A DNA stretch of 36,574 bases from an uncultured Planctomycetia bacterium (lineage in GTDB: Bacteria; Planctomycetota; Phycisphaerae; Phycisphaerales; SM1A02), in the NCBI GenBank assembly GCA_937919205.1, contig CALFOZ010000177.1, positions 1 through 36,574 on the forward strand, read 5' to 3'. Each line of letters starts with the position of its first letter. Within the stretch, counting starts at the first letter, position 1. Below, one piece after another: positions 1-36,574 of the stretch. The position numbers and the translations under genes were made by a program. The notes beneath the pieces were generated by a model that did not search any database, was not told where the DNA came from, and saw only the letters and a program-made list of their open reading frames with translations.

Positions 1-119
1 GATACAGGGTGTATTACACAGAATGTCGCGGTGAGATCATTGTGCTTCTCGCAGGCGGGGACAAATCGACTCAGCGTAAAGACATTGAGCGCGCAATTTT
101 GCTCGCCAAGAATTTGTAA
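1..119 (+). CDS. RelE/HigB-like addiction module toxin, 3' end only
   Basis: This is the last 38 codons of a gene that starts left of the window, read from base 3 to the TAA at 117-119. The peptide runs YRVYYTE, then a Gly-Glu and a hydrophobic strand, then GGDKSTQ and a helix DIERAILLAKNL. This matches the C-terminus of the phage Gp49-like/HigB group of RelE-superfamily toxins, which act as ribosome-dependent mRNA nucleases. The antitoxin gene follows 10 bases downstream, the usual toxin-first order of this group. The N-terminal part, and so the full active site, cannot be seen, so whether the toxin is intact is unknown. Confidence 0.8.
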   Translation, partial: YRVYYTECRGEIIVLLAGGDKSTQRKDIERAILLAKNL

Positions 120-129
120 GGAAAATAAA

Positions 130-486
130 ATGGCAAATCGCAAGACATCAAAGACAACATCTAGAAGCAAGCGCAAGACCACGTCCAAATCCGCGCACAA
201 GACCAAGACCATTCGCTACGACGTTGCTTCACAACTTCGCACACCCAAAGAAATGGCGGCGTATTTAGAAGCCTGGCTTATGGATGCGCCCGATGACGCC
301 GTTGGCATTGCGCGCGCGCTTGGCGACATTGCCCGCACTTGCGGCATGACACGCGTGGCACGCGACGCGGGACTGAGTCGAGAAAGTCTTTATAAGGCGC
401 TGAGCGAAAATGGCAACCCAAGTTTTGCGACCATTATGAAAGTTGTTCGTGCAGTTGGAGTTCAGTTTCACGCTTCTGCCGCGTGA
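130..486 (+). CDS. HigA-like addiction module antidote protein
   Basis: This 118-residue protein is probably the antitoxin of the preceding RelE/HigB-like toxin. The first 25 or so residues are a Lys/Arg/Ser/Thr-rich tail. Then comes the segment DVASQLRTPKEMAAYLEAWL typical of the COG3636 antidote group, followed by a helix-turn-helix around residues 80-110 (TRVARDAGLSRESLYKALS, then NPSFATIMKVVRAVG). Such proteins bind and neutralise the toxin and repress their own operon. The ATG at 130 was chosen because AAGGA lies seven bases upstream; an open frame continues further upstream to 31 but overlaps the toxin. The basic tail is longer than I expect for the family and may help in DNA binding (inference). 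Confidence 0.85.
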   Translation: MANRKTSKTTSRSKRKTTSKSAHKTKTIRYDVASQLRTPKEMAAYLEAWLMDAPDDAVGIARALGDIARTCGMTRVARDAGLSRESLYKALSENGNPSFATIMKVVRAVGVQFHASAA

Positions 487-521
487 AATGATTCACTCAA
501 ACCGCACTAAGCCAGCGTATT

Positions 522-593
522 TCACAAACCGTCAAGCGTTGCTTGAAGATTTTTCTGTAATTTGCGTAAGACAACCCGCGCCTCATGCCGCAT
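522..593 (-). pseudogene. Possible HepT/HEPN remnant, 23 codons
   Basis: On the minus strand a frame starts with ATG at 593-591, just inside the 3' end of the nucleotidyltransferase gene, and gives MRHEARVVLRKLQKN then a short tail and a stop. MNT-type nucleotidyltransferases are usually followed, with a short overlap, by a HEPN (HepT, DUF86) gene whose product starts with a similar Met-Arg-x-x-Ala-Arg-x-x-Leu pattern. Here the frame stops after 23 residues and no further HEPN-like sequence was found before the antitoxin gene. It may be a decayed partner or just chance. Confidence 0.25.
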
Positions 594-888
594 ATAAAAT
601 CCTGGCGTCGCGGGCCAATGATTCGCGAAGATATGGATTTTCAATTCCACGTTCGGTGATGAGATCGACTGGGTGATCAACCAGAACCGCAAGCTCGCGA
701 CGCAGTGACATGTATGCGCCGAAATAATCAAAGCCTGGAATATCTTTAAAGTCCACCAAGAAATCAACATCAGAGCGCACTGGATCAAAGTCGTCGCGGA
801 CCGCGGATCCCACAAGCGCTAAGCGCGATACTTGCGAGCGCTCACACAACGATTTCACTAAAGCTGGAAGCGCGGAGATGCTGACCAT
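583..888 (-). CDS. MNT-type minimal nucleotidyltransferase
   Basis: This 101-residue protein has the polymerase-beta nucleotidyltransferase signature: LALVGSAVRDDF, then S-D-V-D-F-L-V. That is the GS-(x)n-D-x-D motif that binds metal and NTP. Proteins of this size are usually the MntA part of HepT-MntA toxin-antitoxin pairs, where MntA AMPylates and silences the HEPN RNase. The ATG at 888 gives a normal family start; a TTG at 912 in the same frame would add eight residues. No intact HEPN gene lies next to it: upstream is purM's 3' end and downstream only a 23-codon fragment. The gene is convergent with the antitoxin gene, so two unrelated toxin-antitoxin pieces sit together here. Confidence 0.8.
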   Translation of the reverse strand: MVSISALPALVKSLCERSQVSRLALVGSAVRDDFDPVRSDVDFLVDFKDIPGFDYFGAYMSLRRELAVLVDHPVDLITERGIENPYLRESLARDARILYAA

Positions 889-967
889 GAAGTCAGTATA
901 AGGCGTAAACAAGATATTCTTTCGGCGCCTTGTGCGTGTGTCATTTTGTGTAAGTTAAAACAAACTC

Positions 968-2227
968 CTACTCAAACCGCACTTGCCCCGTGCCTTTTTC
1001 AATGCGACCCATGACCCAGGGCTTCTCGCCTTGGCGCTTTAATTTTTTCATGGCGCCGTCCACAAAGTCTGGTCGCACAATCACGCAATATCCAACGCCC
1101 ATATTGAACACGCGCCACATTTCGGCCTCGTCCACGCCGCCCTTCTCTTGTAAGAAACGGAAAATGGGCGGCACGTTCCATGTCGTGCGATCAACCACGG
1201 CGTCGAATTTTTCGGGATAGGCGCGGCACAAATTGCCTTCAATGCCGGCGCCCGTAATGTGCGCCATGCCCGTGACCACGCGCTTTGATTTGTAACTGCG
1301 CACAAGTTTGGTGATGGCCTTGGCGTAAATGCGCGTGGGCTCCAGCAAAATATCGCCCAGGGTTTTGTCGGTCGACGCGGCGGCGGCGGTTGGAATATTT
1401 TCTTCGTCGTCCGCTGGCTCATCAACTTGCTTGACGCGCTTCTTTTTATTTTTGCCCGCAAGCACAGGCAATTCCTGCGCGCATAATTCGGGATAGACCT
1501 TGTTCAAATCCAACTTGGCCTCTTTGATAATGCGCCGCACAAGCGCGTAGCCGTTGGAATGCACGCCACTGGAACGCAAACCAATAATCACATCGCCCTT
1601 CTTCACGCGCTTAGGATCAATCGCGCGGTCCATGTCCACCACGCCCACGGCGAAACCGGCGATGTCAAAATCACCAGGCTTATAAATGTCGGGCATCTCG
1701 GCGCACTCGCCGCCAATCAGCGCGCAACCGGCAATCTCGCAACCCGCGGCGACGCCCTGAATAATGGTTGCGGTTTCCTGCGGACGAATTCTGCTGAGGC
1801 CCAGGTAATCAAGAAAGAACAACGGCTCCGCGCCTTGCACAATGAGATCGTTCACATTCATGGCCACGCAATCAATGCCGATGGAATCAAGCCGACCCAT
1901 TTCAACCGCAAGCACAACTTTGGTTCCAACTCCGTCGGTGCACGCCACAAGAACCGGGTCCTTGTAATTACGCTTGAACATTTTCTCTTTGAAGTCCAGG
2001 CGAAACATGGCGGCGAAACTTCCGTAGGCGCCAAGCACGCGCGACGAATGCGTGCGACGCAGTGCGGGCTTGATGAGATCAACCACGGCGTCGCCCGCGT
2101 CCATGTCCACGCCAGATTGTGCGTAGGTGAGACCAGTTGAAATTTGCGATGCATGCGCGCTGGCCTGGCTCGCTGTTGAATCATCGCTTGCCGCAACTTC
2201 ATTGTTGTTTTTTGCCGCAAAGTCCAT
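968..2227 (-). CDS. purM: Phosphoribosylformylglycinamidine cyclo-ligase (AIR synthetase)
   Basis: PurM catalyses the ATP-dependent ring closure of FGAM to AIR in purine biosynthesis, in the cytosol. The 419-residue product has the family's glycine-rich and acidic motifs: SGVDMDAGD near residue 39, CTDGVGTK near 96, NVNDL near 124, GGECAEMPD near 172, [12 protein letters not shown] near 216 and ITGAGIEGN near 324. Known enzymes are about 345 residues. The excess comes from a Ser/Ala-rich N-terminal tail of about 30 residues and an insertion at about 257-288 made of a basic run (KNKKKR), an acidic run (DDEEN) and poly-Ala. The start at 2227 is the only upstream ATG. The gene diverges from sucD with only 39 bases between start codons. 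Confidence 0.96.
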
Positions 2228-2266
2228 GCGCAGATGGTACTGACAGAATCACGCTATCTTTACGTA

Positions 2267-3217
2267 ATGAGCATTTTGATCGACGCCGCAACACGTGTGA
2301 TTTGTCAAGGAATTACTGGATCCGCAGGCGCGACCCACACCAAGGGTTGCCTTGATTACGGAACCAAGATGGTTGGCGGCACCACGCCCGGCAAGGGCGG
2401 CACCAAGGACGCGAATGGTTTGCCCGTATTCAACACAGTGGCGCATGCGGTGCGCGAGACCGGCGCCAACGCGACCATGATTTTTGTTCCGCCGCCATTT
2501 GCGGCCGACGCAATTCTTGAAGCGGCCGACGCGGGCATTGCGCTGATCTGTTGCATTACTGAAGGCGTGCCCGTGCAAGACATGGTTCGTACGCGCGCTG
2601 TGCTTGATGAAACGTATCCGCACATCACGCTGGTTGGTCCAAATTGTCCCGGCGTTATTACGCCTGGTCGCTTGAAGCCCGATGGCGGCGGTTATGAAGG
2701 CGGATGCAAAATTGGAATTATGCCGGGCTACATTCATTTGCACCGCGCCGATGCCAAGCAACGCAAGGCCGTTGGAATTGTTAGCCGCTCCGGCACGCTG
2801 ACCTATGAGGCGGTGTGGCAATGTTCGCGCATTGGAATTGGTCAGAGCACGTGCGTTGGTATTGGTGGCGATCCGGTGAAGGGTTTGAATTTCATCGAGA
2901 CGCTTTCTATGTTCAACTGCGATCAAGAGACCGAAGGCGTGATCATGATTGGCGAGATTGGCGGTCAAGATGAAATTGACGCGGCCGAATGGATTCGCGT
3001 GAACATGAAGAAACCAGTTGCGGCGTTTATCGCTGGTCGCACGGCACCAAAAGGAAAACGCATGGGTCACGCGGGCGCGATTATTGGCGGCGCCAACGAT
3101 ACGGCGCAGGCCAAGATGGACGCACTGACCAGGTGCGGCGTGCATGTTGCGCAAAGCCCCGCGGATTTGGGCAGCACCATGGCCAAGGCGCTTGGGTTGC
3201 AAGCCGTTCTAGTTTGA
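2267..3217 (+). CDS. sucD: Succinyl-CoA ligase, alpha subunit
   Basis: SucD is the CoA-binding, phospho-histidine subunit of the TCA-cycle enzyme that interconverts succinyl-CoA and succinate with substrate-level phosphorylation. The product begins [18 protein letters not shown], exactly the usual family start, so the ATG at 2267 was preferred over a GTG/ATG-type start at 2234. [11 protein letters not shown] (near 124), [10 protein letters not shown] (near 173) and the active-site GHAGA with His268 are present. At 316 residues it is longer than the usual 290. Two extra stretches, a Gly-rich one at about 135-146 and a charged one at about 158-167, flank the CKIGIMPG motif. The beta-subunit gene sucC is not in this window, which is unusual since the two are often adjacent. 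Confidence 0.95.
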
Positions 3218-3364
3218 TTAAATGTGAATCTGCTTCGCTGGCGTTGCGGCGCGTGAACAAGAGATTTATTTCATATTTTTGCGTGATGCTTATGTAATTG
3301 ATGCGTAATTTTTGCGGTGAATTGTCTTTTAGTAGGTCACGCTCATATGCTGTGAAGAACTGAA

Positions 3365-4333
3365 ATGAAACATTTGCGAACCACAATTCTTTCCAGCCTG
3401 GCGTTTGCGTTGTGCATTGCGCTACCCGCCTTCGCGCGTGAAGAAACCAAAACACTTTCGCGCATCGCCGTGATTGGCGCAAGCATGAGCGATGGCTTTG
3501 GAGTGCGTGTTACAACCACGCTTCCTGACGGAAAGAAAATTTCAGAGGGAGTGAACTTGGCTGAGTTGGTGAAAGTCTCATGCAAAGACCCGGCGGTGGT
3601 GGTGAGCAACTACACAAGCAGTATGTATTTCATGAATCCGGCGCGCACCGCCCAAAGTAGCGCCACGCGCGCGTGCGGCGACAACGCGCAAGAAATGCCA
3701 ACCTGCGTATTGGCTGTTGATTGGCTGTTCTGGAACGGTTACGGAATCAGCAACGTGAGGGGCGAGAAATTATCCAGCGACACGGAACGCATGGAGTTGC
3801 TGGACAACGCGCTTGCGTGTCTTGAACCAATGTGCGCGGCGAACATTCCAATTGTGCTGGGAGATTTTCCAGACATGCACAGCGCGATTGGCGGCGGGAT
3901 GATTTCCGCGCCCATGGTTCCATCGGTTGAATGCTTGGCGGCGCTGAATGCGCGCGTGGCGCAGTGGGCGCTGACGAAAAAAAATGTGTGCATTGTGCCG
4001 CTTTCGAAATTGACCCAGGATCTTTTGCAAAAGAAACCGATTCACGCCGCGGGCCGCGAGTGGGACGCGCAAACCCTTGGGCCGTTGTTGCAGAAGGACC
4101 GCTTGCATCCAACATTCGCTGGAACGGTGACGGTATTGGCGGCCACGCTTGACGCGCTGGACACAAAGACAGACAACGCCGCGCTGAAAGGTTTTGAAAT
4201 TGATCCAGCCGTGCTACGCGAACGATTTGTCACGCAACTGAGGGCTAGCGCCGAGGAACCGGACCAAGTTGCGCCCGCGGCGCCAGTGACGCAACCAGAT
4301 TCAAAGATTCCCGCAGTGGCGCCCGCGAAATAA
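3365..4333 (+). CDS. Secreted SGNH/GDSL-type hydrolase-like protein
   Basis: The 322-residue product starts with a clear signal peptide (MKHLRTTI, a hydrophobic core, then PAFA and Arg) with cleavage near residue 24. The mature protein begins with IAVIGASMSDGFG, the block I pattern of SGNH hydrolases with a candidate catalytic Ser40, and has DRLHPTFAGT with Asp245 and His248 near the end, the block V pattern. FWN near 122-124 may supply the Asn. Such enzymes cut esters, often acetyl groups on sugars, outside the cytoplasm; the substrate here is unknown. Several cysteines suggest disulfides. The tail after residue 290 is Pro/Ala-rich. The gene is convergent with the next one, with 11 bases between stop codons. 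The 147 bases upstream show no clear promoter or terminator. Confidence 0.75.
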   Translation: MKHLRTTILSSLAFALCIALPAFAREETKTLSRIAVIGASMSDGFGVRVTTTLPDGKKISEGVNLAELVKVSCKDPAVVVSNYTSSMYFMNPARTAQSSATRACGDNAQEMPTCVLAVDWLFWNGYGISNVRGEKLSSDTERMELLDNALACLEPMCAANIPIVLGDFPDMHSAIGGGMISAPMVPSVECLAALNARVAQWALTKKNVCIVPLSKLTQDLLQKKPIHAAGREWDAQTLGPLLQKDRLHPTFAGTVTVLAATLDALDTKTDNAALKGFEIDPAVLRERFVTQLRASAEEPDQVAPAAPVTQPDSKIPAVAPAK

Positions 4334-4344
4334 GTTGGACGCCA

Positions 4345-6384
4345 TTAAGACTGGTTTGCAAGTTCCTGCAACAACTTCACTTGATTTTGATCCTTTTCTT
4401 TTTCAATCGCCTTCATAATTGCGCCGCGCGCGCGATCCGCGCTGGTGGCTTTGGCAAGAACCGGCATCAATCTTCTCCAATCATTCACGGGCCATGTTGG
4501 CCGTATCGCTTGCTGAAAAATGAGAACAGTATCCGCGTCGTTTAATTGATTCAATTGCTCGCCCCAAAGTTGCCACAACATGTCTTTGTCGCGCGCGGTT
4601 GGTTCGGGCACCATTCGATACGCCACAAGAAATTGATCGGCGTTGCGTTGACGAAACAATGGCTCTAATGCGAGGGCCGACAGACGAGGCGCGAAAGATT
4701 TTGCGGCGCATGTCATCCAAAATTGCGCAGAAATCTTGTCTTGGCCACACTGAATTAATTCACGCATGGCCGCGATGCTCGTGCCGCCATCTTTATCATC
4801 CTTGCTTTGCGCCAAAAGTTTTTTGCAATTCACCAACACATCTTCTTGACCAGGCACTGGCGGAGGCGGCGCCTTGCGCGGCGGCAGTACCAGGGAGTTG
4901 GGCGCTTGAATCAACATGAATGGATCACCAAGCGTGGCCACGCGCCATGGCAAAGCAAATGGGCCGGTCCACACTCGCGACGCGATCAGAAATGGAACAT
5001 AGTTGACGCAACGCGAGAGCACTTCTGCGGGAGGCGAAAATGCCGGAAGAAAAGGCTCAAAAACACTGCCCACATAGGCGTACACGCCGGACTCAAGCCA
5101 ACGACCGCCAATACTTTCGTGGGCGGATGGTGACGTGAGCGACCACGAATGAATCATGTGCAATGCGAGCGGCCTACTTAAAATTGGAACATCTCCAGGC
5201 GCTCCCCTCTCTTGAATTGGAACTGATCCAGGATTTCCAATGTCAAAAAAATCCGAGTTGCCCGATGAATTCACAAATAACACATCGCTAGAAAAACCCT
5301 GCGCGAGCATTTTCCGCCAATCCGCCATGTGACCCTTTGGGCCGGACCACAAAGTTGTTGTGAAACCAAGTGGCGGCAATTTCACCGCCAAATCAGTGAA
5401 GTCATAGGCGGAAAAATTGGCGGATTGATAGCCGCTGAATGCGCCAATTGAGGGACGCGATAAAAATAAACTACTCATGGCGGCGTACGCGCAGTAACGC
5501 GATGTGCCAAATATGGAACCACAAAAAGCGTAGCGCGAACCGTCCGCGTTTCTGCACAGCGCGTCGGTGGTGGCCACCGGATCGGTTGATTTAATTGCAG
5601 GCATGCCGCCCCCGCTTGGACGAATGTTGGCTGGCACATCAATCGTGGTTTTTTGCGCGGTGGTTCTACACAAGGCCAGTCCGTCAAGCGCGTCGCCAAG
5701 ATTGGCGTAGGGAAGTCCAGTGGCGACGAAGGCTTGCTCAACCTGTTTGGAAAGATCGCTGAATTGATCCGAAGAAAGTTGATCGTTGACGCCGCCAAAG
5801 TTGCCTTCAATAAAAAATGGAACAAGACCGCGGCCCGCCGCGAGCGCCACTCCCGCAACCCACGCTGGATCGGATGTATCCATGATGGCGATGCCGGGTG
5901 GCGTATAGGTTTGGGCCGTGATGGCGCTCAGAGGCGGCATGTTGGGCGCCGAAGCATTCCATGCGCTTGACACTGCGTTGGCGATCGCGGCCTTCAACGC
6001 GGCGGGATCATCAACATTGGGCGCCTTCTCAATGCGGCGCAGAACTTGCGCGGGCTTGAACGCGCGGATGAATTGCGGCGCGAAGATGTCGTCCTCTATC
6101 AACACTGGCCAGCGCGCTTCAAGACGCCAGTGGGAAATTTCATCAAGGAATGAAGCCTCATCTTTCACCAATACCACGCGATCAAGCGTTGGGATTTTCG
6201 CCTCCACCCCGGCCACGCGCAGACCAAGTTCAACGCACCAAGGAGTTTTTTGCGCGGTCTGGTTTGCCGTAGCGGGCGCAGTGGCTTGCGGCGCGGCGGC
6301 AAACATGACCATGCATATTGCAATTGCCACGGGCGCCACACAATGTTGAATGCATTTCAAACTGTTCGTGCGAGTTGATGTCAT
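4345..6384 (-). CDS. Large secreted protein of unknown function, possibly peptidase C25-like fold
   Basis: I do not recognise this 679-residue protein. The ATG at 6384 gives a plausible signal peptide (short basic start, hydrophobic stretch VAPVAIAICMVMFAAAP, then Ala/Pro/Thr-rich). The open frame runs 120 codons further upstream, but that part overlaps the methyltransferase gene and looks like non-coding translation. The middle has strand-like segments such as SSDVLFVNSSGNSD and GGRWLESGVYAYVGS that recall the C-terminal half of gingipain-type (C25) folds, but no His-Cys pair is evident, so protease activity is not claimed. After a Pro-rich linker (PPRKAPPPPVPG, near residue 515) the last 150 residues look all-helical. 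It is probably exported to the periplasm or surface. Confidence 0.6.
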   Translation of the reverse strand: MTSTRTNSLKCIQHCVAPVAIAICMVMFAAAPQATAPATANQTAQKTPWCVELGLRVAGVEAKIPTLDRVVLVKDEASFLDEISHWRLEARWPVLIEDDIFAPQFIRAFKPAQVLRRIEKAPNVDDPAALKAAIANAVSSAWNASAPNMPPLSAITAQTYTPPGIAIMDTSDPAWVAGVALAAGRGLVPFFIEGNFGGVNDQLSSDQFSDLSKQVEQAFVATGLPYANLGDALDGLALCRTTAQKTTIDVPANIRPSGGGMPAIKSTDPVATTDALCRNADGSRYAFCGSIFGTSRYCAYAAMSSLFLSRPSIGAFSGYQSANFSAYDFTDLAVKLPPLGFTTTLWSGPKGHMADWRKMLAQGFSSDVLFVNSSGNSDFFDIGNPGSVPIQERGAPGDVPILSRPLALHMIHSWSLTSPSAHESIGGRWLESGVYAYVGSVFEPFLPAFSPPAEVLSRCVNYVPFLIASRVWTGPFALPWRVATLGDPFMLIQAPNSLVLPPRKAPPPPVPGQEDVLVNCKKLLAQSKDDKDGGTSIAAMRELIQCGQDKISAQFWMTCAAKSFAPRLSALALEPLFRQRNADQFLVAYRMVPEPTARDKDMLWQLWGEQLNQLNDADTVLIFQQAIRPTWPVNDWRRLMPVLAKATSADRARGAIMKAIEKEKDQNQVKLLQELANQS

Positions 6385-7135
6385 GTCAATGATGATAGAG
6401 TCGAAGGCGATTGTGACGACCCGCCCCACCGAACTTGAAGGCATGGATGAACCCAACGCGTCGCAGTTGGACATGGACGCAAGCTTTGAATTTATTCGGC
6501 GAGTAAATCGTCTGGCTGGTGGTTTTTTGGCTTTCAAACACGCAATCCGCGTGGCGTTGCGTGGGCGCGGCCATAGCAGTGAGCCGCTGGAAATTTTGGA
6601 CGTGGGCACTGGTTGCGCGGATCTTCCGATTGCCATTGTGGCGTGGGCGTTGCGCCACAATATTCCCATTCGTGTGACGGCTATTGATCCGCACGCTGGT
6701 TCAATTGCGGCGGCGAACGAATGCTTGAGCGCGTACGGCGCCAATGCAAATTTTATTCAGCTTGCGCAGTGCGGCCTTGACGATGTTGCGCAACAGTGGC
6801 GCAAACGAACATGGGATGTGGTGCACGCCGCCATGATGTTGCACCACTTTCCAGATGAGCGCGTGCCCGCGGCGCTTGCAACCATGGGCCGCGCCAGTAG
6901 CGGCCTTGTGGTGTGGAATGATTTATGGCGCACGCGCATGAGCGCGACGATTGTGCATGCGCTGACCATGTTCTCGAGCGAGTTTGTGCGCCACGACGCG
7001 CGCCTGAGCGTTGCGAAAGGTTTTTCACGCGGAGAAATTCTGCATCATGTCAGCCGCGCGGGCTTGCACACGGACGCGCTTTCAATGAATCCATTCACCG
7101 CGCGATTTTTATTGCTGGCCACCCCAGTGCATTGA
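6383..7135 (+). CDS. SAM-dependent class I methyltransferase
   Basis: The 250-residue product has motif I LDVGTGCADLPIAI (from about residue 72), an acidic strand-2 end VTAIDPHAG, and DVVHAAMMLHHFPD as motif IV region, so it binds S-adenosylmethionine with a Rossmann fold. The N-terminal RPTELEGMDEP and RRVNRLAGG resemble a bacterial group that begins with R-x-E-L-M-D-D-P and is often found with lipid or isoprenoid biosynthesis genes; the substrate is unknown. The start is uncertain: ATGs lie at 6383, 6389 and 6392. With the first, the start codon shares the bases CATG (6382-6385) with the start of the divergent secreted-protein gene, leaving no room for promoters between them, so one of the two starts may lie further in. 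It ends 5 bases before the convergent glpF. Confidence 0.8.
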   Translation: MSMMIESKAIVTTRPTELEGMDEPNASQLDMDASFEFIRRVNRLAGGFLAFKHAIRVALRGRGHSSEPLEILDVGTGCADLPIAIVAWALRHNIPIRVTAIDPHAGSIAAANECLSAYGANANFIQLAQCGLDDVAQQWRKRTWDVVHAAMMLHHFPDERVPAALATMGRASSGLVVWNDLWRTRMSATIVHALTMFSSEFVRHDARLSVAKGFSRGEILHHVSRAGLHTDALSMNPFTARFLLLATPVH

Positions 7136-7140
7136 GCGCG

Positions 7141-7902
7141 TCACCCCGCGGCCACAACGCTTGCCGTATTGAGCGCTTTGAAAATCCACGCCGCCAACAA
7201 ACCGCCCGCAAGCGGACCAAAAATTGGAATCCACGAGTAGCCCCAATCGCTTGAACCCTTGTTTGGAATTGGCAAGAGCGCGTGCGCAATGCGTGGCGCG
7301 AAGTCGCGCGCGGGATTGATGGCGTAGCCCGTTGAGCCGCCCAAACACAAACCAATCGCGAACACCAACAACGCCACGGGCAACACACCAATGGCACCCA
7401 AACTCATTTTCACAACACTGCCATCGTTCATGTTCAACTGCGCGTCTTTGAGCGACAGAATTCCAAAAATTAAAATGCCGGTGGAAATGACTTCCGTTAC
7501 AAAGTTTGACAGCGGCGCGCGAATGGCTGGCGCGTTGCAGAACACGCCTAGTTTTGTTGGCCCATCGGGCGTCTTTGCCCAATGCGGCAAATATGAAATC
7601 CACATCAGCACCGCGCCCACAAATCCGCCCAGCATTTGCGCGGTGATGTACGACGAAACTTTGTCGCCATCAAAGACGCCGGCGCACCACAAACCAATTG
7701 TGACCGCGGGATTTAAATGCGCGCCACTGGCGGCCGCAACGCAATACACCGCCACAAATACCGCCACACCCCAACCGGCGCACATGGCCAACCAACCCGC
7801 GTTGTTGCCTTTGGTGCGAGCCAAACAATTATTGGCAACCACGGAATCTCCAATTAAAACCAATAGTGCGGTGCCCACAAATTCGCCCATGAACGGTGTC
7901 AT
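7141..7902 (-). CDS. glpF: Aquaglyceroporin, glycerol uptake facilitator
   Basis: This 253-residue inner-membrane channel of the MIP family has both half-helix motifs: HLNPAVT near residue 62-68 and AINPARD near 194-200. The Asp after the second NPA-Arg is the mark of glycerol-conducting members as opposed to strict water channels. Six membrane segments can be traced, starting at FVGTALLVLIGDSVV. The start was set at the ATG at 7902 (MTPFMGEFVGT); the frame is open to 7929 with another Met at 7914. No glycerol kinase or dehydrogenase gene is near, so a role in glycerol use is not shown by context. It is convergent with the methyltransferase gene and divergent from the ydcF-like gene. Confidence 0.92.
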   Translation of the reverse strand: MTPFMGEFVGTALLVLIGDSVVANNCLARTKGNNAGWLAMCAGWGVAVFVAVYCVAAASGAHLNPAVTIGLWCAGVFDGDKVSSYITAQMLGGFVGAVLMWISYLPHWAKTPDGPTKLGVFCNAPAIRAPLSNFVTEVISTGILIFGILSLKDAQLNMNDGSVVKMSLGAIGVLPVALLVFAIGLCLGGSTGYAINPARDFAPRIAHALLPIPNKGSSDWGYSWIPIFGPLAGGLLAAWIFKALNTASVVAAG

Positions 7903-7962
7903 GCGTGAAAGCATACGGACAGATCTCACTCCGTGCGAATGCGGGTTACTCTTTCAAGCGCC

Positions 7963-8787
7963 ATGTTTCTTACCACGCCAAGATGGTGGTTGCCATTCTT
8001 CATGCCTTCAACTATTTCGTTGTTGCTGATTGTTGTGGGCTTGATCTTCATGTGGCGCAATCGCGCGCATTGCAATGCGCGTGCGTGGCGCTTTGGCGCG
8101 TTGCTGAACGCGTGCGGCGCGGTGATTTTGTATCTGGCGTGCGCTCCGCTTGTCGCAACCTGGTTGGCCCTGGGCTTGGAGCGCATGGTTGCCCCGCTTC
8201 GTGCCGCCGATGCGCCACAGTGCGACGCGATTGTGGTGCTTGGAAGCACATTTCACTGGCACCGTGATCAACCAAATGAAACATGTCTTATAAGCGCAAC
8301 CGCGGATCGATTTCGCGTGGCTGTTGAGGCATACAAACTTGGCAAGGCGCCACTATTGGTGTTGGGTGGCGGCGGCAAGCCCGATGATCCAAACGTAAGT
8401 GAGGGGCAATTTCAAAAACAAATGGCACTTGAGTTGGCTATTCCGCAAAGCGCGATAGTGGTTGGTCCGCAAGCCGTGAACACCGAGGGTGAAGCTATTC
8501 AACACGCCAAGACATTGCGGGGCCTTGGTGTAAAAAAGATTTTGCTGGCAACCAGCGTCTTTCATTTGCCACGCGCCGCCATGCAATTTCGCGCGCTTGG
8601 ATTTGAAGTAGTTGAGCTTCCTTGTCACTATCTCACAGCCGGAATTGATGAGCAATTTTCATGGCGCATGCTGTTGCCTCGCGGGCAAGCCTTGGATCAA
8701 ACCGAAATATGTCTGAAGGAATATTTAGGCTTGATGTCGGCGACGCTTTTCCCGGCCAAGGAAACAACCGTTGAGTTAACGCCATGA
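7963..8787 (+). CDS. YdcF-like DUF218 membrane protein
   Basis: The 274-residue product has two N-terminal membrane helices (about residues 10-30 and 43-65), then a DUF218 domain: DAIVVLGSTF near residue 91, PLLVLGGGGKPDD, NTEGEAIQHAK and KILLATSVFHLPRA. DUF218 proteins (YdcF, SanA, ElyC) are membrane-bound and linked to envelope polysaccharide or peptidoglycan metabolism; the reaction is not known. The ATG at 7963 (MFLTTPRWW) was preferred; a GTG at 7933 and an ATG at 7939 are in frame. The stop overlaps the start of the next gene as ATGA (8784-8787), so the two are probably translated together. This ties it to the polysaccharide locus. Confidence 0.8.
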   Translation: MFLTTPRWWLPFFMPSTISLLLIVVGLIFMWRNRAHCNARAWRFGALLNACGAVILYLACAPLVATWLALGLERMVAPLRAADAPQCDAIVVLGSTFHWHRDQPNETCLISATADRFRVAVEAYKLGKAPLLVLGGGGKPDDPNVSEGQFQKQMALELAIPQSAIVVGPQAVNTEGEAIQHAKTLRGLGVKKILLATSVFHLPRAAMQFRALGFEVVELPCHYLTAGIDEQFSWRMLLPRGQALDQTEICLKEYLGLMSATLFPAKETTVELTP

Positions 8788-10490
8788 GCGGTATTTGCGG
8801 CCTGATTGATTTTGGCGCGGGCTTCACCGGAAAAAAACTTGTGGCATTGATGGGGAACATGCAACAGGCCATGATTCATCGTGGCTTTGAATGCGACTCG
8901 CTTTGGTTGGACGAGCAAACACAAATTGCGTTGTCCGATTGCCACCTGTTGACGTCGCGCACCGCGGTGCTGACAAACTCCACGGCGCAAATACACATTG
9001 TGTATGACGGCGACGCGCTTGCATCCACGCGCGGAGACACAGTTGAGCCCAACCAGCACCCACCCGTGTTGGCGGAACTTGCCCATGTGTTCGCCGATCC
9101 AACCAAGAGCCCTATTGATGCTCTGCGGGCCATTGACACTCCATTTGCATTGGCGCTTTGGAATAATCGACTTAAAAAATTGCTTCTGGCGCGCGATGCC
9201 TTCAATGCCAAGCCGCTGTATTTCGCTTCGGGTCGCGGATGGTTTGCGTTTGCCAGCGAATTGCGCGCGCTAAAAATGATTCCTGGATTCAACGCAACGC
9301 TAGATCAAGACGCGATCAATGATTACATGGACCATGGCGCGGTGCTAGCGCCGCGATCCATATATCAAGGCGCGCGCAAAGTGTGCGCCGGTGGATTTGT
9401 GGAGCTTGACTGCACCGCGCTTATGGCAAGCGCAAGCTTGACCACTATCCGAGAAAGTGATCCCGCCGCCAGTGGCGTTGTGACCATATTGGCGCCAATG
9501 TGCCCAGAATTGCATTCGTCAATTTTCCACTGCGCGCAATCAAAATATGATTCGCAATTTTTTCAGACATCTCTGGCGCAAACAAATCGAATGCGACTCA
9601 CGCTTGGCGAACAAAGTGAATTGATGCGGCGCGCGCTTCTTGATTCATTGCAACAGTCGCACTTTCGGTCTAGCAGTGTTCATGTCATGCAGAACAACGC
9701 GCCACTGGACGCTCTATTGATGGCAATGTGCCGTTTGGAATTGCAACTTGAAACACACATGCACGCGGTGGCGGACCCCCTGCATGCCAATAACGCCGAT
9801 CTTTGCAATGCAATTGCCCAACATCTTGGTGTTGGTCATGATCGCGGTGAATCGCCCGGTGATTTTGCTGAATCGCTCAGTCGAATCGCCGTATCGCTTG
9901 ACGAGCCAATTGGATCACTTGATGCGCTCCACCTAAACGCGACAGTCGCCTTCATGCGCATGAATTCTTCGCACGCGTTCAGCGGAGTGGGCGCGCCCTT
10001 TGCCACGCCCGCAATTGCAACACAATCGCACCAACGTGACATCGCGCTACTCAATCAACTTTGCGCGCATCACTCACTTGCCGTGGCCACGCCATTTCTA
10101 AATCAGCACATCGCCAAGCTCATGCCCGCAGAAGCCACCAGACCAACCAATGGCCTTGTGGGTGTATTTGCTCAACACGGCTGGCCGCGGCAATCAGCGG
10201 TCGCGCAAGGCGACGTGCTGTTACATATGTTGCGCCGATATTTTCCAGAGACACTGATCACGCGAATCATGCAAGCCAACACCATGCAGATTCTTCCGCG
10301 CGCCGAGCAATCACTGATGGAACTAGGCGAGTCCATGCTATTTCACAACGATTCACAAGTTTGTAAACTCACCAATCGAATCGCATTGCGTGGCGTGCTC
10401 GCCAGCCCAGCCCCAACGGCGCGCGAGGCCGCACAGCGACGCTGGTCATTGCTGGTATTGGAATATTGGTTGCGCCGACATATGGCGTAA
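8784..10490 (+). CDS. Degenerate asparagine synthetase homologue (predicted pseudoenzyme)
   Basis: This 568-residue protein follows the AsnB layout throughout, but active-site residues are gone. It begins MSGICGLIDF where active enzymes begin MCGI, so the nucleophile Cys2 is Ser. HRGPD is HRGFE, the FNGEVYN motif is YDGDALA (about 74-80), and the acidic residue of the SDTE loop is replaced by QHPP. Still conserved are DAFNAKPLYFA (138-148), FASELRALK (156-164), APRSIYQG and DEP (373-375). In the synthetase half, the PPi loop SGGxDS is replaced by QNNAPLDA (about 303-310), SGDGGDELFAGY by SGVGAPFATPAI, and the GK of the late Lys motif by GLVG. The frame is intact and full length, which suggests it is kept for a structural or regulatory role. 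It is coupled to the ydcF-like gene by ATGA. Confidence 0.85.
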   Translation: MSGICGLIDFGAGFTGKKLVALMGNMQQAMIHRGFECDSLWLDEQTQIALSDCHLLTSRTAVLTNSTAQIHIVYDGDALASTRGDTVEPNQHPPVLAELAHVFADPTKSPIDALRAIDTPFALALWNNRLKKLLLARDAFNAKPLYFASGRGWFAFASELRALKMIPGFNATLDQDAINDYMDHGAVLAPRSIYQGARKVCAGGFVELDCTALMASASLTTIRESDPAASGVVTILAPMCPELHSSIFHCAQSKYDSQFFQTSLAQTNRMRLTLGEQSELMRRALLDSLQQSHFRSSSVHVMQNNAPLDALLMAMCRLELQLETHMHAVADPLHANNADLCNAIAQHLGVGHDRGESPGDFAESLSRIAVSLDEPIGSLDALHLNATVAFMRMNSSHAFSGVGAPFATPAIATQSHQRDIALLNQLCAHHSLAVATPFLNQHIAKLMPAEATRPTNGLVGVFAQHGWPRQSAVAQGDVLLHMLRRYFPETLITRIMQANTMQILPRAEQSLMELGESMLFHNDSQVCKLTNRIALRGVLASPAPTAREAAQRRWSLLVLEYWLRRHMA

Positions 10491-10517
10491 AGGTGGTTTC
10501 ACAAAATACACGCCACT

Positions 10518-12371
10518 TCAGCGCGATTTTGCGACGGTGGTTTCATATCCACCCACAAGCTCGCCCAGCAATTTACGCACCACACCATCGTCTCGCTGAT
10601 CGACGGCGGTTTGCAAGCGATCTAATTGCACCTCTAGCAAATTCCATGACTCAAATGGCTCGCGCGCCAAACCAATAGACGCGTGCTCGGTGGTGGTGGA
10701 GTCACTGCTGATCAGCAATTCCTCATACAACTTTTCACCCGGTCGCATGCCCGTGATTTTAATTTCAATTTCACCCGTGGGGTGGTCCTCATTGCGCAAG
10801 GTGCGGCCAGCTAGGCGAATCATGTTCTTGGCTAGGTCCATAATTTTCACGGGCTCACCCATGTCAAGCACAAATACCTCGCCGCCCTTGGCCATGGCGC
10901 CAGCCTGAATGACAAGTTGCGCGGCCTCTGGAATAGTCATGAAGTAGCGCACCATTTCCGCATGCGTCACCGTGACCGGACCGCCACGTTCAAGTTGCTC
11001 TTGAAACAGCGGAATAACGGAGCCGGAAGATCCAAGCACATTTCCAAAGCGCACCATTGAAAAAATGGTGCGTCCCTTTGAAATTTCATTCATGGACTGC
11101 AAAATAATTTCAGCCAATCGCTTGCTTGCGCCCATGACGCTGGTGGGTCGCACGGCCTTATCAGTTGATACAAAAATAAACGCCTTCACGCCGGCGCGCA
11201 ACGCGGCTTGCGCCATGGTGAGCGTGCCAAATACGTTGGTCTCCACGCCGGCGGTCTCATGTTTTTCAACCATGGGAACGTGCTTGTAGGCGGCGGCGTG
11301 ATAGATCGTTTCAATTCTCTGTGCCACCAATAATCGGTCAACTAGCACGCGATCGTTCACCGATCCAAGCGAGGTCTCCAGCAACATTTCACTTCCATGC
11401 TTGGAAATAATGTGGCGAATTTCTTTTTCTATCACGTACAAATTGTGCTCACATTGCTCCAGAAGAACCAAGCGCGTTGGACCCGCCTGCACAATTTTGC
11501 GGCACAACTCCGAGCCGATTGAGCCGCCCGCGCCAGTCACCAGCACGCTTTTACCAGCGATGTGCCGATGCATTAATTCATCGTTGGCTGTAACAGGCGT
11601 GCGGCCAAGCAAATCGTCCACTTTCACGGGGCGAAGTTGCCCCACTGACGCCGTGCCATCATCCAGTTCGGCCAATGTTGGCACGGTCAATACGCGCACG
11701 CCATGCGCTGTTGCTTGTTGCACCAACTTTAATCGGCGCGAGCGACTTGCGCCCGGAAGCGCCAACAACAACGCCTTGATGTCATGCTTGGCGAACACGT
11801 TCGAAATATTTTCGGAGCTATACACAGGAACATTGCGGATTTTTCGGCCCTGCAGTTTTGCATCATCATCAATAAATGCAACAACGGATTGTTCGCGGCC
11901 ATGAATAAGCGCGGAGTGCAAACCAATTCCAGCCGCGCCCGCGCCAAAGATGGCCACTTGGTAATTTTTTGCGTAGCCGCCCTTGCCCAGCAGTACCCAG
12001 CGCGCCGCAAGGCGGGTGCCGCCAATCGCCAAAGTGGTAATGGCGAAATAAATAAAAGGCACTGTTCTAGGCAGTGATCCAAAGCGATCATATAAAAATG
12101 TGACCAGCAACATGGCCGCGGTCAGCAAGGCCACACCCTTGCACACACGCACCGCGAAAATTGGCCCAATGTATCGCGTGATTTCTTTGTACAAACCGGC
12201 GAGATAAAAACATATTGGGCCCAACAGCGCCGCCCAAATTAAAAGCGACTTGCTTGCGGACCACGCCTCATTGATGTCACCGTAGCGCAACAGATAGGCG
12301 CACAAAAAGAGCCCTGCGCACAGCACCGAGTCGGTCACTGCCGCCACAAAGAGTTTGGAAGCCCCAGTCAT
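10518..12371 (-). CDS. Membrane-bound UDP-sugar 4,6-dehydratase, FlaA1/WbpM/CapD family
   Basis: The 617-residue product has four N-terminal membrane helices (about residues 5-120), a first nucleotide-binding domain with FGAGAAGIG near 142, and a C-terminal extended SDR domain with TGAGGSIGSE near 279-288. The catalytic site reads STDKAVRPTSVMGASKR (402-418): Ser-Thr, Met in place of the usual Tyr, and Lys417, as in WbpM/PglF-type enzymes. These convert UDP-GlcNAc to the 4-keto-6-deoxy sugar at the start of QuiNAc, FucNAc or bacillosamine synthesis for surface glycans. The ATG at 12371 was chosen because a promoter-like pair at 12399-12426 would start transcription near 12392, where a longer start lies. 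It is convergent with the pseudo-AsnB gene (27-base gap). Confidence 0.92.
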   Translation of the reverse strand: MTGASKLFVAAVTDSVLCAGLFLCAYLLRYGDINEAWSASKSLLIWAALLGPICFYLAGLYKEITRYIGPIFAVRVCKGVALLTAAMLLVTFLYDRFGSLPRTVPFIYFAITTLAIGGTRLAARWVLLGKGGYAKNYQVAIFGAGAAGIGLHSALIHGREQSVVAFIDDDAKLQGRKIRNVPVYSSENISNVFAKHDIKALLLALPGASRSRRLKLVQQATAHGVRVLTVPTLAELDDGTASVGQLRPVKVDDLLGRTPVTANDELMHRHIAGKSVLVTGAGGSIGSELCRKIVQAGPTRLVLLEQCEHNLYVIEKEIRHIISKHGSEMLLETSLGSVNDRVLVDRLLVAQRIETIYHAAAYKHVPMVEKHETAGVETNVFGTLTMAQAALRAGVKAFIFVSTDKAVRPTSVMGASKRLAEIILQSMNEISKGRTIFSMVRFGNVLGSSGSVIPLFQEQLERGGPVTVTHAEMVRYFMTIPEAAQLVIQAGAMAKGGEVFVLDMGEPVKIMDLAKNMIRLAGRTLRNEDHPTGEIEIKITGMRPGEKLYEELLISSDSTTTEHASIGLAREPFESWNLLEVQLDRLQTAVDQRDDGVVRKLLGELVGGYETTVAKSR

Positions 12372-12398
12372 GTGCACAAGTGAATTTCGCACGAATGC

Positions 12399-12426
12399 AT
12401 CATAGTGAATCTTAAATTGAATTCAA
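12399..12426 (-). promoter_or_regulatory. Candidate sigma70-type promoter for the UDP-sugar dehydratase
   Basis: On the minus strand TTGAAT (12426-12421) and TATGAT (12404-12399) are separated by 16 bases; they match the consensus at 4/6 and 5/6 positions. Transcription would start near 12392, about 20 bases before the chosen ATG. It lies in the 167-base divergent gap to asnB. No equally good pair was found for asnB. Confidence 0.4.
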
Positions 12427-12559
12427 GGGGCGGCCTGTATCGCAACCAGAATGACTTGGGCTATACCATTCACTTTATGAGCGCCCCCATGCATGTATGT
12501 ACCGCACGATTTGGTGCGCCGTGCCGAACAAACACCAACCCATTGTGGAATGGTAATGC

Positions 12560-14521
12560 ATGTGCGGCATAGCGGGCTTCATCGATTTTTCACATTCACT
12601 CAAGAACCCCGAGGGCGTTCTGCGCGACATGGCCGCCACACTTTCGCACCGCGGGCCAGATGCGTCTGGAATTTTCTTTGATGCGCCAACGCGCGTTGGC
12701 TTGGCGCACACGCGCCTGAAAATTATTGACTGCACCGACTCTGCGGCGCAACCCATGCGTTCTCACAGTGGCCGCTTCTCACTGGTCTTCAACGGCGAGG
12801 TGTACAACTTTCAAGAGTTGCGCGATGAACTGCGCGCGTTGGGCGTGGCGTTTCGCTCACACTCGGATACGGAAGTTCTGTTGGCCGCCGTGGAAACGTG
12901 GGGCGTTGCGGGCGCGGCGCGGCGCGCGGTTGGCATGTTCGCATTTGCCGTGCATGATGTATTGGAACGCACGATGTATTTAGTACGCGACCGAATCGGC
13001 ATAAAGCCCCTGTATTTTGGCTGGATTGGCCAGGGTGATGCGCGCATGTTCGCGTTTGCCAGCGAACTGAAAGCCATCGTGTGCGTGCCCAACTTTGAGC
13101 GTGCCGTGGACCGCGACGCGCTGGCTGACTACTTTCAATTTTTGTACGTGCCTGCGCCGCGCACAATTTGGAAAGGCATTTCCAAACTTGCGCCCGCGCA
13201 CATCATGTCCATTCATATGGACACGGGCGAAACACAGACATCCATGTTTTGGAACGCGCGCGCCATTGCCGAGCGCGGCGTGGCTGAACCGTTTGTGGGA
13301 AGCGACGCAGACGCGCAAGATGCGCTGTTCATGCGCGTGCGGAGCGCGGTTGAGGATCACATGGTTTCGGATGTTCCCATTGGCGCGTTTCTTTCTGGTG
13401 GAATTGATTCCACGCTTGTCTGCGCCGTCATGCAATCAATTTCTCCACAGCCCATTCGCACATTCACTGTTGGCTTTGAAGAAACGCACATGGATGAGCG
13501 CCTGCACGCCAACAGTGTGGCCAAACATTTAAAGACCGACCACACCAGCATTCGCGTTTCTTCGCCTGAGTTGCGCGACGCCATTCCCCGGCTGGCGCAC
13601 ATGTTTGATGAACCATTCGCGGATTCCAGCCAGCTTCCAACGTATCTCATTAGCCAAGCGGCGCGCCAGCATGTCACGGTGGCGCTGTCTGGCGATGGCG
13701 GCGATGAACTGTTCGCCGGCTACAACCGGCATCGCATGATGGATCATGTGTGGCCGGCTCTGCGAAAAATTCCGAATCCACTGCGAGCAACCGCGGCGTC
13801 AATGATCCGCATGTTTTCCACCAAGCAACTTGATGTTGTTGGAAAATTCGCCCAGCCACTGTTGCCCGACGCGTTGCGATCAAGTCAATTTGGAAATCAC
13901 TTGCATAAAATTGCGTCGTTGGCAAAGTGCAAAGAGTGGAGCGACGCCTATGTCGCGCTGGTCAGCGCGTGGAATGACCCCGCGCACTTGGTGATTGATT
14001 CGCGGCACGAAGCCACGCGCGTTGATCCAATCAATCAAGCCAACATGCCCGACGCATTGCGCGCCATGCAGTGGCTTGATCAAACAACGTATTTGGTGGA
14101 TGACATTTTGACCAAGCTCGACCGCGCCAGTATGGCGGCAAGTTTGGAGACGCGCGTGCCGCTACTTGATCATCGACTTGTGGAGTTTGCGTGGACATTG
14201 CCCGCGGATATGAAAGTGCGCAACGGTCAGGGCAAATGGATTGTGCGGCAAGTGCTCAACAGATTTGCGCCCGCGCCGCTTATGGATCGCCCCAAAATGG
14301 GCTTTGCCATTCCGCTGGAGTCGTGGCTACGCGGCCCACTGCGTGAATGGGCCAGTGAGTTGTTGGATGAGCGCCGCGTGCGCGAGCAAGGATTTGTACA
14401 CGCGGATGTTGTGGCGCAAGAATGGCGGCAACTCTGCGCCGGCGGTGGCGCGCATCAACACAAAGTTTGGGCGTTGCTGATGTGGATGGCGTGGGTTGAA
14501 TATTGGAAGCCAACATCATGA
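12560..14521 (+). CDS. asnB: Asparagine synthase-type glutamine amidotransferase
   Basis: This 653-residue, apparently active AsnB-family enzyme uses glutamine and ATP to amidate a carboxylate. The start MCGIAGF places the nucleophile Cys2 directly after Met. The glutaminase pocket is complete: HRGPD (30-34), HTRLKIID (50-57), FNGEVYN (77-83) and SDTE (102-105). The synthetase half has the PPi loop FLSGGIDS (277-284), ALSGDGGDELFAGYNRH (375-391), DDILTKLDRASMAASLETRVP and GKWIVR. The substrate could be aspartate, but this subgroup is common in polysaccharide loci, where WbpS-like members amidate uronic acids; a UDP-glucuronate epimerase lies 1.4 kb downstream. The stop TGA overlaps a short ORF as ATGA at 14518-14521, leading into the glycosyltransferase gene. 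Confidence 0.93.
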   Translation: MCGIAGFIDFSHSLKNPEGVLRDMAATLSHRGPDASGIFFDAPTRVGLAHTRLKIIDCTDSAAQPMRSHSGRFSLVFNGEVYNFQELRDELRALGVAFRSHSDTEVLLAAVETWGVAGAARRAVGMFAFAVHDVLERTMYLVRDRIGIKPLYFGWIGQGDARMFAFASELKAIVCVPNFERAVDRDALADYFQFLYVPAPRTIWKGISKLAPAHIMSIHMDTGETQTSMFWNARAIAERGVAEPFVGSDADAQDALFMRVRSAVEDHMVSDVPIGAFLSGGIDSTLVCAVMQSISPQPIRTFTVGFEETHMDERLHANSVAKHLKTDHTSIRVSSPELRDAIPRLAHMFDEPFADSSQLPTYLISQAARQHVTVALSGDGGDELFAGYNRHRMMDHVWPALRKIPNPLRATAASMIRMFSTKQLDVVGKFAQPLLPDALRSSQFGNHLHKIASLAKCKEWSDAYVALVSAWNDPAHLVIDSRHEATRVDPINQANMPDALRAMQWLDQTTYLVDDILTKLDRASMAASLETRVPLLDHRLVEFAWTLPADMKVRNGQGKWIVRQVLNRFAPAPLMDRPKMGFAIPLESWLRGPLREWASELLDERRVREQGFVHADVVAQEWRQLCAGGGAHQHKVWALLMWMAWVEYWKPTS

Positions 14522-14595
14522 GCGCCAACATATTCCACAACGCGCTGAATGGCGCACGCAAGCACGCGCGCGCAAGATTGGGGCGCGCGCGATGA
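14518..14595 (+). CDS. 25-codon ORF bridging asnB and the glycosyltransferase
   Basis: An ATG overlapping the asnB stop (ATGA, 14518-14521) opens a 25-codon frame whose own stop TGA overlaps the glycosyltransferase start (ATGA, 14592-14595). The peptide begins MSANIFHNALNGARK and is Arg/Ala-rich and basic after that, with no known domain. It could be a coupling leader that carries ribosomes across the 70-base gap, or chance. Confidence 0.35.
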   Translation: MSANIFHNALNGARKHARARLGRAR

Positions 14596-15734
14596 CCCAG
14601 AAAACACTCGCTCTGCTTGGAAAAAATGCGCAACATGTGTTGGCGTTTCGCGGCAGTTTAATTCGCGCCGCGCAAGCCAATGGCCACCGCGTAATCGCGC
14701 TCACCGCGCCCGCAAGCCCTCGTGCGCGACAACGCTTGCGCGAGTTTGATGTGGAGCACTTTGACACACCTCTGAGTGGCGGAAAAATTTCCCCACTACG
14801 CGATTTGCAATTTCAAACGACAGTCAGTGAAATTTTAAAAACGCAAAAAGTAAACGCGCTACTGGCGTACAACCCAAAGTGCATTGCGTTTGGTCCGGTT
14901 GCCGCGCGTCGCGCGGGCGTGAAAAACATCGCCGTCGTTGTCACTGGTCTCGGCTTTGCGTTCACTGGTCGCTCAATCGCGCGGCGATTCATTCGCTTTT
15001 TCTCCACACGCCTTTATCGCCGCTCACTTGCGGCCTGCGATGCCGTTTTCTTTCAAAATCAAATTGACCGCGATGAACTTACAGCGCTTGAGGTGTTGAC
15101 CAACGTTCCCCCCGCGCGCGTGCACATCATCGCGGGATCCGGAGTTGATCTTGAATACTTTGCGCCACAACCTGTTCCAACACAAACGCACTTTCTCATG
15201 ATCAGTCGCCCGCTAAAAGACAAAGGGGTGGCGGAATTTGCGCAGGCGTGCAAGATTGTGCGCGCACGCAATCCCGCCATTCGTTGCACGCTGATCTGCG
15301 CGTGGGACGACAACCCAAGCAGTTTCACGCGCGCCGACATTGCGCATTTGGCGCAACAAGGTTGCTTTGAGGCGCTTGACGAAGTGGAGGATGTGCGTCT
15401 GCATCTGCAATCGTGCACCACATTTGTATTGCCTTCGTATCGCGAGGGCACAAGCAAAGTTGTGCTTGAAGCCATGGCCACGGGCCGCGCGATTATTTCC
15501 ACGGACGCAATTGGGTGCCGCGATCCCATTGAACCTGGCGTGAACGGATTGCTTGTTGCAACGCACTCCGCCACCGAACTTGCCGCCGCCATGTTGGAAC
15601 TGGCCAATGATCCAGCGCGCAACGCCGCCATGGGCGCGGCAAGCCGCCGCATTGCGCAAGAAAAATACAACGCCAAGCCAATCGACGCGGCCATTCTGCA
15701 TGCGCTGAATCTGGACGCGCCCGCGCGCGCCTAA
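14592..15734 (+). CDS. GT4-family glycosyltransferase
   Basis: The 380-residue product has the GT-B two-domain form of family GT4. The N-terminal half has KTLALLGKNAQHVLAFRGSL and, near residue 115, KNIAVVVTGLGFAFTG, typical of the undecaprenyl-linked repeat-unit transferases of the group found in exopolysaccharide clusters. The C-terminal half has LMISRPLKDKGVAEF, which binds the nucleotide sugar, and the EX7E motif in SYREGTSKVVLEAMATGRAI. It probably adds one sugar to a lipid-linked intermediate at the cytoplasmic face; donor and acceptor cannot be read from sequence. The ATG at 14592 was chosen because it starts the conserved domain and is ATGA-coupled to the bridging ORF. Confidence 0.88.
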   Translation: MTQKTLALLGKNAQHVLAFRGSLIRAAQANGHRVIALTAPASPRARQRLREFDVEHFDTPLSGGKISPLRDLQFQTTVSEILKTQKVNALLAYNPKCIAFGPVAARRAGVKNIAVVVTGLGFAFTGRSIARRFIRFFSTRLYRRSLAACDAVFFQNQIDRDELTALEVLTNVPPARVHIIAGSGVDLEYFAPQPVPTQTHFLMISRPLKDKGVAEFAQACKIVRARNPAIRCTLICAWDDNPSSFTRADIAHLAQQGCFEALDEVEDVRLHLQSCTTFVLPSYREGTSKVVLEAMATGRAIISTDAIGCRDPIEPGVNGLLVATHSATELAAAMLELANDPARNAAMGAASRRIAQEKYNAKPIDAAILHALNLDAPARA

Positions 15735-15850
15735 GCGCGTATGGCCGCGAACCGCATGCATTGCGATCAATTGCATGTATTGCAGTCATTGCCTTGTAGT
15801 TGCGCGTAACCTTTGTATTCAAATTGCATGCACACGCAAAGCGTTGCGTT

Positions 15851-15860
15851 ATTCATGAAT
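15851..15860. promoter_or_regulatory. Perfect 10-bp palindrome upstream of the epimerase gene
   Basis: ATTCATGAAT reads the same on both strands and lies 15 bases before the epimerase ATG. A TAGAAT hexamer (5/6 of the -10 consensus) sits just after it at 15863-15868, without a clear -35. The whole gap 15735-15875 also repeats the word TTGCATG. It may be an operator, but nothing proves it. Confidence 0.25.
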
Positions 15861-15875
15861 CAATAGAATGCGCCC

Positions 15876-16883
15876 ATGAATATTCTTGTCACCGGCGCCG
15901 CGGGATTTATTGGTTCATTCACCGCGCATCAATTACTTGACCGAGGCGACCACGTTGTTGGCCTTGACAACATGAACAACTATTACGACCCCACGCTCAA
16001 GCAAGCGCGCTTGGCGCGTCTGCAAGCGCGCGCCAATTTCACATTTACGCAAGTGGATTTGTGCGACACGGACGCAATGAAATCCCTATTCGCCAAAAAT
16101 AAGTTCGACCGCGTGATTCATTTGGCGGCGCAGGCCGGCGTGCGCTACTCCATTGAAAATCCAATGGCGTACACGCAAAGCAATTTGGTTGGCATGACCA
16201 ACATTCTTGAAGGTTGCCGCCACGGCAAAGTGGCGCACCTGGTCTACGCCAGCACAAGTTCTGTGTACGGCCTGAACACCACGCAACCATTTTCGCCGCA
16301 CCACAGCGCCGATCATCCAATGACTTTTTACGCCGCCACCAAGCGTGCCAACGAACTCATGGCGCATTCATACAGCCACATTTTTGGCATGCCCACAACT
16401 GGCCTGCGTTTCTTCACGGTGTATGGTCCGTGGGGTCGCCCCGACATGGCGCTGTTTCTTTTCACCAAGGCCATTCTTGCGGGCGAACCCGTTCGCTTGT
16501 TCAACCACGGCAAGCACACGCGCGACTTCACCTATGTTGAAGATATTGCGCGCGGCGTGATCGCGTCCGCCGATCGCATTGCAACGGCGGACGCAACATT
16601 CAACGCGGCCAAGCCCGCCATGGCAAGCAGTAGCGCGCCGTGGCGCTTGTACAACATTGGTTGCTCGCGGCCAGTGCAGTTGTTGCGATACATTGAAGTG
16701 TTGGAGCAATGCCTGGGCAAAAAAGCCCAGACAGAAATGCTACCACTGCAATTAGGCGACGTGCCCGACACATTTGCCGACACCACAGACCTAGCGCGCG
16801 ATATGAACTATCAACCCTCCACCACGATTGACATTGGCGTGGCGAATTTTGTAAAGTGGTACCGCGACTATTACAAGGCGTAA
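15876..16883 (+). CDS. UDP-glucuronate 4-epimerase-like NAD-dependent epimerase
   Basis: The 335-residue product is an extended SDR with the NAD motif TGAAGFIGS (6-14) and the catalytic Ser-Tyr-Lys set in ASTSSVYG (near 125-132) and [10 protein letters not shown] (Tyr152, Lys156). [17 protein letters not shown] and [15 protein letters not shown] followed by [19 protein letters not shown] are typical of the UDP-GlcA 4-epimerase subgroup (LpsL, CapI, plant GAE), which makes UDP-galacturonate for surface polysaccharides. This fits the nearby amidotransferase and glycosyltransferase. UDP-glucuronate itself must come from a UDP-glucose dehydrogenase encoded elsewhere. It is convergent with the GH57 gene, with 13 bases between stops. 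Confidence 0.9.
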
Positions 16884-16896
16884 GCGCGCAACACCA

Positions 16897-18174
16897 TCAC
16901 GCGCCCGCGCGTGTGCGCAGATTGTCCAACACATTCATAAAATTAATGTACGCGTCATACGGACTGTCATAGGGCGAGAAATATTTGTGCACGTCGCCGT
17001 CGGACCAATATTTGGTGCACATGTAGTACAAGTGGTCGCTGGTAGTCAGCTTGCGCCAATCCTCCAGAATGTATGGGTCGCCCTTCAAGTGCTTGTCGCG
17101 CACCGCGGGCTCAAGCCGATACAACTCCTCCACCGCGTTGTCCTGCAGTGGGTTGCCCAACCACGCCGACAAATCACGCTCCATGTCGGCCCACGAAATT
17201 GGCTTGGGCACATCGTATTCACCAACGGGTCGATACTTCTCAACGGCCTGCGACACGGTCAAGAATTCATTCTGCCCAGGGTTCACATCAAAAATATATT
17301 TTGGCATGGCGTCAAGAAAATCAAAGATGCCAGTCTCGGCCCATTGATGCTCGCCAAATGTTTCATAGTCCATGAATAAGTTGCACAAATTTCCGTCGCC
17401 GTTGATTTGATTCACCCAACCCGCGAACTTCTCGGCGGACAGCGGCCAATCTTTCCAATCACGATTGCTGAAACGAAACGCAATGTCGTCGCTTAAGCGG
17501 TAATTTTTCAACAGCAACGGCATGGGCGGCCGGCCCTTTGGAAAACCATTTCCAGGAACCGCGTAGAGATAGTTTGGATTACGGAAACCAAGCAGGCGAT
17601 CAACGCCCTCGCACACCACGGCCTTGTGGCGACCCATCCACGCGATATGCCCGCCTATTTCGTTTGAATAAATCAATTCGGTGTTGCGAAAAACTTTTGG
17701 CTTCTGGCCAAAGAGCCGCTCAATCATGGCCTCTTGAATGGCGACCTGCTCTTCAAATTCCTTGCGGCTGAATAAAAAACTGAGCGAGTGATGGCTGGTC
17801 TCCGCCAAGAATTCACACGCACCGGTGTCGGCCAGGCGCTTGAACAAATCGATTAAGTCGGGCGCCCACTGTTCAAATTGCTGTAACGCCACGCCACTAA
17901 TGGAGTAGCTCACGCGAAAGCGATTCTCGTGGCGCTTCACCAGATCGAGAATTTTTTCCGTGGTTGGTCGATAGCACTTGTTGGCCACCTTCTGCAAAAT
18001 GGTTCCATTGGCTTCGGCGTCAAAGTAAAACGGATCAGTGTCAAACACGGAGTAGCGACGCAACCGAAACGGCTGATGCACTTGGAAATAAAAGACGACG
18101 CTTGCCACAGGGGTCAGAGTGTAGTTGCAATTCTTAAGCGCGCACGGCGCTTGCGCCAAAGCGTTTTTGGCCAA
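16897..18174 (-). CDS. Glycoside hydrolase family 57 protein
   Basis: The 425-residue product has GH57 landmarks: FYFQVHQPFRLRRY near residue 28-41, SGVALQQFEQWAPD, CEFLAETSHHSLSFL, VFRNTELIYSNEIGG with Glu166 as likely nucleophile, and FMDYETFGEHQW with Asp269 as likely acid. GH57 enzymes act on alpha-glucans (amylase, branching enzyme, amylopullulanase), inside the cell in members without a signal peptide, as here. Its role is probably in glycogen-like storage polymer metabolism rather than the exopolysaccharide locus. The start is uncertain: an in-frame GTG at 18108 would give MASVVFYFQVHQPF, nearer the usual family start, and would leave more promoter room before the divergent pyrE, which starts only 34 bases from the ATG used here. 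Confidence 0.88.
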   Translation of the reverse strand: MAKNALAQAPCALKNCNYTLTPVASVVFYFQVHQPFRLRRYSVFDTDPFYFDAEANGTILQKVANKCYRPTTEKILDLVKRHENRFRVSYSISGVALQQFEQWAPDLIDLFKRLADTGACEFLAETSHHSLSFLFSRKEFEEQVAIQEAMIERLFGQKPKVFRNTELIYSNEIGGHIAWMGRHKAVVCEGVDRLLGFRNPNYLYAVPGNGFPKGRPPMPLLLKNYRLSDDIAFRFSNRDWKDWPLSAEKFAGWVNQINGDGNLCNLFMDYETFGEHQWAETGIFDFLDAMPKYIFDVNPGQNEFLTVSQAVEKYRPVGEYDVPKPISWADMERDLSAWLGNPLQDNAVEELYRLEPAVRDKHLKGDPYILEDWRKLTTSDHLYYMCTKYWSDGDVHKYFSPYDSPYDAYINFMNVLDNLRTRAGA

Positions 18175-18208
18175 TAAATTGTGAAGACCAAGCCACTATT
18201 CTGTATGG

Positions 18209-18754
18209 ATGGATCGAACCACACTTGCCGTCGAAATTGCCAAAGTTGCCATGTTGCGCGGATCCTTCACACTGCGCAGTGGAAAAGTAAGCCACTATTA
18301 CCTGGACAAATATCTGTTCAGCACGCGGCCAGAAATTTTGCGCGAACTTGGCGCGCTGTTCGCTACGCGCGTTCCCGCCGGCACCACGCGCTTGGCCGGC
18401 GCGGAGTTGGGCGGCATTCCACTGGTGTCCGCCGCCAGCATGGCCAGCGGTTTGCCATGCGTGTTCATTCGCAACCAGAAAAAAGAATATGGAACTGCAA
18501 AGCAACTTGAGGGCAAGTTGGAGCTCGGCGACCGCGTGATGATTGTGGAGGATGTGGCCACCACCGGCGGACAAGCGCTTGAGGCCGCCAAGGTTTTGCG
18601 CGAGGGCGGCGCGGAAGTCACGGCCATCATCAGCGTGATCGACCGCATGGAGGGCGCGCGCGAAAATATCCAGGCCGCGGGCATTGCGTTTGACTCGCTC
18701 TTCACGGTGAAAGACCTGGGAATTATTCCCGACGTAGCCACGTCCACTTTGTAA
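18209..18754 (+). CDS. pyrE: Orotate phosphoribosyltransferase
   Basis: PyrE joins orotate and PRPP to orotidine 5'-phosphate in pyrimidine synthesis. The 181-residue product has the orotate-binding start GSFTLRSGKVSHYYLDK, the strand AGAELGGIPLVSAASM, the loop RNQKKEYGTAKQLEG, and the PRPP motif VMIVEDVATTGGQALEAAK. Length fits the 180-residue class. The stop TAA shares its last A with the ATG of the next gene (TAATG), so the two are likely cotranscribed. The rest of the pyrimidine pathway is not nearby. Confidence 0.95.
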   Translation: MDRTTLAVEIAKVAMLRGSFTLRSGKVSHYYLDKYLFSTRPEILRELGALFATRVPAGTTRLAGAELGGIPLVSAASMASGLPCVFIRNQKKEYGTAKQLEGKLELGDRVMIVEDVATTGGQALEAAKVLREGGAEVTAIISVIDRMEGARENIQAAGIAFDSLFTVKDLGIIPDVATSTL

Positions 18755-19671
18755 TGAATCAACTGTTGCAAACCAACCAACGCCGCCAATTCAAACGACT
18801 TGGTTTGTTTGTTGGATTGGCCCTGCTCGCCGCCGCGCTGTGGACCATCGCGCGCAGTGGCACGCTTGCAAGCCAAGCGTGGCAACATCTCTCGCACGCG
18901 TCGCCACTTCTTTTTGCCGCACTGCTTGGTTGCGTGGCGCTGATCACGCTGTGTAGCACATTGTGCATGCTGGTTCTGACCAATCGAACTCGCCCGCCAA
19001 TTTGCGTTGAGTTTCGCGAAATGCTGGCGCTGATTTGCGCCAGCACGCTGGGCAATTTTGCTCCTCTGCAACCAGGTCTCATTGGACGCATTGCGTTTCA
19101 CCACCAAGTGCACGGCATCGCGGTCGCCATCAGCGTGTTGATTGCCATTCAATCAACCGCGCTCACCGGAATTGCGGCGCTATGGATTGGCGCGGGACTG
19201 GCGCTCACTCACGCGGCGCATTTGTCATGGATTGCCGCGGTGCTTTCACCTATTGCGCTTGTTGTATTTTTGCGCACCCCAACAGCGCGCGAATTTGCCG
19301 CCGCGTTTTTTATTCGCATTGTCGAAACATGCGCTTGGGGACTGCGCATCCACATTACATTTCAGTTGATCGGACAACCCATTGACGCGCCGGCCGCGTT
19401 GGCGCTGGCCTGCGTTGCCAATGCCGCCAACACCATCCCATTTATTGGAAATGGAATTGGCGTTCGCGAATGGAGCGTTGGCTTCTTGGCTCCGCTGATC
19501 GCGGGCGTGCCGCTGGCCGACGCGCTTGCCGCGGAACTGCTTGGCCGCGTGGCGGAAATTATTTTCTTCATTCCAGCCGGCCTTGCCGCGTGGCCCACAT
19601 TGCACAAGCGTCTACGCGTACAACGGCGCGCAAACGTCTCTGGATTGAGCGCGGATGAATTTGTTACGTGA
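18754..19671 (+). CDS. UPF0104/lysylphosphatidylglycerol synthase-type membrane protein
   Basis: This 305-residue integral membrane protein has seven or eight hydrophobic helices and the family's pattern of a polar stretch LGNFAPLQPGLIGRIAFHH (near residue 108) between helices, and IPFIGNGIGVREWSVGF near residue 230, where related proteins have P-x-x-G-G-x-G-x-R-E. The family includes the flippase domain of MprF and glycan-linked proteins such as AglD. The substrate is unknown; lipid flipping or control of lipid export is a guess. It is coupled to pyrE by TAATG although the functions appear unrelated. It is followed by short direct repeats. Confidence 0.75.
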   Translation: MNQLLQTNQRRQFKRLGLFVGLALLAAALWTIARSGTLASQAWQHLSHASPLLFAALLGCVALITLCSTLCMLVLTNRTRPPICVEFREMLALICASTLGNFAPLQPGLIGRIAFHHQVHGIAVAISVLIAIQSTALTGIAALWIGAGLALTHAAHLSWIAAVLSPIALVVFLRTPTAREFAAAFFIRIVETCAWGLRIHITFQLIGQPIDAPAALALACVANAANTIPFIGNGIGVREWSVGFLAPLIAGVPLADALAAELLGRVAEIIFFIPAGLAAWPTLHKRLRVQRRANVSGLSADEFVT

Positions 19672-19676
19672 TTGGC

Positions 19677-19748
19677 CTTCAATCAGGCTTCAATCAGGCT
19701 TGTGAATCAGTCTTTTGAATCAGTCTTTTGAATCAGTCTTTTGAATCA
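19677..19748. repeat. Two adjacent short tandem repeats between convergent genes
   Basis: First come two copies of an 11-bp unit (CTTCAATCAGG at 19677-19687 and 19688-19698). Then come three copies of the 13-bp unit TGAATCAGTCTTT (19703-19715, 19716-19728, 19729-19741) plus seven bases of a fourth. The two units share AATCAG. The array ends on the stop codon of the minus-strand gene (19746-19748), so copy changes would not alter that protein. No strong hairpin with a T-run was seen. Confidence 0.9.
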
Positions 19749-22199
19749 AGGCTTCCCTGGCTGTTTCGCGGCTCCGGGAGTGGTGGCATCCTTCACCTTT
19801 GCATCACCACCCAAAACCCCAAATTCATCTTTGGATTCAGTCAACTGAGCCGCGCCGCGAAGTTGATCTATGATCTTGGCGCGAATACTGGAAGCGATTG
19901 TGATCAATTGTTGATTTCCACCACGCTCAACCGCGCTTAAAAATGGATCATCTTCTGAATCCACCCATCTCAACAACGCACTCGTCTGCACTCGAACATC
20001 TTGTGATTCTTTCGCGGCTTTCGCAATCGGATTGATCATGGATGCTGGCTCCTTTGGCAACACCATCAACGTCCAAGCTTGCGCCGCGGCGGGCAGTTGC
20101 TTCCAGGCTTTGGCCACTTCGGCCCAACCTTCCTTCACCTCGTCTTGCGCCGAGGCGTCGCCGCTTCTACTTGCAAGATCAAACGCAAGAAGAACCAAAG
20201 TGGGCAAGTCATCAGGTTTATCACAATGAAAAATTGATCCCAGCGACTCGTCGCGCCACGCGGCGTTGCACACAACGGGAGAAATTCGCAGGGATTTTTT
20301 ATCCGTGGTGCGGCCTAAAAATCCCGGCACAACGGCATCCAAAGTGAGCCTGAAATTAGTGATCAATTCAACTTGTAAATACGCCCCGTCAAGCGGTGAC
20401 TTCAACAACTCAGCCGCGGCTGGCATGCGGGAAATATCCATAACAAACGTTAGTTTTTCATTTGGAGCAATTTCAATTTGTTCGTCAATTAAAATAATAA
20501 TTGGAGGCAAAATTTTCGGGATTTTTGCCCCAGAGATAACCTCTAAAATAATCGCCGCCCTGGATTCGATTGGTCCATCCGTGGAAATAGTCAGCGTCAT
20601 GGGACATTTATTTATAATTTCAATTTTGCATGGCAAAGATTCAAATGGCTTGGCGGTGGTGGAAAGAAATTCCGCGCTCACCTTTATAAATGGACTTTCA
20701 TCTTTGCTAAATTGAAACATGCCCGGCGGCAACCGCTCAAACGCTTTCATGATCTCCGAAGCCTGGCTGGAAGATCCAAGTCTTTTATTGACAATTTGAA
20801 ACAATTGATCGTTGGCGTATAGACCAAGCGCGTGCGCTGGATCGGCGCGGACAATCGCGGCAAATTCCTGCGCCGCGTCTTTTACATTTCCCGCCTTTGA
20901 AAGAGCCAGCGCATAGCCCAGGCGTGCGCCAGGATCGCTTGACGCGAGGGGTTTTAAAATTTCAATCGCCTGATCGGTCATGCCCGCGCGCAACTTCATC
21001 CACCCGTTTAATTTGGCCTTGGCTTGCTCTGAAAGCAATGGACTGGATTGGATTTCATCGATCCATGGCTGGGCAGATTCCAAATTTGAGCCCACGCCAA
21101 TCGAGACCCATGTTTTTTCCATCAGCAAAAGAATGCGCCGAGAGGGATTATCTTTCATCGCCTCTATTTGCATATCCAAGCCAGAAATCGCTTCATCAAG
21201 GGCCTCTTGCGCGTTGGGCAAGGAACCACTTTTGCACATCACGGCATGGATTGTATTCATGGCCGGAGTCAAGGCCGTCACTGGTTGCGGGGGTAATCCG
21301 CTGTTGATTTTTTCCTTCGTGATCTCAAAGATCTCCTGCTTTCGCGCCTGAAATATGTTGTCGGCTTTTTGATGTTTGCCCATGCCCCAACGCGCCAACA
21401 TTTGTTGAATAAGCAAACTTTCAAATTCATTGCTCATCAAGTTTCTAGCCGCAATCCGAGACGCAATGCCAAAAAGTATTTCGGCTTGTTCATACATCCC
21501 CTGCCCCATACAGATGTGGCCCAATTCTTTGAAGTGCGAAATTTCGGTTGGGTTGGCCAGGATCGCGTCCACAAGCGCGTTTGATCTGATTTCCAAGGAA
21601 GAGTCGGCTTCCAATTCATATGCCGCCACTTGTGAAGTGGCGCTTGGAAACCATCGATCCAACTTCACCGACTCACGCAAACGAATCATGGCCGCGTCGG
21701 CATCGCCTCGTCGGCGCAGAAGAAGTGAATAATCAAATGCAAGCCGGCTAGCAACCTGCCTTGAAATTTTGTCGATCGAAGCGGGCTGTAATAAATGCTC
21801 GTACGCCGTAATGCGCTCCTCCGCGGTGGTACTGCGATTCACCACTTCATCCAGGCGCGCAAGCCTAAGCACCAAATTACCCGGGGCCAATTTGGACATG
21901 CGCAAGACGGCCTCGTTTGCGGCCGTGGCCGAAGAAAGCATGCCCTCATCGGTGGCGTCCGCGATCTCCAACAAACTCCTCCACCCTTCAGCGTCATTGG
22001 GTTGCAATTCCGCGGCCATTCGTGAGACAACCACCGCCCCCTCATAATTCTCGGGGGCGGGCTCTTCGGGCTCCGAAATCATTTGCATTGCGGCGCGACT
22101 CCAGGCTCCGCTTAATCTTTGCAACGCCTCGACCTCAACGGTTTTCTCCGGCGGTGCAGAAAGGGCCATAGTTAGGGCTAGGGTCGCAAATGACAGCAT
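19746..22199 (-). CDS. Exported TPR-like repeat protein of unknown function
   Basis: I do not recognise a precise family for this 817-residue protein. Residues 1-16 (MLSFATLALTMALSAP) form a short signal-peptide-like start. From about 30 to 470 it is helical with TPR-like pairs, for example LASSDPGARLGYALALSKAGNVKDAAQEFAAIVRADPAHAL near residue 430 and FKELGHICMGQGMYEQAEILFGIASRIA near 220. After about 500 there is a beta-rich part (CKIEIINKCPMTLTISTDG, then RAAIILEVISG), which resembles an Ig-like or bacterial alpha-2-type domain. The last 40 residues are Lys/Gly/Ala-rich. It likely sits in the periplasm or outer membrane and binds other proteins. It diverges from the next exported protein gene, with 89 bases between the chosen starts. 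Confidence 0.65.
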   Translation of the reverse strand: MLSFATLALTMALSAPPEKTVEVEALQRLSGAWSRAAMQMISEPEEPAPENYEGAVVVSRMAAELQPNDAEGWRSLLEIADATDEGMLSSATAANEAVLRMSKLAPGNLVLRLARLDEVVNRSTTAEERITAYEHLLQPASIDKISRQVASRLAFDYSLLLRRRGDADAAMIRLRESVKLDRWFPSATSQVAAYELEADSSLEIRSNALVDAILANPTEISHFKELGHICMGQGMYEQAEILFGIASRIAARNLMSNEFESLLIQQMLARWGMGKHQKADNIFQARKQEIFEITKEKINSGLPPQPVTALTPAMNTIHAVMCKSGSLPNAQEALDEAISGLDMQIEAMKDNPSRRILLLMEKTWVSIGVGSNLESAQPWIDEIQSSPLLSEQAKAKLNGWMKLRAGMTDQAIEILKPLASSDPGARLGYALALSKAGNVKDAAQEFAAIVRADPAHALGLYANDQLFQIVNKRLGSSSQASEIMKAFERLPPGMFQFSKDESPFIKVSAEFLSTTAKPFESLPCKIEIINKCPMTLTISTDGPIESRAAIILEVISGAKIPKILPPIIILIDEQIEIAPNEKLTFVMDISRMPAAAELLKSPLDGAYLQVELITNFRLTLDAVVPGFLGRTTDKKSLRISPVVCNAAWRDESLGSIFHCDKPDDLPTLVLLAFDLASRSGDASAQDEVKEGWAEVAKAWKQLPAAAQAWTLMVLPKEPASMINPIAKAAKESQDVRVQTSALLRWVDSEDDPFLSAVERGGNQQLITIASSIRAKIIDQLRGAAQLTESKDEFGVLGGDAKVKDATTPGAAKQPGKP

Positions 22200-22288
22200 T
22201 ATTCATTGAGTGTAACCTTCAACGCTGCGTAGTTGTTCCGTCAAATCAAATGCAGTTGAATAAATTTATAAATACACTTCAAATTGAT

Positions 22289-23284
22289 ATGAGATATTTT
22301 CAGCAATTCTTCATTGTATTTGTCCTTCTTGCTCCAATGCAATTTGCCGTGGCGCAAGCTCCGCCCGCCGCGCCAAAGACCGGCGCGCCCGCCAAGACGC
22401 AGGCAAAAGTCCCGGCTCCAAGCAAGGAGTTGGTGTCCAGCACCAAGCCAATCGACGCGGCTGGCCAAAAACAAATCTCGGAATTTATCGCCAGTCGTTG
22501 CAGAATCATCTTGGAGGGCGATCCTTCCCAGGCCAGAATTGCGTCAGCCGACTTGCAGACCGTGTTGCGACAAGCAACCGCGACGCCAATATTTCTTCGC
22601 GCATGCGCCGAGGGTCTGAAACCGTTGGTGCCCAAAATAATCGCCACCAATGATTCATTTCGCATCAACAATATCTTGCAAGTCGTCAGATGGACCCGCA
22701 GTGCGGAGGCCTTGGATATCTTGATTCAACAGGCAACAACCGCCACGCAAAAAGATATTTCGATTCGCATTGGCGCAAGCCGCCTGATGCCTGGTTGCGT
22801 GGCCAACGCCAACCTCACCGCGCCGCAAATTGACAGCGCGGCGCGCCGAATACGCGACGCCTCTGAAAGTGAAACCCAGTGGGTGGTGAGCGTGCATGAA
22901 ATGCAAGCCTTGGCGGCGTTGGTGGCGGTGGCCCAAGAGGCGAAGTTGACGGCGCAACTTGACTTTGCGCGCGCGGAATTTCTAAAGACGCTCACGGTAT
23001 CGACCGTGCTTGTGTCCAAGCCAGAAGGTCAAGAACAAATCTTCGCGTTACAGCGAGGTCTGATTATTTTGCGCGACATACTGCTTAAGACACCCAAGGA
23101 AGAAATGGCCAAAATGGCCCCAGCGATACGCGCCATCACGCAGGCAACCAAATTGATCGCCAAGGTGAAGGCGCCCTCCGTGAATGGGTTTAGCCAATCC
23201 GCCAACAACGCCGTGGTTGTTGCTGGTGTCATTGACAATCTTGTTGGGATTCAGGAAAGCGCTCCCAAATCCAAGGGCGGTTGA
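22289..23284 (+). CDS. Exported helical protein of unknown function
   Basis: The ATG at 22289 gives MRYFQQFFIVFVLLAPMQFA and a cleavage site near VAQ-AP, a clear signal peptide; an earlier ATG at 22250 would spoil it. After a Pro/Ala/Lys-rich linker to about residue 50 the remaining 280 residues are nearly all helical, with Ala/Leu-rich repeats that look like HEAT or armadillo helices (QTVLRQATATPIFLRACAEGL, then ALDILIQQATTATQ). No catalytic motif is seen. Total length is 331 residues. It ends directly before the oppA-like gene (18 bases to its ATG), so the two may share a transcript. The upstream gap is AT-rich but no promoter pair stood out. Confidence 0.65.
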   Translation: MRYFQQFFIVFVLLAPMQFAVAQAPPAAPKTGAPAKTQAKVPAPSKELVSSTKPIDAAGQKQISEFIASRCRIILEGDPSQARIASADLQTVLRQATATPIFLRACAEGLKPLVPKIIATNDSFRINNILQVVRWTRSAEALDILIQQATTATQKDISIRIGASRLMPGCVANANLTAPQIDSAARRIRDASESETQWVVSVHEMQALAALVAVAQEAKLTAQLDFARAEFLKTLTVSTVLVSKPEGQEQIFALQRGLIILRDILLKTPKEEMAKMAPAIRAITQATKLIAKVKAPSVNGFSQSANNAVVVAGVIDNLVGIQESAPKSKGG

Positions 23285-23302
23285 TTGCGTTCTTCGGGCA
23301 TC

Positions 23303-25075
23303 ATGCCCCGCGTGCGAATTCTTGCTCCGTTTATTTTTCTAGCCTCTCTGATTCTGATCAGCGTGTGGTTGGATCGCCCACTGCCGCGCGCGGACATTGT
23401 GTACGCCAACACATCGGAAAATTTCACGCTGGATCCGCAACGCTTGAGCTACCAGCACGACGTTCGCACTTCACGAAGTTTGTTTGAGGGCTTGGTGAAT
23501 GTCGAAGGCGAACATGGAACGCCCGAGGCCGCCGTTGCCGCGAGTTGGCGGCGCGGCGAAGATGGCCGCACTTGGACCTACCACTTGCGTGACGACGCTC
23601 ATTGGTCAAACGGCGCGCCCGTGACCAGCCACGATTTTATCTACGCATGGCGCCGCGCTATTTTGCCCGATCTTGCCGCGGATTACACCGGCTTCTTTTT
23701 ATCCATCGAAGGCGCGAAAGATTTTTTTGAGTGGCGCGTGAAAGCTTTGGCGGAATTTGCAAAGAGCCCTGGCGGCGCGGACGCCGCGAACAAACTTTGG
23801 AAAGAAACTGAATCGCGTTTCGCAACGCAAGTTGGTTTGTCCGCGCCGGATGATCACACGTTGGTGGTCAAGCTTGCGCGACCCGTTGCGTATTGGCTTG
23901 ATGTATGCGCTTTTCCAGCCATGTTTCCCGTGTATCCACCGCTAGTTGAAAGTTTCACGCGCATCAATCCGCGCACCGCGCAACTTGAACAAGATCCTGG
24001 TTGGACCAAGGGCGGCGTGCTTGTGAGCAATGGTCCATATCAACTTGTGCAGTGGCGCCCCAAGCGATCCATGCGCTTTGAAAAGAATCCGTATTACTGG
24101 AACGCCGCAAATGTTCCAAGCCAAACAATCGAAAGCATTCCGATTGAAGATCCCAACACCGCCGTGTTGGCGTTTGAAAATGGCGACATTGATTGGCTTA
24201 CCGACACCATCGTTGAATATCGCGGCGACATGTTTGACGAGGCCAAGCGCGGACTGCGAAAAAATCTACATGTGCTTGACGCGTTTGGAACGGATTTTTT
24301 CTCCTTCAATTGCCGGCCAAAACTTGCCGATGGCCGCGCGAATCCGTTCGCCAATCCCGCCGTGCGCCGCGCCTTCACGCTTGCCGTGGACAAGGCCACC
24401 ATTGTCAACAACATCACGCGCATGGATGAGACTGTGGCGACAACATTTATTCCACCTGATTCAATTCCCGGATATCAAACTCCAGCCGGACTTGCGTTTG
24501 ATCCCATCAAGGCGCGCGCCGAACTCGCGGACGCTGGCTGGAAAGACCGCGACAACGACGGCGTTGTGGAAAATGAAAGCGGCGAAAAGTTTCCAACTGT
24601 TGAAATCATGTACTCCGCTGGAAGTCCGCGCTACCGCGACATGGCCGGCGCGTTAAGCGCGATGTGGCGCGAAACGTTGCATGTTCAATCGGCGCCGCGT
24701 AGCAAAGATCCGCTTGGATATAAAGACGCGCTCAAGCAAGGCGACTTCATGATCGCCCGCGGTGGCTGGTACGGCGACTATGGCGACCCAACAACGTGGC
24801 TAGATCTATGCCGCACCGGTGACGGCAACAACGACCGCAAGTATTCCAGCGCGGAGTTTGACGCGCTGTTGGACAAAGCCGCCAACGAGCTGGACTCGGC
24901 GCGGCGATTTCAAATTTTGCAAGACGCCGAACGCATCATCACAGAGCGCGATCTTCCAATGATTCCAATTTGCCATTACGTCACTGTCTATATGTATGAC
25001 CCGACGCGGCTGACGGGTTTGAGTCGCCACCCGCGTCTAGAGCAATATATGGGCCGCTTGCAAATTAAAAAATAA
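23303..25075 (+). CDS. Oligopeptide ABC transporter substrate-binding protein (OppA-like)
   Basis: The 590-residue product belongs to the SBP_bac_5 family. Landmarks are FTLDPQRLSYQHDVRTSRSLFEGL near residue 40-62, WTYHLRDDAHWSNGAPVTSHDFIYAWRR near 92-120, GGVLVSNGPYQL, RFEKNPYYW and NPAVRRAFTLAVDKATIV. These capture peptides outside the inner membrane and pass them to the OppBC channel. The N-terminus (MPRVRILAPFIFLASLILIS) is a single hydrophobic helix followed by no lipobox Cys, so it is either cleaved or stays as an anchor rather than being a lipoprotein. The ATG at 23303 is preferred over TTG at 23285. It is convergent with an OppB-like gene, six bases apart, an unusual arrangement since opp genes are normally in one operon. 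Confidence 0.9.
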   Translation: MPRVRILAPFIFLASLILISVWLDRPLPRADIVYANTSENFTLDPQRLSYQHDVRTSRSLFEGLVNVEGEHGTPEAAVAASWRRGEDGRTWTYHLRDDAHWSNGAPVTSHDFIYAWRRAILPDLAADYTGFFLSIEGAKDFFEWRVKALAEFAKSPGGADAANKLWKETESRFATQVGLSAPDDHTLVVKLARPVAYWLDVCAFPAMFPVYPPLVESFTRINPRTAQLEQDPGWTKGGVLVSNGPYQLVQWRPKRSMRFEKNPYYWNAANVPSQTIESIPIEDPNTAVLAFENGDIDWLTDTIVEYRGDMFDEAKRGLRKNLHVLDAFGTDFFSFNCRPKLADGRANPFANPAVRRAFTLAVDKATIVNNITRMDETVATTFIPPDSIPGYQTPAGLAFDPIKARAELADAGWKDRDNDGVVENESGEKFPTVEIMYSAGSPRYRDMAGALSAMWRETLHVQSAPRSKDPLGYKDALKQGDFMIARGGWYGDYGDPTTWLDLCRTGDGNNDRKYSSAEFDALLDKAANELDSARRFQILQDAERIITERDLPMIPICHYVTVYMYDPTRLTGLSRHPRLEQYMGRLQIKK

Positions 25076-25081
25076 TTCGGA

Positions 25082-26035
25082 TCACGCTTGTTGAATACGT
25101 GGATCGATCCATGCGTACAACATGTCCACCGCCAAATTCAACACCGCAACCAGAAGTCCGTACGCCAGGGTTATGCCCATGATCAGCGTGATGTCCTTAC
25201 CCAACACCGCGTCGACAAAGTGGCGACCCAAGCCAGGAACGGCGAAAACTTTTTCCACAACAAATGAACCCGTGAGCGCCACCGCCGTGGCTGGGCCAAG
25301 CCAACTCAGCACCGGAAGAAATGCGTTCTTGAGCGCGTGACGCACAGCGACTTGTGAACGCGACAAACCCTTGGCCCGCGCGGTGCGCGCATATTCTGTG
25401 GTCATTTGCTCGATCATTCCAACGCGGACCAATCGCGCCACCGCCGCGGAAAATGGCAACGAAAGCGCGATCGCGGGCAAAACAATATTTGATACGTGCC
25501 CCCATCCTCCAACTGGAAACCAGCCAAGTTTGGCGGCAAATACAAGCAGTAACAACGCGCCAATCACAAAACTTGGAACGCTTACGCCCACCATGGCAAA
25601 AATTTGCCCCGCGGCGTCAACCACTCCGCGTGGCTTCAATCCGCTGAGAACTCCCGCGGTCAATCCAATCGCCAACGCCAACAACATGGCGGCGCAACCA
25701 AGAGTCACGCTCACTGGAAGCGCGTCGCGCAAAATTTCATTCACCGTCCAATCTGGCTGGCGCAAACTGGGACCAAGATCAAATGGCCGCGGCGCGTTTC
25801 CCAGCGCCCAACTCACTCCACTGGCCTTGCCCAAGTACTCAAAATAAAATGTCACGGGGTCGTCCAAGTGATATTGCTTCTTCATGGCCTCAACAACTTC
25901 CGGTGGCGGTCGCCTGCCCTCTGGATTCTCAAGCGGGTTTCCCGGTATCAACCATGCCAATGCGAATGTGATGGTGTACATCGCCAAAAGCAACGGTGGA
26001 ATCAAGGCGAGTCTGCGAAGGAATAAAGACACCAT
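25082..26035 (-). CDS. Oligopeptide ABC transporter permease (OppB-like)
   Basis: The 317-residue inner-membrane protein begins MVSLFLRRLALIPPLLLAMYTITFALAWLIPGNP, the usual OppB/DppB start; the 41 codons further upstream are not family-like. The BPD-type loop that contacts the ATPase is EYARTARAKGLSRSQVAVRHALKNAFLPV. The C-terminal part GSFVVEKVFAVPGLGRHFVDAVLGKD is also typical. It should pair with OppC and the ATPases OppD/OppF, none of which is in this window. It faces the oppA-like gene and diverges from a lipoprotein gene 44 bases away. Confidence 0.92.
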   Translation of the reverse strand: MVSLFLRRLALIPPLLLAMYTITFALAWLIPGNPLENPEGRRPPPEVVEAMKKQYHLDDPVTFYFEYLGKASGVSWALGNAPRPFDLGPSLRQPDWTVNEILRDALPVSVTLGCAAMLLALAIGLTAGVLSGLKPRGVVDAAGQIFAMVGVSVPSFVIGALLLLVFAAKLGWFPVGGWGHVSNIVLPAIALSLPFSAAVARLVRVGMIEQMTTEYARTARAKGLSRSQVAVRHALKNAFLPVLSWLGPATAVALTGSFVVEKVFAVPGLGRHFVDAVLGKDITLIMGITLAYGLLVAVLNLAVDMLYAWIDPRIQQA

Positions 26036-26079
26036 GGCATCAAAGATCCTAGTCGCAAGAACACTACACTGAACAGCGT

Positions 26080-26790
26080 ATGGCCCGACCGCACGTTGGA
26101 ACAATTCTTCAACAATGCCGCGCGATTCGCGTTGCCTTTGGGTGCCTTGTGTTCGCAACGGGTTGCAATACCATGAATGGTCCGGCAGTGATTGAAATTA
26201 ATTCCATTGATTATTCCAAGGCATTTGAAACATGCATTGAGGTGAGTCGCAGTGCCGGCATGCCACCGCAAGCGGCGGATCGAACCACGGGCATTATTGA
26301 AACAGAGCCGCGAACAATTGGTAGTTGGGTTGAACCATGGCGATTTGATTCCACCGGCGCCATGCAGAAATTGGAGAACACAACGCAGTTTCAACGGCGG
26401 CGCGTGCGATTTGTGTTCACGCCAAAAGATTGGCAACCTGAATCCATTGAATCAATCGCAACCATGACTGGCTCGGCGGCGCCCGGTTCCACCGATGACC
26501 TGAAACGATTTGATTTGGAAACTTACAAAGGTCTCATTGAAATCCGCGCGCGAGTTTTTGTGGAACGAAATTTTACCGATGGCATGCGCATCAACACGTG
26601 GAGCTCCGCGTTGACAAGCCAGACACAAACACCCAAGCCAGGTGTCACCGATGGCTCCACGCGCGCGCAAACAACGTGGACGCCAGTTGGCCGCGACGAG
26701 GCCTCCGAGCGCACCATCATGGCGGAGATTCAAGCCATCCTGAACGAGCCTTCTACTTCAAACCAGACAGCCGCCGTACCGTCATCATGA
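26080..26790 (+). CDS. Putative lipoprotein of unknown function
   Basis: The 236-residue product has a basic start, a hydrophobic stretch and CLVFATGCN at residues 22-30, where A-T-G-Cys29 could serve as lipobox, so it is probably anchored in a membrane after cleavage. The rest has alternating strands such as FETCIEVSRSAGM, TGIIETEPRTIGSWVEPW and IRARVFVERNFTDGMRINTW, a pattern common in small planctomycete outer-membrane lipoproteins that I cannot name more closely. The last 38 bases overlap the 3' end of the ABC-2 permease gene on the other strand. Confidence 0.65.
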   Translation: MARPHVGTILQQCRAIRVAFGCLVFATGCNTMNGPAVIEINSIDYSKAFETCIEVSRSAGMPPQAADRTTGIIETEPRTIGSWVEPWRFDSTGAMQKLENTTQFQRRRVRFVFTPKDWQPESIESIATMTGSAAPGSTDDLKRFDLETYKGLIEIRARVFVERNFTDGMRINTWSSALTSQTQTPKPGVTDGSTRAQTTWTPVGRDEASERTIMAEIQAILNEPSTSNQTAAVPSS

Positions 26791-28588
26791 ACGATCGTTT
26801 CATGGCGGCATGCATGCCAATAGTCACGCCCACATAAAGCGCCACGCTTGCCATTGCTCCAAATATAAATGACGAGGTAAGAAGCGAGGCATTTTCCAAA
26901 CTGGCGGTGATTGAATCCGCGGGCATCACCGCGGCAAACACCAAATTCATCGGGCTAAACGACTGAATCGCCGGTCCAAGCACGGCGATATCTTTGCCTG
27001 CGGCCGCGCCACAAATTCCAATGGTGGCCGCCACCGCCACCACCACCCCAATGGCGCCGATGGTGCTTGCAATCACGCCTTTGGATTTAATGCTCCAACT
27101 TAATCCAGTCATCACCACAAACGAAATGAACGCCGTGAGCACAAACGGAAATACCACCGTCGCTATGGGCAACACAATTGGAACATCCAACTTGCTGGTG
27201 CCCACAAGTTCCATCGTGGTCACGCCGCCGGCCCGCATGCCGTTGCTCAACACATACGCGGCGGCCAACAATAAAGTGATCGATGGCACCGCGATCAAAG
27301 GCCACAAGACCGTGATCAATCCGCGTAATTTTCCCGAGAGATATTCGCCTGGTTGAATTGGCGTGGTCAACAAAAGATCAAGCGATCCATCCTCGCGCTC
27401 GCGGCTGACCGCGGTCGCGCTTGTGCCCGCCGCCAACAACACGGCGATCACCACCTCGCTTATCACCACGGCCGCCAGAATCACCCGAAGCACCGGCGCG
27501 TTCAGTGCGCCGCCACGGTGCGCCGCAAGAAGAATCAACACCAACAGGCAACCGCACGCCAAATATCCCCAACGCATAAACCTGGCGGCGGGTGCTGAAA
27601 GCCTAAGATTGACCTCCCACCAAGCGATTGGATTGCGCCAAACATGCCGTGAAACACGCTGATTTTTAGAATTCACATTGCGCACAAACCGCGTCCACCA
27701 TTGATTGGCGCTTTCCACCCGGCTTCCAATCAAGCGCACCCGCAGAGCGGCGAATGAGGTCAACGCAAATGTAACGATGCATGCGAGATATGTTTGCGCA
27801 CGAAGTGGATCGCCGAACCAAAGTTGCCGCAAAGCGCCGACATTGTCGGACGTGAAATCGCGCGGTCGATATCGATTACTTAACAACACGCTTTCAAGCG
27901 TGAGAAATGGATTCATTGGCGTCCAAGCTGTTGTCCACGACGCGTCCATGCCAACGGCAATGGGCGCGCGAGCCACTCGATCAAGCGCCGTGGTTGCCGC
28001 CAAATAAATCACCACCACCACATAAAATGTAAAAATACTCCGCTTGCCGGCGTTTCTAAAAACGCTCAGCGCGATGGCGATGGAACCCATCACCAACGCC
28101 ACCAAAAATGAAACTTGCAGGCTTGCGATCACACTGCCGCCGCGCACTCCGCCAAAAATTTGCGTCATAAGAAAAAGTGGAAATGCGGACAGCAATAGCG
28201 CCACCACAAAAAAGAGCCGTCCAAATAAATTTCCAAATATAATTTGCGCGCTTGATAATGGCGTGGTTAACAAAATTTCCCACGTCTTGGGATTGCTCTC
28301 TTGGGCGATGGCGCCCGCCATGAACACTGGAGTTAACAAGCAAATGGCGATCACCTGTCCAAAGCTCATCAGCGTAAACGCGCTGGCCCCGCGTTGCGCC
28401 AAATCTTTCATACTGCCGGTGGATGGTCCAAGTAATGAGAAAAAAACCAGCACCATTAATATTCCCAAATACAAGGAGCGAATCAGCAAGTGCCGACCAC
28501 GGATACTGCCCCCCTTCACAATGCGTAGCGCGACCGCGTTGTTGGGGCCAAGGGCTAGGAGCCAATTCAGAAACCGCGGCATGCGCAC
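26753..28588 (-). CDS. ABC-2 type transporter permease with two permease modules
   Basis: The 611-residue membrane protein contains two similar halves. Each has an amphipathic element before a helix: AQESNPKTWEILLTTPLSSAQIIFGNL near residue 95 and SREREDGSLDLLLTTPIQPGEYLSGKL near 395, the coupling segment typical of ABC-2 permeases (here E/D-x-W/L-LLTTP). About twelve membrane helices are visible. Fused double permeases like this, probably working with one ATPase, may export lipid, polysaccharide or a protein. No ABC ATPase gene is in the window, so it may be encoded further off. The Met at 28582 (MPRFLNW) is an alternative start. Its 3' end overlaps the lipoprotein gene by 38 bases. Confidence 0.85.
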   Translation of the reverse strand: MRMPRFLNWLLALGPNNAVALRIVKGGSIRGRHLLIRSLYLGILMVLVFFSLLGPSTGSMKDLAQRGASAFTLMSFGQVIAICLLTPVFMAGAIAQESNPKTWEILLTTPLSSAQIIFGNLFGRLFFVVALLLSAFPLFLMTQIFGGVRGGSVIASLQVSFLVALVMGSIAIALSVFRNAGKRSIFTFYVVVVIYLAATTALDRVARAPIAVGMDASWTTAWTPMNPFLTLESVLLSNRYRPRDFTSDNVGALRQLWFGDPLRAQTYLACIVTFALTSFAALRVRLIGSRVESANQWWTRFVRNVNSKNQRVSRHVWRNPIAWWEVNLRLSAPAARFMRWGYLACGCLLVLILLAAHRGGALNAPVLRVILAAVVISEVVIAVLLAAGTSATAVSREREDGSLDLLLTTPIQPGEYLSGKLRGLITVLWPLIAVPSITLLLAAAYVLSNGMRAGGVTTMELVGTSKLDVPIVLPIATVVFPFVLTAFISFVVMTGLSWSIKSKGVIASTIGAIGVVVAVAATIGICGAAAGKDIAVLGPAIQSFSPMNLVFAAVMPADSITASLENASLLTSSFIFGAMASVALYVGVTIGMHAAMKRSFMMTVRRLSGLK

Positions 28589-28618
28589 AGTCTAAAGCCT
28601 GCGCCCGCAAAGAACCTG

Positions 28619-28647
28619 TTGACCCTGAACACAATTCAAACCATAAT
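28619..28647 (+). promoter_or_regulatory. Strong sigma70-type promoter candidate for rny
   Basis: TTGACC (28619-28624) and CATAAT (28642-28647) each match the consensus at five of six positions and are 17 bases apart, the best spacing. Transcription would begin near 28654, giving a leader of about 175 bases before rny. It starts in the 3' side of the gap after the divergent ABC-2 permease gene. Confidence 0.6.
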
Positions 28648-28660
28648 CACATTTCTTAAA

Positions 28661-28690
28661 CCAATCGGACCAACACGATTGGATTCCAAT
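28661..28690 (+). promoter_or_regulatory. Mutually exclusive hairpins in the rny leader
   Basis: CCAATCG (28661-28667) pairs fully with CGATTGG (28676-28682) over an 8-base loop. The same ATTGG (28678-28682) can pair instead with CCAAT (28686-28690) over a 3-base loop. The bases lie within the first 40 of the predicted transcript. Two direct copies of CGGTCAC follow at 28747-28753 and 28758-28764. The rest of the leader shows nothing clear. Confidence 0.4.
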
Positions 28691-28815
28691 TTTCACGGAC
28701 CAAGCGCCGGATGGCTTCGACCGATTCAAATCACTTCACTGCGATACGGTCACTCATCGGTCACAAGCAATTTGGGCGCGGCGGGCATTGCGCATCGCCA
28801 GTCTGATTTTTTTAT

Positions 28816-28823
28816 AAAGGAGG
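28816..28823 (+). promoter_or_regulatory. Strong Shine-Dalgarno site of rny
   Basis: AAAGGAGG lies four bases before the ATG at 28828. It is the best anti-SD match in the window, where most genes have weak or no such site, and it fixes the rny start. Confidence 0.85.
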
Positions 28824-28827
28824 CGCC

Positions 28828-30444
28828 ATGCCTTCACCGATGATTTTTACGTCGCCGCTCGCGACTGTTGCTCAAACTGAATCCCCCGTCAATTCGTCAG
28901 CCCTTGTGTCCATTGCGATTGTTGTCATTTCATTGGCCGCGCTTGTGATCATGTGGTGGTTGGGCGTGCGCAAGTTGCAACGCATGCAACGCGAAGGCGA
29001 GCAACTGATAGAGAAGGCTCGCATTGAGGGCACGGCCAAGGCAAGCGCTCTTGAACTTGAAGCCGAACGGCGCGTCGCCGACCGCCGCGCAAGCGCCGAC
29101 AAACAGATCGCTCAATCGCTGGCCGAGACCAAGGAGGCGCAAGAACGCGTGAGCCGCCGTGAAATTTCGGTGGACAAACGTTCGGAGCAACTGGAGAACC
29201 GCGAGGGCGCGATAGAAAAACGCGCGCAATCCCTGCAGGAAAATGAGGTGAAACAAAAGTTGGTAATTCAGGAAACCCAAGATATTCGCGAGCAAACTCG
29301 CCAACGCCTTGCCGAAGTAAGCGGCCTCACACAAGAGCAGGCGCGCGAGCAATTCATGCAGGAAGTGCGCGATCACAGCCAGCGCGACGCCGCGCACTTG
29401 CAACACAAGATCATCGAGGAGGCGGAACTGAAAGCCCGCGAGCGCGCGCGTGAGATCACGTTGATGGCCATGCAACGCTACGGCGGCGAATCCGCCACTG
29501 ATGCCACGGTGCGCTCCGTAAAGATTCCATCGGATGATCTCAAGGGTCGCATCATTGGCCGTGAGGGCCGCAACATTCGCACCTTTGAGCGCGCCACTGG
29601 CGTGGATGTACTCATTGATGACACGCCGGGCGTGATCGCCATTAGTTGCTTTGACCGCGTGCGCCAAGCCGTGGCCGTTGAAGCGTTGCAACGACTTGTG
29701 GCCGATGGCCGCGTGCATCCAGCGCGCATTGAAGAAGTTGTGGAGCAATCGCGCCAGGAAATCCATGAGCGCATGATGAAAGCCGGCAATGAGGCGGCGG
29801 TGGAGGCTGGGGTACCCGGCCTAAATGTCAAGATTATTGAAATGATGGGGCGGCTTCACTATCGCACCAGCTATGGCCAAAATGTTTTGCGCCACTCTAT
29901 TGAGGTTGCGTTCCTTAGCCAACTCATCGCGGATCAACTTGGACTTGATGGCACGGTGGCGCGTCGCGCTGGTTTCTTGCATGACATTGGCAAAGCCATG
30001 GACCATGAAATTGAAGGCGGACACCCAGCGATTGGTATGGATTTTGCCAAGCGCCACAACGAAAAAAGCGAAGCCGTGCTCAACGCCATCGGCGGGCATC
30101 ACAACGATATTCCAACCACAACTCCGTACACGCCCATCGTCACCACGGCCGACGCGCTCAGTGGCGCGCGCCCTGGCGCCAGGCGCGAAAGCATGGAGCA
30201 CTACATCAAGCGCCTTGAGCAACTCGAGGAGATCGCGCACAAACAGCAAGGTGTTTCGGAGGCCTACGCCATTCAGGCCGGCCGCGAAGTGCGCGTGATT
30301 GTGAACGCCAAGCAAGCCGATGACGCGCGCTGCTTCATCATCGCGCAGGAAATTGCCAAGCAGGTCGAGGCCGAAATGACTTTCCCCGGCGAGATCAAGG
30401 TCACGGTTTTACGCGAGCATCGCGCCGATGCAATTGCGCACTAG
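28828..30444 (+). CDS. rny: Ribonuclease Y
   Basis: RNase Y is the membrane-anchored endonuclease that starts bulk mRNA decay in many bacteria lacking RNase E. The 538-residue product has, in order, a short N-terminal part, one membrane helix (about residues 25-45), a long coiled coil (50-215), a KH domain with KGRIIGREGRNIR (239-251) and an HD domain with His-Asp at 385-386 (GFLHDIGKAMDHE) and HHNDIP downstream. The HD pair binds the catalytic metal. Length matches the usual 520-540. The N-terminal extension before the helix is about 20 residues longer than in Bacillus. The start is set by the strong SD site. The gene has its own promoter and a leader; a shared CTAG ends it and the convergent DUF1634 gene. 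Confidence 0.97.
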   Translation: MPSPMIFTSPLATVAQTESPVNSSALVSIAIVVISLAALVIMWWLGVRKLQRMQREGEQLIEKARIEGTAKASALELEAERRVADRRASADKQIAQSLAETKEAQERVSRREISVDKRSEQLENREGAIEKRAQSLQENEVKQKLVIQETQDIREQTRQRLAEVSGLTQEQAREQFMQEVRDHSQRDAAHLQHKIIEEAELKARERAREITLMAMQRYGGESATDATVRSVKIPSDDLKGRIIGREGRNIRTFERATGVDVLIDDTPGVIAISCFDRVRQAVAVEALQRLVADGRVHPARIEEVVEQSRQEIHERMMKAGNEAAVEAGVPGLNVKIIEMMGRLHYRTSYGQNVLRHSIEVAFLSQLIADQLGLDGTVARRAGFLHDIGKAMDHEIEGGHPAIGMDFAKRHNEKSEAVLNAIGGHHNDIPTTTPYTPIVTTADALSGARPGARRESMEHYIKRLEQLEEIAHKQQGVSEAYAIQAGREVRVIVNAKQADDARCFIIAQEIAKQVEAEMTFPGEIKVTVLREHRADAIAH

Positions 30445-30842
30445 ATCCACAAGCCCAGCAACATAATGACGACCACCACAAGCGCGATGCACACATGAAG
30501 CCAATTGCGTTGCAGTACAAATCCGAAACCCACCACTATGGTGCGCAGAAATGGCATGGCGATGCCGCACACTATTCCAAACATCATCAACGCAGACGCA
30601 TCGCCGCCGCCAATGGCGCGGGTGAAATCCCCCAGTGAATGCCAGGCGGAAACCGCCGCGCGAATTTGCGTGTGCGACAATCCGCGCGACCACGCCAACC
30701 CCTGCCCCACGCAGATCAAAGTGATGGACGTGATGGCGATCACCCACAGCGCCCAACGCTGAATTTGCCGTAAAAACATCTGTAATTGACGAGATCGCAA
30801 ATACTCCGCCTCGTGCTCCAAGGATTGCAATTGGTTGGTCAT
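30441..30842 (-). CDS. DUF1634-like membrane protein
   Basis: The 133-residue protein has a charged N-terminus (about 30 residues, with EHEAEYLRSRQLQMFLRQIQRWALW) and three membrane helices with a Gly/Ser-rich polar segment (GDFTRAIGGGDASALMMFG) between the first two. This layout fits DUF1634, a small family often encoded next to TauE/SafE transporters. It overlaps the upstream TauE gene by ATGA (30839-30842), which supports joint action, perhaps as an accessory subunit. Its stop codon TAG and that of rny on the other strand both lie in CTAG (30441-30444). Confidence 0.7.
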   Translation of the reverse strand: MTNQLQSLEHEAEYLRSRQLQMFLRQIQRWALWVIAITSITLICVGQGLAWSRGLSHTQIRAAVSAWHSLGDFTRAIGGGDASALMMFGIVCGIAMPFLRTIVVGFGFVLQRNWLHVCIALVVVVIMLLGLWI

Positions 30843-31687
30843 TTGAACAACTCCCTACCGCCCTTGAGCATCATTTGCAGTCCCACCAGCACAATCACAA
30901 CAAGGAATATTTTCTTAAGCGTGGATACATGAATTTTTGGAACTAGCCATGAACCAAACATCGCGCCGGGGACAATTCCAATCAGCACGGGTCCAGCAAT
31001 CGTTGGGTCCACCATTCCGTCGCGCAGATACACCATCACGCCGGAAGCCGCGGTGATGCCGATCATAAAATTGCTGGTGATTGTGCTCACGCGAAACGGT
31101 ATGCGCATGCAAGTGTCCATAGCCAATACTTTGTAGGCGCCCGAGCCGATGCCCAACATGCCGCTCAACAAACCAGCGATCGTCATCACGCCAAGTCCCA
31201 CGGGAACTTTTTGCACGTGATAAACTTTTAGACCTTCTTTGGTTTCCTCAACCCCATCCAATTGCAGAACGCGACCCCACCAAGTTTGGGGCAACACACG
31301 TTCGGTGTCATCCACCACGCGCCACGACAACGCCCCCGTCGCCAACAAACTCACGCCAAACAGCATGGTCAACACATCGCCTGGAGCGAGCGTGGCCAAC
31401 ACCGCCCCCGCGATCGCGCCCAAACCCGCGGCAACCTCCAGCGTTACGCCCACTCGATAATTGCTCATGGAATCGCGGCCGCGAATAAGCGCCGCGGCGC
31501 CGCTGGTGGTAACCACCGCCACCAAACTCGCGGCAATGGCGCTCTTTACATCAACGCCCAGAACAGAAACCAAAACTGGAATTAAAATCACGCCGCCGCC
31601 AAGGCCAAGCATGGCTCCAAAACAGCCGCTTGCAATGCTGACCGCAATAATGATCAGGTCAAACAGAACTGGATCGGTTGCCTGCAC
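30839..31687 (-). CDS. TauE/SafE-family sulfite or organosulfonate exporter-like permease
   Basis: The 282-residue inner-membrane protein shows the internal duplication of TauE/SafE permeases: GCFGAMLGLGGGVILIPVLV near residue 21 and GLLSGMLGIGSGAYKVLAM near 170, with about eight helices in all. Members move sulfite, sulfoacetate, taurine-derived or other small anions across the membrane. The substrate here cannot be told. The gene is first in a two-gene operon with the DUF1634 protein. The 129-base gap before the divergent DUF4139 gene shows no clear promoter. Confidence 0.9.
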   Translation of the reverse strand: MQATDPVLFDLIIIAVSIASGCFGAMLGLGGGVILIPVLVSVLGVDVKSAIAASLVAVVTTSGAAALIRGRDSMSNYRVGVTLEVAAGLGAIAGAVLATLAPGDVLTMLFGVSLLATGALSWRVVDDTERVLPQTWWGRVLQLDGVEETKEGLKVYHVQKVPVGLGVMTIAGLLSGMLGIGSGAYKVLAMDTCMRIPFRVSTITSNFMIGITAASGVMVYLRDGMVDPTIAGPVLIGIVPGAMFGSWLVPKIHVSTLKKIFLVVIVLVGLQMMLKGGRELFK

Positions 31688-31816
31688 GATTGATGTTGTA
31701 TCAAATATCGCCGAGGCGATTTACGCCGGCATAAAATTTTTAAACGTGGCAAACATGCTCACGCGTGTTGTTGCTCCGCCTAGAAAATCATTGTGTCGCG
31801 CGGGTACACTTTTCGC

Positions 31817-33358
31817 ATGATCCAATTCATCATTGCCGCATGTCTTTGTGCTGACGCCCGCATTGCAATTGCAACACCCGCGTCAACCACTCCTTCGCCC
31901 GCCCCAATAAACGGTGTCAGCCTGACGGTGTATTCAAGCGCCGACGCGGCCAGCTTTGATCCGCAAACGTGGATCGCACAGCAACGCCAAGGCAACGACC
32001 CAACCGCCGCCTATCAAGTGCCCGGCTTTGGAGTGATCCGAGAAATTCGCGGCGTGGACATGCCGCAAGGCGCTGGCTCGCTGGCCTTTACGGACGTGGC
32101 GGCCTTCATTGATCCAACCACCGTGGCCTTTGAAGACTTGACCGACCCAACCACCGTGGTCACCAACCAACGATTTGAATTTGATCTTGTAAGTCCACAA
32201 AAACTGCTGGAAAAATATGTCGATCAAAAGATTTCCGCCATGGTGGACATGAACACCGCGCCCATGCGCGTGGATGGAACGCTTCTTGCGGCGCGCAACG
32301 GGCAACTTGTTGTGCAAGGCGCCGATGGCGGCGTTCAAATTGTGAATCAATCAAACACAACATTGCTCCTTGGCGCCCTGCCTGGCGGATTGCGCACACG
32401 CCCAACTTTATTGTGGGACGTGATCTGCGCAAAGTCTGGCGCACACCAAGTGCGAACCAGCTATCAAACTTCCGGCATCACCTGGCGCGCTGATTACAAC
32501 TTGATCCTTGACCCCACCGATACCAAGGCCGACATGACCGCGTGGGTTTCCATGCTGAACGTGTCGGGCCGCAGTTATGACAACGCGCAATTAAAATTGA
32601 TCGCGGGGGATGTGCAACGCGCTCAAAGCAACAACAATCGTGGCCGCGGCGCGCCGATGATGTTGAAAGCCATGGCGGATGGCGCCGCCGAGGGCTTCCA
32701 AGAAAAAGCCTTCTTTGAATTCCATCTTTACACACTGCCGCGCCCCGCAAACATTCCAGAAAATTCCAGCGAGCAGATCGCGCTGTTTCCAACCGCGCGC
32801 AACATTCCTGTGGAAAAACTTCTGGTGTACGAAGGCTCGGACATCAATGGGTTTGGCGGCGGCATGATTGACCAGCCAGAATTTGGGGCCATGGGAAAAA
32901 CCAAAGTGGACGTGTTTGTGCGCTTCAAGAACGAAGCCGCGGCCAACTTGGGAATGCCACTTCCAGCGGGCAAATTGCGGGTTTCCAAGCGCGACGACGC
33001 GGACGGCTCGCTTGAATTTATCGGCGAGGATTTGATCGGCCATACGCCTAAAGATGAAAAGATTCTAGTGCGCCTCGGCTCCGCCTTTGATGTTGTGGGC
33101 GCCCGCACGCAAACCGATTTTAAATCCGACCGAGGCCGTCGCGAAATGACCGAGTCATTCAAGATTGAAATTCGTAACCGCAAGGACAAACCAATCACCG
33201 TGCTGGTGCGCGAACCGCTGTATCGCTGGAGCAATTGGGAAATCACAACCACCAGTCAGCCGTTTGAGAAAAAGAATTCAGCCACAATTGAATACACGCT
33301 TGACGTTCCCGCCAACTCCGAAAAGCTGATCACCTACTCAGTGCGCTATCGCTGGTGA
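31817..33358 (+). CDS. Secreted DUF4139-type protein
   Basis: The 513-residue product starts with a short signal peptide (MIQFIIAACLCADARIAIA) at the ATG at 31817; a GTG at 31793 is possible but less likely. Residues around 220 to the end fit DUF4139: a strand YQTSGITWRADYNLIL, NAQLKLIAGDVQR, and the C-terminal FKIEIRNRKDKPITVLVREPLYRWSNWEI followed by a beta strand and SVRYRW at the end. The N-terminal part has only weak resemblance to the usual DUF4140 partner domain. Function is unknown; such proteins are exported and beta-rich. The stop overlaps the rsmA start as TGATG (33356-33360), so translation is probably coupled. Confidence 0.78.
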   Translation: MIQFIIAACLCADARIAIATPASTTPSPAPINGVSLTVYSSADAASFDPQTWIAQQRQGNDPTAAYQVPGFGVIREIRGVDMPQGAGSLAFTDVAAFIDPTTVAFEDLTDPTTVVTNQRFEFDLVSPQKLLEKYVDQKISAMVDMNTAPMRVDGTLLAARNGQLVVQGADGGVQIVNQSNTTLLLGALPGGLRTRPTLLWDVICAKSGAHQVRTSYQTSGITWRADYNLILDPTDTKADMTAWVSMLNVSGRSYDNAQLKLIAGDVQRAQSNNNRGRGAPMMLKAMADGAAEGFQEKAFFEFHLYTLPRPANIPENSSEQIALFPTARNIPVEKLLVYEGSDINGFGGGMIDQPEFGAMGKTKVDVFVRFKNEAAANLGMPLPAGKLRVSKRDDADGSLEFIGEDLIGHTPKDEKILVRLGSAFDVVGARTQTDFKSDRGRREMTESFKIEIRNRKDKPITVLVREPLYRWSNWEITTTSQPFEKKNSATIEYTLDVPANSEKLITYSVRYRW

Positions 33359-34170
33359 TGCAAACTCTCACAGAAATCAAAGCCATTCTCGCCTCGCGCG
33401 GCTTGCGTCCCAAGCACCGCTTTGGGCAAAACTTCCTGCATGATCACAACGTGCTTCGCGCGCTTATGAAGGCCGCCAACATTTCCGCGGGCGAAGTGAT
33501 TCTTGAAGTCGGTCCGGGCACTGGCGCCCTCACGGATCTTTTGGTGCAAGCCAACGCGCAAGTGATCGCTTGCGAAATGGACCGCGATTTGGCGGCGTTC
33601 AACCGCGAGCGCTTTGGCCCTCGCATCACTTTAATCGAAGGCGATTGCCTTGCCACCAAACATTCACTCAACCCACTGATCACGGCGGCCATCAACAACC
33701 GTCCATTTCGCATGATCGCAAATCTGCCGTATCAAGCGGCCACTCCGCTGATCGCCATTTTGCTTAATGACTTTCCAAATTGCATGGGAATGCATGTCAC
33801 CATTCAGCGCGAAGTTGCGCAAAGGCTAACCGCCGCGCCCGACACCAGCGAAATGGGTCTGCTCAGCGTGATGGCGCAATTTTACGCGCGCATACATATG
33901 GTCGCCGAAATTCGACCAGGAAGTTTTTGGCCAGAGCCGGAAGTCACCAGTTCTATTATTGAGCTTGCCCCGCACCAACCGCGCCCCGCGCTACCCGAGC
34001 GCCTTCATGTACTGCTGGAGCGCGCCTTTCAACACCGCCGCAAGCAGTTGGGTTCCAGCCTTGCGAGTCAGTTTCAATTTCCCGCAGACTTTGATCGTAT
34101 GCGTCGCCCAGAAACGCTGTCATTGCAGGAGTGGATCGCTTTGGCAAACTTTCAAACCAGCCGCGATTGA
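33358..34170 (+). CDS. rsmA: 16S rRNA dimethyladenosine transferase
   Basis: RsmA (KsgA) dimethylates the two adjacent adenines of the 3' end of 16S rRNA during 30S assembly. The 270-residue product has the family start RPKHRFGQNFLHDHNVL, the SAM motif ILEVGPGTGALTDLL, and NLPYQAATPLI, the NLPY catalytic motif, followed by QREVAQRL and the C-terminal FQHRRKQLGSSL. The ATG at 33358 overlaps the stop of the DUF4139 gene; a GTG directly before it (33355) is in frame. It ends 46 bases before the convergent RsbW-like gene; that gap has an A8 run but no good stem, so no terminator is claimed. Confidence 0.96.
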   Translation: MQTLTEIKAILASRGLRPKHRFGQNFLHDHNVLRALMKAANISAGEVILEVGPGTGALTDLLVQANAQVIACEMDRDLAAFNRERFGPRITLIEGDCLATKHSLNPLITAAINNRPFRMIANLPYQAATPLIAILLNDFPNCMGMHVTIQREVAQRLTAAPDTSEMGLLSVMAQFYARIHMVAEIRPGSFWPEPEVTSSIIELAPHQPRPALPERLHVLLERAFQHRRKQLGSSLASQFQFPADFDRMRRPETLSLQEWIALANFQTSRD

Positions 34171-34216
34171 TTCAACCATTTGATTGACCCGTAAAAAAAA
34201 CAACCACCCGAACGCG

Positions 34217-34654
34217 CTATGTGTCGGTGGGATCCGGCCCGTTTTTGTAGACCATGCGCAGTGTGTTGCCTGGTGCCACATGAACAACCTCGCTCATATA
34301 GGCGCGCATCAGCATCAATCCGCGCCCCGAAGGTATCTCTAAATTTTCCTCCGCGGTCGGATCGGGCACGCCCTCTGGATCAAAGCCCACGCCTTCATCT
34401 TGGATTTCAAAGCCTGCGCTTTCGCCGTCAATTTTGCAATGAAACTGAACCACCTTGCCTGGCTCACTGCGGTTGCCGTGGCGAAATGCGTTCACGATCG
34501 ACTCTTCCAAACACAAGCGAATCGCGAACTGCGCAAAATCCGTGTACCCATTCTGAATCAATGCCAACGCAACGCCATCTTGCACCTTCTGTAAATCAAC
34601 CCGAAGGTCGGTTAATGTTTTATCTTGAATGTATGGTTCGCTTCTCAATTGCAT
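34217..34654 (-). CDS. RsbW-like anti-sigma factor kinase (HATPase_c)
   Basis: The 145-residue protein is a GHKL ATPase of the RsbW/SpoIIAB/Rsb-type group. Motifs are the N-box CLEESIVNAFRHGN (48-61, Asn55 as metal ligand), DEGVGFDP (86-93) and the G-box GRGLMLMR (110-117). Such kinases phosphorylate a STAS antagonist and hold or release a sigma factor or other partner. The STAS gene lies directly upstream with 25 bases between, which fits a partner-switch pair. No sigma factor gene is in the window, so the final target is unknown. Confidence 0.88.
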   Translation of the reverse strand: MQLRSEPYIQDKTLTDLRVDLQKVQDGVALALIQNGYTDFAQFAIRLCLEESIVNAFRHGNRSEPGKVVQFHCKIDGESAGFEIQDEGVGFDPEGVPDPTAEENLEIPSGRGLMLMRAYMSEVVHVAPGNTLRMVYKNGPDPTDT

Positions 34655-34679
34655 TGATCCACGAGATGGGCAAGTTCAA

Positions 34680-35039
34680 TTACTTGAAGTTTTTCATGGC
34701 GGATTCCGACGTGTCCGCTATTTGAAACATTTTATTCAACTTGGTGATCTTAAATATTTCAAAGATGGTCTTGGATATATCGCTCAAGTAAAGCTGACCG
34801 TTCTTCACGCGCACTCGATTGTGGCAAGTGATGAGCACCCCAAGCGCGGCCGAGGACAAGTGATCCACTCCACTGAATGAAATCAGCACCTTTGGCTGGG
34901 TCGCCCCATCGATCGCGGCCACAATATCTTTGCCAATCTGATGGATCACAACTTCATCAATGATGCTTTTCTGCGTGAACGTGATTTTTTTCACGCCACC
35001 CTCGTCTGAAATATTAAGAACGCTTGTTGAATTGCTCAT
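34680..35039 (-). CDS. STAS-domain anti-sigma factor antagonist
   Basis: The 119-residue STAS protein shows the strand-turn pattern VLISFSGVDHLSSAALGVLITCHNRV (51-76), with Ser62/Ser63 where SpoIIAA and RsbV carry the phosphorylated Ser. GQLYLSDISKTIFEIFKITKLNKMF is the usual C-terminal helix region. It probably counteracts the RsbW-like kinase encoded just downstream. CGGAG seven bases upstream of ATG serves as a ribosome binding site, and an exact TATAAT lies upstream of it. Confidence 0.88.
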   Translation of the reverse strand: MSNSTSVLNISDEGGVKKITFTQKSIIDEVVIHQIGKDIVAAIDGATQPKVLISFSGVDHLSSAALGVLITCHNRVRVKNGQLYLSDISKTIFEIFKITKLNKMFQIADTSESAMKNFK

Positions 35040-35063
35040 AGTAGCTCCGTTAAAGAGTAATAC

Positions 35064-35069
35064 ATTATA
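35064..35069 (-). promoter_or_regulatory. Candidate -10 box upstream of the STAS gene
   Basis: TATAAT on the minus strand, an exact consensus match, sits between the secretin stop and the STAS start, with the ATG 24 bases further on. No clear -35 was found 16-18 bases before it. It suggests that the STAS/RsbW pair can be transcribed apart from the secretin gene. Confidence 0.4.
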
Positions 35070-35091
35070 GACGCGGCGAGTTCAAATCCGA

Positions 35092-36574
35092 TCACATTCC
35101 CGCGCCGCTTAATGTATTGCGCAGACCTGGAAAGAGAACGTCCTCGGTTTCTTGTTGAATCAAAATTTCTGGTCTCAGCATCATCAACAAAGTTTGTTCG
35201 GTCTTGTTGTTGATTCGATTGGTGAAGAAACGGTTCACGATAGGAATTTTGCTCATTACTGGAACGCCAACTTCCACTTCGTAGTCACTGGTCAGACGCT
35301 GTCCGCCAAGCACGCCGGTTCCTTTGTCTGGAACGGTGATCGTGGTTCCAATGGAAGTATTCAAAAACTTTGGCGTTTGGAATGAATTGGTGGATGTCGT
35401 TCCGATTGGTTGTTGGCTTCCACCCGCCACTGATTGCTGGAATTGAACCGTGTCAAATGTGACTGGTCCCTGCAGTGAAAAGTTCACGTTCAATGTCACG
35501 TATCTGCGATCTGCGCTGATCACGCCTTGCAAACCAAGCGCAAATCCTTCGGAGATTGTGCTGATTTGCGGCGTGCCAGTCACTCCCTGCGTGGCGGGCG
35601 CCGTGAAACCAGAAACATACGAGGTGGTGTTCTGCACGGAGATGAACGAAATCTGCCCATTCTGCATGGTCAAGCGTGGCGATGTCAGAAGCACATTTCG
35701 CTGATCGGCTTGTGTGGCGCGAACCAACAAATCCACTTGCACATCGTCTAGGAATGTCATGCCAACAGTCATGGCTGGATTCAGCAACGCTGTCGCGCCG
35801 AACGCGCCCTTGATACCAGCGGCACCAAGGGCGTTCACAAGCGGCAAGCCTTCTTGCTGAACGTTGACCGCGGACAATCCGTTGCTGACGGAACCGTTGG
35901 CATATGTTTCGCCATTTTTCACCACTCCAACTGGCGTGCCAACCGGCCTGGTTTGATACTGAATTTGCCCTGCCGTGCCGCCTGGCAAACCAACTGCCTG
36001 TCCTGAAGCCACCGCATTCGCCGGGGCAAGCGAGTTGCCCGCTGTGCCACCCACGCCGCCAAATACAACGGGATTTTTCATCAGGCCAGTCTTGGGATCG
36101 CTCGCCGCAGTCTGGGAATTATTTTGAAAGAAGAAATCGCGCAAATTAAAGTTAGGATCAGCCGCTAGTGCATTTTCATATTGAGCGTTGTTGGTATTGA
36201 AATAGATGTCAAAGTCCAAACCAATTTGCTCAAACCAATCGCTATCAATCTTTAAAACTCGAACTTCAATGTTGATTTGCAACGCAAGATTTGCGCGAAT
36301 TTGCTGTAGTAAATCAGCAATATTTCTGTGCGTGTCGGGTCGGGCCGTGATGATCAACTTGGTGTCAAAGGGTTCCATGCTGGCACCCAAATTCCATGCA
36401 TCAGGATCAACGGTTTTCTGAATGAGCTCCTTAATAAAGTTCACCCGTCCTACAGAGCCGTCAAGTGTGATAAATGGATCGAGTGGAAAGAATCCAGCAC
36501 CAGCGCCACCGCCAGCGCCACCGCCAGCGCCACCGCCAGCGCCACCGCCAGCGCCACCGCCAGCGCCACCGCCA
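35092..36574 (-). CDS. Secretin (type II/GspD-like), N-terminal part cut by the window edge
   Basis: The frame is open to the right edge, so only the last 493 codons or so are visible; the codon at 36444 that could look like a start (GTG) is internal. From the N side there is a (Gly-Gly-Gly-Ala)n tract, then FFPLDPFITLDGSVGRVNFIKEL and an N-domain (MEPFDTKLIITARPDTHRNIADLLQQIRANLALQINIEVRVLKI). After a Gly/Ala/Ser-rich variable stretch comes the secretin barrel part: VLLTSPRLTMQNGQISFISV, QGVISADRRYVTLNVN, VPDKGTGVLGGQR, and VGVPVMSKIPIVNRFF with the final LMMLRPEILIQQE. Secretins form outer-membrane gates for type II secretion or type IV pili; GspD is the closest fit but pilus or phage types are not excluded. 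It is upstream of the STAS and RsbW-like genes on the same strand. Confidence 0.88.
   Translation of the reverse strand, partial: GGGAGGGAGGGAGGGAGGGAGGGAGAGFFPLDPFITLDGSVGRVNFIKELIQKTVDPDAWNLGASMEPFDTKLIITARPDTHRNIADLLQQIRANLALQINIEVRVLKIDSDWFEQIGLDFDIYFNTNNAQYENALAADPNFNLRDFFFQNNSQTAASDPKTGLMKNPVVFGGVGGTAGNSLAPANAVASGQAVGLPGGTAGQIQYQTRPVGTPVGVVKNGETYANGSVSNGLSAVNVQQEGLPLVNALGAAGIKGAFGATALLNPAMTVGMTFLDDVQVDLLVRATQADQRNVLLTSPRLTMQNGQISFISVQNTTSYVSGFTAPATQGVTGTPQISTISEGFALGLQGVISADRRYVTLNVNFSLQGPVTFDTVQFQQSVAGGSQQPIGTTSTNSFQTPKFLNTSIGTTITVPDKGTGVLGGQRLTSDYEVEVGVPVMSKIPIVNRFFTNRINNKTEQTLLMMLRPEILIQQETEDVLFPGLRNTLSGAGM
36501..36574 (-). repeat. 12-bp in-frame tandem repeat coding (Gly-Gly-Gly-Ala)n
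   Basis: On the plus strand the unit CAGCGCCACCGC occurs six times in perfect copies (36501-36512, then every 12 bases to 36572) and continues past the window edge. As it lies in the secretin frame and 12 is a multiple of 3, copy changes would lengthen or shorten a flexible Gly/Ala linker rather than break the gene. Confidence 0.95.

Follow-up and report, generated by a model that had tools for sequence, protein, structure and literature searches.

The locus described here raises the question of what a protein with the fold of asparagine synthetase (AsnB) is kept for when the catalytic residues of both of its sites have been replaced. The gene, here termed psAsnB, lies in a 36,574-nucleotide stretch of DNA from an uncultured planctomycete (hereafter the window; contig CALFOZ010000177.1), where it spans positions 8784-10490 of the forward strand and encodes 568 amino acids. 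It was identified as an AsnB-fold pseudoenzyme from its open reading frame, Pfam matches, orthologues, and an AlphaFold2 model. As argued below, psAsnB probably has a new, non-enzymatic job beside surface-polysaccharide genes.

Catalytic residues and predicted fold of psAsnB

The reading frame begins with MSGICG and opens with a class-II glutaminase (Ntn) domain (residues 1-210; 8784-9413, + strand). In this domain, the catalytic Cys is replaced by Ser2 (8787-8789, +; an AGY codon in all 9 copies in which it is visible), the Arg of the glutamine site by His54 (8943-8945, +), and Asn-Gly-Glu by Asp75-Gly76-Asp77 (9006-9014, +), with YDGD standing at the position of FNGE. In the synthetase half, QNNAPLDA (residues 303-310; 9690-9713, +) is what remains of the PPi loop LSGGxDSx, with Asp309 constant and the other positions differing among copies; SGVGAPFATPAI replaces SGDGGDELFAGY (residues 400-411; 9981-10016, +), and Met496 occupies the column of the late Lys. 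Every loss named in the original prediction, including that of the SDTE loop, was thus confirmed in the sequence. The landmarks of the AsnB layout that it names, DAFNAKPLYFA and FASELRALK, are both present.

The psAsnB protein scores 40.1 bits against GATase_7 (cut-off 25), 25.7 bits against GATase_6 (below the cut-off of 27), and 18.4 bits against PF00733 (just below the cut-off of 21). Orthologues were recovered from 10 of the 16 genomes of the genus, 8 of them full-length and open and 2 (in G011 and G015) cut by contig ends, and each of the 8 full-length copies has matches to PF00733 and to GATase_7 with E<=0.01. These 8 copies were aligned with 64 intact homologues, taken from the 74 non-psAsnB sequences that were extracted. 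Cys2, the glutamine-site Arg, Asn, Glu, and the Asp of SDTE are kept in none of the psAsnB copies, as compared to 64, 64, 64, 63, and 64 of the 64 intact homologues, respectively. The replacements of Cys2 by Ser, Arg by His, Asn by Asp, and Glu by Asp are each found in 8 of 8 copies. Similarly, SGGxDS, the DE pair of SGDGGDE, and the late Lys are found in 0 of 8. Of the features that define AsnB, psAsnB is predicted to have the two-domain fold and lacks the glutamine-site residues, the PPi loop, the SGDGGDE motif, and the late Lys. It has two attributes of a pseudoenzyme, namely homology to an enzyme family with loss of the catalytic residues, and maintenance by selection; as for a third, the lack of any activity of its own, its N-terminal Ser pocket raises some doubt.

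An AlphaFold2 model built from the 72-row alignment (pLDDT 83.5, pTM 0.87) retains both AsnB domains. Prediction from the 8 psAsnB sequences alone gave a pLDDT of 33.8 and, because only the alignment with the 64 intact homologues yielded a good model, the predicted fold is partly imposed by the intact rows. The nearest solved fold is the hydroxyamidotransferase TsnB9 (7YLZ; VIA Z 27.0, rmsd 3.8, 468 aligned), which is also the only PDB match of the psAsnB profile (E 0.00024); unlike psAsnB, the TsnB9 sequence starts with MCG and the enzyme is presumed active. Superposition on E. coli AsnB (VIA Z 24.9, rmsd 3.5, 432 aligned) is consistent with a retained two-domain fold whose catalytic residues, according to the alignment, are replaced. 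Human asparagine synthetase (ASNS), beta-lactam synthetase (VIA Z 23), and carbapenam synthetase (Z 21) are further close folds. Foldseek global TM-scores by query length are moderate, at 0.51-0.63 for the closest folds. For AsnB (1CT9; PF00733 and GATase_7), they are 0.54-0.59, with homologous sequence and a predicted two-domain fold over residues 2-568; AsnB differs from psAsnB in that the tested catalytic residues of both sites are replaced in the latter.

Probable origin from a second AsnB paralogue

Two trees were inferred, a quick one of 83 rows and a careful one of 58. In both, a branch separates the psAsnB copies from all other rows (support 100 in the first tree and 100/100 in the second), and their nearest neighbours are intact second AsnB paralogues from related genera (14 and 13 rows, respectively), the two groups being united with support of 99 and 100/99. 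An origin from the neighbouring AsnB was rejected, since both trees place the window's AsnB in a different clade. The psAsnB stem is long, at 2 changes per column, and its letter composition deviates; long-branch attraction is a caveat on the position that cannot be fully discounted. Two of the intact cousins (in G030 and G063) lie near Wzt_C ABC transporters and another (in G055) near ABC-2 membrane, sulfotransferase, methyltransferase, and glycosyltransferase genes. Three cousins reach 427-468 bits against the asparagine synthase model, above its cut-off of 267.1, and 440-482 bits against TIGR03108, below its cut-off of 816.9. The WbpS-type family TIGR03108 is the best NCBIfam match of psAsnB, which shares its polysaccharide-locus context; unlike that family, psAsnB lacks the catalytic residues, and it scores only 76.2 bits (99.4 and 82.4 bits for two other copies) against the same cut-off, below which the intact cousins also fall.

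Homologues were extracted with a required MxGxxG start, and the set is therefore not a census of AsnB pseudoenzymes. Among the 74 extracted non-psAsnB sequences, all with such starts, no other AsnB pseudoenzyme was found: 73 carry Cys2, all but L106, whose start is misplaced, and 73 carry SGGxDS. The exception to the latter, the second AsnB homologue of G002 (L090:761-2728, G002:C102), reads SSGIDS for SGGIDS in its PPi loop and keeps Cys2. A total of 29 of the 161 matching reading frames were left out because they had no MxGxxG start, were cut by a contig end, or were of odd length. Of these, 23 carry SGGxDS, 5 that do not carry it touch contig ends, and the remaining one is L021.

Unequal fates of the two sites

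The glutaminase domain is the most conserved part of psAsnB, with 107 of 210 positions (51%) invariant among the 8 copies versus 25-27% elsewhere in the protein. Of 32 glutaminase columns that are otherwise nearly invariant, 16 are retained, 6 replaced and fixed, 6 variable, 2 deleted, and 2 mostly kept, while the remaining 34 such columns comprise 4 retained, 3 replaced and fixed, 24 variable, and 3 mostly kept. This pattern of retention and fixation indicates that the glutaminase-like half is under the strongest constraint. The six replaced-and-fixed glutaminase residues (8 of 8 copies) are S2, F35, E36, H54, D75, and D77. Ser2, His54, Asp75, and Asp77 are common to all 9 copies with a visible N-terminus (8 full-length copies and the G011 fragment), with synonymous codon changes among copies at S2 and H54 and none at D75 and D77. 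The column of the SDTE Asp, in contrast, is variable and never Asp, and 5 of 6 positions of the PPi loop vary. The original prediction that both activities are lost while the frame is kept thus holds for the residue losses and the open frame; because the pocket substitutions are frozen while the PPi loop varies, the phrase "both activities lost" could conceal an N-terminal pocket that was rebuilt.

One alternative to a purely non-catalytic protein is therefore a neofunctionalized Ntn pocket, in which the N-terminal Ser, His54, Asp75, and Asp77 would serve a new ligand or reaction, for example as a Ser-nucleophile amidohydrolase or a sensor, with the synthetase domain acting only as a scaffold. 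The invariance of the four residues, the synonymous changes beneath two of them, and the conservation of their domain while the PPi loop drifts all favor such a pocket, as does the position of Ser2, since removal of the preceding Met would expose an N-terminal Ser. All 9 copies have the Ser2 that a Ser-nucleophile Ntn hydrolase would need, but Asp75 stands where such a hydrolase would have its oxyanion Asn. However, with 51% of the domain invariant, all four residues would be frozen with an expectation of about 0.07, and their invariance is no more than suggestive. Moreover, the start of the gene overlaps the preceding stop codon as ATGA (see below), which by itself excludes Cys at codon 2, the fifth site residue is variable, and Cys-to-Ser replacement usually kills class-II glutaminases. 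On balance, a new pocket chemistry is unlikely.

The DUF218-psAsnB pair within a polysaccharide locus

Directly upstream of psAsnB lies a gene for a DUF218 (ElyC/YdcF-like) protein (7933-8787, +) with two hydrophobic segments followed by the DUF218 domain; by their arrangement, the two genes share a transcription unit. In line with the translational coupling to a YdcF-like gene that had been predicted, the stop codon of DUF218 and the start codon of psAsnB lie within a shared ATGA (8784-8787, +) in all 9 copies with a visible 5' end. Because of this overlap, codon 2 must begin with A and cannot encode Cys; a single T-to-A change could have given rise to both Ser2 and the overlap. The pair is flanked by a divergent aquaporin gene upstream and a convergent gene for a PglF/CapD-like nucleotide-sugar dehydratase (Polysacc_synt_2; 10518-12392, -) downstream. 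The listed starts of the aquaporin-like and DUF218 frames are only a few bases apart (7929-7933), and the true starts are probably further inside. The intact AsnB that had been placed 2 kb away was found at 12560-14521 (+), about 2.07 kb downstream of psAsnB and in a separate transcription unit. Its best NCBIfam match is TIGR03108 (XrtA amidotransferase; 578.7 bits, below the cut-off of 816.9), it exceeds the cut-off of asn_synth_AEB, and no other strong PF00733 match turned up in its genome. A weak PF00733 match (26.1 bits) was seen elsewhere in that genome within a 288-amino-acid frame (G000:C141:36972-37157). Genes for a GT4 glycosyltransferase (14496-15734, +) and an NDP-sugar epimerase/dehydratase family protein (15876-16883, +) follow the intact AsnB. 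A GH57 glycoside hydrolase gene (16897-18174) adjoins this faster-evolving locus and is 95-99% identical among psAsnB carriers where visible and 82-84% identical in three relatives without psAsnB.

The gene order aquaporin, DUF218, psAsnB, PglF, AsnB, GT4 is constant wherever contigs permit, with DUF218 directly upstream of psAsnB in 9 of 9 cases; in all 10, PglF lies downstream and is followed by the intact AsnB, which a contig end truncates in one genome. Of the six genus members in which psAsnB was not found (G001, G004, G006, G008, G010, and G012), three have a visible slot. In one (G012), 45 bases separate the matched ends of DUF218 and PglF; in another (G010), AsnB comes after DUF218; and in the third (G001), an O-antigen-ligase-like (Wzy_C) frame (L046:5796-7148) sits between DUF218 and PglF, suggesting that the content of this slot varies from genome to genome. 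As both genes are present in these three genomes, neither AsnB nor DUF218 requires psAsnB.

A second alternative is that psAsnB serves the DUF218 protein alone, as its partner or cofactor, and has nothing to do with AsnB, the two forming a module that controls the use of polysaccharide or of a lipid carrier. In favor of this reading is the overlapping two-gene unit bounded by aquaporin and PglF. The DUF218 domain of ElyC, however, is predicted or stated to be periplasmic in two reports (PMC3879167; PMC8609368), and the two hydrophobic segments of the window's protein, with a basic loop between them as judged by eye, suggest that the coupled DUF218 domain is probably periplasmic as well. No strongly hydrophobic segment for export or membrane insertion was found in psAsnB, which would thus stay in the cytoplasm, making direct binding between the two doubtful. 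In addition, DUF218 genes occupy the same site without psAsnB in G012 and G010, and an exclusive partnership consequently appears improbable. A combined proposal, in which the pocket was rebuilt from Cys/Arg/Asn/Glu to Ser/His/Asp/Asp on one stem and then frozen while the synthetase site drifted, would make psAsnB a novel type of Ntn-fold sensor or Ser-nucleophile amidohydrolase coupled to the ElyC-like protein and tuning polysaccharide output; we regard this as a rather long shot.

Distribution and conservation

When the 181 genomes of the family were searched with the psAsnB profile (E<=1e-30), the 165 outside the genus yielded no orthologue. Eleven of these 165 match the profile at up to 132.6 bits, and all 11 matches look like intact AsnB homologues: 10 carry SGGVDS, and the other, a piece from G031, starts with MCGIAG and ends before the loop. 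Within the genus, psAsnB was not found in 6 of the 16 genomes, some of which are incomplete. A scan of genome contigs yielded 7 psAsnB loci, apparently those of genus genomes already counted, and among 149 genomes of the phylum, only the window's own carries the gene, there being no other genus member among those that match; 20 other genomes of this sample match solely within residues 1-255. No relative came up in one scan of viral contigs.

The 7 other full-length orthologues are open and 53-70% identical to psAsnB. Of 28 pairs compared, the 24 in which dS is unsaturated give dN/dS values of 0.16-0.32, well under 1. Neutral simulations, of 300 runs each, left an open frame once at 0.1 substitutions per site and never at 0.3 or 0.4. 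A chance reading frame or a sequencing error is ruled out by this conservation. The original prediction had allowed that the gene is simply decaying, as would be expected if homologues in close relatives had intact motifs or were mostly frameshifted; neither is the case, as all 7 other full-length close homologues share the losses and none is frameshifted, and the reading as a pseudoenzyme stands.

A subtler form of decay, that of a paralogue eroding slowly under residual or relaxed selection with no important function, has some points in its favor besides the absences within the genus. The synthetase half keeps shrinking (619 amino acids in the G014 copy, which has SGAGATDLFAG, and 562-588 in the others, which do not, versus 624-665 in the intact cousins compared). 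In addition, at 0.25-0.31, the dN/dS of psAsnB is above those of all measured neighbours in 3 of the 4 genome pairs compared, where neighbour genes range over 0.05-0.19, an out-of-frame aquaporin row for the window and G013 being left aside; the fourth pair (G005-G003) gave 0.16 versus 0.09-0.17. However, none of the 8 full-length copies has a stop or frameshift, dN/dS is low throughout, neutral simulations nearly always yield stops, and the overlap and synteny persist down to 53% identity. Decay is thus largely refuted by conservation and is, in our view, very unlikely; judged from these comparisons, psAsnB is a real, conserved, genus-restricted pseudoenzyme. That it is instead an active enzyme of altered chemistry, forming amides from ammonia without the classic loops, is extremely improbable, since, despite a DEP motif (residues 373-375) and fixed Asp309, Asn424, and Gln425 in 8 of 8 copies, the protein has lost SGGxDS, SGDGGDE, and the late Lys, the positions of these mostly vary, and the DE of SGDGGDE is an alignment gap in 6 of 8.

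Proposed function and implications

The reading preferred here, with a probability of roughly 0.45, is that psAsnB is a genus-specific pseudoenzyme derived from a second AsnB/WbpS-type paralogue and acts as a non-catalytic regulator or scaffold of surface-polysaccharide synthesis, plausibly with the intact AsnB as its partner. The ancestor would have been a second amidotransferase of a polysaccharide locus that lost its glutamine-hydrolysis and ATP/PPi residues along one long stem branch and kept the two-domain fold. A cytoplasmic psAsnB, made in step with the ElyC-like membrane protein, might then pair with the AsnB encoded 2 kb away as its likeliest physical partner, in a mixed dimer or an allosteric pair, and its well-conserved glutaminase-like domain may serve as a binding or sensing surface.

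A parallel for such a pairing is PDX1.2, which reportedly occurs in complex with the active PDX1.3. In one study, PDX1.2 is described as a non-catalytic paralogue and positive regulator of vitamin B6 synthesis (PMC6829848); its fold is unrelated to that of psAsnB, for which pairing is a proposal. Roles of related proteins in envelope polysaccharides also have precedent, in that an envelope sugar depends on the AsnB homologue WbpS for its uronamide form (PMC7468200) and data suggest a post-transcriptional inhibition of ECA-PG synthesis by ElyC (PMC8609368).

Among the matches listed from the open-access literature, as judged by titles and the beginnings of abstracts, no conserved AsnB-fold clade that lacks both sites and keeps the full fold turned up. 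AsnB-fold proteins that lack one activity are already known. Beta-lactam and carbapenam synthetases share the AsnB fold and have lost the glutaminase, kept the ATP/PPi site, and are active; psAsnB has lost the ATP/PPi site as well, with the fold predicted to be kept. The psAsnB clade represents a clean case: its sister paralogues are intact, it has one stem and a constant locus, and some members of the genus lack the gene at that site. Through it, the path from an amidotransferase to a non-enzymatic polysaccharide factor becomes testable, and it provides a handle on the role of DUF218 proteins.
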